This document shows positions 1 through 64,000 of a stretch of 64,000 nucleotides of DNA, piece by piece (the first letter of the stretch is position 1; each line of letters begins with the position of its first letter). The translations under genes were made by a program, and so were the position numbers. The stretch comes from Sulfitobacter donghicola DSW-25 = KCTC 12864 = JCM 14565 (lineage in GTDB: Bacteria > Pseudomonadota > Alphaproteobacteria > Rhodobacterales > Rhodobacteraceae), in the NCBI RefSeq assembly GCF_000622405.1, contig NZ_JASF01000005.1, positions 2,728,001 to 2,792,000 on the forward strand, given 5' to 3'. The notes beneath the pieces were generated by a model. That model saw only the letters and a program-made list of their open reading frames with translations. It searched no databases and was not told where the DNA came from.

Positions 1-298
1 TCTAGCAACGAGCCAACGGCACCTGTATCAGTTCTTGCTGAACAAATGGTACTTTGACGAAATCTATGACTTCCTCTTTGTACAACCCGCAAAGGCGATC
101 GGTCGCTTCCTGTGGAAGCGCGGCGACGGCGACGTTATTGACGGCGGCCTGAATGGCCTCGCCATGGGGATCATCCCGTTCTTCACACGCCTCGCTGGCA
201 AAGCACAGTCTGGCTATATCTTTACCTATGCCTTCGCCATGGTGATCGGGATTGCAATCCTGATGACATGGATGACGATGTCCGGAGGAGCGAAATAA
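1..298 (+). CDS. nuoL: NADH-quinone oxidoreductase subunit L, C-terminal fragment
   Basis: The reading frame is open from the left edge and ends at the TAA at 296-298, so only the last ~98 residues are present. NuoL is the distal proton-pumping antiporter-like subunit of respiratory complex I. The visible part has the family's tail pattern: a FDEIYD segment, an amphipathic stretch ending in a [12 protein letters not shown] turn, then a final membrane helix ([15 protein letters not shown]). It overlaps the nuoM start codon by one base (TAATG), which indicates translational coupling within the nuo operon. Identity rests on this tail and on nuoM and nuoN following directly. Confidence 0.93.
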
Positions 299-1860
299 TG
301 GAAAATAACTTGCTCTCTATTGTTACGTTTCTGCCAGCGCTGGCAGCTGTAATTCTAATGGTTTTCCTGCGTGGCGAAGACGAAGCGGCGCAGCGCAATG
401 CAAAATGGGTGGCCGTTGCAGGGACCGTCGCGGCCTTTGTGGCCTCGCTGTTCATGTATTCTCAGTTTGATCCGTCCAACACGGGTTTCCAGATGGTGGA
501 CGAAGCTGAATGGCTTTTGGGTCTAAGCTACCGCGTAGGAGTTGACGGAATTTCGGTTCTGTTCGTTATGCTGACCACCTTTATGATGCCGCTTGTCATT
601 GCCGCGTCATGGGATGTGAACACCCGCGTCAAAGAATATATGGTAGCATTTCTGCTGCTTGAAACGTTGATGATCGGTGTGTTCGTGTCGCTGGACCTGA
701 TCCTGTTCTACCTCTTCTTTGAGGCAAGCCTGATCCCGATGTTCCTGATCATTGGCATCTGGGGCGGGGCAAACCGTATCTACGCAAGCTTCAAGTTCTT
801 CCTCTACACCTTCTTTGGCTCGGTTCTGATGCTGGTGGCAATGGTTGCGATGTTTGCGGATGCAGGGACAACCTGTATCGGTGGTTGCGATGTTAGCCTG
901 CTGACCCATACTTTCGGATCGGAAAGCTTTAGCGTGTTGGGCATTCACGTCGTCGGCGGGATGCAGACGCTGATGTTCCTTGCCTTCTTTGCCAGCTTTG
1001 CGGTGAAAATGCCGATGTGGCCAGTTCACACGTGGTTGCCGGATGCGCACGTTCAGGCGCCAACAGCGGGTTCTGTTGTTCTGGCTGCGATTCTGTTGAA
1101 AATGGGGGGCTACGGCTTCTTGCGGTTCTCCTTGCCGATGTTCCCTGTCGGCTCAGAAGTGGTTGGCCCGCTGATCCTGTGGATGTCTGCCATCGCGATT
1201 GTCTATACCTCGCTTGTGGCGCTGGTTCAGGAAGACATGAAGAAGCTGATTGCTTATTCCTCTGTTGCCCACATGGGTTTTGTGACCATGGGTATCTTTT
1301 CTACGAACCAGCAGGGGCTGGATGGGGCGATTTTCCAGATGATCAGCCACGGCTTTATCTCAGGAGCTTTGTTCCTGAGCGTTGGCGTGATTTATGACCG
1401 CATGCACACCCGCGAAATCGACGCATATGGTGGTCTGGTTAACCGGATGCCGGTCTATGCGCTGCTGTTCATGTTGTTCACCATGGCCAACGTTGGCCTG
1501 CCAGGGACTTCTGGGTTTGTTGGTGAATTCCTGACGCTGATGGGTGTCTTCCAAGTGAACACTTGGGTTGCCGCCGTTGCCACAACAGGCGTGATCTTTT
1601 CGGCAGCCTATGCGCTATGGCTGTATCGCCGCGTGGTGATGGGCGACCTGATCAAGGGCAGCCTAAAGGCGATCACGGATATGACGTCGCGCGAGAAATG
1701 GATTTTTGCGCCACTGGTTGTGATGACATTGCTGCTGGGTATTTACCCTGCACTTATTCTGGATGTGATCGGGCCGTCAGTGACAGCATTGATTGAACAA
1801 TATGATACGGCAGTGGCCGCAACCGAGGTAGTGTCTGACACTGCCGAAGCCCACAACTGA
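298..1860 (+). CDS. nuoM: NADH-quinone oxidoreductase subunit M
   Basis: 520-residue integral membrane subunit of complex I, one of three antiporter-like proton channels. The start at 298 is chosen over an in-frame ATG at 268 because GGAGG lies at 284-288 and the ATG overlaps the nuoL stop. About 14 hydrophobic helices are visible. Family signatures include an early [13 protein letters not shown] helix carrying the buried Glu and the central [18 protein letters not shown] segment, followed by LLKMGGYG and a Lys-bearing helix ([16 protein letters not shown]). Length is normal and there is no sign of damage. nuoN follows after 10 nt. Confidence 0.97.
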
Positions 1861-1870
1861 GGCGATTGAC

Positions 1871-3310
1871 ATGAATAACGACACTCTTCAGATTCTGCCT
1901 GAAATCATTCTGGCGCTGTTTGCGCTTGGTGGCCTTATGGCAGGGGCCTACGGCGGCAAAGATGCAATCGCGCGACCGCTTCTTTGGGCGACGGCTATTG
2001 TACTGGTCCTTGTCGCCAGCTTGGTTGCAACGTCTTCCAGCACGACGGTCGAAGCCTTTGGCGGGATGTTCATCAACGATGGCTTTGCGCGCTTTGCAAA
2101 GGTTGTGATCCTGATCTCGGCGGCCTGTGTTCTGATCATGTCCGAGGGCTATATGAAGTCTCGCGACCTGTTGCGCTTTGAATATCCTGTACTGGTGGCA
2201 CTCAGCGCTGTTGGTATGATGATGATGGTTTCCGCAGGTGATCTGATGGCCCTTTACATGGGACTCGAACTGCAATCGCTGGCGCTTTATGTGGTTGCCT
2301 CTTTGCGCCGTGACAGTGTGAAATCGACCGAAGCGGGCCTAAAGTATTTCGTGCTTGGCGCGCTAAGCTCGGGTTTGCTGCTTTATGGTGCGTCTTTGGT
2401 TTACGGTTATGCGGGCACCACATTGTTCTCAGGCATCATCACAACCGCGCAAGCGGGGGAGACATCTGTTGGTATGCTCTTTGGCATCGTGTTCCTGATC
2501 TCAGGCATGGCGTTCAAAGTGTCTGCCGTGCCGTTCCACATGTGGACACCAGATGTTTATGAAGGCTCCCCAACACCTGTGACCGCATTCTTTGCAACGG
2601 CACCAAAGGTTGCAGCGATGGGCCTGTTCGCCCGCGTTCTGCATGATGCCTTTGGGAATGCAGTAGGGGATTGGAGCCAGATCGTGGCGCTTTTGTCCGT
2701 CCTCTCTATGTTCCTTGGCGCTGTTGCTGCGATTGGCCAGACCAACATCAAACGTCTCATGGCGTTTTCCTCGATTGCGCATATGGGCTATGCCCTGATG
2801 GGTGTTGCGGCGGGGACGGCCTTTGGCGTTCAGGCGATGCTGGTCTATATGGCGATCTATGTGACCATGAATGTCGGCGTCTTCGCCTTTATCCTGCTGA
2901 TGGAAAAAGATGGCGCGCCAGTTGTCGATATTTCCTCTTTGAACATGTATTCAAAAAGCCACCCTGGCCGTGCGCTGGCGCTGCTGGTGCTGCTGTTCAG
3001 CCTTGCAGGTGTCCCGCCATTCCTTGGCTTCTTTGGCAAGCTATACGTTCTTCGCGCGGCCTATGATGCGGGGCTGGCGTGGCTTGCGATCGCCGGTGTC
3101 ATCGCGAGTGTGATCGGCGCGTTTTACTACCTGCGCATTGTCTATTTCATGTACTTTGGCGAAGAAAAGTCCGAGACATTGGATCAGAACAACGGTGGCG
3201 TTTTGGGAGCTTTCCTTGTTGCCTCGGCGTTGATCATGGTTGTTGGCATTATCAACATGTTCGGCGTTGAAGGTGCAGCCGCACAGGCCGCCGCGACACT
3301 TGTTCAGTAA
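1871..3310 (+). CDS. nuoN: NADH-quinone oxidoreductase subunit N
   Basis: 479-residue antiporter-like subunit of complex I and the last nuo gene of the operon. Multiple transmembrane helices run through the protein. The conserved channel segment [20 protein letters not shown] and the later [20 protein letters not shown] helix are the NuoN equivalents of the LPDAH and Lys helices of Nuo[17 protein letters not shown] near residue 385 is also typical. The end at 3310 is followed 12 nt later by the biotin ligase gene on the same strand, an arrangement common in alphaproteobacteria. Confidence 0.97.
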
Positions 3311-3322
3311 GCGGGCTCTGTT

Positions 3323-4060
3323 TTGACGGGCGCTTGGCCCCACGGCTATGCGCGGCATGTTTTTGACACGTTGGATTCCACCCTGTCAGAAGCTGCGCGT
3401 ATGGCGCCTGACCTTGCTGGCCCTGCGTGGATTTTGGCGGTTGAACAAACCGCAGCGCGGGGGCGGCGAGGGCGTTCGTGGTCGACGCCACGGGGGAACT
3501 TTGCGGGCACGTTGATCATGCCCCAAACAGGCGATCCTGCACATTCGGCGCTGCGTAGCTTTGTGGCCAGCTTGGCCTTGCGGGATGCCTTTGTTGAGGT
3601 AACAGGGCAAACCGATGCCTTTGCGCTAAAATGGCCAAACGATGTGCTTCTCAAGGGCGGCAAAGTCGCGGGTATCCTGCTTGAGACTTTGGGGCCACAT
3701 CTGGTGATCGGGATTGGTGTAAATCTGCGCCACGCTCCTACCGCGGATCAGGTGGAAAAGGGTGCAATTGCGCCTGTTAGCCTATTTTCGGCGACGGGCG
3801 TTATGGTTGATCCTGAAACCTTCTTTGACACATTAGCAACCACTTATGCCCGCTACGAAGAACAGTTCATCACCTACGGTTTTGCGCCGATCCGCACAGC
3901 ATGGTTGCGCCACGCCGCCCGCATTGGCGAGGTTGTGACGGCACGTACCATGCGCGACGAGACTGTTGGGGTCTTTGAGGATGTGGATGAAGCGGGTAAT
4001 TTGATCCTGAACACAGCGAAGGGCCGCGTCGCGATCACAGCGGCTGACGTCTATTTTTGA
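3323..4060 (+). CDS. birA: Biotin--[acetyl-CoA-carboxylase] ligase (class I)
   Basis: 245-residue ligase that activates biotin to biotinyl-AMP and attaches it to the carrier protein of acetyl-CoA carboxylase. The biotin/adenylate loop reads ARGRRGRSW at about residues 45-53. The catalytic KWPNDVLL is near residue 97, and GGKVAGILLET follows. No N-terminal winged helix is present, so it should be a pure enzyme and not a biotin-operon repressor. The start is taken as TTG at 3323, since no ATG lies between the nuoN stop and the conserved core. It probably belongs to the nuo transcript and shares it with coaX and rnj. Confidence 0.93.
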   Translation: MTGAWPHGYARHVFDTLDSTLSEAARMAPDLAGPAWILAVEQTAARGRRGRSWSTPRGNFAGTLIMPQTGDPAHSALRSFVASLALRDAFVEVTGQTDAFALKWPNDVLLKGGKVAGILLETLGPHLVIGIGVNLRHAPTADQVEKGAIAPVSLFSATGVMVDPETFFDTLATTYARYEEQFITYGFAPIRTAWLRHAARIGEVVTARTMRDETVGVFEDVDEAGNLILNTAKGRVAITAADVYF

Positions 4061-4076
4061 ACGAGGAGGGCAGTAG

Positions 4077-4856
4077 ATGCTCTTGGCAATTGACTGCGGA
4101 AACACAAACACGGTTTTTTCGATCTGGGATGGTTCCGAATTCATCGCAACATGGCGGACGTCAACCGAATGGCAGCGGACGGCTGACCAGTATTACGTCT
4201 GGCTAAGCGCGCTGTTGAAGCTGCATAAGATTGACGCTGATATTACGGATGTGATCGTTTCTTCGACGGTGCCGCGTGTGGTTTGGAACCTGCGGGTTTT
4301 GGCGGACCGCTATTTTGATACCCGCCCTTTGGTTGTGGGCAAACCCGAGTGTGAGCTGCCCATTGATGTGCGTGTCGATGCGGGGACCGCTGTTGGCCCT
4401 GACCGGCTGGTGAATACAGTTGCGGGCTATGATCTATATGGTGGCGATCTGATCATTGTTGATTTTGGCACGGCGACCACTTTTGATGTGGCCGATGCGG
4501 ATGGGGCCTATATCGGGGGGGTCATCGCTCCGGGAGTGAACCTTAGCCTTGAGGCGTTGCACAGTGCGGCGGCCGCGCTACCGCATGTTGACATCTCCAA
4601 ACCACAGCAGGTGATCGGCACAAATACTGTTGCCTGTATGCAATCGGGTGTTTTTTGGGGTTATGTCGGGCTCGTTCGTGAGATATGTGCGCGGATAAAG
4701 GCGGAGCACGGACGCGAGATGCGTGTTGTCTCCACAGGCGGGCTTGCGCCACTGTTTCAACAGACCGAAGCCCTCTTTGACGAATATCATGATGATCTGA
4801 CAATGCACGGCCTGACCGTGATACATAAATATAACAAGGAATTAGCTGAACAATGA
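4077..4856 (+). CDS. coaX: Type III pantothenate kinase
   Basis: 259-residue kinase performing the first step of coenzyme A synthesis, phosphorylation of pantothenate. The N-terminal LAIDCGNTNTVFSIWDG is the ATP-binding ASKHA motif, with the catalytic Asp. DAGTAVGPDRLVN near residue 100 forms the pantothenate/cation site, and IVDFGTATTFDV is the second phosphate motif. GAGGGCAG precedes the ATG by a few bases. The last codon overlaps the rnj start as ATGA. The birA-coaX-rnj order behind nuoN is a recurring alphaproteobacterial arrangement. Confidence 0.95.
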   Translation: MLLAIDCGNTNTVFSIWDGSEFIATWRTSTEWQRTADQYYVWLSALLKLHKIDADITDVIVSSTVPRVVWNLRVLADRYFDTRPLVVGKPECELPIDVRVDAGTAVGPDRLVNTVAGYDLYGGDLIIVDFGTATTFDVADADGAYIGGVIAPGVNLSLEALHSAAAALPHVDISKPQQVIGTNTVACMQSGVFWGYVGLVREICARIKAEHGREMRVVSTGGLAPLFQQTEALFDEYHDDLTMHGLTVIHKYNKELAEQ

Positions 4857-6520
4857 GCAGCGAAAGATTAATCTACCTTCCCCTCGGTGGGGCAGGTGAA
4901 ATTGGCATGAATGCCTATGTTTACGGCTACGGAAAGCCGAATAAGGAACGCCTGATTGTCGTAGACATCGGCGTGGCCTTTCCCGATATGGACACATCCC
5001 CCGGTGTGGATCTGATTATTGCCGACATCGACTGGCTGGAGCAACGCAAGGATCGCATCGACGCGGTGTTTGTAACCCACGCCCACGAAGACCACGTTGG
5101 CGGTATTGCCCATACCTATGATCGCCTTCAGGCGCCGATTTATGCGCGCAAGTTCACGGCGAACATCACCAAACGCAAGATGTCCGAATATGGTCACCCT
5201 GATGATGCAGTGACCATCGTTGGCACCTACCCACATCAGGTTGAGGCAGGCCCGTTCAAGGTTGGCTTCCAGCCGATTTCACACTCGATCCCTGAAAGCT
5301 CGGCTTTGGTTATTGATACGCCTGCGGGTCGCATTGTGCACTCGGGTGATTTCAAGGTGGATCTAACGCCCGGTGTTGGTGAACCTTTTGATCCCGAAGC
5401 GTTCAAAGAGATCGCAAAAGACGGCGTTAAGGCGTTGATCTGTGATAGTACCAATGTCTTTAGCCAAGAGGCGGGCCGTTCAGAGGCGACTTTGCCTGAT
5501 GCGATCACTGAGCTTGTCGCTGGCGCGTCTGGCATGGTTGTCGCCACAACTTTCGCCTCAAACGTTGCGCGGGTAAAAACCCTTGCTGTTGCAGGGGCCA
5601 AGGCAGGGCGTTCGGTTGTCCTGTTGGGGCGTGCGATGAAACGGATGGTCGAGGCTTCGATTGAAACAGGCGTTTTGACCGATTTCCCCTCTACCATCAG
5701 CCCAGAGCAGGCGCGTGATGTGCCGCGTGAAAACCTGCTGTTGCTGGTGACAGGATCGCAGGGTGAACGCCGTGCTGCCTCGGCGCAATTGGCGCGTGGC
5801 AAATACATGGGGATCACGATGAAAGAGGGGGATATGTTCCTCTTTTCCTCCAAAACCATCCCCGGCAACGAAAAAGGTGTTATCCGCATCATCAACCAAT
5901 TCTCGGAAATGGGTGTTGATGTGGTTGATGACAGCTCGGGGAAATACCACGTTTCGGGCCACGCGAACCGCCCTGATCTGGAAACGCTGCATGATGTGAT
6001 CAAACCTCAGGTGTTGATCCCGATGCATGGCGAACACCGCCACCTGCGCGAACACGTCAAAATTGCCGAGGGCAAAGGCCTGACGGGTGTTCTGGCGGTG
6101 AACGGCATGATGATCGACCTGTCGGGTAACGAACCAAAGGTTGCCGAGTATGTCGAAACGGGGCGGACCTATCTGGACGGTTCGGTTCAGGTGGGCGCGC
6201 TAGACGGTGTTGTGCGTGACCGCATTCGCATGGCGCTGAACGGTCATTTGACTGTGACGGTGCTGATGGACGAGGAAGACGAGCCTTTGGGCGATCCTTG
6301 GGTCGATGCCATGGGGCTATCCGAAACGGGTATTAGCAAAGCGCCTTTGGTGGATGTGATCGAACATGACCTTAGCCAGTGGCTGGGTCGGGCAGGGGCC
6401 AAGACCCTGCGCGATGACAAGGCATTGGACGAGGGGCTGCGCAAGGCGGCTCGTCAGTCTGCCCAGAACGAAATCGGCAAAAAGCCCGAAGTCACCGTTG
6501 TCGTTAGCCGCCTAAGCTAA
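4853..6520 (+). CDS. rnj: Ribonuclease J (metallo-beta-lactamase/beta-CASP RNase)
   Basis: 555-residue zinc-dependent RNase combining 5'-exonuclease and endonuclease activity in RNA decay and maturation. The N-terminal lobe carries the metal motif HAHEDHVGG near residue 79, then SHSIPESSALVI and HSGDFKVD. The beta-CASP insertion contains TGSQGERRAA, and SGHANRPDL plus PMHGEHRHL lie further on. A C-terminal dimerisation region completes the normal length. The start overlaps the coaX stop by four bases. A strong terminator follows 27 nt after the stop codon, closing the long operon that begins with the nuo genes. Confidence 0.95.
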   Translation: MSSERLIYLPLGGAGEIGMNAYVYGYGKPNKERLIVVDIGVAFPDMDTSPGVDLIIADIDWLEQRKDRIDAVFVTHAHEDHVGGIAHTYDRLQAPIYARKFTANITKRKMSEYGHPDDAVTIVGTYPHQVEAGPFKVGFQPISHSIPESSALVIDTPAGRIVHSGDFKVDLTPGVGEPFDPEAFKEIAKDGVKALICDSTNVFSQEAGRSEATLPDAITELVAGASGMVVATTFASNVARVKTLAVAGAKAGRSVVLLGRAMKRMVEASIETGVLTDFPSTISPEQARDVPRENLLLLVTGSQGERRAASAQLARGKYMGITMKEGDMFLFSSKTIPGNEKGVIRIINQFSEMGVDVVDDSSGKYHVSGHANRPDLETLHDVIKPQVLIPMHGEHRHLREHVKIAEGKGLTGVLAVNGMMIDLSGNEPKVAEYVETGRTYLDGSVQVGALDGVVRDRIRMALNGHLTVTVLMDEEDEPLGDPWVDAMGLSETGISKAPLVDVIEHDLSQWLGRAGAKTLRDDKALDEGLRKAARQSAQNEIGKKPEVTVVVSRLS

Positions 6521-6547
6521 CGTCTACGGACGAGCGGACCCAAAAAG

Positions 6548-6578
6548 AAAAGCCCCGCAGAGGATGCGGGGCTTTTTT
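6548..6578. terminator. Bidirectional intrinsic terminator between rnj and the helicase gene
   Basis: A 12-bp stem, AAAAGCCCCGCA paired with TGCGGGGCTTTT around a 5-nt loop, has A-rich and T-rich flanks on both sides. It lies between two convergent genes, so it can stop transcription from either direction. Confidence 0.9.
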
Positions 6579-6599
6579 GTATTCGGTTCTAAGAACGGT

Positions 6600-8126
6600 T
6601 TAGTTCTTTGGACGATCCGCAAAGCTGAATTCGATAAAGCTGGGCGTGTGATCACCCAAACCCACAACGGTGTTTGAGTTGCGATCATCGCGGCGGTCAT
6701 TTTTACGACCACCACTGCGCGAACGCGGTGTGCGACGGTCTGACTTTGGCTCAGGTTTAGGGGTCTCGGAAACCTTTGCTTCAGCAGCTTTTGCTTCAGG
6801 GGCTTTCGTTTCCTCAACCGCTGGCGCGTCGGCTGTCGCTTCGGTTGCTGCAGCTTCGACTGTCTCGGGCTTTTTACGGCTGCGTGAACGGGTGCGCTTT
6901 GGCTTTTCGGTTGTGGGCGCGGCCTCTTCGCTAGGGGCTGCCGCTTCAGCGGCAGGAGCTTCGGCTTTTGCTTTTGTCGCTAAAGGGTTCTCGACGCGGG
7001 GGATTTCCTTTTGGACCAAACGTTCAACATCTTCGAAGTTCTTTTCGTCGCGCGGCGAGCAGATCATGATCGCCTTGCCGTCACGGCCAGCGCGGCCTGT
7101 GCGGCCAATGCGGTGCACATAATCCTCGGCGTGGCTGGGAACGTCAAAGTTGAACACGTGGCTCACGGATGGAACATCCAAGCCGCGTGCGGCAACATCC
7201 GAGGCCACCAAAAAGCGCAGTTCGCCATTCCGAAAACCCTCAAGCGTGCGCGTGCGTTGGCTCTGGTCCAAATCTCCATGGATCGGGGCGGCGTCGTATT
7301 TGTATTTTTTCAGAGACTTGGCGACCGCATCCACATCCATCTTGCGGTTGCAAAAGATGATTGCGTTTGTGCATTTGTCGGCTTCAAGGTCGATCAATGC
7401 GCGCAGAACTTTGCGTTTCTCAGTTGCTTCGCGGTCTTTGCGCGATGCTTTGAACATCACCACACCCTGTTCGATGTTTTCCGAGGTGGTCGCCTGACGG
7501 GCCATCTCGATGCGTTCGGGGTTGCTGAGGAAGGTGTTTGTAATCCGCTCGATCTCGGGCGCCATCGTGGCCGAGAAGAACAATGTCTGGCGGGTGAAGG
7601 GCGTCAGACCAAAGATGCGTTCGATGTCTGGGATGAACCCCATGTCGAGCATCCGGTCCGCTTCGTCGATCACCATGACCTTAACGTCGGTCAGGATCAG
7701 CTTGCCGCGTTCGTGGTGGTCCAACAGGCGACCTGGTGTGGCGATCAGAACGTCCACGCCTTTGTCGATCAGCTTGTCCTGTTCTTTGAACGAAACGCCA
7801 CCGATCAGCAGCGCTTTGGTCAGCTTTGTGTATTTGGCGTAGGTGTCAAAGTTTTCGGCAACCTGTGCGGCCAATTCGCGTGTCGGGCACAGAACCAGAC
7901 TGCGTGGCATACGGGCACGGGCGCGGCCGCGTGCAAGCATGGTGATCATGGGCAGGGTAAAGCTGGCGGTTTTGCCGGTACCTGTTTGCGCGATCCCCAG
8001 AACATCGCGGCCTGTTAGGGCAGGGGGAATGGCGCCTGCCTGAATCGGTGTCGGGCTGTCATAGCCGGCTTCTTCGATTGCTTTGAGGACCTTGGGGTTC
8101 AGGTTTAGATCGGTAAATTTTGTCAT
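6600..8126 (-). CDS. DEAD-box ATP-dependent RNA helicase with long charged tail
   Basis: About 508 residues from the ATG at 8126 (MTKFTDLNLN...). The frame stays open further upstream, but that part resembles no helicase and lacks the Q-motif lead-in. Motifs in order: PTPIQAGAIP (Q), AQTGTGKT (I), PTRELA (Ia), TPGRLLD, IDEADRMLD (II), FSATM (III), DVAARGLD and HRIGRTGRAG (VI). After about residue 375 comes a low-complexity Ala/Glu/Pro/Lys tail with RSRSRKK and Arg-rich patches, as in RhlE/CsdA-like helicases involved in cold adaptation and ribosome assembly. The exact RhlE-type role is inferred. Confidence 0.92.
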   Translation of the reverse strand: MTKFTDLNLNPKVLKAIEEAGYDSPTPIQAGAIPPALTGRDVLGIAQTGTGKTASFTLPMITMLARGRARARMPRSLVLCPTRELAAQVAENFDTYAKYTKLTKALLIGGVSFKEQDKLIDKGVDVLIATPGRLLDHHERGKLILTDVKVMVIDEADRMLDMGFIPDIERIFGLTPFTRQTLFFSATMAPEIERITNTFLSNPERIEMARQATTSENIEQGVVMFKASRKDREATEKRKVLRALIDLEADKCTNAIIFCNRKMDVDAVAKSLKKYKYDAAPIHGDLDQSQRTRTLEGFRNGELRFLVASDVAARGLDVPSVSHVFNFDVPSHAEDYVHRIGRTGRAGRDGKAIMICSPRDEKNFEDVERLVQKEIPRVENPLATKAKAEAPAAEAAAPSEEAAPTTEKPKRTRSRSRKKPETVEAAATEATADAPAVEETKAPEAKAAEAKVSETPKPEPKSDRRTPRSRSGGRKNDRRDDRNSNTVVGLGDHTPSFIEFSFADRPKN

Positions 8127-8250
8127 GTGTATCCGTAAGTTGCGGACACTCATGTGGCCCGCGGCAGCGTCTAAGTCGGCCCGAATGGCCCAAAGGGCGG
8201 CTTTTGCCGCGACATATCTGGCATGCGCATAGCAACTTGCGAGGGTAGCG

Positions 8251-9204
8251 TCAAATATTTGTGAATTCTGGGAAATTTTTCGCGACAGCTGTGTCAAACG
8301 GGAAGCTGGTGCAAAGCAGGTGATTTTGCGCGTTCAGGCGCGCGCGCAGCTCGGGCGTGTCGGCGCAAACCTCTTGGAAAAACGCCTTTAGGCCTGCTTT
8401 GCCATCCTCGTCATAAAGCATGTTGAATAGCTCGTGCATGGTGATTCCGCCGCGTTCACGGCTGCGCGCAGGGCCAAGATCAGCGCGGTAAGAGCCTTCA
8501 TTCAGGCGATATTCAAAATGGCTGTACCACGTGTCCCAATCCAAAGCGTGGAAATGGGCGAGGTGAAGATCGGGCAGCTCGACATGGTTTGGATTTGTCT
8601 CGCCCTTCACAAAAGCATTGTGGATACGGAATTTGAGCCCCTCAATCCCCGTGCGCACAAATAATTTGCCAGCAATATGGCTCAGGAAACCGCCCTTTAG
8701 ATGTTCGCCGTAAGTTGGGTACAGCGCCGAGACGACCTGTTCGCGTTTGCCGTTCGCTGGCACAAAGGTTTTAAAGGCAGCTTCGACCTGAGGATCACAC
8801 CCCGCAAGCAGCTCCATCGGGCGCGCGCGTGCGCATTGGGTGCCGTCAGGCAGAGCGGCCAGCGTTTCAGCAATGGGCGTATCTGCAACCAGAAACTCAT
8901 CCACATCCATGTGGATCAGCCAATCAACCTCGTCACGCGCCCGCTTATAGGCGCGGGTGGCGTTAAGGGTCTGGCGCGGCTGGTGCATATCGGGGCGGTC
9001 GCCGTTTAGGCGTTTCCAATAGCCCTCATCACAGCGCACAACACGGGTTTTGGGGTGGTTGCGCAGGGCTTCCTGCGCCTCGGGGTTTGGCGCATCGAGA
9101 TAGATATAGATGCGATGCGCGCCCAGCTCGATGTGATAGGCGGCAAAGCGCAGGATCGCGGCGGTATCCGCTTTGATCGTAGCGACGATGCCCCATTTAG
9201 TCAT
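8251..9204 (-). CDS. Glycosyltransferase family 2-like protein (PF13704 type)
   Basis: 317 residues. The N-terminus MTKWGIVATIKADTAAILRF resembles GT-A enzymes of the PF13704/GT92-like group. The metal/nucleotide-sugar motif is WLIHMDVDEFLV near residue 98, and HLAHFHALDWDTWY near residue 220 matches the family's downstream 'LNHY' region only loosely. The N(D/G)CxDGTD motif seen in the cluster at 39520-45353 is absent, so it belongs to a different branch. It starts one base after the prfC stop and is almost certainly co-transcribed. Donor and acceptor are unknown. Confidence 0.75.
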   Translation of the reverse strand: MTKWGIVATIKADTAAILRFAAYHIELGAHRIYIYLDAPNPEAQEALRNHPKTRVVRCDEGYWKRLNGDRPDMHQPRQTLNATRAYKRARDEVDWLIHMDVDEFLVADTPIAETLAALPDGTQCARARPMELLAGCDPQVEAAFKTFVPANGKREQVVSALYPTYGEHLKGGFLSHIAGKLFVRTGIEGLKFRIHNAFVKGETNPNHVELPDLHLAHFHALDWDTWYSHFEYRLNEGSYRADLGPARSRERGGITMHELFNMLYDEDGKAGLKAFFQEVCADTPELRARLNAQNHLLCTSFPFDTAVAKNFPEFTNI

Positions 9205-9205
9205 A

Positions 9206-10825
9206 TTACACCATCATCTCTTTGGTGGCTGTTAGTTTTACATCGGGATAGTCGCGATCAACGCGATCAATGTCCCACTGTAGGCGGGTCAGATAGACGA
9301 TGTCGCCATCGTGGTCATAGGCGATGTGCTGTTTGTTGGCGTCCGTGAATTTATCGACAGCGGCCTTGTCCCCGCTCACCCAACGGGCCGAGGTGAACTG
9401 CGATTGCTCAAACCGTACGGGCAGGCCGTATTCCAGCTCGATCCGGCTGGCGAGGACTTCGAACTGCAATTGGCCAACCACACCCACGACAAAGCCAGAG
9501 CCGATGGAGGGTTTGAACACCTTAGCAGCGCCTTCTTCGGCGAACTGCATCAGGGCTTTTTCAAGGTGTTTTGATTTCAGCGGGTCGCCTGCGCGCACGC
9601 CTTGCAACAGTTCGGGCGCAAAAGAGGGGATTCCGGTCACGCGGATTGCTTCGCCTTCGGTCAGCGTATCGCCGATGCGCAGCTGCCCGTGGTTGGGAAT
9701 GCCGATGATGTCGCCTGCCCATGCTTCCTCGGCCAGCTCACGGTCAGAGGCAAGGAACATGACGGGGTTTGTGACGCTCATCGGTTTCTTGGTGCGCACA
9801 TGGGTCAGTTTCATACCGCGGGTGAAGTGCCCTGACGCAAGGCGCACAAAGGCCACGCGGTCGCGGTGTTTGGGGTCCATATTCGCCTGAACCTTGAAAA
9901 CAAATCCGGCGACTTTCTTTTCCTCGGGCGCGATCTGGCGCGGTTGCGCTTTTTGCACCTGCGGCTCTGGGCCATAGGTGGCGATACCGTCCATTAGTTC
10001 CTTAACGCCGAATGAGTTGATCGCAGAGCCGAACCAGATCGGCGTCAAAGACCCCTCAGCCATCAGCTCGGCGTCTAGGGGCGGCATCAATTCGCGCACC
10101 ATCTCTAGGTCTTCTTTCAGCTTTTCCAACAGCTCGGCTGGCACATGTTCGGCCAGTTTCGGATCATCCAGCCCTTCGATGCTGATGCTTTCGGCGACTT
10201 TGTTGCGGTCTGCACGGTCCATTAGCTCCAGACGATCGCGCAGGATGTCGTAACAGCCGATAAAATCGCGGCCTACGCCGATTGGCCAGCTGGCTGGGGT
10301 CACATCAATGGCGAGGTTCTCTTGGATCTCGTCAATGATCTCAAACACATCGCGGCTTTCGCGGTCCATCTTGTTACAAAATGTCAGGATGGGCAGGTCG
10401 CGCATGCGGCAAACTTCGAACAGCTTTTGCGTCTGGCTTTCCACACCTTTCGCGCCGTCAATCACCATCACGGCGGCATCCACAGCCGTCAGGGTGCGGT
10501 AGGTATCTTCGGAGAAATCCGAGTGACCAGGCGTGTCGACGAGGTTAAAGCGATAGTTGATTTCGCTGCCCTGATAGTCAAACGACATGGCCGATGCCGA
10601 GACCGAGATGCCACGATCCTTTTCCATCGCCATAAAGTCGGAACGGGTGCGCCGCGCTTCGCCTTTTGCACGGACCTGACCCGCCATTTGGATCGCGCCG
10701 CCAAACAACAGGAACTTTTCAGTCAATGTCGTCTTCCCCGCATCGGGGTGGCTGATGATCGCAAAAGTACGGCGGCGCGCAATTTCTGGCGGCAGTTCGG
10801 GGCGATTTGTGTTGTTGTCCAGCAT
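9206..10825 (-). CDS. prfC: Peptide chain release factor 3
   Basis: 539-residue translational GTPase that recycles RF1/RF2 from the ribosome after peptide release. The start at 10825 (MLDNNTNRPELPPEIARRR) matches the usual RF3 N-terminus. The frame extends 17 codons upstream but that part looks unrelated. GTPase motifs are ISHPDAGKTTLTEKF (G1), DTPGHSDF (G3) and FCNKMDRE (G4). GIPNHGQLRIGDTL in the second domain and PSIGSGFVVGVVGQLQFEVL in the third are characteristic of RF3 and separate it from EF-G. Length is normal. Confidence 0.95.
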   Translation of the reverse strand: MLDNNTNRPELPPEIARRRTFAIISHPDAGKTTLTEKFLLFGGAIQMAGQVRAKGEARRTRSDFMAMEKDRGISVSASAMSFDYQGSEINYRFNLVDTPGHSDFSEDTYRTLTAVDAAVMVIDGAKGVESQTQKLFEVCRMRDLPILTFCNKMDRESRDVFEIIDEIQENLAIDVTPASWPIGVGRDFIGCYDILRDRLELMDRADRNKVAESISIEGLDDPKLAEHVPAELLEKLKEDLEMVRELMPPLDAELMAEGSLTPIWFGSAINSFGVKELMDGIATYGPEPQVQKAQPRQIAPEEKKVAGFVFKVQANMDPKHRDRVAFVRLASGHFTRGMKLTHVRTKKPMSVTNPVMFLASDRELAEEAWAGDIIGIPNHGQLRIGDTLTEGEAIRVTGIPSFAPELLQGVRAGDPLKSKHLEKALMQFAEEGAAKVFKPSIGSGFVVGVVGQLQFEVLASRIELEYGLPVRFEQSQFTSARWVSGDKAAVDKFTDANKQHIAYDHDGDIVYLTRLQWDIDRVDRDYPDVKLTATKEMMV

Positions 10826-10930
10826 GTTGCGGTGCGATCCTGATGGTGATGTGCCTAGGTTGTGCGGAACGCTCAAACGTAAGGCTATGTTGGGGCGTAC
10901 ACATACCCTACAGGGCAGCTAAGGCAAGTC

Positions 10931-11941
10931 TCAGCGGCTAGATGCTTTTTTGAGCAAGCCAGCGGCATCTGGACGATCCAGCAGACCTTCCTGAACGTCC
11001 AGCCCTGCATGGGGCAGGTCGGAATGGCCGGGCACATAGTTGCCAAGGCTTTCAGACAGTTCTTCGGGCAGGACAGAGCGCGTTCGGCTATCAATCAACA
11101 TGCTTTCGGCGGCAATGCCTTCGGCATAGATGATCTGGTGGCTATCAAACAGCAGTTGGAAATAGTCGACAAAGCCGCCTTCGGCTACTGTGACAGTATC
11201 GCCATTCACCAAATGGCGCGCTTTGACCAGCAGTTCGGAACGCCCTGCGCCCAATTCATCGGTACGTTGATAGATGAACAGGCGGTGATCGGGGCTGACC
11301 AACAGGTCAGCCGTGTTATTGAGCGCGCCCGCCGCAATACGGATCGGGGCGAATTCGCCGACCGCGCGGGTGGTGGTGGTGCCGATCCAGCGCAGGGTTT
11401 GTACACCGTCATCGCGTGTTAGGATGCGGTCTCCTACGGTTAGGTCTTCTACAGGGCGTTGCGCACCAGATGCTAACGTGACGTTTGTACCTCTGGTAAA
11501 GCTGACACAGGCGACTTGGGCGAACTTGGAAAGGGCTGCTTCGCGGTCAACGCCAACAAGGCGGTATTCGGTTTTTGAACTCAGCTCGTTGAAGGGGAGC
11601 AGGTAAATCTCGGCAACATCGCCTTGCTCATCCACTTCGACAAGGATCAGAGCGTCCGAAATACTGCCATCGGGCGACATAAACGTGACCGCGCTATCCA
11701 GATGGACGATCGCCTCATGGGTGCCGACATTGCTGTCATAGCCAACCCGAAAACTGGCATCGCTTTTGGCGACCAAGGAGAGGCGTTGAGGTTCTGATGC
11801 AAATTCCAACTCATAGACATCGTCAAGGATCAGCTCGCTCGCGAATGAGATCGCATCCCCCATATTCGCACCATCTGTAGCGCGAAATTGGCTTGCGGCG
11901 TAAACGGGTACGCTTTGCGAAGAGAGGGAGCCTGTGGACAT
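10931..11941 (-). CDS. Hint-domain protein with Ser at the expected nucleophile position
   Basis: About 336 residues from the ATG at 11941, preceded by a weak AAGG. An in-frame ATG at 11983 would add 14 residues. The N-terminal ~140 residues form the short beta-rich region common before Hint domains in roseobacters. The Hint domain starts near residue 145 (ACVSFTRGT), followed by RPVEDLTVGDRILTRDDG and LLVSPDHRLFI with the block B His. Family members usually read CFTPGT. Here the residue before FTxGT is Ser147 and a Cys sits two positions earlier. The region after the Hint core ends without an obvious extein. It may self-process or be inactive. Function unknown. Confidence 0.8.
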   Translation of the reverse strand: MSTGSLSSQSVPVYAASQFRATDGANMGDAISFASELILDDVYELEFASEPQRLSLVAKSDASFRVGYDSNVGTHEAIVHLDSAVTFMSPDGSISDALILVEVDEQGDVAEIYLLPFNELSSKTEYRLVGVDREAALSKFAQVACVSFTRGTNVTLASGAQRPVEDLTVGDRILTRDDGVQTLRWIGTTTTRAVGEFAPIRIAAGALNNTADLLVSPDHRLFIYQRTDELGAGRSELLVKARHLVNGDTVTVAEGGFVDYFQLLFDSHQIIYAEGIAAESMLIDSRTRSVLPEELSESLGNYVPGHSDLPHAGLDVQEGLLDRPDAAGLLKKASSR

Positions 11942-12078
11942 GCGTTGCGCCTTTGTGAGGTCTGTTTGGGCAAGTGATAACATAGAATTATGACATGTTA
12001 GGGTCAATGGAGCGGTGTTTTGCTGGCGTAACCACCAGTACTGCGATAGCCCTATGAAAAAGTTTAGGGAGACACAAA

Positions 12079-12858
12079 ATGGATCTGGGAATTCGCGGTA
12101 AAAAAGCGCTGGTATGTGCGTCATCCAAAGGTTTGGGGTTGGGGTGCGCCGAAGCCTTGGCCGCTGCTGGCGTTAATCTGGTGATGAATGCACGCGGCGC
12201 AGAGGCGCTGGAGGCCTCGGCAGAGCGCCTGCGTTCGCAATACGGTGTGAACATCGTGACCGTCGCCGCTGATGTCGCGACTGAAGAAGGTCAGGAGGCA
12301 GTGATCCAAGCGTCCAAAGGCGTGGATATTCTGGTCAACAACGCGGGCGGGCCTCCTCCCGGTATGTGGACCGATTGGGACCGTGATGATTTCATCAAAG
12401 CGCTGGATGCAAATATGCTGGCGCCAATCGCGCTGATCAAAGCTTTGGTCCCTGATATGATGGAGCAGGGCTGGGGCCGTGTGGTGAACATCACCTCACA
12501 ATCCGTGCGGGCGCCTATCGGTGTGCTGGGCCTTAGCAATTCAGCGCGCACAGGTTTGACAGGGTATGTCGCAGGCACCAGCCGTCAGGTGGCAGGCAAA
12601 GGGGTGACCATCAACAACCTGCTTCCCGGTATTCACGCAACTGACCGTGCTGATGCGCTGGACGGTGGTGTTGTCGCGGCCAAGGGGATCTCGTTGGACG
12701 AGGCCCGTTCGGAACGCGCGGCAACCATTCCCGCTGGCCGTTATGGTACGCGTGATGAATTTGGCGCGGCTTGTGCGTTCTTATGCTCGCAACATGCGGG
12801 TTTCATCGTGGGGCAGTCTATATTGCTGGACGGTGGCGCTACGAATATCACAATGTAG
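12079..12858 (+). CDS. Short-chain dehydrogenase-like protein with altered active site
   Basis: 259 residues with a Rossmann fold: ALVCASSKGLGLGCAEAL at the N-terminus, DILVNNAGGPPPG, and the C-terminal GQSILLDGGATNITM. The usual catalytic YxxxK is replaced. The segment LGLSNSARTGLTG places Ser at the Tyr position and Arg at the Lys position. This fits a known BKR-like SDR subgroup that lacks a perfect tetrad, so this is probably a subfamily trait and not a lesion. AGGGAGA precedes the ATG. It overlaps on the opposite strand only the upstream region of the Hint gene. Substrate unknown. Confidence 0.85.
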   Translation: MDLGIRGKKALVCASSKGLGLGCAEALAAAGVNLVMNARGAEALEASAERLRSQYGVNIVTVAADVATEEGQEAVIQASKGVDILVNNAGGPPPGMWTDWDRDDFIKALDANMLAPIALIKALVPDMMEQGWGRVVNITSQSVRAPIGVLGLSNSARTGLTGYVAGTSRQVAGKGVTINNLLPGIHATDRADALDGGVVAAKGISLDEARSERAATIPAGRYGTRDEFGAACAFLCSQHAGFIVGQSILLDGGATNITM

Positions 12859-12874
12859 TGGCTGACACGTTGTA

Positions 12875-13996
12875 ATGGCTGAGAAATTCTCACTCAAGGA
12901 TCACCTGTTCAACGATCAAACCGTTGCGCGTTTGGCTGGCGAATTTGCCGCTGGCATCGCGGGGTTTGACGCTGATCGGTTTGCGGCCGAGGCCTTGGCA
13001 GGCTTCCCCGAGCGGGAATTGATGGCGCGTATGGAATGGATGGCTGATTGCCTTGAGGGGCAATTGGCGTCCGACTTCCCTGCGATGGCAGACCAGTTGC
13101 AGGCGGCATTGCCACCGCGGTTGGATGTGAGCAAAACGGATGATGATTTTGGCCATTTCATCCATGCCATGCCGGGAATTTTGGCCGTGCGCCATGGGCT
13201 TGAAACGGACCGCGCGCGGGCGATGACGTTGCTCTATGAAGCGACGCAGCGCTTTTCGATGGAGTTTTATATCCGCGCCTTTATCAACCGGTGGCCAGAT
13301 GAAACGATGGCCCAATTGGCCGACTGGTCGGGCGATAAAAACTATCACGTTCGCCGATTGGTGAGCGAGGGCACGCGGCCGAGGTTGCCTTGGGCGCAGA
13401 ATGTGACGTTGACCCACGATCAAACGCTGCCTTTGCTTGATCGGCTGTATGCTGATCCCACGCGCTATGTCACACGGTCGGTGGCCAACCACCTGAATGA
13501 CCTGAGCAAGATTGTTCCAGATGAGGTGTTGGCGCGGTTTGAGCGTTGGCAAGATGAGGGGCGCCAAAGCGCTGATGAGCTGGCTTGGATGCGCCGCCAT
13601 GCCCTGCGGACGTTGATCAAACAGGGGCATGAGGGCGCTATGGCGGCATTGGGGTACCGCGCTGATGCGCCAGTGACAGCTCAGATTTTGCTGGGGCAGA
13701 ACACGGTCAAGATCGACGATGCTTTGGCCTTTGACGTTGTGCTGAACAGCACCGAGAGCGCGCCCGTTCTTGTAGATTACAGAGTGGATTTCATGCGCGC
13801 GGGCGGAAAACGCGCTGAAAAAGTGTTCAAACTGAAGGTCGCCGAGGTCAAGGCGGGGAAGCCGCTCAAGATCAAAAAATCCCATCGTTTCAAAGGGAAC
13901 GCAACGACGTTTCGCTTGTTTGAGGGGCTGCATAGGATTACCGTGCAGGTGAATGGCCGCGATGTGGCAACGGCATCTTTTGATCTGGTGACATAA
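12875..13996 (+). CDS. DNA alkylation repair protein, AlkC-like
   Basis: 373 residues. The N-terminal two thirds are alpha-helical HEAT-like repeats with typical AlkC/AlkD segments: RFSMEFYIRAFINRWPDE, SGDKNYHVRRLVSEGTRPRLPW, and a repeat containing DPTRYVTRSVANHLNDLSK. These proteins excise N3/N7-alkylated purines without base flipping. The C-terminal ~100 residues (from about 275) look like an Ig-like beta domain, as found in AlkC proteins. It begins 16 nt after the SDR stop and is probably co-transcribed. Activity is inferred from the family. Confidence 0.85.
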   Translation: MAEKFSLKDHLFNDQTVARLAGEFAAGIAGFDADRFAAEALAGFPERELMARMEWMADCLEGQLASDFPAMADQLQAALPPRLDVSKTDDDFGHFIHAMPGILAVRHGLETDRARAMTLLYEATQRFSMEFYIRAFINRWPDETMAQLADWSGDKNYHVRRLVSEGTRPRLPWAQNVTLTHDQTLPLLDRLYADPTRYVTRSVANHLNDLSKIVPDEVLARFERWQDEGRQSADELAWMRRHALRTLIKQGHEGAMAALGYRADAPVTAQILLGQNTVKIDDALAFDVVLNSTESAPVLVDYRVDFMRAGGKRAEKVFKLKVAEVKAGKPLKIKKSHRFKGNATTFRLFEGLHRITVQVNGRDVATASFDLVT

Positions 13997-14092
13997 GGGG
14001 TGTTCACGATCCCGACAGTTGCTGGCGTTTGGGATGGTTTTTGCAGCAGCTGTATCGTAGCCACGCCTTAAGTTCCCTAACAGAGGTCTGCC

Positions 14093-15448
14093 ATGCAACC
14101 CGTAATCCTGATCGCCACTTTTGGCCTTATCATCCTTGCTTCTTTATTGGCCGCGCCGCGCAGCGCCAGTGTGGAAGGCTTTTTTGGCGGGCGAGGAGAG
14201 CAAGGGCGCAACCCTGGTTTATGGGTGTTGGTGCTAAGCCAGGTCACAACTTGGATTTTTGCGCGCAGCCTGATGAACGCCGCGATCCTTGGATATTATT
14301 ACGGCATGGCAGGTACCTTGGCCTATGCAGCCTATTACGGGTCTTTCCTGACAGGCGGTTTTATCGTTGGGCGCTTGCGTGAAGGGAAGGCGACCTCGGT
14401 TCAGGATTGGCTGGGCGCGCGTTTTGGCGCGGTAGGCAATGGGTGCTATAACTTTGTGATCGCGCTGCGATTGCTCTCCGAAGTATTTGCGAATCTGATC
14501 GTCGTTGGTTTGATTTTTAATGCAGTTTTGGAAGGTAGCGGCACAACAGCCATCTGGATTGTCGCCATTCTGGGGCTGGCCTATTCCGCTTGGGGCGGGT
14601 TGAGCGCGGCTTTGCGAACGGATGTTGTGCAAATGGTTGTGTTCATTGGTGTATTTGGCATCGCCTTTGTTGCTCTGGTGACCAGCAGCGCGTTTGATTT
14701 GGGCGCTGTTATCACTTCTTCTGGTACGGCGGGCAGCTATAATGGCTGGGTTTTGCTGGCTGTGGCTGGCTTGCAGGTGTTCAGCTATCCCGCCCATGAT
14801 CCTGTAATGATGGATCGCGGGTTTATCGCGAGCGAGCGTGTCACACAGGCCTCTTTCCAGCACGCCTTTTGGATCAGCACCCTGTGTATCATCGGATTTG
14901 GCTTTTTCGGTATTCAGGCGGGGCTGGTTGGCGCCAGCTATGAGGGCCAGTTGATCGGCACTTGGGCAGAGATGTTCCCGTCGTGGATCTTTAGCTTGTT
15001 GATGATCTCGCTTTTGGTTTCTGCGCTTAGCACGCTGGATTCCGCGCTATCCTCTGCGGCGCGTTTGGTGGTCGAAGAGGGCGGCCTGCCGCGCACTTTG
15101 ACAGCGGGGCGTCTGGTGATGGTTGTCTTTATGCTGGCGGGAACGTTGCTGACCCTTTGGGGGAATGCCACGTTGTTTGATGCAGTCGCAGTTAGCGGCA
15201 CCGCGTCGATGTTCCTGACGCCTGTGTTGATTGTCGGGCTGGTGATGGGGCGCCAGATTGCCTTGTGGAGCTACCTTGTCGCCTTTGGTGCAGCCATTGC
15301 CGGTGCGTTTATCTATTTTGCGCGCGGTTGGGATAGCGTGGCGGCATGGCTCATTGAGGGGCATAAATACGAGCAGCTTTTGGTGATTTGCATCTGCGTT
15401 CTTGTCGCAGGCTTTGCCGCGGTGCTTGCAGGGGCGCGCCGGCACTGA
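14093..15448 (+). CDS. Sodium:solute symporter family protein
   Basis: 451-residue inner-membrane protein with about 12-13 hydrophobic helices. The architecture is that of the SSS (SLC5-like) family: an early VTTWIFARSLMNAAILGYYYG segment, AYSAWGGLSAALRTDVVQ in the fifth-helix region, YPAHDPVMMDRG, and SALSTLDSALSSAARLVVEE near residue 310, the Ser-rich sodium-site helix. GAGGTC precedes the ATG. The substrate cannot be read from sequence. The ABC ATPase gene follows after 38 nt, which is an unusual pairing because two different transporter classes are involved. Confidence 0.85.
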   Translation: MQPVILIATFGLIILASLLAAPRSASVEGFFGGRGEQGRNPGLWVLVLSQVTTWIFARSLMNAAILGYYYGMAGTLAYAAYYGSFLTGGFIVGRLREGKATSVQDWLGARFGAVGNGCYNFVIALRLLSEVFANLIVVGLIFNAVLEGSGTTAIWIVAILGLAYSAWGGLSAALRTDVVQMVVFIGVFGIAFVALVTSSAFDLGAVITSSGTAGSYNGWVLLAVAGLQVFSYPAHDPVMMDRGFIASERVTQASFQHAFWISTLCIIGFGFFGIQAGLVGASYEGQLIGTWAEMFPSWIFSLLMISLLVSALSTLDSALSSAARLVVEEGGLPRTLTAGRLVMVVFMLAGTLLTLWGNATLFDAVAVSGTASMFLTPVLIVGLVMGRQIALWSYLVAFGAAIAGAFIYFARGWDSVAAWLIEGHKYEQLLVICICVLVAGFAAVLAGARRH

Positions 15449-15486
15449 TAGCTGCTATCCGACAGAAAACATCGGATAAGCCAGCC

Positions 15487-16572
15487 GTGCAAACAGAGAC
15501 ACCTCGTTTAGAAATCCGCAACCTCAAGCGCAGCTTTGAAGGCCGCGCAGTTGTGGATGATGTGAGCCTGAAGATCATGCCAGGGCAGGTGACCTGCCTT
15601 TTGGGGCCTTCGGGCTGCGGTAAATCGACGACTTTGCGCATGATCGCAGGGGTCGAGATGCAGGATAGCGGCTCGATCCATGTGGATGGGAAACTGATCT
15701 GCGATACGATCTTTCGTATCCCACCAGAACGGCGCGAAATCGGTCTGATGTTTCAGGACTTTGCGCTATTTCCCCACCTTTCGGTGGCCGACAATGTGGC
15801 CTATGGCCTGCGCGGCACAAGGGCAGAGAAACGCGAGCGGGTAAAGGAACTGTTAGAGCGCGTGGATTTGCTGCGCTTTATCGATGGCTATCCGCACCAG
15901 CTATCGGGGGGCGAGCAACAGCGTGTGGCCTTGGCCCGTGCCTTGGCCCCCAAACCACGGATCATGCTGATGGATGAACCGTTCTCGGGGTTGGATAACC
16001 GCCTGCGTGACGGGATCCGTGATGAAACGCTGAGCATCCTCAAAGAGCAAGATACAGCGGTGCTGCTGGTCACCCATGAACCCGATGAAGCCATGCGCAT
16101 GGCTGATGAAATTGCCCTGATGCGTGACGGGCAGATTGTGCAGCAGGGCGCGCCCTATAACGTCTATACCCGCCCGATTGACCGCGCGGCTGTATCGTTC
16201 TTTTCCGATGCGAACGTTATCCGTGCCGAAGTATCAGGCGCACTGGCCCATACTGCCTTTGGCCGCTTCCTTGCACCAGGGGTGCCAGATGGTACTGCCG
16301 TGGATATCGTTTTCCGCCCCCAACACGTGCGCATTGATTTTGACCGTGCGGGTAAGGGGCCATTGCCTACAGCGGCAGATGGGACGCCCGCGCGCGCCAT
16401 CGTGAAACGGGCACGTTTTATGGGCAACGAAAGCTTGGTCGAGTTCGAGATGGATCACGACGGATCGATCCTGAAGGCTACTGTACCGAATGTATTCATG
16501 CCCTCTGAGGGTACAGTGATGTGGCTGACAATCCGGCGCGACAAGTGTTTCGTGTTCGATGTGAAAACCTAA
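15487..16572 (+). CDS. ABC transporter ATP-binding protein (FbpC/PotA-like), no permease nearby
   Basis: 361 residues from a GTG at 15487, just ahead of the ABC core. The frame is open further upstream, but that would overlap the symporter gene. Walker A GPSGCGKST is at residues 40-48, the Q-loop is in LMFQDFALFPHLSV, the signature is LSGGEQQRVALARAL and Walker B is IMLMDEPFSGLD. A C-terminal ~110-residue TOBE-like region (IVFRPQHVRI) marks an importer ATPase of the iron/polyamine/thiamine type. No permease or binding protein is present within several kb, so it is either a lone subunit serving a remote permease or has another role with the Lin0512 genes. Confidence 0.88.
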   Translation: MQTETPRLEIRNLKRSFEGRAVVDDVSLKIMPGQVTCLLGPSGCGKSTTLRMIAGVEMQDSGSIHVDGKLICDTIFRIPPERREIGLMFQDFALFPHLSVADNVAYGLRGTRAEKRERVKELLERVDLLRFIDGYPHQLSGGEQQRVALARALAPKPRIMLMDEPFSGLDNRLRDGIRDETLSILKEQDTAVLLVTHEPDEAMRMADEIALMRDGQIVQQGAPYNVYTRPIDRAAVSFFSDANVIRAEVSGALAHTAFGRFLAPGVPDGTAVDIVFRPQHVRIDFDRAGKGPLPTAADGTPARAIVKRARFMGNESLVEFEMDHDGSILKATVPNVFMPSEGTVMWLTIRRDKCFVFDVKT

Positions 16573-16584
16573 AGGAGCGCGGCC

Positions 16585-16935
16585 ATGCAAAAGCTATTGG
16601 TTGAATTCGGAATGGGAACATCTCTGCGCCGCGGAGACTATACCCAAGCGGCAAAGCGCGCCGTGCAGGACGCGCTGTGGCATAACTCGATTAACTTGGC
16701 CGAGCTGTTCGGCTTTGACAAAGAAGATATGCGCATCACCTTGGATGTCGGCGTGCAAAAGCCTGACGCGGTTGATGCAGACGCCCTGCGCGAGGTGTTT
16801 CCCTATGGGCATGTCACGGTGAACCTCTGCAAAGGCGGTTTGGACATTCCGCGCCCCGAGGGAACAGGCAACCCAACGATCATGGCCAATGTTGCCCTGT
16901 CTGTTGGGTTTGACATGGAGACGCGCAATGACTGA
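16585..16935 (+). CDS. Lin0512 family protein, first of a tandem pair
   Basis: 116 residues. It matches the small uncharacterised Lin0512 family: KLLVEFGMGTSLRRGDYTQ, AAKRAVQDALWHNSIN and GVQKPDAVDADALREVFPYG are diagnostic segments shared with the next gene. AAAGGAGCG precedes the ATG. There is no signal peptide or membrane helix, so it is probably cytoplasmic. It lies 12 nt downstream of the ABC ATPase gene and overlaps the second copy by 8 nt. Biochemical function of the family is unknown to me. Confidence 0.85.
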   Translation: MQKLLVEFGMGTSLRRGDYTQAAKRAVQDALWHNSINLAELFGFDKEDMRITLDVGVQKPDAVDADALREVFPYGHVTVNLCKGGLDIPRPEGTGNPTIMANVALSVGFDMETRND

Positions 16936-17284
16936 GCAACGTTTGATCATCGAAATGGGAATGGGCAACGACCTGCACGGTATGGATTATACCAAGGCGG
17001 CAAAACGCGCGATCGAGGATGCGTTTCGCCATTCCTCCCTGCCGATATTTGGCGTTGTCGATCTGCCCCATGACGCCATGCGCGTTCAGGTCACCGTTGG
17101 GGTGCAAGAGCCAGAGGCGCTGGATCTGGAGGCCTTGCGCGCAACCCTGCCGCGCGGCCGCGCCGAAGTGCGCGCCGTTCATGGCGGGCTAAACGTGCCG
17201 TCCAACGGCGAAACCATTGTAGTGGCGCAGGCCAGTGTTGAGGCGTTTCTACCCAAACAAACGGGTTGGAATCTTAAGGCCTGA
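16928..17284 (+). CDS. Lin0512 family protein, second of a tandem pair
   Basis: 118 residues from the ATG at 16928, inside the end of the preceding gene. It shares with the first copy RLIIEMGMGNDLHGMDYTK, AAKRAIEDAFRHSSLP and GVQEPEALDLEALRATLPRG, but the two are clearly diverged, which suggests an obligate heteromeric pair and not a recent duplication. Its last 11 bases overlap the 3' end of the convergent WYL regulator gene. No catalytic motif is obvious. Confidence 0.85.
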   Translation: MTEQRLIIEMGMGNDLHGMDYTKAAKRAIEDAFRHSSLPIFGVVDLPHDAMRVQVTVGVQEPEALDLEALRATLPRGRAEVRAVHGGLNVPSNGETIVVAQASVEAFLPKQTGWNLKA

Positions 17285-17933
17285 AATCTGCCAGAGTTTT
17301 ACCGGCCTCATCGGTGAACAGCTCCGGCAAGGCTTCGGCGCTGCTGATTAAATCAAGGCGGAAAATGCGGTGCGCCGCGCGCAGCTCACACCACGCTGTC
17401 AGCGCCCAAATCCTGTTCCAATACTCTAAATGAAGCGGGCGAATGCTGCGCGAGGTGACGCCGCCGTCGTTAGACGTGTAGGTGATGCGCAGCTTTTGGC
17501 GGGCTTTGATCGCAGCACGTAGCGTTGGCAAATGGGCGAACCCCCGCGCCGCATCTGAAAACGGTGATGCGCCAAAGCGCCAAGCCTCGGCTTGGGAGGT
17601 CTCTGGCTGCGCGGCATCCAATTTTTCGGCCAATGTGTTTGCGGCGGCTTTCAGCGCAGGATCGGCAAGCTCGGCTGCGATCGCGATGCCAAGGTTCAGC
17701 GCCTCCAGCTCAGCGGCGGTTAGGGATATCGGGGGCAGGGTGATAAGATCGGCCAGCCGATAGCCCGTGCCACGGGTGCCAACCAGCGGCACACCAGAGG
17801 CCGCGAGCCTGTCCATATCGCGATAAAGGGTGCGCACGGAAACCTGAAAACGCTCTGCCAAGGCCTGCGCGGTGTGCAATTCGCCATCGCGCAAGATTTG
17901 CAGAATATCAAAAAGGCGGTCAGATTTCCCCAT
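17274..17933 (-). CDS. YafY-like transcriptional regulator (HTH + WYL domain)
   Basis: 219 residues. An N-terminal winged helix (RLFDILQILRDGELHTAQAL then VSVRTLYRDMDRLAASGVP) is followed by ITLPPISLTAAELEAL and a C-terminal WYL-type sensing region with SRSIRPLHLEYWNRIWALTAWC. Here the WYL core reads Leu-Glu-Tyr-Trp. Proteins of this type usually repress nearby genes and themselves. A perfect 6-bp inverted repeat begins 5 nt upstream of the start codon. It converges on the Lin0512 gene with an 11-bp coding overlap, and the upstream neighbour on the other side is tatA. Target and ligand are unknown. Confidence 0.88.
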   Translation of the reverse strand: MGKSDRLFDILQILRDGELHTAQALAERFQVSVRTLYRDMDRLAASGVPLVGTRGTGYRLADLITLPPISLTAAELEALNLGIAIAAELADPALKAAANTLAEKLDAAQPETSQAEAWRFGASPFSDAARGFAHLPTLRAAIKARQKLRITYTSNDGGVTSRSIRPLHLEYWNRIWALTAWCELRAAHRIFRLDLISSAEALPELFTDEAGKTLADFRP

Positions 17934-17937
17934 GCAA

Positions 17938-17955
17938 CTGACATAAACCTGTCAG
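17938..17955. promoter_or_regulatory. Candidate operator: CTGACA-N6-TGTCAG
   Basis: A perfect 6-bp inverted repeat with a 6-bp spacer lies directly in front of the WYL regulator gene, where a ribosome binding site or early transcript would sit. Spacing and symmetry suit a dimeric HTH repressor. Autoregulation is inferred. Confidence 0.5.
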
Positions 17956-18109
17956 GAGTTCTGGGCAAGCTGGAAAAACGCGCTGTTTTGCAAAGTGGTT
18001 AGGGCAAAAACTTTGGTTTCCCATTTTTACAAACAGGTTCGCTTGCTATTGCCGTTAGTGACCCCCTGCCAGATCGGTAGGGCAGAAATTCTATCTTTGG
18101 AGAACTGAC

Positions 18110-18325
18110 ATGTTGAATAATATTGGATTGCCGGGCCTGCTGCTGATCGCTGTAGTTGTTTTGGTTCTGTTTGGCCGCGGCAAAATCTCGTCGCTGATGG
18201 GCGAAGTGGGCAAAGGCATCACAAGCTTCAAAAAAGGCATCAATGAAGGCGAAGAGCAGCTGAAAGAAGAAGCCGCTGAAGAAATCGCTGATGCGACCGA
18301 AGCCAAGACTGAAGACAAGGTTTAA
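18110..18325 (+). CDS. tatA: Sec-independent protein translocase subunit TatA
   Basis: 71-residue subunit of the twin-arginine translocase, which exports folded proteins. It has an N-terminal membrane helix ([17 protein letters not shown]), a short Gly-Arg-Gly-Lys hinge, then an amphipathic helix ([17 protein letters not shown]) and an acidic tail. This is the standard alphaproteobacterial TatA form. TGGAGAAC precedes the ATG. It is the first gene of a tatA-tatB-tatC-DUF815 operon, with 5 nt to tatB. Confidence 0.95.
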
Positions 18326-18330
18326 GACCT

Positions 18331-18810
18331 ATGTTCGATCTTGGCATGGCTGAAATGCTGGTGGTTGGGGTTGTGGCGCTGATTGTTGTCGGCCCCAAGG
18401 ATCTGCCGGTGATGTTTCGCCGCGTGGGCCAGTTTGTCGGTAAAGCCAAGGGGATGGCGCGGGAGTTTTCCAGCGCCATGAACGATGCGGCTGATCAATC
18501 TGGTGTGCGCGAAGTCACAACAGGGCTGAATAAATCCCTCAAGGCGGCAACAAACCCTGTTGGTGCGGCGATGGATGGTGTGAAAGACGCGGCTAGCTCG
18601 CTGACGAACATCGACCCTGATAGTGAAACCGGAAAGCTGTCGGCGCAACGTGCCGAGGATGTAAAGCGTATTCAGGCAGGTACAGCACGGGCGGCAGCAG
18701 ACCGCAAAGCCCGTGAAGCGAAAGAGGCGATGGAGAAGGCCGAAGAGCTGGAAGCATCCCTACAAGAAAGCCTCGCCCAAAAGGCGAGCGCCAAGAAAGC
18801 AGATACATGA
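18331..18810 (+). CDS. tatB: Sec-independent protein translocase subunit TatB
   Basis: 159 residues. The N-terminus [21 protein letters not shown] and [19 protein letters not shown] define TatB, which with TatC forms the receptor for twin-arginine signal peptides. The long C-terminal part is polar, helical and Ala/Lys/Glu-rich ([20 protein letters not shown]), as expected for the cytoplasmic tail. The stop overlaps the tatC start (ATGA). Confidence 0.95.
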
Positions 18811-19748
18811 CCGCAACCGATAATGACATTGACGACAGCGCCGCGCCGCTGATCGAACATCTGACCGAGCTGCGCACGCGGCTGATCCGGTCGGTTTTGG
18901 CGTTTCTTGTTGGCATGATCATCTGTTTTTCTTTTGGCAGCATGATCCTTGATTTCCTGCTGGTGCCGATTGAAAAGACTATGCGCAATCTGGGCAACCC
19001 CAACCCAGTGATGCAATACACCGCCCCGCAGGAGTATTTCTTTACCCTGATCCGTATCTCGATGGTGGGGGGGCTTGCCGTTAGCTTTCCTGTGATCGCG
19101 ACGCAGCTGTGGCGCTTTGTTGCGCCTGGTTTGTACAAGAACGAAAAGAACGCGTTTTTGCCGTTTCTGATTGCGTCACCTGTTCTGTTCCTGATGGGCG
19201 CTGCCTTTGCGCATTATGTGGTTGTTCCGCTGGCGATGCAGTTCTTCTTGGGCTTTTCCGATGCGGCGTCTTATCTGTCTGCTTTGATTGCGACGGGTGA
19301 TGCGACGACTTCGGGTATTGATATCGTCTTTAACGGTAAGGTGAACGAAAGCCTTGATATCACGCTGAAAATGATCGTGGCCTTTGGCCTTTGCTTTCAG
19401 CTGCCTGTTCTGCTGACGCTGATGGGCAAGGCGGGGCTGGTGTCGGCCGAAGGGCTGCGCAACGTGCGTAAATATGCGCTGGTTGGCATCCTGATGCTGG
19501 CCGCTTTGGTGACCCCACCAGACGTTGTGACACAGCTGATCCTGTTTATCGTAGTCTATGGCCTGTATGAGGTTTCGATCTTCCTTGTCAGCCGCGTAGA
19601 TGCAAAACGCGAAGCCCAGCTGCGCGAAGACGGGTTCTATGACGACGAAGAGGGTGAAGACGAGGCGGATTTTGAGGCAATGGCCGATGAAATGGACCGC
19701 GAAGACCCGATCGTAGAAGAAACCAAAACCAAGGACAGCGATACATGA
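18807..19748 (+). CDS. tatC: Sec-independent protein translocase subunit TatC
   Basis: 313-residue six-helix membrane core of the Tat translocase. The start [15 protein letters not shown] carries the conserved Glu in front of helix 1, and [43 protein letters not shown] and [10 protein letters not shown] are the other signature segments. After the last helix comes a ~50-residue, highly acidic cytoplasmic tail ([15 protein letters not shown]). It is coupled to both neighbours by ATGA overlaps. Confidence 0.96.
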
Positions 19749-20587
19749 TCGACGATCCGATGGACCGGATTGCAGCGGCGTTGGAGCGGATAGCTCCGGC
19801 GCCGCTTGCCGCTCCGGACTTTGATGCGGCTTCGGCCTTTGTCTGGCACACTGGGCCGGATCGGTTGGAACCGGTGCCGCAGGTGTCTCGTGTCGATATC
19901 AGCCTTTTGCTGGGGGTTGAGCGGTCGCGTGATACGCTGCTGCAAAACACGGCGCAATTTGCCGCTGGCTTGCCTGCGAATAACGCCCTTTTGTGGGGCG
20001 CGCGCGGGATGGGTAAATCCAGCCTTGTCAAGGCGATACATGGCGCTCTTCAAGCGGATCACCCCGACCTCAAGATGGTTGAGCTACAGCGCGAAGACTT
20101 GCCCTCGGTCGGGCGGTTGCTGAACCTGCTGCGGGGCTCTGACAGGCGGTTTATCCTGTTTTGTGATGACCTCAGCTTTGGCCATGATGACGCGCATTAC
20201 AAGTCGCTTAAGGCGGTTCTGGATGGCGGTATTGAGGGGCGCCCCGAAAACGTTGTGCTATATGCAACGTCAAACAGGCGCCACCTGATGCCCCGTGACA
20301 TGATTGAAAACGAACGTGGATCGGCGATTAACCCTGCCGAGGCGGTGGAGGAGAAGGTCTCTCTCTCCGATCGTTTTGGCCTTTGGTTGGGGTTTCATGC
20401 CTGCGATCAAGACCAGTATCTGGCGATGATCCGCGGCTATTGCGATGCGCATGGTGTTGAGATCGACGATGCAACACTGCGGGCCGAAGCGATTGAATGG
20501 CAGGCCACCAGAGGCAGCCGTTCAGGCCGTGTTGCATGGCAGTATTTTATGGATTTGGCTGGCAGGCGCGGTGTCGCGCTGCGCTAA
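19745..20587 (+). CDS. DUF815 family AAA-type ATPase
   Basis: 280 residues. The Walker A motif is LLWGARGMGKSSLVKAIH near residue 85, Walker B is RFILFCDDLSFG, and sensor-like VVLYATSNRRHLMP follows. NPAEAVEEKVSLSDRFGLWLGF is the DUF815 hallmark. The protein belongs to the AAA superfamily but its substrate is unknown. Its ATGA overlap with tatC suggests coupled expression, which is common in this order. No membrane segment is seen. A terminator follows the stop. Confidence 0.88.
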   Translation: MIDDPMDRIAAALERIAPAPLAAPDFDAASAFVWHTGPDRLEPVPQVSRVDISLLLGVERSRDTLLQNTAQFAAGLPANNALLWGARGMGKSSLVKAIHGALQADHPDLKMVELQREDLPSVGRLLNLLRGSDRRFILFCDDLSFGHDDAHYKSLKAVLDGGIEGRPENVVLYATSNRRHLMPRDMIENERGSAINPAEAVEEKVSLSDRFGLWLGFHACDQDQYLAMIRGYCDAHGVEIDDATLRAEAIEWQATRGSRSGRVAWQYFMDLAGRRGVALR

Positions 20588-20594
20588 GCCTCCC

Positions 20595-20620
20595 GTCTGC
20601 CCCGTTTAATCGGGGCAGAC
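20595..20620. terminator. Terminator hairpin between DUF815 gene and nlpD
   Basis: A 10-bp perfect stem GTCTGCCCCG/CGGGGCAGAC with a 6-nt loop lies between convergent genes. On the plus strand only CCAAAAAT follows and there is no strong T run, so termination strength is uncertain. Confidence 0.7.
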
Positions 20621-20626
20621 CAAAAA

Positions 20627-21880
20627 TCAGTTCAGGAACGGATTGGGATCGACGCTGTCAAAACCTTTGCGCACTTCAAAGTGCACAAACGAATCCGATC
20701 CACCCCGAAGTTTCGCAATGCTCTGGCCGCGTGAAACAGAGTCGCCCTTTTTGACCGCAACATCCGTAACATTGGCATAGACCGTCAGCAGGTTGTCGGC
20801 GTGGCGGACAACCACAATCGGCACGCCATCGGCGCTTTTTGTGATGGCGGCAACGGTCCCGCCATCGGCGGCTTTAACAGCGGTGCCTGCAGCGGCTTTG
20901 ATGTTGATGCCTTCGTTCTTACCCTTTGAATACTCTCGGATAATCGTCCCATTCACAGGGCGGACAAGCTTCCCGACTTTTGCTGGTTTAGTCGTTTTGC
21001 CCACGTCCACGGCTGGTTTTTCCGGTACTGGGTCAGGTTTGGCAACAGCGGCAGTTGTGGTGGCTGCTGCTGCCGTTTCGGGCGCCTTTGCTGGGGCAAC
21101 CTTTTCTTCTGGCAGGGGCTTTGTTGCTGAAGGAGGTGTTGGCGTTGTTGAGCCTTCTCCTGGCAGCGTCGTTGCCTGAGCGGTTTTTGCTGGCGTAGCT
21201 TTAGGCGGGTTCTGTGAGGGCACAGGGATCAGCAGATGCTGGCCTTCGCGAATGGCGAAATCTGAGCCCAAGCCATTCCATTCAGCCAGATCTTTGACTG
21301 GAACAGAATAGAGGCGCGCAACGGTAAAGGCGGTCTCGCCCCGTTCAACCTTGTGGCGCACCGGCTCTTTTCCGGTTTGCGCTTTTGGTGTTGTCGCTGG
21401 GGCGAGGGTGGTTGTCTGAACACCAGGGGTGGCAGGGGCTGCGTCGATTGCGCCTCCCGCGACGGCTGAAATGTCTACAGGTTTGATCGGCCCCGTGGTT
21501 GCCGCACCCGTTGCGGGTGAGGGCTCGGCCACGCGGGTCGGCAGGGCGATGATCTCACCCTTGCGGAGTTTGACGTTTGCATCGATGCCATTGAATTTGG
21601 CCAATGACGCCGCGCTGAGGCCAACCCGTTTTGCAACATCGTTCAGCGTGTCATCACGGCGCGCCACGGCTACCTGATAATTCGGGTATGAAATGACACC
21701 GCGATCATCAGCAGCAGGGCGCTCAGCCAGCGGTGCTTTGGCCGCATTCGCTGTGGTAAACCCGCCGCCCAATCCGCGCAGGTCAAAATCCAGAGGTTCT
21801 GTACAGCCAGAAAGTGCAACGCAGGCCACGCCCGCAAGAAGCGAAAATCGCGCACGTCCACGCATCATCGGAGGTATCAT
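20627..21880 (-). CDS. nlpD: NlpD-like lipoprotein with two LysM domains and a degenerate LytM domain
   Basis: About 417 residues from the ATG at 21880, chosen for the AAGGA about 10 nt upstream. A GTG at 21898 is an alternative. A lipoprotein signal ends VALSGC (Cys26). LysM repeats lie near residues 63-112 and 175-220 (HKVERGETAFTVARLYSVPV), separated by Ala/Pro/Thr-rich linkers. The C-terminal M23/LytM fold is recognisable, but catalytic positions have changed: the usual GxDI is GINI, YAH is YAN, and the HxH pair is FVH. It is therefore probably an amidase activator like NlpD/EnvC, not an endopeptidase. It lies with pcm and surE as usual. Confidence 0.88.
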   Translation of the reverse strand: MIPPMMRGRARFSLLAGVACVALSGCTEPLDFDLRGLGGGFTTANAAKAPLAERPAADDRGVISYPNYQVAVARRDDTLNDVAKRVGLSAASLAKFNGIDANVKLRKGEIIALPTRVAEPSPATGAATTGPIKPVDISAVAGGAIDAAPATPGVQTTTLAPATTPKAQTGKEPVRHKVERGETAFTVARLYSVPVKDLAEWNGLGSDFAIREGQHLLIPVPSQNPPKATPAKTAQATTLPGEGSTTPTPPSATKPLPEEKVAPAKAPETAAAATTTAAVAKPDPVPEKPAVDVGKTTKPAKVGKLVRPVNGTIIREYSKGKNEGINIKAAAGTAVKAADGGTVAAITKSADGVPIVVVRHADNLLTVYANVTDVAVKKGDSVSRGQSIAKLRGGSDSFVHFEVRKGFDSVDPNPFLN

Positions 21881-21940
21881 CAGAATTGTCCTTGTCACTG
21901 CCCATCTCGTGTTTCCGAGATTTTCAGCGACTATACCAGT

Positions 21941-22603
21941 TTAAGCTTCCTTGCCCAACCCTTCGAGGAGGGGAACAAAGCGAACGGCGCGCATTTCGTC
22001 ATATTTTAGCCCATCTGCGGTTTTTCGCACACGGATTAGATGCTGAACTGCATCAGATTGGCCAACGGGAAGCACCATAATGCCCCCTTCTTTTAGCTGG
22101 GCAAGCAGCGGACCAGGGGGGTCTTCGGCGGCGGCCGTCACAATAATGCGGTCAAAAGGGGCTTGTTCTGGCAGGCCATGGCTGCCGTCGGCTGTGATTG
22201 CGGTGATGTTATTGAGGTCAAGCGCGTCAAAGATCACGCGTGCCTCATGCACAAGGCGGCGATGGCGGTCGATGGTGTAAACACGCCGCGCCAGCTTTGA
22301 CAGGATCGCGGCCTGATAGCCTGATCCGGTGCCGATCTCTAACACTTTGTCGCGGGGCGAAATCTCTAGGGCCTGCGTCATCAAGCCAACAACCGAAGGC
22401 TGACTGATGGTCTGCCCACATGCGATCGGCAGGGGCATGTCCTCATAAGCGCGCTCAGCGAACAACCCGCGAATAAACGGCCCGCGATCGACGGCTTCCA
22501 TCGCGCCGAGAACCTGATTATCCGTCACACCCTTTGATCGCAGGGCATAGAGGAACTGCATTTTGCGTTCCGCATCGGTCACCATTTCGGGCTCATCATT
22601 CAT
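21941..22603 (-). CDS. pcm: Protein-L-isoaspartate O-methyltransferase
   Basis: 220-residue SAM-dependent enzyme that methylates isoaspartyl residues to start their repair in aged proteins. The substrate segment [20 protein letters not shown] is diagnostic, followed by [20 protein letters not shown] (SAM site) and [19 protein letters not shown]. The start codon overlaps the surE stop as ATGA, so translation is coupled. The order surE-pcm-nlpD is a conserved stationary-phase arrangement. Confidence 0.95.
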
Positions 22604-23385
22604 GTGTTGAGGTCCGATAGATCGCCAAAGGCATCATGGGCGGTCAGATCGGCGCGCATCGGCGTGATCGAGATATACCCATCAAGGTTAACCGCCGCAT
22701 CGGATCCAGCAGCAGGCGGAATTTGCTGGTTACCCCCCGTAATCCACAAAAAACGGCGCCCGTTAGGAGCATCATGTGGGATGGTTGAAAAATTCACTTC
22801 GGGGCGGCGACCCTGAGGCGCAAGGCGCAAACCCTTTACATCAGCGGCAGCAACAGGTGGGAAATTCACGTTCCAGAACACGGAATAGCCGTTCGCATCG
22901 GCAGGTTTCTGGGCCAGAATACGGCGGCAAACATCCGCGCCATGTTCGACGGCCGCTTCGAATGGATCGTCCAGATCGCGGTTCGCAGGGCCATAGTATT
23001 GGGATAGGGCGATTGAAGGGATCCCTTGCAATGCGCCCTCGATGGCGGCGCCAATCGTGCCCGAATAAAGCGTATTTTCAGAGGCGTTGTTGCCACGGTT
23101 CACCCCAGACAGGATCAAATCAGGGCGCGCATCCTTCATCGGATCATAAAGAGCGCATAAAACGCAATCTGCTGGGCTGCCTTCGATCATATAGCGGCGC
23201 GGGGCCAGCTGGGTGATGAGGGTTGGTTTTGTGTAATTGATACAATGGGCTACGCCAGATTGTTCAAAGGCGGGGGCCACTGTCCAACATTCGCCATCAG
23301 GGCCAGCCAGCGTTTTGGCTATCCCTTCCAGAACTTTCAAACCCGGCGCGTTAATGCCGTCGTCATTGGTGATCAAAATACGCAT
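22600..23385 (-). CDS. surE: 5'/3'-nucleotidase SurE
   Basis: 261-residue metal-dependent survival nucleotidase that hydrolyses nucleoside monophosphates. The start is at 23385 ([16 protein letters not shown]), with AAAGGGG upstream. The open frame extends 16 codons further but adds nothing conserved. Metal ligands lie in NDDG and in [21 protein letters not shown], and VNFP near residue 170 is typical of the family. It is followed immediately by pcm and nlpD. Confidence 0.95.
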
Positions 23386-23445
23386 GATTGTGCCCCTTTG
23401 CGCCTTGATAGGCGAGGCGGAGCAGACGGGCAAGCGAGGGCTGAG

Positions 23446-24090
23446 TTATTTCTGCAGTGTTGCCAACAGACGCGCGGCTTCGGTGTGGATATCCGTCAAT
23501 GTATCACGGTCTTCGCCCGGGAAAAAGCGCGCGCGGGTGGCGGTGGGCATTGGCTGGGGCGTCAAAATATCCACATGGGGACCGATGCGAGAGGTCTCTT
23601 TTTGCCAGCTTTGCACCAAGGCGATTTGGGCGGCTTTGGTCGAGCCATAGCTGCCATAGAATTTGTCACCCACAATGGGGTCTTCGAAAAACACTGCGTT
23701 ACCGTCCTCTTTTAGCAGAGGAGCCACATAGTTGATCAGCATGGCCGTGGCGGTAATGTTCGACGTGATGGATTTCTCTAGGTCTTTGGTGTCGATTTGA
23801 TGGCTGGGGGTTAGGGGCGCCACGTGGATGGCGGTGTGGAACCACATATCCAAAGTGCCCCAGCGATCATGAATACCACGACACAAAGTCTGCATTGCAC
23901 CTGTATCTGTGACGTTCATCGGTGCCAGCGTCGCATTGCCACCTTTGGCCTTTATCCTGTCATCCAGCTCTTCGAGGGCACCAACGGTGCGGCCTACGGC
24001 GATGATGTGATATTCAGGGGCCAGCGCTTCTGCCAGAGCGGCCCCAAGGCCGCGCGTGGCGCCTGTGATCAATGCGGTTTTTTGTGTCAT
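23446..24090 (-). CDS. SDR family NAD(P)-dependent oxidoreductase
   Basis: 214 residues from the ATG at 24090 (MTQKTALITGATRGLG...). The longer upstream frame has no SDR features. The cofactor motif TGATRGLGAAL and the catalytic YGSTKAA (YxxxK) are intact. The usual NxxS segment before it reads VFFEDPIVGDKFYGS, so the standard catalytic Ser is not evident. The usual NNAG motif is replaced by FHTAIH. It lies 60 nt upstream of surE on the same strand. Substrate unknown. Confidence 0.82.
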   Translation of the reverse strand: MTQKTALITGATRGLGAALAEALAPEYHIIAVGRTVGALEELDDRIKAKGGNATLAPMNVTDTGAMQTLCRGIHDRWGTLDMWFHTAIHVAPLTPSHQIDTKDLEKSITSNITATAMLINYVAPLLKEDGNAVFFEDPIVGDKFYGSYGSTKAAQIALVQSWQKETSRIGPHVDILTPQPMPTATRARFFPGEDRDTLTDIHTEAARLLATLQK

Positions 24091-24133
24091 AAGGGGGATA
24101 TGCGCGGGTGGATGGGCCGCGTCAAGGGGGCGC

Positions 24134-24400
24134 TTAGCCGCGGGGGAGGTGCAAAATGCGCTGTGAGGCCCCGCGCGCGAGCACAAGTTGATCTTTGCCA
24201 ATCGCCAGCACCGTATCTGCCCCGATACTATCGCCAACTTGCACGGTCTTGGTTTCTCCCTGCGGCAATAAAATCAGGGCTTTAGGGGCGTTTGTATTGC
24301 CGAATACACCCAGCAGCGCAGTTTTGGGGAGCTTTGCTGCTTGGGTGGCGAGCTCTTTTACTTTTGGTGGCGTTGGGGTGCCATTGGTTTGGGTGGACAT
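24134..24400 (-). CDS. Small protein resembling the PilP/GspC homology region
   Basis: 88 residues from the ATG at 24400, with AGAGG about 9 nt upstream. After a Pro/Thr-rich start, the core LLGVFGNTNAPKALILLPQG, then KTVQVGDSIGADTVLAIGKDQLVLARG, has the 'value - VQVGD - I - I - L' beta pattern of type IV pilus PilP and T2SS GspC HR domains. There is no signal peptide or transmembrane helix in this frame and no secretion genes nearby, so it is either a remote-system accessory or a stand-alone domain. Assignment is by pattern only. Confidence 0.6.
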   Translation of the reverse strand: MSTQTNGTPTPPKVKELATQAAKLPKTALLGVFGNTNAPKALILLPQGETKTVQVGDSIGADTVLAIGKDQLVLARGASQRILHLPRG

Positions 24401-24513
24401 GGTTGGCCTCTGGAATAGTTGCTCGCTGGAGCTATCCAATTCGGTGCGAGGGCAAAACCGGAATGCTTTGGCATAGGCCAACTGCTGCCAAAGGCAGCGC
24501 TAGACTCCGCTGA

Positions 24514-24906
24514 TCAGCGCTTTTGGTGATAACAGAACGTTAAGCGGGCAAGGTGATCAATTGCTTGAAGGGGCAGGGGCGAGCCGTCTGGCAAACCTAG
24601 CCCACGGTTCTTTTCATATTCAAATTCAGTTGGATAGATCTCACGCATCGTTGCACTTAGCGTGGTTTTGCAATCGACATAGAGGACAAGGGGATGCGAC
24701 GGAATGCCCTGCCAATTCAGCCGAAGTGTGCTGCCTTGCCGAGGGCGTTTCGGGCGCCACGCTGGTTGTCCCCACTTCAGGCTTTCTTCAACGGGGCCAA
24801 CATTGGCATCTTTGGCAGCGGCCAGAATCAATTTGCGAATTTCTTCGAATTGTTTTTGCTGCAAAGCGGGCCATTGGGAAATCGTAGGTGTGAAAACATG
24901 TGTCAT
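24514..24906 (-). CDS. DUF1801 domain-containing protein
   Basis: 130 residues. The segments RKLILAAAKDANVGPVEESLKWGQPAW and HPLVLYVDCKTTLSATMREIYP fit the DUF1801 (YdhG-like) family of small cytoplasmic proteins with an unknown or putatively iron-related role. No catalytic motif is clear. It is separated from purF upstream by a strong hairpin, so it may be a single-gene unit. Confidence 0.8.
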   Translation of the reverse strand: MTHVFTPTISQWPALQQKQFEEIRKLILAAAKDANVGPVEESLKWGQPAWRPKRPRQGSTLRLNWQGIPSHPLVLYVDCKTTLSATMREIYPTEFEYEKNRGLGLPDGSPLPLQAIDHLARLTFCYHQKR

Positions 24907-24923
24907 GTGTTCACAGTATATCA

Positions 24924-24950
24924 GCCTGCTGACATTTTGTGTCAGCAGGC
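24924..24950. terminator. Hairpin downstream of purF
   Basis: GCCTGCTGAC pairs perfectly with GTCAGCAGGC, extended by an A-T pair around a 5-nt loop. It lies 11 nt past the purF stop. Neither strand carries a clean T run directly after it, so it may terminate weakly or stabilise the purF 3' end. Confidence 0.55.
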
Positions 24951-24960
24951 CAGTATTTTC

Positions 24961-26445
24961 TCATTCCGCTGCTGGCTTCATCTCAAATCCAGCTTCTACC
25001 TTATCGGCAGGAATGACCGGATATTCGCCAGAGAAACAGGCATCGCAATATTGTGGGCAAGAGTTGCTGCGCCCCTCTGCTTCGCCAACCGCGCGGTACA
25101 GACCGTTCAGCGAGATGAACTTGAGGCTGTCCACGCCGAGATGCTCGCACATTTCATCCTCAGACATCGTTGCGGCCAGCAGTTTTTCACGGTCTGGCGT
25201 ATCAACGCCATAAAAACAGGGCCAAGCGGTCGGCGGGGAGGCAATGCGGAAGTGAACCTCGGCCGCGCCAGCATCAAGGATCATTTCCTTGATCTTGCGG
25301 CTGGTGGTCCCGCGCACAACCGAGTCATCAACAAGGATGATCCGCTTGCCCTTGATCAAGGCGCGGTTCACGTTGAGTTTCAGGCGCACCCCCATGTTGC
25401 GGATTTGCTCGGAAGGTTCGATAAAGGTTCGGCCCATATATTGGTTCCGAATGATCCCCATACCGTAAGGAATGCCGCTTTCTAGGCTATAGCCGATTGC
25501 CGCAGGGGTGCCGGAATCCGGCACAGGGCAAATCAGATCCGCGTCAATCGGGTTCTCTTTGGCGAGTTCGCGGCCAATGGCTTCGCGTGTTTCATAAACC
25601 GATCGCCCGCCCAAAATACTGTCGGGACGAGAGAAATATACATGCTCAAAGATACAGAACTTGGACGGTTGGCGACGGAAGGGGAAATGGGTTTGGACAC
25701 CTTTTTCGGTGATCACTACCATCTCGCCAGGTTCAATTTCGCGCACGAATTCAGCGCCAATGATATCTAGCGCACAGGTTTCCGAGCTAAGCGCCCAGCC
25801 ATCACCAATTTTACCAAGAACAAGGGGGCGAACGCCCAGTGGATCACGGACGCCAATCAGTTTGGTGCGGGTCATTGCCACAACAGAAAAGGCACCCTCT
25901 ACACGGCGCAGGGCATCTTCCATCCGCTCGGGAATGGTGCGTTGCAGCGAACGGGCCATAAGGTGAATGATGCATTCGCTGTCTGAAGAGGACTGGAAAA
26001 TCGAGCCTCGTTCGATCAATTCGCGGCGCAGGGCGTTCGCATTTGTGATGTTGCCGTTATGCGCAATGGCTGCGCCGCCCATGGCAAATTCGCCAAAAAA
26101 GGGCTGAACATCACGGATCGCCGTCTGGCCCTTTGTTCCGGCAGTGGAATAGCGGACATGACCGATTCCCAAAGAGCCCGGCAGGGTTTCCATAACTTTC
26201 TGGCTGGTAAAGTTGTCGCGAACATAGCCAAAGCGACGTGCGGATTGAAAACCGGCAACTTTATCATGGGTGACGATTCCGCCAGCTTCTTGGCCGCGGT
26301 GTTGCAATGCATGAAGGCCAAGCGCCACAAAATTGGCGGCATCTGTTACACCAACAACCCCGAAAACTCCGCATTCTTCCTTTAATTTATCGCCATCGTC
26401 AAAATCTGACAGATAGGATGAATCAAAGGGATGGGAAGGGGGCAT
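24961..26445 (-). CDS. purF: Amidophosphoribosyltransferase
   Basis: 494 residues from the ATG at 26445; the frame extends upstream without conserved sequence. PurF makes 5-phosphoribosylamine from PRPP and glutamine, the first committed step of purine synthesis. A ~24-residue propeptide ends before the nucleophile in KEECGVFGVVG, so N-terminal processing is expected. The PRPP loop is IILVDDSVVRGTTSRKI. Near the C-terminus CPQYCDACFSGEYPV supplies cysteines typical of the Bacillus-type Fe-S PurF. Usually this gene follows cvpA directly; here a sensor kinase lies between them. Confidence 0.96.
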   Translation of the reverse strand: MPPSHPFDSSYLSDFDDGDKLKEECGVFGVVGVTDAANFVALGLHALQHRGQEAGGIVTHDKVAGFQSARRFGYVRDNFTSQKVMETLPGSLGIGHVRYSTAGTKGQTAIRDVQPFFGEFAMGGAAIAHNGNITNANALRRELIERGSIFQSSSDSECIIHLMARSLQRTIPERMEDALRRVEGAFSVVAMTRTKLIGVRDPLGVRPLVLGKIGDGWALSSETCALDIIGAEFVREIEPGEMVVITEKGVQTHFPFRRQPSKFCIFEHVYFSRPDSILGGRSVYETREAIGRELAKENPIDADLICPVPDSGTPAAIGYSLESGIPYGMGIIRNQYMGRTFIEPSEQIRNMGVRLKLNVNRALIKGKRIILVDDSVVRGTTSRKIKEMILDAGAAEVHFRIASPPTAWPCFYGVDTPDREKLLAATMSEDEMCEHLGVDSLKFISLNGLYRAVGEAEGRSNSCPQYCDACFSGEYPVIPADKVEAGFEMKPAAE

Positions 26446-26549
26446 TGTCTTGGGCGGGGTATGGGACAAGGGGGCGCTCCTGCTACCGACAAAGGTTACA
26501 GGGTTATTACGGAAAACCACGAAGAGAGTCACGCCACGATTCCGTTGAA

Positions 26550-27692
26550 TTATGCACTCGAACTCATGGGGTCGAATAGGCGATCAGTCGATGCAGGGCG
26601 AATGGATATCCTGCTATCGCTAACTGTTTGTTTTGGATCGTCAATTTGGTTGGGAAGTGAGAGGTTTATGCGGCTTCCCTGACCTGATGGGTTGTTTTGT
26701 GCTGAAATTTTGCCCCCGCGCGCTGTGATCAATTTGCGGATTGCAAGCAAACCATAGCCGCTATCAGTCCGAAACGTGCCTGTTTCCAGAAATGCGATGC
26801 CGGGATTTTCGAATCCCACACCATTATCTGTCAAAACAATCTCGACAGCGTTTTCCCCGTCTAAACGGGCCGTACAACAAAGCGTGAGCCGGTCGCGTTG
26901 CCCGTGTTTGATCGCGTTGTCGATCAGGTTTCGCAGCGCAATCTGCATCACGCTTTTCTCTCCATTGAGGTTAATATCGCTGCAAATCAACTGATGTGCC
27001 CCCTTGGGGTCCAGAATCAGCATCAAATCTTTGCCAAGCTCGGCTAGATTGTATGAGGTGTTGGGCGATACGGGGCCTAAGGTGCTGGCGTAGGACAACA
27101 CATCAGAAATGAGATCCATCGATTTTTCGGCGGTTTCCTTCAAGAGGTTGAGCAAGCCGAGCTTTTCATCTCCTTGATCTTCAAAGTCTTCATGCAACAT
27201 GTCGGCCAGATCCATAATGTTGCGCATGGGTGTTCTTAGGTCATGCGCGGCCATCGCAATAAATTGCTCTACCTCAGTGCTGATTTCGTTTAGCTTTTCT
27301 TGCGTCGTTTGTGCGATTTCTTCGCTGGAAATATCCTGAACGCTACCAACCAATCTAACAACGCGGCCATCCTGATCCATTTGTGGGAAAAGCGTTGTGC
27401 GAACGGTACGCAGCTGATCCCCTGTGTGAAGCGTGATTTCGAACTGGTGCTGGGATCGGGATGCGATTGCTTTTCGCTGTTCGGTAAACGCGATGTCACC
27501 AAATTCAGGGCCAAAAACTTGGGGGGCTGTGTGGCCGACAAAATCAGAAAGCTCACGCGCCAAATAGCTGAGCAAGGGCAGGTTACAATGCGCGTAAGTC
27601 GGGATGCCTTGCCCGTCAACATTCAGAATGAAAACGGGCGTAGGTATGCAATCTAATAGGGCGAACTGATCATCCAAATAATTATCGGGCAC
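26550..27692 (-). CDS. Orphan PAS-type sensor histidine kinase
   Basis: About 380 residues from a GTG at 27692 with GGAG nine bases upstream. A TTG at 27734 is an alternative. Order: a PAS domain at about 10-125, a HisKA dimerisation helix with the phosphoacceptor in AMAAHDLRTPMRN (His150), and a HATPase with LRNLIDNAIKHG (N box), LTDNGVGFENPG and a GYGLLAIRKL G2 box. No transmembrane segment is visible, so it should sense a cytoplasmic signal. No response regulator is adjacent. It is inserted between cvpA and purF. Confidence 0.85.
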   Translation of the reverse strand: MPDNYLDDQFALLDCIPTPVFILNVDGQGIPTYAHCNLPLLSYLARELSDFVGHTAPQVFGPEFGDIAFTEQRKAIASRSQHQFEITLHTGDQLRTVRTTLFPQMDQDGRVVRLVGSVQDISSEEIAQTTQEKLNEISTEVEQFIAMAAHDLRTPMRNIMDLADMLHEDFEDQGDEKLGLLNLLKETAEKSMDLISDVLSYASTLGPVSPNTSYNLAELGKDLMLILDPKGAHQLICSDINLNGEKSVMQIALRNLIDNAIKHGQRDRLTLCCTARLDGENAVEIVLTDNGVGFENPGIAFLETGTFRTDSGYGLLAIRKLITARGGKISAQNNPSGQGSRINLSLPNQIDDPKQTVSDSRISIRPASTDRLFDPMSSSA

Positions 27693-27762
27693 AATACCTA
27701 TCTCCACAGTGGTTCGTGGACAGGTAGCAGCCAATGATTACTTTCAGATTAAGTAGTTTTCT

Positions 27763-28320
27763 TTAGTTTTCGGTGCAGCTGGAGACCAGTTGTTCATATT
27801 TTCCCGTGATCCAGCCAAGCGCCTGATCAGGATCAGAGTTCTGGATATCATCCGAAAAACGACCAAAGACCAAGGCCGAGCGGCTTTCGTCTACGATGGT
27901 GAATTGCTGGCCTGTAATGACGGTGGAATAAACGAAAAAGGCAATCGCAACGAGCAAAATACCGCGCGCAACACCAAAGACGAAACCGAGCGCCTGATCA
28001 AAACCACCCAAGAAAGAGCGTTGAACCAGCGAAGAGAACAAAGGTGTGAATAGTGAAACTACAACCAAAGTGACCGCCAGAACCAAGGTAAAGGCCCCGA
28101 TAATTGACAATTCGCAACTATCCGCAAGGAAATCACCAACCACGGGGATTTCACGCACCAAAGGTTCAACTTGGGGGGCAAACAGATAGGCCAAGACCGC
28201 AGCGGCGATCCAGCCGACAATCGCCATCATTTCCCGGACAAATCCGCGCCCATAGGCCAGAAGCGCCGACATCACGATAACCAGCGCGACAACGCCGTCT
28301 ATGATGGTAAAACCTTCCAT
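27763..28320 (-). CDS. cvpA: CvpA family membrane protein
   Basis: 185-residue inner-membrane protein of the colicin V production family. Four hydrophobic segments are visible. The start MEGFTIIDGVVALVIVMSAL and the GFVREMMAIVGWIAA segment are family hallmarks, and LGFVFGVARGILLVAIAFF covers the last helix. It is linked to envelope maintenance in other bacteria. It lies 27 nt downstream of radA, on the same strand. Confidence 0.92.
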   Translation of the reverse strand: MEGFTIIDGVVALVIVMSALLAYGRGFVREMMAIVGWIAAAVLAYLFAPQVEPLVREIPVVGDFLADSCELSIIGAFTLVLAVTLVVVSLFTPLFSSLVQRSFLGGFDQALGFVFGVARGILLVAIAFFVYSTVITGQQFTIVDESRSALVFGRFSDDIQNSDPDQALGWITGKYEQLVSSCTEN

Positions 28321-28347
28321 GCTCTTCTCGCCTTTCCTCAGGACGCC

Positions 28348-29715
28348 TTATCCAGCGCCGAATATTTCGCCAACAAACGCGGTCAAATCCGTCATCGAAC
28401 GCAGGGTGATCCCCTCAACGCCCACGGCCTTACCGCCTTTTGGTGCTATTGCGGAGGTAAAACCAAGTTTTTGTGCTTCTTTCAACCTGTTTTCTGTCTG
28501 TGTCGCGGGGCGAAGGGCTCCTGACAGGCTAAGTTCCCCAAAAACCACGGTCTCAGCGGGTAACGCGGTGTCTTCACGCGCGCTCAACAAAGCGGAGGCG
28601 ACGGCCAAATCGGCGGCGGGTTCCGAAATCTTCATCCCGCCAGCAACATTCAGATAGACATCAAGCCCCGCAAAGGGAATCCCGCAGCGCGCTTCGAGCA
28701 CCGCAAGGATCATCGCCAAACGGCCGCCATCCCAGCCCACAACCGTACGGCGGGCTTGGGAGTGGGGCGAGGGGGCAACGAGCGCCTGAATTTCCACCAG
28801 CACGGGGCGGGTCCCTTCGATACCGGCAAACACTACCGATCCGGCAGAAGGCTGGCCGCGTTCAGATAGGAACAACGCAGACGGGTTGAGCACTTCGGAC
28901 AGGCCGCGACCAGTCATTTCAAAGACGCCGATTTCATCCGCAGGGCCAAAACGGTTTTTCACCGAGCGCAGGATGCGGAAAGGATGACCGCGTTCGCCTT
29001 CAAAATAGAGAACCGTATCGACCATATGTTCGACCACTCGCGGCCCTGCGATTTGGCCCTCTTTGGTGACGTGGCCCACCAATACGATCGAGGTGCCTGT
29101 GCGTTTGGCGAATGATGTCAGTTCATGACTGGCGGCGCGCACCTGTGAAACCGATCCCGGGGCGCTTTCGACGTTGTCGGCCCACATTGTCTGGATTGAA
29201 TCGATGATCGCCAGCTGTGGGCGCTCTTTGTCTAATGTTGTCAGGATGTCGCGCAGGTTGGTTTCGGCGCCCAATTTGACGGATGCATCCGCAAGGCCAA
29301 GGCGCTGCGCGCGCATGCGCACCTGTGCCGATGCTTCTTCGCCAGAGATATAGACGACTTTTAAACCGTTGTTTGCAAAGGCGGCAGCCGCTTGCAAAAG
29401 CAAGGTTGATTTCCCGATGCCTGGATCACCCCCAACTAGGATCGCAGAGGCAGGAACCAGTCCGCCGCCTAAAACGCGGTCTAGTTCGTTCAGGCCAGAT
29501 AGGGTGCGGGGGGGCGGGGCCTCTTCGGTGGCCAGATCCATCAGCTCTAATGACGAGCCGCGCCGCGCCCCTAAGGATTTAGAGGGGGGGCCTGCGCTGA
29601 TGCCTTTGTCTTCTTGAATGGTATTCCATTCGCCGCAGTTATCACAACGACCGGACCATTTTGGAAAGGTAGCCGCGCATTTTGTACATGAGAATGTTTT
29701 GGTCTGTTTTGCCAT
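28348..29715 (-). CDS. radA: DNA repair protein RadA (Sms)
   Basis: 455-residue RecA-related branch-migration ATPase used in recombination repair. The N-terminal zinc finger is CTKCAATFPKWSGRCDNCGEW, split here as CTKC and CDNC. Walker A GGDPGIGKSTLL is near residue 90, and the RadA-specific SVKNRFGPADEIGVFEMT contains the KNRFG motif. The C-terminal ~150 residues are the Lon-protease-like domain (DVYLNVAGGMKISEPAADLA). Normal length. It precedes cvpA in an operon-like block. Confidence 0.96.
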   Translation of the reverse strand: MAKQTKTFSCTKCAATFPKWSGRCDNCGEWNTIQEDKGISAGPPSKSLGARRGSSLELMDLATEEAPPPRTLSGLNELDRVLGGGLVPASAILVGGDPGIGKSTLLLQAAAAFANNGLKVVYISGEEASAQVRMRAQRLGLADASVKLGAETNLRDILTTLDKERPQLAIIDSIQTMWADNVESAPGSVSQVRAASHELTSFAKRTGTSIVLVGHVTKEGQIAGPRVVEHMVDTVLYFEGERGHPFRILRSVKNRFGPADEIGVFEMTGRGLSEVLNPSALFLSERGQPSAGSVVFAGIEGTRPVLVEIQALVAPSPHSQARRTVVGWDGGRLAMILAVLEARCGIPFAGLDVYLNVAGGMKISEPAADLAVASALLSAREDTALPAETVVFGELSLSGALRPATQTENRLKEAQKLGFTSAIAPKGGKAVGVEGITLRSMTDLTAFVGEIFGAG

Positions 29716-29793
29716 GCCGCTTTGATGCCGTTTACGCGCAGCGGGATCAATGGCAAACCGTCAGAGACAGGGGGCGCCATGCCAAAGGGCTGA

Positions 29794-30600
29794 TTATTCG
29801 GCGGCTTTGGGCAGTTCGTAGACGCTGTTGTCGACGGCGGTGCTGTCGAGGGGGGCGTCTTCGTCTTCATCAAGGGTTGGCGCGCTCAGGATCGTTTCAC
29901 GGCCCAATTGCGGAAGGATTTCGCTCATTTCTTCTGACAGACGCGCCAGCTGGGCTGCGGCTACGCTTTCTTCCAGTTCGACTTCATGCAGCCAGTGTTT
30001 CATCTCGGTCGAGATTGCTTTGGCTTGGTCCAGACGGTCGTTGAACAGGTTGATCTCTTCCTGACGTTGCTTGAGGAAGTTGCGCGCGCGCTCGATCTTA
30101 TCGTCCGAGTAAACCTCAGCCAACTCACGGCTGATATGGCTCATCTGGGCTGCGGCTTCCAGCAGGGCTGGCTCTAACGTGCTGAGGTCGGGGTGATCGC
30201 GCAGGTAGGCGAGGCGCTCGCGCACCGAGTCAAATTCTGAGCTGAGCTGAAAGTTGCGACCACGGTCTGCCGCATGAACAGCGCCATATGCACGGGCAAC
30301 ATCATCCATCGAAACGCTGAAGCGGCGGTGGGAATTTTCCAGCTGCATAATGCGCGCATTTGCAGGCAAAAAGAAACAGATACCCGCAGCCAAAACTGTC
30401 GCCGCGATTTGCAGATACATACCTGCGTTTTCGACAGGTTCACCCGCATAGCTAAAGGGAACATCGATCCATGCCCAATTGCCCAAGGCCGCCATGATTG
30501 TCGCTGTCGTCAGCGCTGCCGCACTTGCCGCAAAAAAGAACACCGCGAGGCGCTGCATCATATATTGAATGAAAAAGCCGATGGCTTTTATCTGTTGCAT
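29794..30600 (-). CDS. Membrane-anchored coiled-coil protein
   Basis: 268 residues from the ATG at 30600, with GAGGAAA upstream. Two hydrophobic helices lie near the N-terminus (about 15-40 and 60-80), followed by a long cytoplasmic region rich in heptad-like Leu/Ala/Glu (IERARNFLKQRQEEINLFND, and ELEESVAAAQLARLSEEM) and an acidic end (DEDEDAPLDS). No enzymatic motif is seen. Homologues in this order are often labelled only as a DNA repair protein, which nothing in the sequence supports directly. Probably a structural or scaffold protein. Confidence 0.7.
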   Translation of the reverse strand: MQQIKAIGFFIQYMMQRLAVFFFAASAAALTTATIMAALGNWAWIDVPFSYAGEPVENAGMYLQIAATVLAAGICFFLPANARIMQLENSHRRFSVSMDDVARAYGAVHAADRGRNFQLSSEFDSVRERLAYLRDHPDLSTLEPALLEAAAQMSHISRELAEVYSDDKIERARNFLKQRQEEINLFNDRLDQAKAISTEMKHWLHEVELEESVAAAQLARLSEEMSEILPQLGRETILSAPTLDEDEDAPLDSTAVDNSVYELPKAAE

Positions 30601-30739
30601 CAAATTTCCTCAGGCAGGCTTGCAAGCAAGAAACCGCTCATTGCGATATGGACCTAAAGTAAAGCGCGGTCCGTCATCTGCAAAGGGAAAATTAACCTTA
30701 AAATAACCACTTCAGGCCCGATTGTTTCCCATAAACCAC

Positions 30740-31189
30740 TCAATTCGCGGTTTTTGGGGGGCTTTGTTGTGTTTTCCAACTGATAAACAGGGAGGCAAGG
30801 ATGCAAAAAGTAAACAGGTACAGCCCCCATGCGGTTTCAATCCGCCCAACACCGATTCCCTTTGTAAGGGTGATATAGAGAGCAATCAGAAAGATATCGG
30901 CCATAGCAAGTTTGCCCATAACCTCGAGCGTCTTTTCCACACGTGGGCTAAGCAGATCATAGTGGATCAGGGCAAGGCCGATCGTCTTTAGGTAAGGTGC
31001 AAACAGGGCAAAAACCGTCACAAGCAATGCAAGGAAAATATCCGAACTCCACAAGGATTGCAGGCCAGTCATGACCGAGATTTCGCTGAGGCCGAAGAGA
31101 GGCAATAGGCCTGCGCGCATCAGCGGGGCAAACCACGCGATGGGGTATAGGACCAACAGCGATAGGTTTGCGATCCTGAGCAGGGTCAT
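30740..31189 (-). CDS. PqiA-like (paraquat-inducible protein A) membrane protein
   Basis: 149 residues with four hydrophobic helices. [20 protein letters not shown] and the polar loop [19 protein letters not shown] match the PqiA core. The protein corresponds to a single PqiA domain, about a third of the E. coli protein, and has no zinc ribbon. PqiB/MCE partners are not present here. The start overlaps the alr stop (ATGA), so it is translated together with alanine racemase. Confidence 0.8.
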
Positions 31190-32220
31190 ATGTGGTACAC
31201 GCGGTTGTACCGGCCACCGAGGCTTGTCAGGATTTCATACCCGATAGTGCCCGCGAAATCGGCAACATCATCAACTGTTTGTTCTGGCCCAAGGAGCTGC
31301 ATGCTGGCCGGAGTGGAGGGCAGGGCAGTTACATCAACTGTGATGAGGTCCATAGATACACGTCCAATCACTGGCACCGCGACGCCATCTGCAAACAATT
31401 GCGCCTTATCCCCCATCGCACGGATGAGGCCATCTGCATAGCCAGCAGAGATGGTCGCGACTTTGCTGGGGATCTGCGCGCGCCATGCGTTCGCATAGCC
31501 AACCGTTTCACCGACGGCGACGTCGCGCGTTTGGATGACGGGAATGTCCAAGGTGACAACAGGACGTGCCTCCGCAAAGGGCAAGCCGCCGTAAAGGCCA
31601 ACACCAGGGCGCACCAGATCATAATGGTAATCTGCCCCCAATAGCGTCCCACCCGTGGCGGCCAACGAGCGGGGGATGTCTAAGCCCTGTGTCATGTTTT
31701 CAAACTGGGTACGCTGGGCCTCGTTCATGGGGTGATCTGGCATATCCGCGCAAGCCAGATGCGACATGATGAGCGTCGGGTTCTGCGCCAAGGCGATATC
31801 ACGCAGGGCGGACCATTCAGCAGGCTCCATCCCTAGGCGGTTCATCCCTGTATCCAGCTGCAGTCCAAAAGGATGCCCAGGCAGGGCCTCGACATGGCGT
31901 AGCATTTGATCAACGGAATTGATCATCGGGGTCAGGTTTGCGCCTTTGATCGCCTCGGCATCCCCCGCCATATGGCCCGAAAAAACCGAGATCGTAGGTC
32001 CGGCGCCCAAAGCGCGGCGCAAAATCACACCTTCTTCGGCGACAGCCACAAAGAACTGCCGCGCACCAGCTTTCGCAAGATGCTGGGCGACACGCCCTGC
32101 ATCAAGGCCATAGCCATTGGCCTTTACCACGGCGGCAGTTTCGACTTGGGCGATGCTAGCAAGGCTGCGCCAGTTGGTGGCGATGGCTTCTAGGTCAATA
32201 TGCAATGTTGCTGTGCTCAT
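31186..32220 (-). CDS. alr: Alanine racemase
   Basis: 344-residue PLP enzyme interconverting L- and D-alanine for peptidoglycan. The PLP lysine lies in [14 protein letters not shown] near residue 34, and the opposing catalytic Tyr is in [13 protein letters not shown] near residue 245. [11 protein letters not shown] and [14 protein letters not shown] are conserved. Length is slightly short but all key motifs are present. Its stop overlaps the PqiA-like gene. Confidence 0.95.
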
Positions 32221-32423
32221 ATCGGGGTTTTGACAGGCTGACAGGTGAGGTCAAGATCGCGTGTCGGGATACCATCGCGAAAACAACAAGAAACAAGGAG
32301 AAAAGGCAGGGCCAGCCACCCAGTTGATCGTTTCACTCTGCGAAAGGGCGCCACGTCAAAACAACTATTTCTTGTTTGGCTTCAATCACTGGTTAGGCTG
32401 GTGTTCAGGTGGAGGAGATAGAT
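32221..32423. other. Intergenic region between alr and the hydrolase gene
   Basis: About 200 nt separating divergent genes. A clear GGAGGAG for the plus-strand hydrolase lies at 32411-32417. I see no convincing promoter hexamers, hairpin or small ORF that I would stand behind. Confidence 0.4.
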
Positions 32424-33734
32424 ATGAAGATAATTTTAAACACATTGGTACCAGCAGCCTTAATGACAGCAGGAGCCGCCATGGCAAATCCGATTGATAC
32501 CCAGTTGCCAAGTGCGCCAGAACTGGCCGCTTATGGCGCATTGCCAGTGGGCGTGCGCCAGCTTGAGATGGTTCATGCAGATCAGATCGATATTCTGGCC
32601 ATTGATCCCGCAGCCGAAAAGCCCGAGGCCTTTCCACGTTATGATCGCCCTCTTACCGTTGAAATGTGGTATCCTGCGGCAGAGGGGGCCAGTGGGTCAA
32701 CCGAGCTAAAGGCCTATCTGCGCGATGGGACGACGGAAGTCACACTCACCGGTAAAGCGATGCGCGATGCGGCCCCTGCGGTGACGGATACACCTTATCC
32801 GCTGGTTTTGATCAGCCATGGTTATCCGGGTAACCGATTTTTGCTGTCGCATCTGGCCGAAAATCTGGCCTCAAAGGGGTATGTTGTGGCGTCAATCGAC
32901 CACACAGACAGCACCTATCGCACGCAAGCGGCCTTTGGCTCGACGTTGGTGAACCGCTCGCTCGATCAGTTGTTTGTGTTAGAGGAAATGGCGGGCAAAG
33001 CTGCCGAAGGGGGCGAGTTTGCGGGGTTGTATGACGCCGATAACACAGGGCTGATCGGCTATTCTATGGGCGGTTATGGCGCAATAATCACCGCAGGTGG
33101 CGGCGTGACCGAAGCATCGGTTGCCTATGGCTGGGGCGGGCCGCACGGCACATTAGGCATTCACCAAGCAGGATCAGACACTCATAACGCGCTGCCCGAT
33201 GCACGGATCAAAACGGCTGTGGCCTTTGGCCCTTGGGGGATGAACACGGGGTTCTGGGATGCGGCAGGCCTTGCTGGCGTGCAAATCCCTATGCTGTTCA
33301 TTGCGGGCTCACAGGATGACGTATCGCTATATGAAAACGGTGTGCGCGCGATTTGGGAAAACGTGAGCAATGTGGAAACCGCGCTGCTAACCTATGAAAA
33401 CGGTGGCCATAACGCTGGCGCGCCGATGCCTGCGCCTGCCGAGAGCTATTATTTCAACAAAGACAAGGGCTTTGATATTTCCGAACACTACACCGATCCA
33501 GTGTGGGACACTGCGCGCATGAATAACATCGCCCAGCATTTTGTGACCGCATGGCTGGATCAACGCCTAAAGGCGGATGCCGAGGCAGGCAGCTATCTGG
33601 AGCTGGTTGAGGATTCGAATGCCGGTGTTTGGTCGGTAAACGAAGACGGCACGGAAAAAGAAGACCACAGCTATTGGAAGGGCTTTGCCAAAGGCACGGC
33701 AAAGGGTTTGAAATATGAGGTGAAGAAGCCTTAA
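32424..33734 (+). CDS. Secreted alpha/beta hydrolase (dienelactone hydrolase/PAF-acetylhydrolase-like)
   Basis: 436 residues. A signal peptide, MKIILNTLVPAALMTAG...AMA, predicts export to the periplasm. Fold landmarks: oxyanion region LVLISHGYPGNRF near residue 135, nucleophile elbow LIGYSMGGYG with Ser, then FIAGSQDDVSLYENG carrying the likely acid and YENGGHNAGAP the His. The pattern fits the large family of predicted dienelactone or lipid ester hydrolases. The substrate is not readable from sequence. GGAGGAG lies 7 nt before the ATG. A bidirectional terminator follows. Confidence 0.85.
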   Translation: MKIILNTLVPAALMTAGAAMANPIDTQLPSAPELAAYGALPVGVRQLEMVHADQIDILAIDPAAEKPEAFPRYDRPLTVEMWYPAAEGASGSTELKAYLRDGTTEVTLTGKAMRDAAPAVTDTPYPLVLISHGYPGNRFLLSHLAENLASKGYVVASIDHTDSTYRTQAAFGSTLVNRSLDQLFVLEEMAGKAAEGGEFAGLYDADNTGLIGYSMGGYGAIITAGGGVTEASVAYGWGGPHGTLGIHQAGSDTHNALPDARIKTAVAFGPWGMNTGFWDAAGLAGVQIPMLFIAGSQDDVSLYENGVRAIWENVSNVETALLTYENGGHNAGAPMPAPAESYYFNKDKGFDISEHYTDPVWDTARMNNIAQHFVTAWLDQRLKADAEAGSYLELVEDSNAGVWSVNEDGTEKEDHSYWKGFAKGTAKGLKYEVKKP

Positions 33735-33756
33735 GCAGCGAAGTTTTGGAGAAGGG

Positions 33757-33786
33757 AAAAGGCCAAGCCTCAGCTGTGGCCTTTTT
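33757..33786. terminator. Bidirectional terminator overlapping a coding end
   Basis: AAAAGGCCA pairs with TGGCCTTTTT around an 11-nt loop. It serves the plus-strand hydrolase gene. It also contains the last codons of the opposing membrane-protein gene, which stops inside the loop. Confidence 0.8.
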
Positions 33787-34555
33787 CGGCGGGGCTGGCA
33801 AAAACAGAACGATCCCCCCGCCAGAAGCGCCAGACATCAAATAGGTCAAACGCTAGGCAAATCGCTAAAAGGATGATGAGCCCAATTTGATAAAGGTGCT
33901 TGCCGTCATAAGCGATCAGCCAGACCAGAAGGGGAACCCAAGGGATAAGATGCCCCAAGCCCAAAATGCGGCGCAGCCCTCCATCAAAAGCGATCTGTGC
34001 TGCTAAAAGAGGGCCAGTAGCCACAAACCCCAATAGAACAACAACAGCCAAGGGATTTGGCCAGTAAAAAAGAGACATCAAGAAATAGACGTTTAGAAAG
34101 CAAAGCCAGATAAAGACCCATTTCGGCATCGCCCAATAAGAGTTTTTAATGGCTCGCCAGTGTTCAGCGTTGGAACGTTGGTTGTTGTAGAGGGCCAAAA
34201 ACCACATTTGCGCGACACCCAATATTGCGACTGCAACGGAAACCGCAAATAGGCTCATCACGCCAAGGGGGGCGGTGATCCAGATTTGGGTCGCAATCAG
34301 GAAAACGGCGCCCAACCACCACGCAAGATCCCCAAACGAAAAATAGAGAACCTCCCATTTATTTAGCCTTTGACGCAGGGAAGAAAGCACGAGATGTATC
34401 CCGTTAGCGACCAAAACAGCGCCAAGCATCTGCAAAAGCCCAACCGGAGGGTCGCCAAGAAATTCAGCAAGTGGCACGGCCATGAAAAGGCCGGCAAGCC
34501 CAAAGGCGATGCAGCTGGCAGCATTCAAGCGAAGCACAATTTTGAGGCTGTTCAC
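33770..34555 (-). CDS. Multi-pass integral membrane protein of unknown function
   Basis: 261 residues with about eight hydrophobic helices in two halves. The N-terminal four helices (LRLNAASCIAFGLAGLFMA, LGAVLVANGIHLVLSSL) resemble small DoxX-like or SPW-type bundles. The second half begins after AIKNSYWAMPKWVFIW. I do not recognise a named family. It is divergent from the MarR regulator, with a palindrome between them, so it is a likely target of that regulator. Confidence 0.75.
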   Translation of the reverse strand: MNSLKIVLRLNAASCIAFGLAGLFMAVPLAEFLGDPPVGLLQMLGAVLVANGIHLVLSSLRQRLNKWEVLYFSFGDLAWWLGAVFLIATQIWITAPLGVMSLFAVSVAVAILGVAQMWFLALYNNQRSNAEHWRAIKNSYWAMPKWVFIWLCFLNVYFLMSLFYWPNPLAVVVLLGFVATGPLLAAQIAFDGGLRRILGLGHLIPWVPLLVWLIAYDGKHLYQIGLIILLAICLAFDLFDVWRFWRGDRSVFASPAEKGHS

Positions 34556-34569
34556 GGGTGTATCCAGTA

Positions 34570-34586
34570 TGTAAACTTGGTTTACA
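34570..34586. promoter_or_regulatory. Candidate MarR operator TGTAAAC-TTG-GTTTACA
   Basis: A perfect 7-bp inverted repeat with a 3-bp centre lies in the 51-nt gap between the divergent membrane-protein and MarR genes. The size is right for a MarR-type dimer site and it would control both directions. The assignment is inferred from position and symmetry. Confidence 0.6.
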
Positions 34587-34606
34587 ACTAGAGAGGGCGG
34601 GTCAAC

Positions 34607-35056
34607 TTGTCAACAAAGCTTACAACTCCTGAGGCGCCTCAGCCCGCGCTGAGTTTGCTCATGCAAAATGGAACCCGTTGGATATACCAAAGCGTTCTGA
34701 ATATTTTGCACCGCCGCGGGTATGAGGCGCTGACCTTGCCTCAGCTCTCATTTCTCGCAAGCCTCGATTGTGGTCAGACACAGGCAAGCAAGGTTGCCGA
34801 GCGGTTGGGCATCACGCGGCAAGCTGTTTACCGCACCACCACGGATCTACAAGATCAGGGGTTTCTCGTGCTGGAACCTAACCCTTTGCAGCGCAACCAA
34901 AAACGGATTGGTATGACAGATAGGGGGATGGTTTTGGCGACCGATGCGCGCGCAGCGCTTTCTGAGGCCGAAACCGCATTCGCCCGCCGTGCGGGCTTGG
35001 ACTCGATCGAAGAGCTGCGGGGGTGGCTCAATGTTGATTTGGGCGCGCCGCTGTGA
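34607..35056 (+). CDS. MarR family transcriptional regulator
   Basis: 149 residues starting at a TTG preceded by GAGAGGG. The winged-helix core reads ALTLPQLSFLASLDCGQTQ, ASKVAERLGITRQAVYRTTTDLQDQGF, then wing residues with NPLQRNQKRIGMTDRG. Flanking helices would form the dimer. MarR proteins typically repress a divergent transporter or membrane protein until a ligand binds. The layout here, with the palindrome at 34570-34586, fits this. Confidence 0.88.
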   Translation: MSTKLTTPEAPQPALSLLMQNGTRWIYQSVLNILHRRGYEALTLPQLSFLASLDCGQTQASKVAERLGITRQAVYRTTTDLQDQGFLVLEPNPLQRNQKRIGMTDRGMVLATDARAALSEAETAFARRAGLDSIEELRGWLNVDLGAPL

Positions 35057-35059
35057 AAT

Positions 35060-35095
35060 TTGAACTGCGCGCCGTTTTTGAGGTGCGCAGTTCAA
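35060..35095. terminator. Hairpin between MarR gene and dnaB
   Basis: TTGAACTGCGC pairs perfectly with GCGCAGTTCAA (11 bp) around a 14-nt loop, between convergent genes. The T run lies in the loop and not after the stem, so it is terminator-like but not canonical. Confidence 0.55.
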
Positions 35096-35102
35096 TCTAG
35101 CG

Positions 35103-36599
35103 TTAAAACTCTTCTTCTTGCCCGTCCTGCTGCCATGGTTTCACAAGGTTGCCAAAACGGGTGAATTTACCTTCAAAGCTCAGCTCGACCGTGCCGATAG
35201 GGCCGTGACGCTGTTTGCCGATGACAACTTCGGCGCGCGCATGCAGGCGCTCCATCTCTTCTTGCCAGATCGCCATTTTATCCAGCTCGTGATCGCCCGG
35301 CTTTTCACGCTCTTTATAATATTCTTCGCGGAACACGAACATAACCACGTCCGCATCCTGCTCGATCGAGCCTGATTCACGCAGGTCAGACAGCTGTGGG
35401 CGCTTATCTTCGCGGTTTTCAACCTGACGCGACAGCTGCGAAAGGGCGATGACAGGGATGTCCAGCTCTTTGGCGATGGCCTTGAGGCCCATGGTGATTT
35501 CCGAAATCTCGTTCACGCGGCTTTCGTTGTTACCTGTGCCGCGCACCAGCTGAAGGTAGTCGATGATCAGCACATCCAACCCGTGTGTCCGTTTCAGGCG
35601 GCGCGCGCGGGCGGCCAGCTGGGAAATGGGGAGGGCGGGCGTGTCGTCGATATAAAGGGGGCAGGCCTCTAGCGCCTTGGCGGCGTCAACGAAACGTCTG
35701 AATTCGCCCTCGGTCATGTCACCGGAACGGATCTGGTGTGAAGGGATCTCGGAGGCTTCCGAAAGGATACGTGCGGCCAGCTGTTCGGCGCTCATCTCGA
35801 GGGAGTAAAAGCCAACCACACCGCCGTCCACAGCCCCCTCAGAACCGTCGGGCAGCTGGCCGCGTTTGTAGGCTTTGGCCACGTTAAAGGCGATGTTTGT
35901 TGCCAGCGATGTTTTCCCCATCGAAGGGCGACCAGCGAGGATCAAAAGGTCAGAGCGGTGCAGCCCCCCCAGCTTTTTGTCCATGTCGATCAAACCGGTC
36001 GAGACCCCTGACAGGCCACCATCACGCTGATAGGCGGTGTTGGCTACGTTAACAGCGTCCGTTACCGCCTTGAGAAAGCTTTGAAATCCGCTTTCGACCT
36101 GTCCTTGTTCAGCCAGTTTGTATAGTTGTTGCTCGGCCTCGACGATTTGCTCGCGGGGTTCCGAGGCGACATCAACTGTTGCCGCTTTGGCGGCGATGTC
36201 ACGCCCCAGCGCGATCAGGTCGCGGCGGACCGCCAGATCATAAATCATCTGGGCATAGTCACGCACCGCAAAGGCAGAAATCGCAGCACCGGCAAGGCGG
36301 GCCAGATAGGCAGGGCCGCCCAGTTCGCGCAGGCCCTCATCATCTTCCATAAACGCCTTGAGCGTTACAGGGCTGGCAAGGTTGTTTTTGGCGATCCGCG
36401 CGGCGGCGATTTCATAGATGCGCGCGTGTACCGGATCGTAGAAATGCTTTGGCCCGATGATCGAGGCAACGCGGTCGTAGATATCGTTATTCGTCAGGAC
36501 CGCGCCCAGCAGTTGCTGTTCGGCCTCAATGGAGTGAGGCATGGTTTCGGCCGCCTGCACAGCGATGCCTGTCGTGTTTACTGACGAAATCTCATTCAT
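35103..36599 (-). CDS. dnaB: Replicative DNA helicase
   Basis: 498-residue hexameric helicase that unwinds DNA at the replication fork. The N-terminal domain begins MPHSIEAEQQLLGAVL after a ~20-residue leader. The RecA-like domain carries LLILAGRPSMGKTSLA (Walker A), a Walker B in DVLIIDYLQLV, and DLRESGSIEQDADVVMFVFR. No intein insertion is present. GGGGTAAG precedes the start. Confidence 0.97.
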   Translation of the reverse strand: MNEISSVNTTGIAVQAAETMPHSIEAEQQLLGAVLTNNDIYDRVASIIGPKHFYDPVHARIYEIAAARIAKNNLASPVTLKAFMEDDEGLRELGGPAYLARLAGAAISAFAVRDYAQMIYDLAVRRDLIALGRDIAAKAATVDVASEPREQIVEAEQQLYKLAEQGQVESGFQSFLKAVTDAVNVANTAYQRDGGLSGVSTGLIDMDKKLGGLHRSDLLILAGRPSMGKTSLATNIAFNVAKAYKRGQLPDGSEGAVDGGVVGFYSLEMSAEQLAARILSEASEIPSHQIRSGDMTEGEFRRFVDAAKALEACPLYIDDTPALPISQLAARARRLKRTHGLDVLIIDYLQLVRGTGNNESRVNEISEITMGLKAIAKELDIPVIALSQLSRQVENREDKRPQLSDLRESGSIEQDADVVMFVFREEYYKEREKPGDHELDKMAIWQEEMERLHARAEVVIGKQRHGPIGTVELSFEGKFTRFGNLVKPWQQDGQEEEF

Positions 36600-36686
36600 A
36601 TCTTACCCCCGGATGTCCCGCCGGAGTGATAACGAAGCGGGCGCTGGCGCGCAAATTGTATGTTTTTGTGGATAACTGTGGGAAAG

Positions 36687-36723
36687 GCACGCGCCTCTAT
36701 ATCTTGCGATAAATGGCGCGTGC
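36687..36723 (-). terminator. Possible terminator of the pyrCE operon
   Basis: GCACGCGCC and GGCGCGTGC form a 9-bp perfect stem with a 19-nt loop, starting 17 nt after the pyrE stop and followed on the minus strand by CTTTCCC. The loop is long and the T run short, so confidence is limited. The rest of the gap to dnaB shows nothing else. Confidence 0.4.
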
Positions 36724-36739
36724 ACGTCAACCTATGGGG

Positions 36740-37417
36740 TTAGCCTTTGCGGGCTTCCTGCCATTCGCGGGGAGATTTAAGAAATTTTTCCACCTCGTCC
36801 AGCGTCTCGGTTGGGAAGCTGGCTTGGGCTTTTGCTTCGGCCAATACATCCCACCATGTGCAGAGGTGGTGCAGGGAAACCCCGTGATCGCCCAGTGTTT
36901 TTTCCGTTTCTGGGAAGATATCATAGTAAAAGATAACGGCCGTATGCGCACAGCTTGCGCCAGTTTCGCGGATCGCATCCACAAAGCTCAGCTTGGAGCC
37001 GCCGTCGGTTGTGAGGTCTTCTACCAGCAAAACGCGCTGACCTTCGCTCATGTCGCCCTCGATGCGGGCGTTGCGACCATAGCCTTTGGGCTTTTTGCGC
37101 ACATAGGTCATGGGCAGGGCCATCCGTTCAGCCACTAGCGCGGCAAAGGGGATGCCAGCGGTTTCGCCGCCTGCGATGTTGTCAAACGCCTCAAACCCTG
37201 CGTTGCGCATGACGGTGATGGTCAGAAAATCCATCAGGGTTGAGCGGATGCGCGGATAGCTGATCAGCTTGCGGCAATCAATATAGCTGGGGGATGGCAG
37301 GCCCGAGGCCAGCGTGTAAGGTTCGTCCGTGTTGAAATTCACGGCGCCGATTTCCAGCAGCATGCGCGCAGTGAGGCGCGCGATTTCAGAGGCGTCGGGG
37401 TAGGTTGTCGGGATCAT
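36740..37417 (-). CDS. pyrE: Orotate phosphoribosyltransferase
   Basis: 225-residue enzyme joining orotate and PRPP to OMP in pyrimidine synthesis. The PRPP motif is [15 protein letters not shown] near residue 125, and [20 protein letters not shown] forms the phosphate/ribose region. [17 protein letters not shown] is the catalytic loop. The start overlaps the pyrC stop by four bases, so the pair is translated together. Confidence 0.95.
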
Positions 37418-38448
37418 TTAACGCTCCAGTGCAGCGGCATTGCGGGATCAAAGACCGTTACGGGGCCTTCGGGTGTGGGGATGTTTTCGGGGTAGGCAGG
37501 TGTTTCGCGGACCAAGGTCAGCGTGTCTTCGTTCACGGGCAGGCGATAGAAGGCAGGACCATTCAGCGAAGCAAACCCTTCCAGCTTGTCCAGCGCGCCG
37601 TCTTGTTCAAAGACCTCGGCGAGGATGGACATGGTGTTTGGCGCGGTAAAGCAACCCGCGCAGCCACAAGGCAGCAGCTTGTTCTCATCTGTATGGGGCG
37701 CGGAATCGGTGCCAAGGAAGAACCGAGGATCGCCAGAGGTGGCGGCAGCACGCAGGGCAATGCGGTGCTCTTCGCGTTTGGCGACGGGCAAGCAATAGTA
37801 GTGCGGCTTGATCCCACCCGCGAGGATGTGGTTGCGGTTGATCACCAGATGGTGCGTGGTGATCGTCGCGCCGAGGTTCTTGTCATTGGCTTTGACGTAA
37901 TCGGCGGCATTGGCGGTGGTGATATGCTCCATCACGACACGCAGCTCGGGGTGGTTGCGGCGGATGGGGTCTAGAACACGGTCGATGAACACGGCTTCGC
38001 GGTCAAAGATGTCAACATCGGCATTGGTGACCTCGCCGTGGGTGCACAGGGGCAGGCCGATTTCGGCCATTTTTTCAAGGACACCAGCGACTTTGCTAAA
38101 GTCGCTTACGCCCGAGGCCGAGTTGGTTGTTGCGCCAGCAGGGTATAGTTTGACGGCGTTGATCAGGCCCTCGGCATGGGCGGCAGCCACATCGGCAGGG
38201 TCGGTGTTTTCCGTCAGATACAAGGTCATCAGCGGGGTAAAGCTGTGATCCGCTGGGATCGCGGCCTGAATGCGGTCGCGGTAGGCACGTGCATCTGCGG
38301 CGGTGACCACGGGCGGCACCAGATTGGGCATGATGATCGCGCGGGCGAAGTGGCGGGAAGTATGCGGCATCACCGCGCGAAGCATATCGCCATCGCGCAG
38401 GTGAAGGTGCCAGTCATCAGGACGGCGGATCGTAAGGGTTTGTGTCAT
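37414..38448 (-). CDS. pyrC: Dihydroorotase (class II)
   Basis: 344 residues from the ATG at 38448 ([20 protein letters not shown]). It cyclises carbamoyl-aspartate to dihydroorotate. Zinc ligands are HLHLRD near residue 15, the carboxylated Lys in [14 protein letters not shown], and HGEVT and MEHITT further on. SAPHTDENK supplies the final Asp. The short, E. coli-type form is used, not the PyrC/AllB-like long form. Operon with pyrE. Confidence 0.95.
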
Positions 38449-38481
38449 GGGCTGCGTGCTAGCACGCAAGGGGGCGCGGCG

Positions 38482-39420
38482 CTAGTCGTCTTCGCCGCTT
38501 GTCGTTTTGGTTTCGCTGGCCAGTCGGCGTGCAAAACGTGGTGCATGCATGCGGGATGTTACATTGTGCGCGAGGGCAACGGCCAATGTGTCGCGCTCTT
38601 CCGCGTCTAATGCGGCAAGAAGGTTGCGCAGGTAGGGCGTGTGAGACCGCCGCGCCCGCATCATCTTTGCAAAGCTGAGATCGTCCAAACGATCATCGGC
38701 GATCGCCAATAATAGGGGTACCAGTTGGCCCATTTCCAACAGATCGGTCTGGATCGCATTTCCCATGAAACGCAAGCGCAGCTTGGTCGTATTGGGGCGT
38801 GTAAACAGGGCGGCATGCATCGCATCCAGCTGTTCGCGCGGGTCATAAACCACATAAGCCATCGAGGCTGCGTCCAACATGTCTGGCGCATACCCAAAGC
38901 GCGAGGAAAAATCGGTCCGGCGCATTTCTAAAAAGCGGTCGTCCCATTCTGTTATGCGCGGATCAAGGCTGGCTTGGGGTTGGATGGCCAACACGCGCGC
39001 CTCTGGTGCCGAAACCGAGAAGGCCGCGGCAGCATAGGCACATGGACCAGCGCCATAGAAAATGATTTCATCGAATTCGTCAAAGAACCCGTCATCAATC
39101 AAGCGGTCAAAATAGCCAAATACGGCTGGGTCGCGAAACCATGTATCGCCGTTTGAGGCGATGCAGAGGTTGGACCAATCGTGGTCTTTCATCATTTCCC
39201 ACCCGAGCGGCTGGGCAAGGGGGGATAGGGCTGGAATGCCCTGAAGGGTTTCAAACGTCACCAACAGGGTGGACGAGCGTTCAATAAAAGCAGCGTAATG
39301 CCGCTTGCCGAGGTCTTCAAAATAGCCGTCTTCATCGCAGAGCTGTTCTACGGCATCCAGCCAGTCGGCTTTTTTCATACCGGCAAGCGATGTTTCAAAG
39401 TTCAGGCTGTTATCGGCCAT
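38482..39420 (-). CDS. Conserved protein of unknown function
   Basis: 312 residues, no signal peptide. The central part IIFYGAGPCAYAAAAFSV, followed by ARVLAIQPQASLDPRITEWD, has an alpha/beta-hydrolase-like rhythm with Cys at the elbow (GAGPCAY), but a full catalytic triad is not evident. The C-terminal third is helical and basic (FAKMMRARRSHTPYLRNLLA). Homologues may carry a PAPS reductase label, yet no ECGxH or CxxC motif of that family is present. It lies 33 nt upstream of the pyrC start on the same strand, so it may lead that operon. Confidence 0.7.
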   Translation of the reverse strand: MADNSLNFETSLAGMKKADWLDAVEQLCDEDGYFEDLGKRHYAAFIERSSTLLVTFETLQGIPALSPLAQPLGWEMMKDHDWSNLCIASNGDTWFRDPAVFGYFDRLIDDGFFDEFDEIIFYGAGPCAYAAAAFSVSAPEARVLAIQPQASLDPRITEWDDRFLEMRRTDFSSRFGYAPDMLDAASMAYVVYDPREQLDAMHAALFTRPNTTKLRLRFMGNAIQTDLLEMGQLVPLLLAIADDRLDDLSFAKMMRARRSHTPYLRNLLAALDAEERDTLAVALAHNVTSRMHAPRFARRLASETKTTSGEDD

Positions 39421-39519
39421 TGCGCGTCCTCAAAATTACCCCAACGCCAATGAATGCGCGGGGCTTTGCAAGGTCACTAACACTGCAATTGGGCAAAATT
39501 GCGGAAAATACCCGAAGAA

Positions 39520-40575
39520 TTACGGCTTCTTTTTATTTGCCCGCCGCGCGCGGTTGGCAAAATGGAACATAAATTGGGCTGCTTCTCTGGGAACGGGCTG
39601 TGACGGCGGCGTCATGAGCAGGCGCCCGAACAATGCGCGAAATGGCTCTTTTAGCATCAAGGTTTCGAATTGCTTCTTGCGCCATGCGACCGCGCTATTG
39701 TGCAAGTTTGACAGGGTTTCATCAGATAACATGGCTTGCAAAGCCTCAGAACGGGGTGCGGCAAGGCTCTGGATTGAGGTGTCTTCATTGGTGTTAAAGT
39801 TTCGCTCGACCCAATAGTCCAAGCCAAGGATGTGGTCACTATGAACCGCGCGCCCGCGATCTGCCTTGACCACATAGCTTTCTAATGCACCCAAAGGGTA
39901 GTGGTTGAGCTGAACAAGCCCGTAGTTGTCTTTGCTGAAGTTGGAAAAGATGCGTTTGTTTACGAATTGCTCGGGCAGGGGCTCTCCATTGCTGTCAAAC
40001 CAACGCGCATCCGCTTTCTTTTTCTCGTTAAGGTCACGGGGGCGATGGACGCCAGGTTTTTTATAGGTGCCATCGTTGCGGTACAGGGTTTTGAACATGG
40101 CAGAACGCCATGGCCAGTGCATGATCGCGGGCGCTGCTTTGGTAAAAGTATCCAGAACTGGCGCAGGAGAGTAACGGACCTGTCCATTTGCACCAAACAA
40201 CCGCCACGTAAGGGTGATCGCCGTGGCATCAGGAATAGCTGCGTGTAGCGCTGGTAAAGTGTGATCACCGCAATGGATGTTTACAAATTCATCCACATCC
40301 AGCGGTAAAATCCAGTCTGCTTTGCGGGTGAGTTTATGTTTGGCGGCGGTTTTTAGGGCCGTGAATTGGATGCCGCCATTGTCATAGGGGCCTTCATTTC
40401 GGACATGGGTGACGAGGCCCATCTTTTCCAATTGGTCCAGCATGGTATCGGTGCCATCCTGACAATCGTTTGAAAAGATCAGGAATTTGTCAAAACCCAC
40501 GGCCTGATGATGGGCCAGCCATTCCAGCAGGAATGCGCCCTCATTGCGGACACATAGAATTGCAAGGTGAGACAT
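39520..40575 (-). CDS. Glycosyltransferase family 2 (PF13704 type)
   Basis: 351 residues from the ATG at 40575. GT-A features: AILCVRNEGAFLLEWLAHHQ, FLIFSNDCQDGTDTMLDQLE, the metal motif PLDVDEFVNIHCGD, then TWRLFGANGQ and LVQLNHYPLGALESYVVKAD. Arg/Lys-rich at the C-terminus. It starts one base after the FkbM methyltransferase stop and is the last gene of a tightly packed cluster. Donor and acceptor are unknown; surface polysaccharide or lipid is likely. Confidence 0.85.
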   Translation of the reverse strand: MSHLAILCVRNEGAFLLEWLAHHQAVGFDKFLIFSNDCQDGTDTMLDQLEKMGLVTHVRNEGPYDNGGIQFTALKTAAKHKLTRKADWILPLDVDEFVNIHCGDHTLPALHAAIPDATAITLTWRLFGANGQVRYSPAPVLDTFTKAAPAIMHWPWRSAMFKTLYRNDGTYKKPGVHRPRDLNEKKKADARWFDSNGEPLPEQFVNKRIFSNFSKDNYGLVQLNHYPLGALESYVVKADRGRAVHSDHILGLDYWVERNFNTNEDTSIQSLAAPRSEALQAMLSDETLSNLHNSAVAWRKKQFETLMLKEPFRALFGRLLMTPPSQPVPREAAQFMFHFANRARRANKKKP

Positions 40576-40576
40576 C

Positions 40577-41275
40577 TTACCAAGCGCGCCGGAAACAGAC
40601 GACTTTATGCGTGGAGCCGCGCGCGTAATAGGCAAGGCCCGCGTCCATCATCGCCTTGAACACAGCATTCACGCCTTCGGGGCCGATATATTGGGGGTGC
40701 AATTCGATCATCGCGCCGCGCAGGCCTGTAAGGTCTAGCTGGGGCAGGAGGGTGGCCTCGGCCCCTTCAATATCTGCGATCAGGATGTTTGCGCCAATGG
40801 ATTTAAAGGTCTGTTTCGCATTCAGGACCTCTACCTTTACCTTTTCGACCTTTTCAGGCGTGTCCGAATCCAGCGGCTCCATCGAGGAGGACAGCAGGTT
40901 GTTGCGCACATAGAAATCTGCGCTGCCCTTGCGCGGGCCAAGAAGGGCGTTGGTCACATGGGCATTTGTCAGCTCGTTTGCCTCGTGAACCGAGCGGATA
41001 TAGGGGATGAGAGCGGGATTTGCCTCAAACGCATGCACTGCTTTGATCTTGCGGCGCGTGGCGACCAGAGTGGACATAAAGCCAATGCCAGCGCCCAATT
41101 CGATGACCGTGTCTTCGTCGCGGACCAGTTTGAGCACGCATTGCGCTTCTTTCGCCTCATAGCGGTTTTCGCGCAGGGCTGCGCGGAGCTGTCCGGTGAT
41201 GAAATGCCCGTCTTTTGGGAACTTCATGCCTTTTGACATGACATAGGGATCACGTGTTTGGATGGTGCCGTCCAT
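40577..41275 (-). CDS. FkbM family methyltransferase
   Basis: 232 residues. The SAM-binding core is TVIELGAGIGFMSTLVA near residue 58, then VHAFEANPALIPYIRSVHEAN and ILIADIEGAEATLLPQLDL, the FkbM pattern with DIEGAE as acidic motif. FkbM enzymes commonly O-methylate sugars or lipids. It abuts both glycosyltransferase neighbours (0 and 1 nt gaps), which suggests action on the same glycan. Cytoplasmic. Confidence 0.88.
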   Translation of the reverse strand: MDGTIQTRDPYVMSKGMKFPKDGHFITGQLRAALRENRYEAKEAQCVLKLVRDEDTVIELGAGIGFMSTLVATRRKIKAVHAFEANPALIPYIRSVHEANELTNAHVTNALLGPRKGSADFYVRNNLLSSSMEPLDSDTPEKVEKVKVEVLNAKQTFKSIGANILIADIEGAEATLLPQLDLTGLRGAMIELHPQYIGPEGVNAVFKAMMDAGLAYYARGSTHKVVCFRRAW

Positions 41276-43675
41276 TTAACTCTCCATATCCAGCGCAAGC
41301 GAATAGGCCACGCGCTCGGTCTCGGTTAGTTTGACCTCTAGGGCATCGCGGTAGAGGTCTGCGAATTCGGGGTTTTTATGTAGCTCTTCGGCTTTGGCGC
41401 GGTGCCATTCCAGACCCTTCTCATGCCAGCCGCGTAGAATATCGTCTTGCATCAGGCGGTCATATTCGGCCTGAAGGCGGGGAAGGTTACGTTTGATGGT
41501 AATGTCGCGGAAATCGGACCAATCCATGCGGATCCAATAGTTGATCCCGATTGAGCGGTCGACGTGCAAGGCGCGGCCGCGCTGGCGTTTGATCAAAAAG
41601 CTTTCGGCGGATCGCAACGCATAGTGGTTGAGCTGCAATAGATCATAGCCAATGGTCTTTTTAGAGGAGCGCCACCCGTTTGTGGCAACCTCTTTGGTCA
41701 TGTCCTTACCTGATCCGTTGACCCATTTAACTTTGTTTTCAAACCCTTCTTCTAGCTTGTTAGGGCGGTGGCAGGAAATTTTCTCATAGGCGCCGATGTT
41801 TTTGAACATCGTTTTGAACCCCCAAACCGTGTGTGGTTTCGGGCAGAATTTGGGGGCGCAGGTGTCAAATTGATCAATGACCAGTTCATCGTTCAATTTG
41901 GTCACGCCGTTATGGCCGAATAGGCGCCATGTCATGGCGATGTTTGTGGCGTCTGGAACCGCATCGAGGAAATCCTGAACCGTTCCGTTTCCACAGCGGA
42001 CGTTCATGAACTCATCCACATCGATGTGGATGATCCATTCGGCGTTCATAATCACCGGCTCTTTTAGCGATTGGTTTAGCGCATATTGCTGGGGCGAATT
42101 GCCTTTCCAGTCATCGTTGTTGCGGTGTTGCAAAACGCCCATTTCCTGAAGGCGATCCAGAATTTCAGAAGTGCCGTCGTCGCAACCGTTTGTATAAATT
42201 AGGAAATTATCCACCCCCATGGCACGGTGATAGGCGACCCATTCCGTGATATAGGGGGCTTCGTTTTTCATGCAGCCCACAATGACATTGCCTGAATTCC
42301 CTTCGGGCAGAACGCGAGGGGTAATTGGGGTATAGGCTGCGGCCAGCTCTTCTTCGTTGACCGAACCCATTTTGTTATGGGGGGCAAAGGAGGAGCTGCG
42401 CAGTTTTTCAAAATTCTGCACGGCGAGCGGGGGCATGATTTTGCGTGCGGTTTCGGTGAGACCATCGGGGGCGTCATCTTCTGCGCGCGGTGCTGCTTCT
42501 TGCAAGGCGGGAGCCTCAGCGGCGCTTGAGACCGTACCTGCCAGCCGCGCCAGATCGGCGGCGCGTTTTTGTTGCTCTTCGCGCGTGGCTTTGTCGATCC
42601 GCCACATAAAGCCCAGCAAATACTGCGAAGGGCGGAACCCGAACATGGGATCTGCCTCGCTCCAGCTTCCTTTTGCGCGGGGTGCTTTAAAGGTATCGGC
42701 GTTTAGGCCTTTGTGCTCTTTCAGTAGGGTTTTCAAAGCGGGGGCAAAGTGTTTGGTGATCGGGTGAAGGGAAGCCAGATCAATCGGCGGCCCGTCCACG
42801 GCGATATCCTGTATAAAGCTGCGCCAAAGCTGGCGGGGCAAAATCCGTTGCCTGCTGGCCAGAACTTGCAAGATCAGCGCGTTCATCTGTCTGCCACGGG
42901 CCAAGGTGGCCTCGGGCACGTCAGGTGGCATGGCGATGGCTTCGACCTTGCCGATATTCCCGTCGATCTGGAATGTTTTACAGATGGTTTCGGTGACTTC
43001 GCGGCTTGCAAATTCATCCGCATCGTAACTGTAAAGGTCAACCGAACCCTTGCCAAACACGTCTTCCCAAAACCCGACTAGGGCGGGTAGGTCTAACCAA
43101 TGGTTTGGGGCCTGTGTCTCGGCAAAGACACCAGCCGCCGGATCAATCTGCGGCGTGCGTTTGAGTGCTTCGGCCCACCAATCTGTTCCAACCAGATCAA
43201 GCTCGGCATCCAATGATATTCCGCGACCTTCCAAGATTTGCGATGCATAGCTGCGGGCAAGCATCCGTGTCGGCAGGTCTACATGGGCGATGACACGGAT
43301 GTCTTCGGATAACGGCGATAACATCGCATGCAGGCGCGCGAGCTCGGAGCGCGTGCGCAGGGCGTTTCCGAGTTGGGCGCAGGACAGGATCAATGTGTCA
43401 GGCTTGTGCTGGCCAACTTCGCGTTCAAGATCGTTGATCACGGCGTCCCGTAAAACGGCCTGTTTTTGGGGCGTGATATAGCCGCGATTGAACCGCAGCG
43501 GATCTACGTGGCCCGCATCGGTTGTCGCCATAAACAGGCGGGTGTGGTTTTTGTTCCCAGGGCTGCGGGCGAATAATACGCCTCTGCGGCTAAGCTGTTC
43601 GCGTTTGTCGGCCAGTACGGATTGGATACGTGCGGCGCTGACCTCTTCTGGTCCGATATGTAGATAGATGCGCAT
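41276..43675 (-). CDS. Fusion of a degenerate sulfotransferase-like domain with a GT2 glycosyltransferase
   Basis: 799 residues from the ATG at 43675, which overlaps the upstream sulfotransferase stop by one base. The N-terminal ~390 residues begin MRIYLHIGPEEVSAARIQ and continue SRRGVLFARSPG. This has the layout of sulfotransferases that start 'xxHIGxxKTGTTxIQ', but the PAPS loop is absent. An Ala/Glu/Pro linker follows. GT2 runs about 462-720: CMKNEAPYITEWVAYHRAMG, YTNGCDDGTSEIL, HIDVDEFMN (552-556) and LLQLNHYALRSAESFLIK. The N-terminal half may be a binding or scaffold module. The sulfotransferase relationship is inferred from layout. Confidence 0.8.
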   Translation of the reverse strand: MRIYLHIGPEEVSAARIQSVLADKREQLSRRGVLFARSPGNKNHTRLFMATTDAGHVDPLRFNRGYITPQKQAVLRDAVINDLEREVGQHKPDTLILSCAQLGNALRTRSELARLHAMLSPLSEDIRVIAHVDLPTRMLARSYASQILEGRGISLDAELDLVGTDWWAEALKRTPQIDPAAGVFAETQAPNHWLDLPALVGFWEDVFGKGSVDLYSYDADEFASREVTETICKTFQIDGNIGKVEAIAMPPDVPEATLARGRQMNALILQVLASRQRILPRQLWRSFIQDIAVDGPPIDLASLHPITKHFAPALKTLLKEHKGLNADTFKAPRAKGSWSEADPMFGFRPSQYLLGFMWRIDKATREEQQKRAADLARLAGTVSSAAEAPALQEAAPRAEDDAPDGLTETARKIMPPLAVQNFEKLRSSSFAPHNKMGSVNEEELAAAYTPITPRVLPEGNSGNVIVGCMKNEAPYITEWVAYHRAMGVDNFLIYTNGCDDGTSEILDRLQEMGVLQHRNNDDWKGNSPQQYALNQSLKEPVIMNAEWIIHIDVDEFMNVRCGNGTVQDFLDAVPDATNIAMTWRLFGHNGVTKLNDELVIDQFDTCAPKFCPKPHTVWGFKTMFKNIGAYEKISCHRPNKLEEGFENKVKWVNGSGKDMTKEVATNGWRSSKKTIGYDLLQLNHYALRSAESFLIKRQRGRALHVDRSIGINYWIRMDWSDFRDITIKRNLPRLQAEYDRLMQDDILRGWHEKGLEWHRAKAEELHKNPEFADLYRDALEVKLTETERVAYSLALDMES

Positions 43676-44304
43676 CAGCTTGCCTTGTTTTGCGAATTTG
43701 CGTTGGCTTGGCCCCACCATGGCAATTCGGCGTTTACGTGTTTTGCCACTAGGGCATGGGCGTTTGCATCCGCCACGTCATATTCCATAAACGCTGGATC
43801 ACCAGCAAAGATCGCCTGTAGGTGGGCGTAATGCCCATCGATCCATTGAATGCGTTCACGGCTGGTTTCGCCGTAGCCTTCGGGCAGACCGGGAATGTCA
43901 GAGGCAGGCAGGCGGTCGGTGCCCAGATCGGACCACGCCAGCATGGATTGCGAGACATCCCAGCTATCGCGCCGCGACGCGAGGAAACGCACCTCGGGGT
44001 GGTGTTTGCGTATGGCGTCGATGATCGCAAAATCCATCTGCGGCCAGAGGGATTTCCCATTGCGCAAGCAGCTCAGCTCGGTCACGGCGGTGAAATCCTC
44101 AAAAAGGGCGGCAGGATCACCGCTTTGGAAGTAACCCTGATAGAGAAGATCCGCGACAAAGGCGTTTTTGAGGGATTTTGTTTCGGTTTGGCGGGCGCGG
44201 ATACGGTGATCGGCCACTTTGAAACCTGCGATTTTCAGGGCGCGGGCTAGGGTGGTTGTCCCTGTTTTCGGCAGCCCCAGATTGACGACTTTGAGGGTGC
44301 TCAT
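43675..44304 (-). CDS. Sulfotransferase family protein
   Basis: 209 residues. The 5'-phosphosulfate loop is intact: KVVNLGLPKTGTTTLARAL at residues 5-23. The 3'-phosphate region is FLASRRDSWDVSQSMLAWSD near residue 108. This fits the small bacterial sulfotransferase group that uses PAPS to sulfate sugars or lipids. It overlaps both neighbours (ATGA with the upstream GT, TGATG with the downstream fusion). Substrate presumably the glycan built by this cluster. Confidence 0.85.
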   Translation of the reverse strand: MSTLKVVNLGLPKTGTTTLARALKIAGFKVADHRIRARQTETKSLKNAFVADLLYQGYFQSGDPAALFEDFTAVTELSCLRNGKSLWPQMDFAIIDAIRKHHPEVRFLASRRDSWDVSQSMLAWSDLGTDRLPASDIPGLPEGYGETSRERIQWIDGHYAHLQAIFAGDPAFMEYDVADANAHALVAKHVNAELPWWGQANANSQNKAS

Positions 44305-45353
44305 AGCGCCTCCTCCAACAGGCCGAGGTCACGCAGCATGGCTTCTTCTTGCGGGGGCAGTTTGGATGCCGAGCGCAGCTGGCTTTGCATGTCGCGGTAT
44401 TCCTGCTGCTCTAGCAGGGCGTCGCGCCGCGCGATATGGGCTTTGACGCAGGCGTCATGGAGGGCGCCGATGTTGCCTTGGCTCTTCAATTTATCCATCT
44501 GCTTTTTCAGGGCAGGGATATAGCGGCTGATTGAGGTATCTTCCCACGCGGGATCATTGCGTTCACGCCAGTAGGTGTCGTCAAACGCGCGGTTTTCGCG
44601 GTTCACATCGCCACGGTCATTCTTCACCAGATAGCTATCAAGGCTGCGCAAGGCATAGTGGTTCAGCGTGGCGAAATTGCGGGATCCCGCCGCAGGAAAG
44701 CGGCGAATGCGGCGCGGGTTTGCGGCCACAAGAAAGCGATGCTGTACCGCACGGCCAGAGCCATCCGTCCAGCTGGGGCGTTGGTTCTTTTTCACTTTGG
44801 GTCGAAAGAACGGTCTATGCGCGCCAAAATACTGCAGGGGGAAATCCTGACGGACCAGCGATTTCACCTCAATCGCCGCTTCGCCGCACCATAGGTCGGG
44901 GTTGTGGCTGTGGGTGAATTGCTCAATCACGGGGCGGTCTTCAAAGCCCTCAATGTCGTTATTGGCAAAGAACTGAAAGTTCAGGCTAATCGTTTGCGGA
45001 TCACCGCAGGCATCGATCAATGCGCCAAAGCTGTGATCGCCCACATGGATATTAGGGAATTCATCAACATCGGCAATCCAGACCCAATCGGCGTTTAGCA
45101 CGATGTCCTGCTTTTTGGCGTCTTTCAGGGCTTCCATCTGGTAATTGCGGCCCTCGGCGGGGTTGGGCAGGTGCGTCACGTGCCCCTGTTCGGCCAGCGC
45201 ATCCAGCAGCGTATCGGTGCCATCGTCGCAATCGTTTGAGTAAAATAGGAAGTCGGTCACGCCAATATTCTGGTGGAAGGCGATCCATTCCAGCAAAAAG
45301 GGACCTTCGTTTTTCACGCAGGTCACAGCGGTTATTCTTAGATCATCAGCCAT
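44301..45353 (-). CDS. Glycosyltransferase family 2 (PF13704 type), first gene of the cluster
   Basis: 350 residues from the ATG at 45353, with GAGGGCG upstream. Motifs: AVTCVKNEGPFLLEWIAFHQ, FLFYSNDCDDGTDTLLDALA, IADVDEFPNIHVGD, and NHYALRSLDSYLVKNDRGD. It is clearly homologous to the GT domains at 39520 and 41276 but not near-identical. The C-terminal ~70 residues are helical and charged. The cluster's promoter should lie in 45354-45598. Confidence 0.85.
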   Translation of the reverse strand: MADDLRITAVTCVKNEGPFLLEWIAFHQNIGVTDFLFYSNDCDDGTDTLLDALAEQGHVTHLPNPAEGRNYQMEALKDAKKQDIVLNADWVWIADVDEFPNIHVGDHSFGALIDACGDPQTISLNFQFFANNDIEGFEDRPVIEQFTHSHNPDLWCGEAAIEVKSLVRQDFPLQYFGAHRPFFRPKVKKNQRPSWTDGSGRAVQHRFLVAANPRRIRRFPAAGSRNFATLNHYALRSLDSYLVKNDRGDVNRENRAFDDTYWRERNDPAWEDTSISRYIPALKKQMDKLKSQGNIGALHDACVKAHIARRDALLEQQEYRDMQSQLRSASKLPPQEEAMLRDLGLLEEAL

Positions 45354-45598
45354 GGCGCCCTCGTGTTCGGGGCGCTGCATCTCGCGTCGCGTTTACCATA
45401 TCCGCCTCATTTACGGGTGCAGTGCATTCTGGGCCTGCTACCTCATTCTTGCTCACGTCGAGGATGCCACCTTGGAGGAATCACGTCAATCTTTGGCAGA
45501 TGTTGGCGTCAACTGCGTGACATATCTATCAAAGTTGCCTTGACCTAGAGGAGGTTGAGTGGCCTTTTAAACAGAATGCCATTGGGAGGGCGGCCATT
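45354..45598. other. Divergent promoter region between GT cluster and MoxR gene
   Basis: 245 nt between divergent genes, so it must hold the promoters of both. TTGACC at 45540-45545 with a T/A-rich TTTTAA at 45565-45570 could be a weak plus-strand promoter, though the 19-nt spacing is long. GGGAGGG precedes the GTG start at 45599. No clear operator. Confidence 0.35.
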
Positions 45599-46504
45599 GT
45601 GACGGATGTTTCATCTATTGATGCGGTTCAAGAAATGCTTGGCGATGAGGGCTATGTTTGTAGCCGCGCATTAGGGACCGTCGTGTTCCTGAGCCTGAAG
45701 CTAGGGCGGCCTTTGTTTTTGGAAGGTGAGGCAGGTGTTGGCAAAACCGAGATCGCCAAGGCGCTAGCTGCGGCGATGGGGCGGCGTTTGATCCGGTTGC
45801 AATGCTATGAGGGGTTGGATGCTTCCTCGGCGGTGTATGAATGGAATTTCCCAGCGCAAATGGTTGCAATTCGCACGGCAGAGGCCACAGGCAGCACGGA
45901 TCGTGCAGCGTTGAACGGAGAGCTGTTTAGCGACGAGTTCCTGATCGAGCGCCCTCTGTTGCAAGCACTGCGGCCTGATGAAAACGGCGCGCCGATCCTG
46001 CTGATCGACGAATTGGACCGCACGGATGCGCCTTTTGAGGCCTTTTTGCTGGAAGCACTCAGCGATTTTCAGGTTACCATCCCTGAAATGGGCACGATAA
46101 AGGCCCCAGAGCCGCCCATCGTGATCCTGACCTCAAACCGCACCCGCGAAGTGCATGACGCGCTCAAGCGGCGCTGCCTGTATCACTGGGTGGATTACCC
46201 TGATTTCGAGCGTGAGATGGAGATTTTACAGGCGCGCGCCCCCGAGGCGACCGAGGCGCTGAGCCGAGAGGTGGTGGCCTTTGTGCAGCGTTTGCGTACC
46301 GAGGATTTGTTCAAGAAACCTGGTGTGGCTGAAACCATTGATTGGGCGAAATGCCTGCTGGCGCTGGATGCGCTGACCCTTAGCCCCGAAGTGATCGCCG
46401 ACACGCTGGGCGCAGTGCTAAAGTATCAGGACGACATTGCCAAACTCCAAGGATCAGAGGCCAAGCGCCTGCTGGACGAAGCAAGAGCCAGCTTGGACGC
46501 ATGA
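45599..46504 (+). CDS. MoxR-family AAA ATPase (CoxD-like)
   Basis: 301 residues from a GTG preceded by GGGAGGG. Walker A is EGEAGVGKTEIAKALA near residue 45, Walker B is ILLIDELDRTDAPFEAFLLE, and the sensor region is PPIVILTSNRTREVHDALKRRC. MoxR ATPases act as chaperones with VWA partners to mature metal enzymes or complexes. CoxD of CO dehydrogenase loci is the closest type by pattern. No coxMSL genes are in the window. The VWA partner follows after 12 nt. Confidence 0.9.
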   Translation: MTDVSSIDAVQEMLGDEGYVCSRALGTVVFLSLKLGRPLFLEGEAGVGKTEIAKALAAAMGRRLIRLQCYEGLDASSAVYEWNFPAQMVAIRTAEATGSTDRAALNGELFSDEFLIERPLLQALRPDENGAPILLIDELDRTDAPFEAFLLEALSDFQVTIPEMGTIKAPEPPIVILTSNRTREVHDALKRRCLYHWVDYPDFEREMEILQARAPEATEALSREVVAFVQRLRTEDLFKKPGVAETIDWAKCLLALDALTLSPEVIADTLGAVLKYQDDIAKLQGSEAKRLLDEARASLDA

Positions 46505-46516
46505 GGCGGCGCAGGG

Positions 46517-47782
46517 ATGGTTGAATACGCGCCCCTAGAGCTGCCCGATGATCCCAAGCTGGTGGGAAATATCACCCATTTTGCACGGGCTTTGCGGCGG
46601 GCAGGTTTGCCCATCGGGCCGGGGCGGGTGCTGGATGCGATCCGCGCGGTTGAGGCGGTGGGTTTTACCCACAAGCGTGACTTTTACTGGACGTTGCATG
46701 CGTGTTTTGTAAACCGCCCCGAACATACCCGCATTTTCGCCCAGCTTTTCCGTCTTTATTGGCGCGACCCGCGGTATATGGAGCATATGATGGCGGCGAT
46801 GCTGCCTGCTGTGCGCGGCGTTCAGGAAGAGCGGCCAGCACAAGCCGCAGAGAAACGTGCAGCCGAGGCGCTGCTAGATGGGGCCGAGGCGCCAGAGAAA
46901 GACGAAGACGCGCCGCCAAAGGAGGAAGAAACCGTGATCGAGGTTGATGCCTCGCTGACGATGTCAAAATCCGAACGGCTCAAGACGTTGGACTTTGAGT
47001 TGATGAGCTTGGCCGAAGTGGCCGAAGCCAAGCGGATGTTGGCCAAGCTGAGCCTGCCGATCAGGCCTCTGCCTTCGCGCCGAAATGCCCCCAGTTTTGG
47101 GCGAGGGCGCATTGATGCTGCGCGCAGTTTGCGCGGCGCGATGCGGCGGGGGGGCGAGATGGATGTGCTGGCGCTCAAACAGCCAAAGCCGCGCTGGCCA
47201 AATTTGGTGGCTCTTTGCGATATTTCGGGCTCGATGAGCCAATACAGCAGGATTATCCTGCATTTTTTACATGCTGTCGCGAACGAACGCGGCGCGGGCT
47301 GGGCGCAGGTGCATGCGTTTACCTTTGGCACCCAGCTGACCAACATCACCCGCCATTTGCGCACACGTGACGTGGATGCGGCGCTCAAGGCGGCGGGGGC
47401 GCAGGCGCAGGATTGGGAGGGTGGGACACGCATCGGGCAGAGTATAGAGGCCTTCAATCGCGACTGGTCGCGCCGCGTGTTGGGGCAGGGTGCCGTTGTC
47501 TTGTTAATTACAGATGGGTTGGATCGTGACGATCCAGACGCGCTGGCCCGTCAGATGAAACGTTTGCACCTGTCGGCGCGGCGTGTGATCTGGCTGAACC
47601 CGTTGTTGCGCTGGGATGGGTTTGCGCCAAAGGCGGCAGGCATCCGCGCCATGTTGCCCCATGTAGATAGCTTTCGCGCGGGCCATTCCATCGCCTCGCT
47701 AGAGGCGCTGGCGGCGGCGATTTCAAAGCCTGACGATGTTGGGGAAAAATCGCGCTTGATGGCGATGGTCGGGGGCGCCTAA
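46517..47782 (+). CDS. VWA domain protein (CoxE-like)
   Basis: 421 residues. The N-terminal ~200 residues hold ITHFARALRRAGLPIGPGRV, then an acidic linker (EAPEKDEDAPPKEEE). The VWA domain has its MIDAS at NLVALCDISGSMSQYSR (DxSxS) and a second motif at VVLLITDGLDRDDPDAL. CoxE proteins pair with CoxD ATPases. A short hairpin overlaps the stop codon and closes the two-gene unit, which converges on purL. Confidence 0.88.
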   Translation: MVEYAPLELPDDPKLVGNITHFARALRRAGLPIGPGRVLDAIRAVEAVGFTHKRDFYWTLHACFVNRPEHTRIFAQLFRLYWRDPRYMEHMMAAMLPAVRGVQEERPAQAAEKRAAEALLDGAEAPEKDEDAPPKEEETVIEVDASLTMSKSERLKTLDFELMSLAEVAEAKRMLAKLSLPIRPLPSRRNAPSFGRGRIDAARSLRGAMRRGGEMDVLALKQPKPRWPNLVALCDISGSMSQYSRIILHFLHAVANERGAGWAQVHAFTFGTQLTNITRHLRTRDVDAALKAAGAQAQDWEGGTRIGQSIEAFNRDWSRRVLGQGAVVLLITDGLDRDDPDALARQMKRLHLSARRVIWLNPLLRWDGFAPKAAGIRAMLPHVDSFRAGHSIASLEALAAAISKPDDVGEKSRLMAMVGGA

Positions 47783-47793
47783 GGCACCCCCGA
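47769..47793. terminator. Terminator hairpin spanning the CoxE-like stop codon
   Basis: TCGGGGG-C-GCC pairs with GGC-A-CCCCCGA, with the TAA stop as a 3-nt loop. One C/A mismatch interrupts the 10 pairs. On the plus strand TGAGATTTTA follows. It sits between convergent genes. Confidence 0.6.
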
Positions 47794-47800
47794 TGAGATT

Positions 47801-49960
47801 TTAGGTCACTGTGGCTGCAAAAGAGCCGTTGTATTGTGTGCTAAGGTCGGACAGCTGAGCACTGCTAGAGCCAAAGCCCAATGTGTCGCCGCCAAAGGAG
47901 CCAACTGCCGTTAGGGACAGGCCAGCGGCGGCTGCGGCGGCGGTCAATGCGTCCACGGCATCTGGCGCTGCTGCAATCAAATAGCGTGCCTGATCCTCAC
48001 CAAAGAGCTGCGCAGTGTCTGCGGTATCCAATGCAAGGCCCAGTTTGGCGTGATCGGCCATTTCAAAGGCCGCCAGCGCAAGGCCCCCATCTGACAGGTC
48101 AGTACAGGCTGCGATGTTGGTGTGGTTGGCGCGGATGAAATCGCCATGTGCTGCTTCGGCGGTCAGATCAACGGATGGAGCATCCCCATCTGCGCGGCCA
48201 AAAGCCTCGGCCAGCAGGGCGGATTGCCCTAGGTGACCAGCGGTTTCACCCAAAACCAATGCGACATGGCCGCTGCGGACATCAAAGCCGATGATGTCGC
48301 TGGATTGTTTGATCAACCCAACAGCGCCAATTGTTGGCGTTGGCAGGATCGCCGAGCCATCTGTTTCGTTATAAAGGGACACGTTGCCCGAAACGATTGG
48401 CATGCCAAGGGCGGCGACTGCTTCGCCGATGCCTTTGATCGCGCCCACAAACTGGCCCATGATCTCGGGTTTTTCTGGGTTGCCAAAGTTCAGGTTATCG
48501 GTGGTTGCCAGTGGCGTTGCGCCGACGGCTGTGAGGTTGCGGTATGCTTCGGCGACGGCCTGTTTGCCGCCCTCGACAGGGTTCGCTTTGACATAGCGCG
48601 GTGTCACGTCAGAGGTGAAGGCCAGCGATTTGTCTGTGCCGTGAACACGTACCATACCCGCACCAAAGCCCGGTGTGCGGGCGCTATCGGCCATGACCAT
48701 CGTGTCATACTGTTCGTACACCCAAGATTTGCCACCATAGTTCGGCGAGGCGAGCAGCGCCTTGAGGCCGTCGATAGGATCGATTGTCGGCGCGTCGGCC
48801 AAGGGGGCAGCGGCAGGTGTTTCCACCCATGGGCGGTCATATTCTGGCGCAGTGCCAGAGAGCGCCTTGAGCGGCAGGTCTGCTTTGATTTCGCCGTTGT
48901 GGCGGATCAAGAAGCGGTCTTCGGCGATTGTTTCGCCTACGATTGCGAAATCGAGGTCCCATTTGTCAAAGACGGCTTTTGCTTCGGCTTCCAACTCGGG
49001 GCGCAGAACCATCAGCATCCGCTCTTGGGATTCCGAGAGCATCATTTCATAGGCGGTCATGTTCTCTTCGCGGGTTGGGACTTTTTCCAGATCAAGGATC
49101 ACGCCCAGATCACCCTTGTCGCCCATTTCAACCGCTGAACAGGTTAGGCCAGCGGCCCCCATATCCTGAATGGAAATAACCGCACCTGTCGCCATCAGCT
49201 CTAGCGTGGCTTCCATCAGGCGTTTTTCGGTGAACGGGTCACCCACCTGCACGGTGGGGCGTTTTTCTTCGATGGTGTCGTCAAACTCGGCCGAGGCCAT
49301 TGTTGCGCCGCCCACGCCGTCACGGCCTGTTTTCGCACCAAGGTAGACCACAGGCATACCGATACCAGAAGCCGCAGAATAAAAGATCTTGTCAGCATCA
49401 GCGAGGCCAGCCGCAAAGGCGTTGACCAAGCAGTTGCCGTTATAGGCTTTGTCAAAGCGGACTTCGCCGCCGACACAAGGAACGCCAAAACAGTTACCAT
49501 AGCCGCCCACACCCGCAACAACACCGTGCACCAATTGCTTTGTTTTATGGTGGGAAGGCTCACCAAAGCTGAGCGAGTTCATCGAGGCGATGGGGCGCGC
49601 GCCCATGGTAAAGACATCGCGCAAAATGCCGCCCACACCTGTTGCAGCCCCTTGGTAGGGTTCGATGTAGGAGGGGTGGTTGTGGCTTTCCATTTTAAAG
49701 ACCACGGCCTGACCATCGCCGATATCCACAACACCAGCGTTTTCGCCAGGTCCACAGATCACCTGAGGGCCTTCGGTAGGGAGGGTGCGCAGCCATTTCT
49801 TGGAAGACTTATACGAGCAGTGTTCGTTCCACATGGCGGAAAAGATGCCCAGCTCGGTAAAAGTGGGGGTGCGGCCCATCAGGTCGAGGATCGTCTGGTA
49901 TTCGCTGTCACTTAGCCCGTGGGCTGAAATGATGTCTTGGGTGATGGCTGGTTCTGACAT
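47801..49960 (-). CDS. purL: Phosphoribosylformylglycinamidine synthase subunit II
   Basis: 719-residue small-type PurL, the ATP-dependent amidine-forming subunit that works with PurQ and PurS (not in the window). Conserved features: [19 protein letters not shown] near residue 42 with the catalytic His, [50 protein letters not shown] and [20 protein letters not shown]. Length is normal and the frame intact. The upstream 321 nt contain unusual structure. Confidence 0.96.
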
Positions 49961-50100
49961 GGTGGCGCTCCCCGAGGGTCATAAAACTTGGCCCCTCTCA
50001 TAGGGCAGGAGCGTGCAGGGGGGAAGGGCGTTTTGTGGATTCAAAACCCGTCAGGCGGTGTTTATACGTGAAAAGGAACGGGCCTAGCTGAACAGTAGAC

Positions 50101-50127
50101 AAAAAAAGACCGGGCGCGAGGCCCGGC
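50101..50127 (-). terminator. Intrinsic terminator downstream of lysR
   Basis: On the minus strand CCGGGC-CTCGC-GCCCGG is followed by TCTTTTTTT: a textbook GC stem with T run. It lies about 155 nt after the lysR stop. Confidence 0.88.
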
Positions 50128-50153
50128 CAAGTCCAACAGGGAGGTATAAGGCG

Positions 50154-50243
50154 ATGCGCGCGGGGCGCCTCAATCCTTATATTGTTCAGTTAGGATGCAG
50201 CCTGCACACAATCAAGGCAGATTCTGTTCGAGTCAGCGCATAA
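50154..50243 (+). CDS. Possible 29-residue small ORF
   Basis: The ATG at 50154 has a strong AGGGAGGT about 9 nt upstream and opens 29 codons (MRAGRLNPYIVQ...). The stop TAA falls inside the palindrome at 50236-50254. There is no signal peptide or known motif. It lies antisense to the lysR 3' UTR. The AGGGAGGT may equally be the complement of a functional CCTCCCT in a minus-strand RNA, so coding is unproven. Confidence 0.3.
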   Translation: MRAGRLNPYIVQLGCSLHTIKADSVRVSA

Positions 50244-50254
50244 CTGTTATGCGC
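50236..50254. repeat. Perfect palindrome GCGCATAA-CTG-TTATGCGC
   Basis: An 8-bp perfect inverted repeat with a 3-nt centre, 28 nt beyond the lysR stop. It could be an operator, a stabilising 3'-UTR hairpin, or the end of the small plus-strand ORF. No T run follows beyond TTT. Confidence 0.55.
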
Positions 50255-50281
50255 TTTACGCATGGCTGTTGTCTGGAAACC

Positions 50282-51187
50282 CTATTTTTCTTGGTCTAGC
50301 TTCTGTTGTTTTCGATATGAGATGATCTCATCCTGAACAAATTCCTTGAACGCGGCAACGCGTTTGGATTGGCGCAGCTCTTCTGGGTAGGCAAGGAAAA
50401 CAGGCACTTCGGCGGATTCCACCTCTGGAAGGATGTGAACGAGTTCGGGGAAGTCCTGAGTGAGGTAGTTAGGCAGAACACCGATACCAACATCATGCAG
50501 AACACCCTGAAGAACGCCAAAGTAATTATTGACGGTCAGCAGGGACTTTACATCGTTCATCATCAGCTTTTGGATCAGGTTCAGGCCCGCCCCCACCTGA
50601 TCACTATCCGTGTTCTGGCAGATGAGTCGGTGATTGCTCATGTCTTCGATGCTGGCTGGGACGCCATTATCATCGAGATATTTCTTGCTGGCGTATAGGC
50701 ACATCTGAACCGTCATCAGGCGTTTGCGCACCAAATCCGCTTGGGAAGGTTCTTTGAGGCGGATGGCAACATCGGCCTCGCGCATGGGGAGGTCCAGCAC
50801 CCGCTCTTCGAGCATCAGGTCTACTTTTAGGTCTGGGTATTTATCGTATAGTTTTGACAGGCGCGGCGCGAGCCATAGGGTGCCAAAGCCGATTGTGGTG
50901 GTAACCCGCAATTCGCCAAATACCTCTTCTTCGCTGTCGCGAATGCGGGCGGCGGCGGCATCAAGGCGTTTGATCATCGCCGAGGTTGCATCAAACAACA
51001 GCTCGCCTTGCTCGGTCAGGATCAGGCCGCGGGCATGGCGGTGGAACAAGTTGGTATTTAGCTGTTCCTCAAGGCCGCGGACCTGTCGGCTCACGGCGGA
51101 TTGGGACAGGTTCAGCTTGTCCCCCGCATGGGTGAGCGAGCCGGCATCCGCCACCGCGTGAAAAATCCTTAGTTTGTCCCAGTCCAT
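50282..51187 (-). CDS. LysR family transcriptional regulator
   Basis: 301 residues. The N-terminal HTH is LRIFHAVADAGSLTHAGDKLNLSQSAVSRQVRGLEEQL, given here in part (SLTHAGDKLNLSQSAVSRQV). The effector domain begins near residue 93 with ELRVTTTIGFGTLWLAPRL and includes ADVAIRLKEPSQADLVRKRL and GIGVLPNYL. It is divergent from the large ferredoxin oxidoreductase gene, a typical target position. Inducer unknown. Confidence 0.92.
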   Translation of the reverse strand: MDWDKLRIFHAVADAGSLTHAGDKLNLSQSAVSRQVRGLEEQLNTNLFHRHARGLILTEQGELLFDATSAMIKRLDAAAARIRDSEEEVFGELRVTTTIGFGTLWLAPRLSKLYDKYPDLKVDLMLEERVLDLPMREADVAIRLKEPSQADLVRKRLMTVQMCLYASKKYLDDNGVPASIEDMSNHRLICQNTDSDQVGAGLNLIQKLMMNDVKSLLTVNNYFGVLQGVLHDVGIGVLPNYLTQDFPELVHILPEVESAEVPVFLAYPEELRQSKRVAAFKEFVQDEIISYRKQQKLDQEK

Positions 51188-51370
51188 AGCGCGCCTTTCT
51201 GATTGGATGTTCTTTTACCTGTGTTTGCAGGTTGGCACACCCCTTTTAGAGCGGGGAAATTACGGTTTTGTGGATAAGAGGGCTATACAGGTCAGTATTT
51301 GTGACCTATCGTGGTTGGAAATTAAGCATGTTTGTGTGCATTTATGCGCTGGTTTCTTGGGAGGGACGCC

Positions 51371-54300
51371 ATGACAACGCCAAAGATTTCGCTAAATGAT
51401 CGTTTGGATCTAACCAAAAGCCCCGTTTTATTGAATGGAACGCAGGCTTTGGTGCGTGTGATGATGATGCAGGCCGCCCGTGACAAGGCCGCAGGCCTAA
51501 ACACAGCGGGACTGGTAACCGGCTATCGTGGATCGCCTTTGGGGGCGGTTGATTTGCAGATGTCGCGCGCTGAAAAGCAGCTCACCGAGCATAACATCAC
51601 GTTTCAAGCAGGGTTGAACGAGGATTTGGCGGCGACGGCTCTTTGGGGGGCGCAGCAGGCCGAGGTTCGGGGTGAGGGTAAATATGATGGTGTATTTGGT
51701 CTGTGGTACGGCAAAGGGCCAGGGGTTGATCGCACGGGCGATGTGATGCGCCATGCGAATATGGCGGGTAGCTCGACGCATGGCGGTGTTGTGATGGCCA
51801 TGGGGGATGATCACACGGGTGAATCCTCGACCGTGTTGCACCAGTCGGAATTTGCGATGGTCGATACCTATATGCCTGTCCTGTCTCCGGCAGGGGTGCA
51901 AGAGGTGCTGGATTACGGCCTATATGGCTGGGCGTTGTCCCGTTATGCGGGGGTCTGGGTTGGTCTGAAGACCATGAAAGACACGGTCGAGGTCACATCG
52001 GTTGTGGATGGTGATCCGCACCGGATGTCCTTTGTCACGCCGGATATTGATTTGCCTGACGGCGGGCTGAACATTCGTCTGGTGGATGACCGGATCGAGC
52101 AGGAAGCGCGCCTGATTGATTACAAACGTTACGCCGCCGAGGCGTTTTCACATGCCAACAAGATGGACAAACGCATGTGGGGCAACGCCAAGGCCAAGAT
52201 CGGCTTTGTTGCGGCGGGTAAGAATTATCTCGATCTGATCCATGCCATGAGCCTGTTGAATATTGATGCAGAAGAGGCCGCGCGGCTGGGCATTAGCACC
52301 TATAAGGTGGGTCAGACGTGGCCATTAGACATGCGCGGGTTTAACGATTGGGCTGCTGATCTGGACCTGATTGTTGTGGTTGAGGAAAAGCGCAAGCTGA
52401 TCGAAGTGCAGATCAAAGAGGCGCTGTTTGATGATCGTCGGGGTAGACGTGTGTATGGCGGTACAAAGAACGGAGCCGAGTTCTTTTCCGCCCGCTATGC
52501 GCTAGACCCGATTGATATCGCGGATAAGCTTGGCGAGGTTTTATGTGAAGAGGGGCGCGGCACGGATGGTATCCGCGCTGGGCTGGCCGATCTGGCGGAT
52601 GCGCGCCGCGCAGATAACGCCGAAGAGCTGGCAGGGCGTCTGCCGTATTTCTGTTCGGGCTGTCCGCATAACTCGTCCACAAAGGTTCCAGAGGGCAGCC
52701 GCGCTTATGCGGGTATCGGCTGTCACTTTATGGTGCAATGGATGGACCGAGAGACCTTGGGCTTTACCCATATGGGGGGCGAGGGGGCAAATTGGATTGG
52801 CGAAGCGCCGTTTTCCAAAACGCCGCATGTTTTCCAGAACCTAGGGGACGGCACGTATAACCACTCGGGCGTGCAAGCCATCCGCGCTGCGATCGCTGCG
52901 GGAACCAATATTACCTATAAAATCCTGTATAACGACGCAGTTGCCATGACAGGCGGTCAGCCGAATGAAGGCGAGCTGGATGCGCCCCGTATCGTTGCCG
53001 AATTGTCGGCGATGGGGATCAAGAACCTTGTTGTTGTTTATGACGAAAAGGAAGACGTGGACTTTGCCGCCTTCAAGGGCATCGAAATACATGAGCGCGC
53101 CGAGCTGAAGACTGTTCAGGAACGGCTGGCCAAGGTTGAAGGGGTGAGCGCGATCGTCTACATCCAGACCTGCGCCGCGGAAAAGCGCCGCCGCCGTAAA
53201 CGCGGGCTGTTCCCAGATCCTGACAAGCGTTTGTTCATTAATACGGATGTTTGCGAAGGCTGCGGAGATTGCGGCGTGCAATCCAACTGTGTCTCTATCG
53301 TTCCGGCCGAGACCGAGCTGGGGCGCAAGCGGGCGATTGATCAATCCTCCTGCAATAAAGATTTTTCCTGTATCAACGGCTTTTGCCCGTCTTTTGTCAC
53401 GCTTGAAGGCGCCACCGTGCGCAAAGAAGCGACAACAGAGATAAATATCCCCGACCTGCCGCAGCCGGATCTGCCCGCGATTGAGGGCACCTATAATGTG
53501 GTTATTACCGGTGTCGGGGGGACGGGCGTTGTCACCATCGGCGCTGTTCTGGCTCAGGCTGCCCAGATTGACGGCAAAGGGGCTGGTATGATGGAGATGG
53601 CTGGCCTTGCCCAAAAAGGCGGTGCGGTGAATATCCACTGTCGTTTAGCCGAAAAGCCCGAAGGCATCAGCGCAATCCGTGTGGCGACAGGTGAATGCCA
53701 TGCGCTGATCGGTGGTGATCTGGTTGTTTCAGCTGGCAATAAAACGCTGGGGCTGACCTCGACAGGGCAAACTGGCGCTGTTGTGAACAGCCACCAGATC
53801 ATTACGGGCGACTTTACCCGCGATACTGAATTCCAGATGCCCTATGACCGCTTAGAGCTGGCATTGGAGGCACGGTTGAAAGAGCGCCTGTCGATGTTTG
53901 ATGCCTCTGATCTGGCAAAGGCGACGCTGGGGGATTCTATTTTCTCGAATATGATGATCTTTGGCGGGGCTTGGCAGCAGGGGCTGATCCCTCTCACGCT
54001 GGAAGCGGTTGTCGAGGCGATCAAGCTGAATGGCGCGGCCGTTGATCGGAACCTTCGCGCCTTTGAAATCGGGCGCTGGGCGGTTGAGCATCCGGCAGAG
54101 GCAGAGGCGGTTCTGACGCCAAATGTTGTGGCACTGCCGAAAACCTTGGATGAAAAGATCGCCTATCGCAAAGAGCACCTGACAGCCTATCAAGGGGCAG
54201 GTCTGGCCAAACGGTATGGCAAATTGCTGGAGAGCATCAGCGATACAGCGCTGCGCGAGGCTGTGGCTGACGGGTATCATAAGGTGTTGTCTTATAAGGA

Positions 54301-54769
54301 TGAATATGAGGTTGCGCGTTTGTTGCTGAGCAGCCGCGAGAAAGCGCAGGCCGAGTTTGATGGCGACTTTAAGATGTCCTTTAACCTTGCCCCGCCCATG
54401 CTGTCGAAGATGGGGCCAAATGGTCGCCCGCTCAAGCGTGAGTTCGGCCCATGGTTAGAGCGCCCCTTGCGGATGATGGCGCGCCTGAAACGTCTGCGCG
54501 GCACGCCGTTGGATGTGTTCGGCTATACAGATGAGCGCAAAATGGAACGGGCCTTGATCAAGCAGTATGAGGCTGACATGCGCGAAGTCTTGCCCAAGCT
54601 GGATGACAACACCCGCGATGCAATTATCGCTTTGGCCGCATTGCCGATGGATATTCGCGGTTTTGGTCCGGTTAAGTTGGAAAATGAGACCAAAGCGTCA
54701 AAACGGCGTGAAGAACTCTTGAGTGTGATCCGTTCTGGTGGCACATCCCACGCCAAAGCGGCGGAATGA
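51371..54769 (+). CDS. Indolepyruvate ferredoxin oxidoreductase family protein (fused)
   Basis: 1132 residues from the ATG at 51371, with GGGAGGGA upstream. It oxidatively decarboxylates aryl or branched 2-oxo acids to acyl-CoA with ferredoxin. Order: a pyrimidine-binding domain (GLVTGYRGSPLGAVDLQM), the ThDP core around residues 440-560 (FCSGCPHNSSTKVPEGSRAY; NDAVAMTGGQPNEGE), a ferredoxin-like cluster DVCEGCGDCGVQSNC near 627, and the gamma domain (ITGVGGTGVVTIGAVLAQAA near 714). A ~250-residue C-terminal region follows. The alpha-gamma fusion in one chain is common in proteobacteria. Exact substrate uncertain. Confidence 0.9.
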   Translation: MTTPKISLNDRLDLTKSPVLLNGTQALVRVMMMQAARDKAAGLNTAGLVTGYRGSPLGAVDLQMSRAEKQLTEHNITFQAGLNEDLAATALWGAQQAEVRGEGKYDGVFGLWYGKGPGVDRTGDVMRHANMAGSSTHGGVVMAMGDDHTGESSTVLHQSEFAMVDTYMPVLSPAGVQEVLDYGLYGWALSRYAGVWVGLKTMKDTVEVTSVVDGDPHRMSFVTPDIDLPDGGLNIRLVDDRIEQEARLIDYKRYAAEAFSHANKMDKRMWGNAKAKIGFVAAGKNYLDLIHAMSLLNIDAEEAARLGISTYKVGQTWPLDMRGFNDWAADLDLIVVVEEKRKLIEVQIKEALFDDRRGRRVYGGTKNGAEFFSARYALDPIDIADKLGEVLCEEGRGTDGIRAGLADLADARRADNAEELAGRLPYFCSGCPHNSSTKVPEGSRAYAGIGCHFMVQWMDRETLGFTHMGGEGANWIGEAPFSKTPHVFQNLGDGTYNHSGVQAIRAAIAAGTNITYKILYNDAVAMTGGQPNEGELDAPRIVAELSAMGIKNLVVVYDEKEDVDFAAFKGIEIHERAELKTVQERLAKVEGVSAIVYIQTCAAEKRRRRKRGLFPDPDKRLFINTDVCEGCGDCGVQSNCVSIVPAETELGRKRAIDQSSCNKDFSCINGFCPSFVTLEGATVRKEATTEINIPDLPQPDLPAIEGTYNVVITGVGGTGVVTIGAVLAQAAQIDGKGAGMMEMAGLAQKGGAVNIHCRLAEKPEGISAIRVATGECHALIGGDLVVSAGNKTLGLTSTGQTGAVVNSHQIITGDFTRDTEFQMPYDRLELALEARLKERLSMFDASDLAKATLGDSIFSNMMIFGGAWQQGLIPLTLEAVVEAIKLNGAAVDRNLRAFEIGRWAVEHPAEAEAVLTPNVVALPKTLDEKIAYRKEHLTAYQGAGLAKRYGKLLESISDTALREAVADGYHKVLSYKDEYEVARLLLSSREKAQAEFDGDFKMSFNLAPPMLSKMGPNGRPLKREFGPWLERPLRMMARLKRLRGTPLDVFGYTDERKMERALIKQYEADMREVLPKLDDNTRDAIIALAALPMDIRGFGPVKLENETKASKRREELLSVIRSGGTSHAKAAE

Positions 54770-54821
54770 TGTAACGAAATCGTCACATTGTAACGGTAGG
54801 AAGCCCGCCGGAGGATTGTTT

Positions 54822-55712
54822 ATGCCCCTTATGCAACGCTCGAAATCAGCGCGTGATATTTCCTATGCGTGGTCTGCTGAAACACGCGGCGGAAGAGCTG
54901 TCATTCGCCTCATGGAAAACTCAACGGGTCGGGGGCGTTTGCTGAAGCGCGCGCGCGGCTACGAGGAAGACCTCGCGGCGGGGGCGAATTTCTTTGATGT
55001 TATGGTCGAACGCTATGGCCTGACGTTGGATGTCGTTGGCGGATCGCTAGACAATATACCGCGTGAAGGCCCCCTGATCATCATTGCCAACCATCCTTAT
55101 GGTATTTTGGATGGATTGATGATGGGCCATGTGATGAGCCGCACGCGCCCTGATTTCAAAGTGATGGCGAATTCGGTTTTCTCAAAGGTGCCGGAGCTGC
55201 AGGAAAACCTGTTGGCCATCAGCTTTGAAGAAAGCAAAGAGGCATTGGCCCTGAACCTTGCAACGCGGCGCACGGCGTTGGATTACCTTAGCACGGGCGG
55301 GACCGTTGGCATTTTCCCTGGTGGGACTGTCAGCACCGCAGCCAAACCGTTTTCGCATCCGATGGATCCCAATTGGCGCGGGTTTACTGCGCGTATGATT
55401 GCCAAATCAAATGCAACGGTTGTGCCTATTTACTTTGACGGTCACACCAGCCGCTTGTTCCAGATTGCCAGCCATTTGCATGCTACATTGCGCATGGGGC
55501 TGCTGATAAAGGAGTTCCGCAAACGGGTGGATACCCCCGTTCGTGTCGTCATCGGAGAACCGCTGGGCCGCGACACTTTGGACCCATTAGCCAGTGATGC
55601 AAAAGGGATGATGGATTTCCTTAGAAAAGCCACGTATGAGCTTGCTCCAGAACCGTTGAGAAGTTTCGATGCGGGATTTGATTTTGATGAGGACCGGCGG
55701 TCACGTCGGTAG
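54822..55712 (+). CDS. Lysophospholipid acyltransferase family protein
   Basis: 296 residues from the ATG at 54822 with GGAGGA upstream. The catalytic acyltransferase motif is [17 protein letters not shown] near residue 90 (NHxxxxxD form), then VFPGGT-like [12 protein letters not shown] near residue 165 and [10 protein letters not shown]. It is of the PlsC/hemolysin-like type, possibly making ornithine lipid or phosphatidic acid. No clear transmembrane helix. murI follows after 5 nt. Confidence 0.85.
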
Positions 55713-55717
55713 GGCGT

Positions 55718-56527
55718 ATGGCAGTAGGTATCTTTGATAGCGGTTTAGGTGGTCTGACGATTTGGGACGCGGTTCAGGCGCGTTTGCCGGATCAGGAATT
55801 TGTTTATCTGGCCGATAGTGCAAACGCCCCCTATGGCGTGCGGGATGCGGATGACATCTATAACCTGACTGTGGCCGCGACCCAGCGCCTGTTTGACGCG
55901 GGCTGTGATCTGGTTGTGCTGGCCTGTAACACGGCTTCTGCTGCCGCTCTGCGGCGGATGCAAGAGGGGTGGATCCCTGAGGATAAGCGGGTTTTGGGGG
56001 TATTTGTGCCCTTGATCGAAGCGCTAACCGAACGCCAGTGGGGCGATAACTCTCCGCCGCGCGAAGTGGCGGTAAACCATGTGGCACTGTTTGCAACACC
56101 TGCAACCGTTGCAACCCGCGCATTCCAGCGCGAGCTGGCCTTTCGCGCCATTGGCGTAGATGTCGAGGCACAGGCCTGCGGTGGTGTTGTGGACGCCATC
56201 GAAGACGGGGACATGATCCTTGCCGAAGCTTTGGTGCGCAGCCATGTGGATGCTTTGAAACGCAAGATGCCTGAACCTCAGGCGGCGATTTTGGGCTGCA
56301 CGCATTATCCTTTGATGAAAGACACCTTTCAGGACGCATTGGGTGAGGGGGTTGATGTCTTTAGCCAAGCCGAATTGGTTGCGGAAAGCCTTGCTGACTA
56401 CCTACAACGTCATCCGGATAAAACCGGCAGCGGCGACGCCGCGTTTTTGACCACAGGGGACCCAAAGCGCGTGAGCGATCGCGCGACACAGTTTTTGCGA
56501 CGACCTATCACCTTTACCGCAGCTTGA
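55718..56527 (+). CDS. murI: Glutamate racemase
   Basis: 269-residue cofactor-independent racemase producing D-glutamate for peptidoglycan. The first catalytic Cys lies in [14 protein letters not shown] near residue 70, the second in [12 protein letters not shown] near residue 190. [14 protein letters not shown] and [11 protein letters not shown] are family signatures. Start ATG 55718, 5 nt after the acyltransferase stop. Confidence 0.95.
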
Positions 56528-56575
56528 GTGCTGCACGGCTGATACGCAAATTCTATCTTTTTCGGGACGAACGAC

Positions 56576-57604
56576 ATGACATATAACATCGCAATTCTGG
56601 GGGCGTCTGGCTATACGGGCGCCGAGCTGATCCGGCTGATCTCTGGCCATTCCTCTATGGTTATCAAGGCATTGGGTGGGAACTCAAAGGCGGGGCAAAG
56701 CCTTGCATCGGTGTTTCCGCATTTGCGCCATCTGGATTTACCTGATCTGGTCAAGATGGAGGAGATTGATTTTTCTTCCATTGATCTGTGCTTTTGTGCG
56801 CTGCCGCATAAAACGTCACAGGAAGTGATTTCAAAGCTACCAAAAACCTTGAAGATCGTTGATTTATCAGCGGATTTCAGGCTGCGCGACCCCGAAGAAT
56901 ATGAACGCTGGTACGGCAACCCGCATTCGGCGTTAGAGCAGCAGGGCGAGGCCGTTTACGGGCTGACCGAGTTTTACCGTGATGATATTCGCAAGGCGCG
57001 TTTGGTTGCTGGAACTGGGTGCAATGCCGCAACGGGGCAGTTTGCCTTGGCACCGCTGATCAAGGCGGGATTGATTGATCTGGATGACATTATCCTCGAC
57101 CTTAAATGTGCTGTGTCCGGCGCGGGTCGTGCGCTGAAAGAAAACTTGCTTCATGCCGAACTATCCGAAGGGTATCACGCCTATGCATTAGGTGGAACGC
57201 ACCGCCATTTGGGGGAGTTCGATCAGGAGTTTTCAATGCTGGCAGGGCGCCCTGTGAAGGTGCAGTTTACGCCCCATCTGATGCCTGCAAATCGTGGGAT
57301 TTTGGCGACTTGCTACGTTAAAGGCGATCCGCAAGCCATTCATAACGCTTTGGAAACTTCTTATCAGGATGAACCGTTTATCGAGGTTCTACCCTTTGGG
57401 GAGGCCCCTTCAACGCGCCATGTTCGGGGATCGAATTTTTGCCATTTAGGGGTCACCGGTGATCGTATTGAGGGGCGGGCAATTGTTGTCGCGGCTTTGG
57501 ATAATCTAACCAAAGGGTCGTCTGGCCAAGCGTTGCAAAACGCCAATCTGATGTTAGGTATTGAGGAAACAGAGGGCCTGATGATGGCGCCTCTTTTCCC
57601 ATAA
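56576..57604 (+). CDS. argC: N-acetyl-gamma-glutamyl-phosphate reductase
   Basis: 342-residue NADPH-dependent enzyme of arginine synthesis. The cofactor motif is [17 protein letters not shown], and the catalytic Cys is in [19 protein letters not shown] near residue 147. The GCNAAT context differs from the GCYPT of E. coli ArgC and is the form common in this order. [20 protein letters not shown] and [14 protein letters not shown] follow. Normal length. Confidence 0.94.
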
Positions 57605-57620
57605 GGCGGGTGTATTTGTT

Positions 57621-58064
57621 ATGAAAAGCCTAAAGAAACAACGACGTATTCAGTTAATCGCCGTAGCTGTGGTGGCCTTGATCGGTTCGACCGCTTTGAT
57701 CGGTTACGGGCTGCGCGATGGGATTAACTTCTTTCGCGCTCCGACGCAGATTGTCGCCGAGCCGCCAGCCCCGACGGAGGTGTTCCGCATTGGGGGCTTG
57801 GTCGAGGAGGGCACGTTGCAGCGTGGTCAGGGCGAAGAAATTCGCTTTTCTGTGACAGATGGCGGGGCAAGCGTGCCGGTGGTTTACACGGGGGTGTTGC
57901 CTGATCTTTTTGGCGAGAATGAAGGGATGGTTGGCACAGGTTCCTTGGTGAATGGTGTATTTCAAGCCACTGAAATCCTTGCCAAACATGATGAAACATA
58001 CATGCCAAAAGAAGTTGTCGACGCGCTGAAGGAACAAGGCGTCTACCGCGAGCCTGAAGGCTAG
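57621..58064 (+). CDS. ccmE: Cytochrome c-type biogenesis protein CcmE (heme chaperone)
   Basis: 147 residues. After a short basic start (KSLKKQRRIQL) comes one membrane anchor (AVAVVALIGSTALIGYGL), and the rest is periplasmic. The heme-binding His is in LAKHDETYMP near residue 124. FRIGGLVEEGTLQRG and YTGVLPDLFGENEGMVGTG are conserved. CcmE carries heme to CcmF. Here it is separated from ccmF by a lysozyme/holin pair. Confidence 0.95.
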   Translation: MKSLKKQRRIQLIAVAVVALIGSTALIGYGLRDGINFFRAPTQIVAEPPAPTEVFRIGGLVEEGTLQRGQGEEIRFSVTDGGASVPVVYTGVLPDLFGENEGMVGTGSLVNGVFQATEILAKHDETYMPKEVVDALKEQGVYREPEG

Positions 58065-58136
58065 GTGCGTACGCTCAGGTGAGGCTGTTTTAACCAAGCT
58101 GCGGTCTGTTTTCCCTACATTGCGAGGGAAACAACC

Positions 58137-58748
58137 ATGCAGAGCGTACGAGAAATTGCACAAGAAATCGTCGCCCGTGAGGGCGGCTATGTGAATGATC
58201 CCGATGATCCAGGCGGGGCGACGAATTTTGGCGTGACCATTCATACCATGCGCCGCCTTGGGCTGGATCTGGATAAAGATGGGCAAATCACACCAGCGGA
58301 TGTGCGTCGATTGACGCGAGCGCAGGCTGTCGAAATTTTCCTAGAGCATTACTATACCCGCCCGCTGATTGCGGAGCTGCCGCAATCGCTGCAGCCTTCG
58401 GTGTTTGATATGTATGTGAATGCGGGGGGGAATGCGGTGAAAATTCTCCAACGATTGCTGGTTGAGATGGGCCATAGCCTATCGGTTGATGGTGTTTTGG
58501 GTCCGCAAAGTCTTGGTGTGGTGCGCGAGGCTGATCGCCAAGCGTCAGGGTATTTGGTTGATGCCTATGGGATTGCACGGCGCAATTATTATTTCCGACT
58601 GGCTGATCGGCGCAGGGCCAGCCGGAAATATGCGCGCACACGGGCAGGAGGGAAAGGCGGCTGGATCAAACGGGCCGAGGAATTCATGGCGCCCCAATAT
58701 CACATGACACAGCAGGAATTTAACGAAAGGACAGCGCGATGGGTTTGA
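58137..58748 (+). CDS. GTA/phage-type N-acetylmuramidase (glycosyl hydrolase 108)
   Basis: 203 residues. The catalytic Glu lies in EIVAREGGYVNDPDDPGGAT near residue 14, the GH108 hallmark. The C-terminal half (LQRLLVEMGHSLSVDGVLGP) is a peptidoglycan-binding domain of the PG_binding_3 type. There is no signal peptide, so release needs the holin encoded next, which starts inside the end of this gene. This is the endolysin type used by gene transfer agents of Rhodobacterales. Confidence 0.88.
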   Translation: MQSVREIAQEIVAREGGYVNDPDDPGGATNFGVTIHTMRRLGLDLDKDGQITPADVRRLTRAQAVEIFLEHYYTRPLIAELPQSLQPSVFDMYVNAGGNAVKILQRLLVEMGHSLSVDGVLGPQSLGVVREADRQASGYLVDAYGIARRNYYFRLADRRRASRKYARTRAGGKGGWIKRAEEFMAPQYHMTQQEFNERTARWV

Positions 58749-59329
58749 TTGAACGGGTGCTTGGTGTTGTTTTTGACGGCGACCGCAATGTGGTGCGTGA
58801 CACGGTTGAGGTGTTTCGCGAAAACGCCGAAGCAGGCGCAGGCCGCAGCGCGGTTGTTCAGGGCCAAGCGATGGAGCAATATGGCAGCGAATTTCAAGCG
58901 CCAGTCAAAGGTGGGTTTGACCGCTTTATGGATGGGGTGAACCGTCTGCCACGCCCTGCATTGGCGCTGGGGACGCTTGGGCTGTTCGTATCCGCGATGG
59001 TCGCGCCCCTGTGGTTTGCTCAAAGGATGCAAGGAATTGCTTTGGTACCTGATCCGCTTTGGTGGCTTTTAGGGGTGATCGTGTCATTTTATTTTGGAGC
59101 ACGTCATCAGGTGAAATCCCAAGAGTTCCAACGCAGTATCGTGGATTCTATCCACAATGTGCCAAAGGTGGTCGAGAATATCGAGATGATTGGCAAGATG
59201 CGTTCAGATTCGATTGGCGCTGCTGATACGGGATCAGACGCGCGGCTGAACGCTCAGGCGGTTAAGGCCGATGAGAATGCCGCCCTGCGTGCGTGGCAGC
59301 GTAATAATCAATCACCTGCGGCTCTTTGA
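58739..59329 (+). CDS. GTA-type holin (3-TM holin family)
   Basis: 196 residues. The N-terminal region is charged. Two or three hydrophobic segments follow (LALGTLGLFVSAMVAPLWFA, LWWLLGVIVSFYFGARHQ), then a polar helical tail. Pattern and pairing with the muramidase match the holin family found with GTA endolysins. It would form membrane lesions that let the muramidase reach the wall. The gene starts 10 nt before the muramidase stop. Confidence 0.82.
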   Translation: MGLIERVLGVVFDGDRNVVRDTVEVFRENAEAGAGRSAVVQGQAMEQYGSEFQAPVKGGFDRFMDGVNRLPRPALALGTLGLFVSAMVAPLWFAQRMQGIALVPDPLWWLLGVIVSFYFGARHQVKSQEFQRSIVDSIHNVPKVVENIEMIGKMRSDSIGAADTGSDARLNAQAVKADENAALRAWQRNNQSPAAL

Positions 59330-59378
59330 CCAAGCGAATGTGATTGGAACGGATGCGCGCTAGGTCTATGTTGCGCAC

Positions 59379-61343
59379 ATGATTACAGAACTCGGACATT
59401 TCGCCCTTTTGCTCGCCTTTGGTGTTGCGCTAATTCAAACGATCATTCCCATGATTGGGGCGGCAAAGGGGTGGCCGGGCTGGATGGCCATTGCCGAACC
59501 TGCTGCAACGGTGCAATTCCTTTTGATTTCAGCATCTTTTGGGGCGCTGACATGGGCGTTTGTGACCTCTGATTTCAGCCTTTCGGTGGTTGTTGCAAAC
59601 AGCCATTCGATGAAACCGCTGATCTATAAAATCAGTGGAACATGGGGCAATCACGAAGGCTCGATGTTGTTGTGGGTGTTGATTGTTTCCTTGTTCGGCG
59701 CGATGGCTGCGTGGTTTGGCGGGCAATTGCCTGTTAGCCTGCGGGCGCGTGTGTTGAGCGTTCAGGCCGCCATTGGCGTTGCGTTTTTGGCGTTTATCCT
59801 CCTCACGTCTAACCCGTTTGAGCGGATGGCGGTTCCGCCCTTTGACGGACAGGATCTGAACCCGCTTCTTCAGGATCCGGGTTTGGCGTTTCACCCTCCG
59901 TTTTTGTACCTTGGTTATGTTGGCCTTAGCATGGCTTTCAGCTTTGCTGTGGCGGCCCTGATTGAGGGGCGTGTTGATGCGGCATGGGGCAGGTGGGTGC
60001 GCCCATGGACTTTGGCCGCGTGGGTTTTCCTGACCATTGGCATCGCGCTTGGGTCATGGTGGGCCTATTATGAGCTGGGTTGGGGTGGTTTCTGGTTCTG
60101 GGATCCTGTGGAAAACGCCAGCTTTATGCCTTGGCTTTTGGCGGCGGCGCTGCTGCACTCGGCTATCGTAGTTGAAAAGCGCGAGGCGTTGAAAAGCTGG
60201 ACAATCCTGTTGGCGATCCTTGCCTTTGGCTTTTCTTTGATTGGGACGTTTATCGTGCGGTCGGGTTTGCTGACCTCGGTGCATGCGTTTGCCAACGATC
60301 CTGATCGCGGTATCTTTGTTCTGGGGATCATGGCCGTGTTCATGGGCGGCGCGCTGGTGCTGTTTACCTTGCGGGCGGGCGCGATGGAGGCAAAAGGCGT
60401 GTTTGGCCTTGTCTCGCGTGAAAGCGCCTTGGTTGTGAATAACCTGCTGTTGGCGGTGTCTTGTTTCGTGGTTTTTGTGGGAACGATGTGGCCCTTGCTG
60501 GCCGAGATGTTCTTTGATCGCAAGCTTAGCGTCGGCCCGCCGTTCTTTGATTCAGCCTTTACGCCGTTTATGGTTTTACTTGGCTTGATCCTACCTGTTG
60601 GATCGGCATTGCCGTGGAAGCGGGCCAAGCTGTTGCGGGCGATGCGCCCATTGCGATTTGCCTTTATGGCTGCGGTAGCGATTGGCGGTCTTGCGTGGGC
60701 CATGCAAACGGGGCGCAGCCTGACCGGACCCATCGGCATGTTCTTGGGCAGCTGGGTCATCATGGGGGTCATTGTTGACCTGATCCAGCGTACCGGACGC
60801 GGGCCGGACCGTTTTAAACGGTTGTTCCGTTTGCCTGGTGCTGACTGGGGCAAGGCCGTTGCACATGCTGGTCTGGGTGTCACAATGTTGGGAATCGCAG
60901 GTATTTACGCATGGACCGTCGAAGACATCCGCGTTGCCCAGATCGACGAACCTTTCGAAGTGTTTGGGTATGAAATGACCCTGCGCAGCGTGACGAATGC
61001 GAACGGGCCAAACTATGTCTCCTCAACGGCGGTTATTGATGTTGCGCAAAACGGCAAGTTCATCGCGACCTTGGAACCCGAAAAACGGTTTTACCCTGTC
61101 GCCCAAATGCCAACGACCGAGGCGGCGATCCACCAGAACCTGAAGCGTGACCTTTACCTAGTGATCGGCGACCAGCAGGAAAACGGGGGCTGGGCAGTAC
61201 GAACCTATATCAAGGTAATGACCAGCTGGATTTGGATCGGCTGTGCGCTCATGTCGCTTGGCGGTGTGTTTAGCCTGTTTGACCGACGTTTCAGAGTAGC
61301 CCCAAGTGGCCGTAAAATGAGTGAAGGGGTGCCAGCCGAATGA
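59379..61343 (+). CDS. ccmF: Heme lyase CcmF
   Basis: 654-residue membrane protein that attaches heme from CcmE to apocytochrome c. It has about 14-15 helices. The WWD tryptophan-rich loop is ELGWGGFWFWDPVENASFMP near residue 235, and SLFGAMAAWFGGQLP is also visible. NSHSMKPLIYKISGTWGNHE carries conserved His residues. The periplasmic C-terminal part holds the usual beta domain. The stop overlaps ccmH (ATGA). Confidence 0.96.
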   Translation: MITELGHFALLLAFGVALIQTIIPMIGAAKGWPGWMAIAEPAATVQFLLISASFGALTWAFVTSDFSLSVVVANSHSMKPLIYKISGTWGNHEGSMLLWVLIVSLFGAMAAWFGGQLPVSLRARVLSVQAAIGVAFLAFILLTSNPFERMAVPPFDGQDLNPLLQDPGLAFHPPFLYLGYVGLSMAFSFAVAALIEGRVDAAWGRWVRPWTLAAWVFLTIGIALGSWWAYYELGWGGFWFWDPVENASFMPWLLAAALLHSAIVVEKREALKSWTILLAILAFGFSLIGTFIVRSGLLTSVHAFANDPDRGIFVLGIMAVFMGGALVLFTLRAGAMEAKGVFGLVSRESALVVNNLLLAVSCFVVFVGTMWPLLAEMFFDRKLSVGPPFFDSAFTPFMVLLGLILPVGSALPWKRAKLLRAMRPLRFAFMAAVAIGGLAWAMQTGRSLTGPIGMFLGSWVIMGVIVDLIQRTGRGPDRFKRLFRLPGADWGKAVAHAGLGVTMLGIAGIYAWTVEDIRVAQIDEPFEVFGYEMTLRSVTNANGPNYVSSTAVIDVAQNGKFIATLEPEKRFYPVAQMPTTEAAIHQNLKRDLYLVIGDQQENGGWAVRTYIKVMTSWIWIGCALMSLGGVFSLFDRRFRVAPSGRKMSEGVPAE

Positions 61344-61792
61344 AACGTCTGATTTTGATGCTGGCTTTGCTGGCTGCTCCGGCTTTTGCGGTGGAACCTG
61401 ACGAGGTCCTTGCCGATCCAGCGCTTGAGCAACGTGCCCGAGAGCTCAGCAAGGGGCTGCGTTGTCTCGTTTGCCGCAATGAGAGTATTGATGAAAGCAA
61501 TGCGCCTCTGGCACGTGATTTAAGGCTGCTCGTGCGTGAAAGGCTCACCGAAGGGGATAGCGATACCGAGGCTGTCGATTTTATCGTCGCCCGCTATGGC
61601 GAGTTTGTTTTGCTAAAGCCAACGCACGGTGGGGCGAATTGGATTTTATGGGGGGCGGGGCCTCTCATGTTATTATTGGCGGGTTTATCTGGTGTCTTTT
61701 ACTTGCGCGGTCGCAGCCGCGCCGCAGCGCCACAAGACCAAGGTCTAAGCCGCGAAGAAGCTGCCGCGCTTGAGCAGATATTAAAGAAGTAA
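61340..61792 (+). CDS. ccmH: Cytochrome c-type biogenesis protein CcmH (thiol reductase)
   Basis: 150 residues. The signal peptide MKRLILMLALLAAPAFA directs export. The redox pair lies in GLRCLVCRNESIDESNAPLA (CLVC) near residue 40. A membrane anchor (LMLLLAGLSGVFYLRG) lies near residue 115. It reduces apocytochrome thiols before heme attachment. The CcmI-type extension is absent and no ccmI follows in the window. Confidence 0.93.
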   Translation: MKRLILMLALLAAPAFAVEPDEVLADPALEQRARELSKGLRCLVCRNESIDESNAPLARDLRLLVRERLTEGDSDTEAVDFIVARYGEFVLLKPTHGGANWILWGAGPLMLLLAGLSGVFYLRGRSRAAAPQDQGLSREEAAALEQILKK

Positions 61793-61865
61793 CGCGCCGT
61801 TTAACTGGTGCAAAACCGTTGGTCTGTTACCTTAGGTAAAATTTTAATACTAGGATGAGGACTCC

Positions 61866-62642
61866 ATGGACTATCAAACAATCACTTACGAAGTGAATGA
61901 TGGTATGGCCGTCATAACGATGAACCGCGCGGATAAATACAACGCGCTAACCACGCAGATGCGCGCCGAGATTGAGCACGCCTTTGCCAGAGCAGGGCGC
62001 GAGGCGCGGGTGGTTGTGATCACGGGCGCGGGCAAGGCGTTTTGCTCAGGGCAGGATCTTGGCGACCGCGCAAATGCCACTTCGATCGATTTGGAACGTA
62101 CTTTGCGCGATGAATATGCGCCGATGTTGCGGGCGATTACGCAATGTCCCGTGCCAACAATTGCTGCGGTGAATGGCCCTGCGGCCGGGGCGGGGGCAAA
62201 TCTGGCTCTGGCGGCCGATGTGGTTTTCGCCACCGAGAGCGCGTATTTCCTACAGGCGTTCACCCGCATTGGCCTGATCCCTGACGCGGGGGGAACCTAT
62301 GCGTTGCCGCGCCAGATGGGGATGGCCAAGGCGATGGGGGCGGCATTGTTTGCCGATAAAATCACCGCCCGTCAGGCCGACGATTGGGGCATGATTTGGG
62401 AAGCGGTTGAAGACCATAAGTTTGAGGCGCATTGGCGTGCCAAGGCCGCACATTTGGCTGCGGGACCAACAGCAGCCTATGCCGCCGTTAAAACGGTTCT
62501 GCGCGAAACTTGGGGAAATGATTACGAAAAGCAGCTAGCGCTTGAGGCGCAAGAGCAAGGGAAATGCGGCAAGTCCCGTGATTTCAAAGAGGGTGTTTTG
62601 GCTTTTACCGAAAAACGCGCTGCAAAGTTTGAAGGCCGCTAA
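61866..62642 (+). CDS. Enoyl-CoA hydratase/isomerase family protein (PaaG-like)
   Basis: 258 residues with the crotonase fold. Oxyanion-hole segments are AFCSGQDLGDRAN and AAVNGPAAGAGANLALAAD. The catalytic region LIPDAGGTYALPRQMG has Asp where hydratases carry Glu, which resembles PaaG-type isomerases of phenylacetate degradation. No other paa genes are nearby, so the exact role is open. A strong terminator follows. Confidence 0.85.
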   Translation: MDYQTITYEVNDGMAVITMNRADKYNALTTQMRAEIEHAFARAGREARVVVITGAGKAFCSGQDLGDRANATSIDLERTLRDEYAPMLRAITQCPVPTIAAVNGPAAGAGANLALAADVVFATESAYFLQAFTRIGLIPDAGGTYALPRQMGMAKAMGAALFADKITARQADDWGMIWEAVEDHKFEAHWRAKAAHLAAGPTAAYAAVKTVLRETWGNDYEKQLALEAQEQGKCGKSRDFKEGVLAFTEKRAAKFEGR

Positions 62643-62661
62643 GCCCTAGATCATAATGAAC

Positions 62662-62695
62662 AAAAGGCCGCTGCAATCAAATGCAGCGGCCTTTT
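62662..62695. terminator. Strong intrinsic terminator
   Basis: AAAAGGCCGCTGCA pairs with TGCAGCGGCCTTTT (14 bp), loop ATCAAA, then further T. It sits between the convergent enoyl-CoA hydratase gene and the small unknown gene and can act in both directions. Confidence 0.93.
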
Positions 62696-62716
62696 TCGTT
62701 TCCGTTTTGAAATTTG

Positions 62717-63031
62717 TCAGGGTTGAACGCTACGTTCAACCAGCAAGACATCCGAGGCAGTGGGCACTTTGCCTGTTGCGCGGGCGATGACTGCAACAGC
62801 GATGCCGTTTGCAAGAACCGTATGCACAGTGCCAGAGACTTGTTTGATTGTTATTTCCGGCGGGGTGTCACCTTTGTCGTAGACGACAGCGATGTGGTCT
62901 TCATCTCCTTGGACGTCAGGAACTAAGGCGCCCATCGGACCTTTTTCGCATTTTGCTGTCAGGGGCATCAGGCTTTTTGCTTGGGACCAATGATAGCGGT
63001 CTGACATGTTATGAGGTGTTGTTGGTGCCAT
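62717..63031 (-). CDS. Small protein of unknown function
   Basis: 104 residues from the ATG at 63031, with AGGAG upstream. There is no signal peptide. The C-terminal part (TVHTVLANGIAVAVIARAT) is beta-like and could be a small barrel, and GALVPDVQGDEDHIAVVYDK precedes it. I do not recognise a family. It lies 80 nt downstream of the RTX protein gene, so it may be co-transcribed with it. Confidence 0.6.
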   Translation of the reverse strand: MAPTTPHNMSDRYHWSQAKSLMPLTAKCEKGPMGALVPDVQGDEDHIAVVYDKGDTPPEITIKQVSGTVHTVLANGIAVAVIARATGKVPTASDVLLVERSVQP

Positions 63032-63111
63032 GTGGGGGGACTCCTGTAAGGCTGGCGCGAGATGTGTGTAGGGAGTGGCAAACACCCACCCCCTACGTCA
63101 GGCCTTCAGGA

Positions 63112-64000
63112 TCAGGCAGCAGCACCGTTCGGGTCGAACATTGCCTCAATGGCATTCTGAGCAACAAGCGTCACATCTTCAGCCTGAAGCGTACCACCAG
63201 CACCTTCCACACGTGCTAGAACAGTGTCGCCCATCTGGATCACGGCGTCCCCACCGTCTTCGCTTACGGTGATGTCTGCATCTTCTGCAGTATCCTCGAC
63301 AATGACGGTGATCGCATCTTCAGCCGTATCAAAGTCGGTAATGGTTGCCATCATTACTGTGTTTTGTTCGGACATGATGTTGAAGGTATCTTCGCCCGTA
63401 CCGCCCGTGGCTTGGTCGCCCGAACCAATGATCAGCTGGTCGTTTCCGCTACCGCCATAAAGCTCGTTGCCTAGGCTGTCGTCACGCATGTCAATGCCAC
63501 CGTTGATGTCAGCAAGAGAACCGCCGTCGCGCAGTTCGGTCAACTCTTCGAGGTTGAGCGGAACACCCTCGATGATACCACCGAACAGCACGTCGTCACC
63601 TTGGTTGCCGGCAAGTACATCGCCGCCGCGACCACCAATAACCGTATCTTCGCCTTCGTTACCACGAACGGTATCCCAACCATAATCGCCTGAAACGAAA
63701 TCATTGCCCTCTTGGCCTTCAAGAAGATCCTGACCGGTGTTGCCCGTAATAACGTCATCACCATCGCCCGAGCAAAGCATGTCGTCGCCATCTTCGCCCT
63801 GCAGAACGTCATCGCCTTCGCGGCCAAAGATCGTGTCGTTGCCAGCGCGACCATTCATAACATCATCGCCAGCCTGGCCATCGATAAAGTCGTCGCCCAG
63901 CTCACCTTCAAAGCGGTCATCCGCTTCCGTTCCGACCAGTTCAACTGAATCTTCATCATCAGAACCCCCGTCAAAGGCGAACCCTAGAGCGGCGAGTGGT
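63112..64000 (-). CDS. RTX calcium-binding protein, C-terminal part (truncated by window edge)
   Basis: At least 295 residues; the N-terminus lies beyond position 64000. About a dozen GGxGxDxLxG-type calcium repeats are visible (DDFIDGQAGDDVMNGRAGND onward), then a gap and a second short array (LYGGSGNDQLIIGSGDQATG). The C-terminus, MFDPNGAAA, follows acidic beta stretches. Such proteins are exported by type I secretion and fold with external Ca2+. One repeat contains a Cys (MLCSGDG), which is rare in RTX arrays. Full size and N-terminal domain cannot be judged here. Confidence 0.9.
   Translation of the reverse strand, partial: PLAALGFAFDGGSDDEDSVELVGTEADDRFEGELGDDFIDGQAGDDVMNGRAGNDTIFGREGDDVLQGEDGDDMLCSGDGDDVITGNTGQDLLEGQEGNDFVSGDYGWDTVRGNEGEDTVIGGRGGDVLAGNQGDDVLFGGIIEGVPLNLEELTELRDGGSLADINGGIDMRDDSLGNELYGGSGNDQLIIGSGDQATGGTGEDTFNIMSEQNTVMMATITDFDTAEDAITVIVEDTAEDADITVSEDGGDAVIQMGDTVLARVEGAGGTLQAEDVTLVAQNAIEAMFDPNGAAA

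Follow-up and report, generated by a model that had tools for sequence, protein, structure and literature searches.

Five minus-strand genes (g1-g5) of Sulfitobacter donghicola DSW-25, at positions 39520-45353 of the window (the whole 64,000-nucleotide stretch of DNA that was analysed), form a conserved cluster. It encodes three GT92-like glycosyltransferases, a putative sulfotransferase and an FkbM-family methyltransferase, one of the glycosyltransferases being fused to a domain with a predicted sulfotransferase fold that has lost the residues for holding PAPS. The preferred reading, which as a whole is given roughly an even chance, is that a largely vertically inherited operon directs the synthesis, in the roseobacter cytoplasm, of one short conserved sulfated oligosaccharide on a lipid A-core acceptor. 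In this scheme g1, g3 and g5 would each add one sugar from a putative donor, g2 would transfer sulfate from PAPS and g4, where present, would O-methylate; with lipid A-core as the acceptor, in the style of an outer core, the operon could do without its own polymerase and flippase. Roseobacters abound in the sea and on algae, their surface sugars are poorly mapped, and the operon is a candidate for a shared surface trait.

Layout and conservation of the locus

The features of the locus are as follows (start codons of g1-g5 were chosen from the sequence).

44301..45353, minus strand: g1, GT92-like glycosyltransferase (PF13704), 350 aa (Pfam, quick tree; 78/78 determinable loci)
43675..44304, minus strand: g2, predicted small PAPS sulfotransferase (PF17784) with both cofactor motifs, 209 aa (Pfam, alignment)
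44254..44283, minus strand: PAPS loop of g2, NLGLPKTGTT
41276..43675, minus strand: g3, predicted pseudo-sulfotransferase/GT92 fusion, 799 aa
42683..43675, minus strand: N-domain of g3, aa 1-331, predicted sulfotransferase fold without PAPS motifs
43622..43660, minus strand: degenerate P-loop of g3, HIGPEEVSAARIQ, aa 6-18 (four distant homologs read HIGxEKTG[TS]xxxQ)
43247..43285, minus strand: degenerate 3'-phosphate motif of g3, aa 131-143, with Arg replaced by Asp133 and Ser by Arg141
42473..42535, minus strand: low-confidence interdomain linker of g3, aa 381-401 (pLDDT <50)
41447..42310, minus strand: GT-A/GT92 domain of g3, aa 456-743
42008..42022, minus strand: DVDEF motif of g3, aa 552-556 (homolog alignment)
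40577..41275, minus strand: g4, FkbM-family methyltransferase, optional (NCBIfam; 46/78 determinable loci)
39520..40575, minus strand: g5, GT92-like glycosyltransferase (PF13704) (Pfam; 75/76 determinable loci)
38482..39420, minus strand: hyp312, conserved neighbour with an alpha/beta-hydrolase fold, possible sixth member

The open reading frames and the Pfam and NCBIfam matches bear out the first-pass annotation, which had described five head-to-tail genes in this order with overlaps or gaps of at most 1 nt. The ATGA overlap of g1 and g2 is 4 nt long, g2 and g3 overlap by 1 nt (TGATG), g3 and g4 abut (gap 0) and g4 and g5 are separated by 1 nt. The five genes are presumably co-transcribed. 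A scan of 38300-45700 gave three promoters (chance mean 5.1) and 14 terminators (chance 10.2, sd 3.6), in neither case above chance.

A g3-anchored scan of named genomes found 254 relatives, and the analysis was carried on with the best 80 of them; these are Rhodobacteraceae and related genera, some titled only 'Rhodobacterales' or 'Alphaproteobacteria'. Order and strand of every gene found were kept in all 80 of these loci, namely vwa and moxR (divergent) followed by g1, g2, g3, g4, g5, hyp312, pyrC, pyrE and dnaB. Among the determinable loci of the best 80, g1 was present in 78/78, g2 in 77/80 and g5 in 75/76, and the flanking genes moxR and pyrC in 74/77 and 73/76, respectively. The 4-nt overlap of g1 and g2 recurs in 66 of 77 pairs, with three of the exceptions (L015, L055 and L081) being artefacts where g1 is cut or broken, while g2 and g3 overlap by 1 nt in 63 and by 4 nt in 10 of 77 pairs. 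In three of the 80 loci g3 stands without g2, so g3 has no strict need for g2; L030 and L079 contain no g2 frame between g1 and g3, and in L034 the gap between g1 and g3 is 25 nt.

The product of g4 matches the FkbM family (TIGR01444) with 56.4 bits against a cut-off of 37.7. It is missing from 32 of the 78 determinable loci, which makes methylation an accessory step and rules g4 out as a core member.

In 390 genomes of the order the g3 profile matched 362, most of the matches listed being the transferase half inside other proteins. Orthologs of g3 were assigned in 71 genomes, 68 by long profile coverage and three, in pieces, confirmed by their neighbourhood. The g2 profile matched 85 genomes, 69 of them strongly (>265 bits), two at about 187 bits and 14 below 33 bits, the latter 16 all being without g3. 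Strong g2 and g3 occurred together in 69 genomes, g3 without strong g2 in two, strong g2 without g3 in none and neither in 319 (Fisher p ~4e-75, with shared ancestry ignored). The comparison across Rhodobacterales that the first-pass annotation had called for shows that the genes are not scattered, with strong g2 in 69/71 genomes with g3 against 0/319 without, and the shared pathway it had proposed is supported by the conserved order and by this co-occurrence. In 289 genomes of the class the profile of the g3 N-domain matched 10, at full length only the genome studied and one congener, so the operon seems to be a trait of Rhodobacterales that part of the order carries. It looks like a conserved rather than strain-variable operon for a sulfated glycan, and a single mutant might therefore account for a surface property common to many genera.

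In relatives without g3, 17 stretches (L120-L136, selected by us) around the transferase match were read. Six of the matches adjoin moxR/vwa or pyrC/pyrE/dnaB, four of them with both flanks, and the other 11 stretches include neither flank. Other GT92-like genes stand at the site, as do hydrolase-like genes, and L120 adds a sulfotransferase-like protein together with a weak match to a methyltransferase. This suggests a glycan locus of long standing whose content is of at least two types.

Three glycosyltransferase lineages

The PF13704 scores of g1, g3 and g5 are 67.6, 86.4 and 83.2 bits, respectively (cut-off 27.5), and all three also exceed the cut-off of the Pfam GT92 family (PF01697). The motifs that the first-pass annotation had listed can be read in the translations: CVKNE, CMKNE and CVRNE; CDDGT, CDDGT and CQDGT; and, in all three, DVDEF and LNHY. 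In a 90-row quick tree g1, the C-terminal part of g3 and g5 fall into clades of their own that span genera (supports 100, 97 and 97); the g1 clade has 16 rows, and the g5 clade also takes in single rows from L133 and L136, both at the same site, and from L126. The longest branch is a paralog at 8251-9204 of the window, the only one of six other PF13704 matches in the genome that the tree included. Recent tandem copying is ruled out by these clades common to several genera, and the three sequences appear to represent long-separated GT92-like lineages.

Among 173 distinct g3 homologs DVDE is present in all and is followed by F in 172; the g3 C-domain combines the predicted GT-A fold of GT92 with this conserved acidic motif. 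Its best fold match is the plant galactan synthase GalS1 (8d3t; 15% identity), which is of the same GT92/PF13704 type; g3, unlike GalS1, is fused to a pseudo-sulfotransferase domain. This match bears on the proposal that the product is a sulfated glycolipid or other membrane-lipid headgroup instead of a part of LOS or of a polysaccharide. Few transferases, a single sulfotransferase and an operon without export genes would suit such a headgroup, but there is no lipid-specific enzyme in the operon and the best match of the transferase domain is a galactan synthase, which makes a lipid headgroup improbable.

A putative sulfotransferase and its pseudo-enzyme partner

g2 matches Sulfotransfer_4 (PF17784) with 35.2 bits (cut-off 22.8); at E up to 1 the only other Pfam match is a sub-threshold one to Sulfotransfer_3, with none to the Stf0 family. 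The Lys-containing 5'-phosphosulfate loop reads LPK[TS]GT in 76 of 77 aligned rows and LPKAGT in the remaining one, the 3'-phosphate pattern of Arg and Ser eight apart is found in 76/77 rows, and R112 and S120 are invariant across 49 rows of a g2 alignment. From these motifs g2 looks like a working PAPS sulfotransferase. One match to APS kinase was found in the genome, within a 694-residue frame, so PAPS can probably be made by the host. Glycosyltransferase operons with a sulfotransferase are of a known kind. LpsS of Sinorhizobium meliloti, in the available part of the source, is an alphaproteobacterial LPS sulfotransferase of the Stf0 family (PMC12445080). g2 would be like LpsS in acting on a surface glycan in an alphaproteobacterium, but belongs to Sulfotransfer_4 (with weak Sulfotransfer_3) and lies inside a glycosyltransferase operon, LpsS being Stf0 by description in that part of the source (PMC12445080).

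The N-domain of g3 is a different case. Its predicted fold is that of a sulfotransferase of the glycan-sulfotransferase type, and its distant homologs are found at E 3e-9 to 8e-17. The N-half of the window protein has no Pfam match, 37 members of the N-domain alignment gave 13 Pfam families with one member each (best E 0.018), a PDB sequence search gave a single chance match (E 0.78) and profile comparison with g2 revealed no relation. With these routes empty, the assignment of the domain to the sulfotransferases rests on the predicted fold and the distant homologs.

The residues that we take to hold PAPS are the loop Lys and the 3'-phosphate Arg and Ser. In the 173 distinct g3 homologs (190 rows less 17 duplicates) the loop K[TSAG][GAS]T occurs in none; the place of the 3'-phosphate Arg is occupied by Asp (163), Gly (5), Glu (3) or Ala (2), and that of the Ser by Arg (159) or other residues (14), never by Ser. 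By contrast, four distant homologs keep the loop, the Arg and the Ser. The closest known systems include the heparan sulfate 3-O- and N-sulfotransferases and the bacterial sulfotransferase 3rnl, from which the g3 N-domain differs at these positions. None of the 50 VIA-align rows of the fold comparison names a Stf0-type protein, which excludes nothing. The loss of the loop in 173/173 homologs makes it unlikely that the N-half is a second sulfating enzyme. That it is nevertheless catalytically active with an unusual PAPS site is very improbable: the fold is retained, the domain is kept throughout the aligned homologs and one homolog of 173 has Lys at the P-loop place, but none has the loop motif, the Arg or the Ser that the four distant homologs all keep. 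The first-pass interpretation of the locus stands in part: the shared pathway is supported, and two points change, a second sulfating role for the N-half of g3 being unlikely and methylation an accessory step.

With the fold kept and the PAPS-holding residues lost, the N-domain is most likely an acceptor-binding module that would offer the growing or sulfated chain to the transferase it is fused to. A tentative, rather doubtful extension is that the dead domain recognises a sulfated or sulfation-ready end produced by g2 and thereby permits the attached transferase to extend it, so that sulfation orders assembly, with hyp312 as a second retired enzyme that has been reused. The fusion offers a well-defined example, open to experiment, of an inactivated modifying enzyme put to new use in glycan assembly. 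If the extension were true, the locus, hyp312 included, would centre on modification enzymes that have been retired and now serve as glycan-binding parts. No description of the fusion or the gene set was found in the open-licence PMC literature by titles and abstracts.

hyp312, which is preceded by a 99-nt gap in the window, is present in 71 of 76 determinable loci, nearly as widely conserved as the operon genes, and is a possible pathway member. Structure model comparison gives it an alpha/beta-hydrolase fold in which the nucleophile Ser of the elbow is replaced by Gly, so it lacks the mark of a serine hydrolase or acyltransferase. Gly125 occupies this place, set by eye against GASMG relatives, in 53/53 rows. 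Of six relatives in loci of other genomes, three have GASMG with the Ser, two lack it (GAGMG and GAEAG) and in one the pattern is unmatched. The fold is common to the glycosylation-associated protein Gap2/Asp2 and the capsule O-acetyltransferase 6yuv, from which hyp312 differs by its Gly. Protein glycosylation with hyp312 as an Asp2/Gap2-like partner is, however, quite improbable, since six further rows, unrelated hydrolases among them, lie within 1 Z of Gap2/Asp2, the nucleophile place is Gly throughout and the tracked conserved gene order contains no target-protein gene.

Acceptor and export of the product

The absence of export genes remarked on in the first-pass annotation is true locally: the 26 window proteins scanned with Pfam (the window holds 75 open reading frames of at least 150 aa) include no polymerase, flippase or glycan exporter, and an ABC ATPase with a TOBE_2 domain at 15388-16572 is presumably of the import type. 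It is not odd beside LOS outer-core loci, which are without polymerase or flippase, a locus of transferases with neither polymerase nor exporter being usual there. The operon likewise occupies a fixed chromosomal site, consists mostly of transferases and contains no polymerase or flippase. The outer-core locus of Acinetobacter baumannii, in the available part of its description, lies at a fixed site between two housekeeping genes and holds mostly glycosyltransferases, one with PF13704 (GtrOC3), all of which are points of likeness to the operon (PMC10327509). It varies between strains, whereas the gene set of the operon is conserved, and no sulfotransferase is named for it in that part (PMC10327509).

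Since a locus of this type is usual for a LOS outer core and the genome has no match to Wzy_C, the ligase/polymerase family searched, lipid A-core is ranked first and, by analogy, is most likely the acceptor, with export of the product presumed to follow. Against it, the WaaA-type genes lie elsewhere (2693135 and 1213899), with no genomic tie to the operon.

Export-type genes do occur elsewhere in the genome: one protein of a flippase family, two matches to Poly_export and two to ABC-2 permeases. Along with other PF13704 genes they make the main rival a reading in which the operon decorates the repeat unit of an exopolysaccharide or capsule, with synthesis and export of that polymer left to other chromosomal loci. 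This alternative is unlikely: repeat-unit genes usually vary between strains, whereas the operon is highly conserved and syntenic, and no Wzy_C polymerase was found in the genome. The flippase family was also matched in 14/14 control genomes and so is not specific. In the open-licence PMC literature no paper on the locus was found for a link to the gene transfer agent capsule. Candidate users of the operon's product are the gene of the flippase family (2532706), one of the Poly_export matches (2563989) and one PF13704 gene (2510732).

Fusion proteins in relatives lacking g3

Two stretches from relatives without g3, the operon's fusion of a pseudo-sulfotransferase and a C-terminal GT92-like transferase half, encode other composite proteins (coordinates relative to each stretch). 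The 631-residue protein of the first (L120, 1293-3188, minus strand) carries an N-terminal PAPS-type loop, KTGTTSLQ. Its Sulfotransfer_4 match is below threshold (19.9 bits versus a cut-off of 22.8) and it also has a match resembling hyp312, the conserved hydrolase-fold neighbour of the operon. The protein is predicted to be a sulfotransferase/hydrolase-like fusion, and its gene occupies the operon's chromosomal site. The second stretch (L133, 8875-11208, minus strand) encodes a 777-residue protein with a g3-like transferase half; its N-terminal half differs from that of g3 and, on visual inspection, looks like a second, degenerate GT92-like domain.

Further PF13704 genes

The window holds an additional gene of this family besides g1, g3 and g5, the operon's transferases:

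8251-9204, minus strand, PF13704/GT92 gene; neighbours, a DEAD-box helicase and a release factor 3 gene

In a quick tree of 90 rows it lies very far from g1, g3 and g5, on the longest branch. Elsewhere in the Sulfitobacter donghicola genome, a stretch of about 54 kb (C5:2510732-2564225) contains a flippase-family gene and a Poly_export match together with a PF13704 gene, possibly an exopolysaccharide locus.

Other features of the window

Two sizeable plus-strand ORFs (12875-13996 and 14093-15448) matched nothing in Pfam with an E-value of 0.001 or below. The 32409-33734 gene (plus strand) encodes a PET-hydrolase-like alpha/beta hydrolase (PF12740, 46.9 bits). An Rfam match to SorX, the singlet oxygen resistance sRNA, lies at 50102-50166 on the minus strand (55.4 bits; gathering threshold 46.6), flanked by purL and a lysR-type gene.
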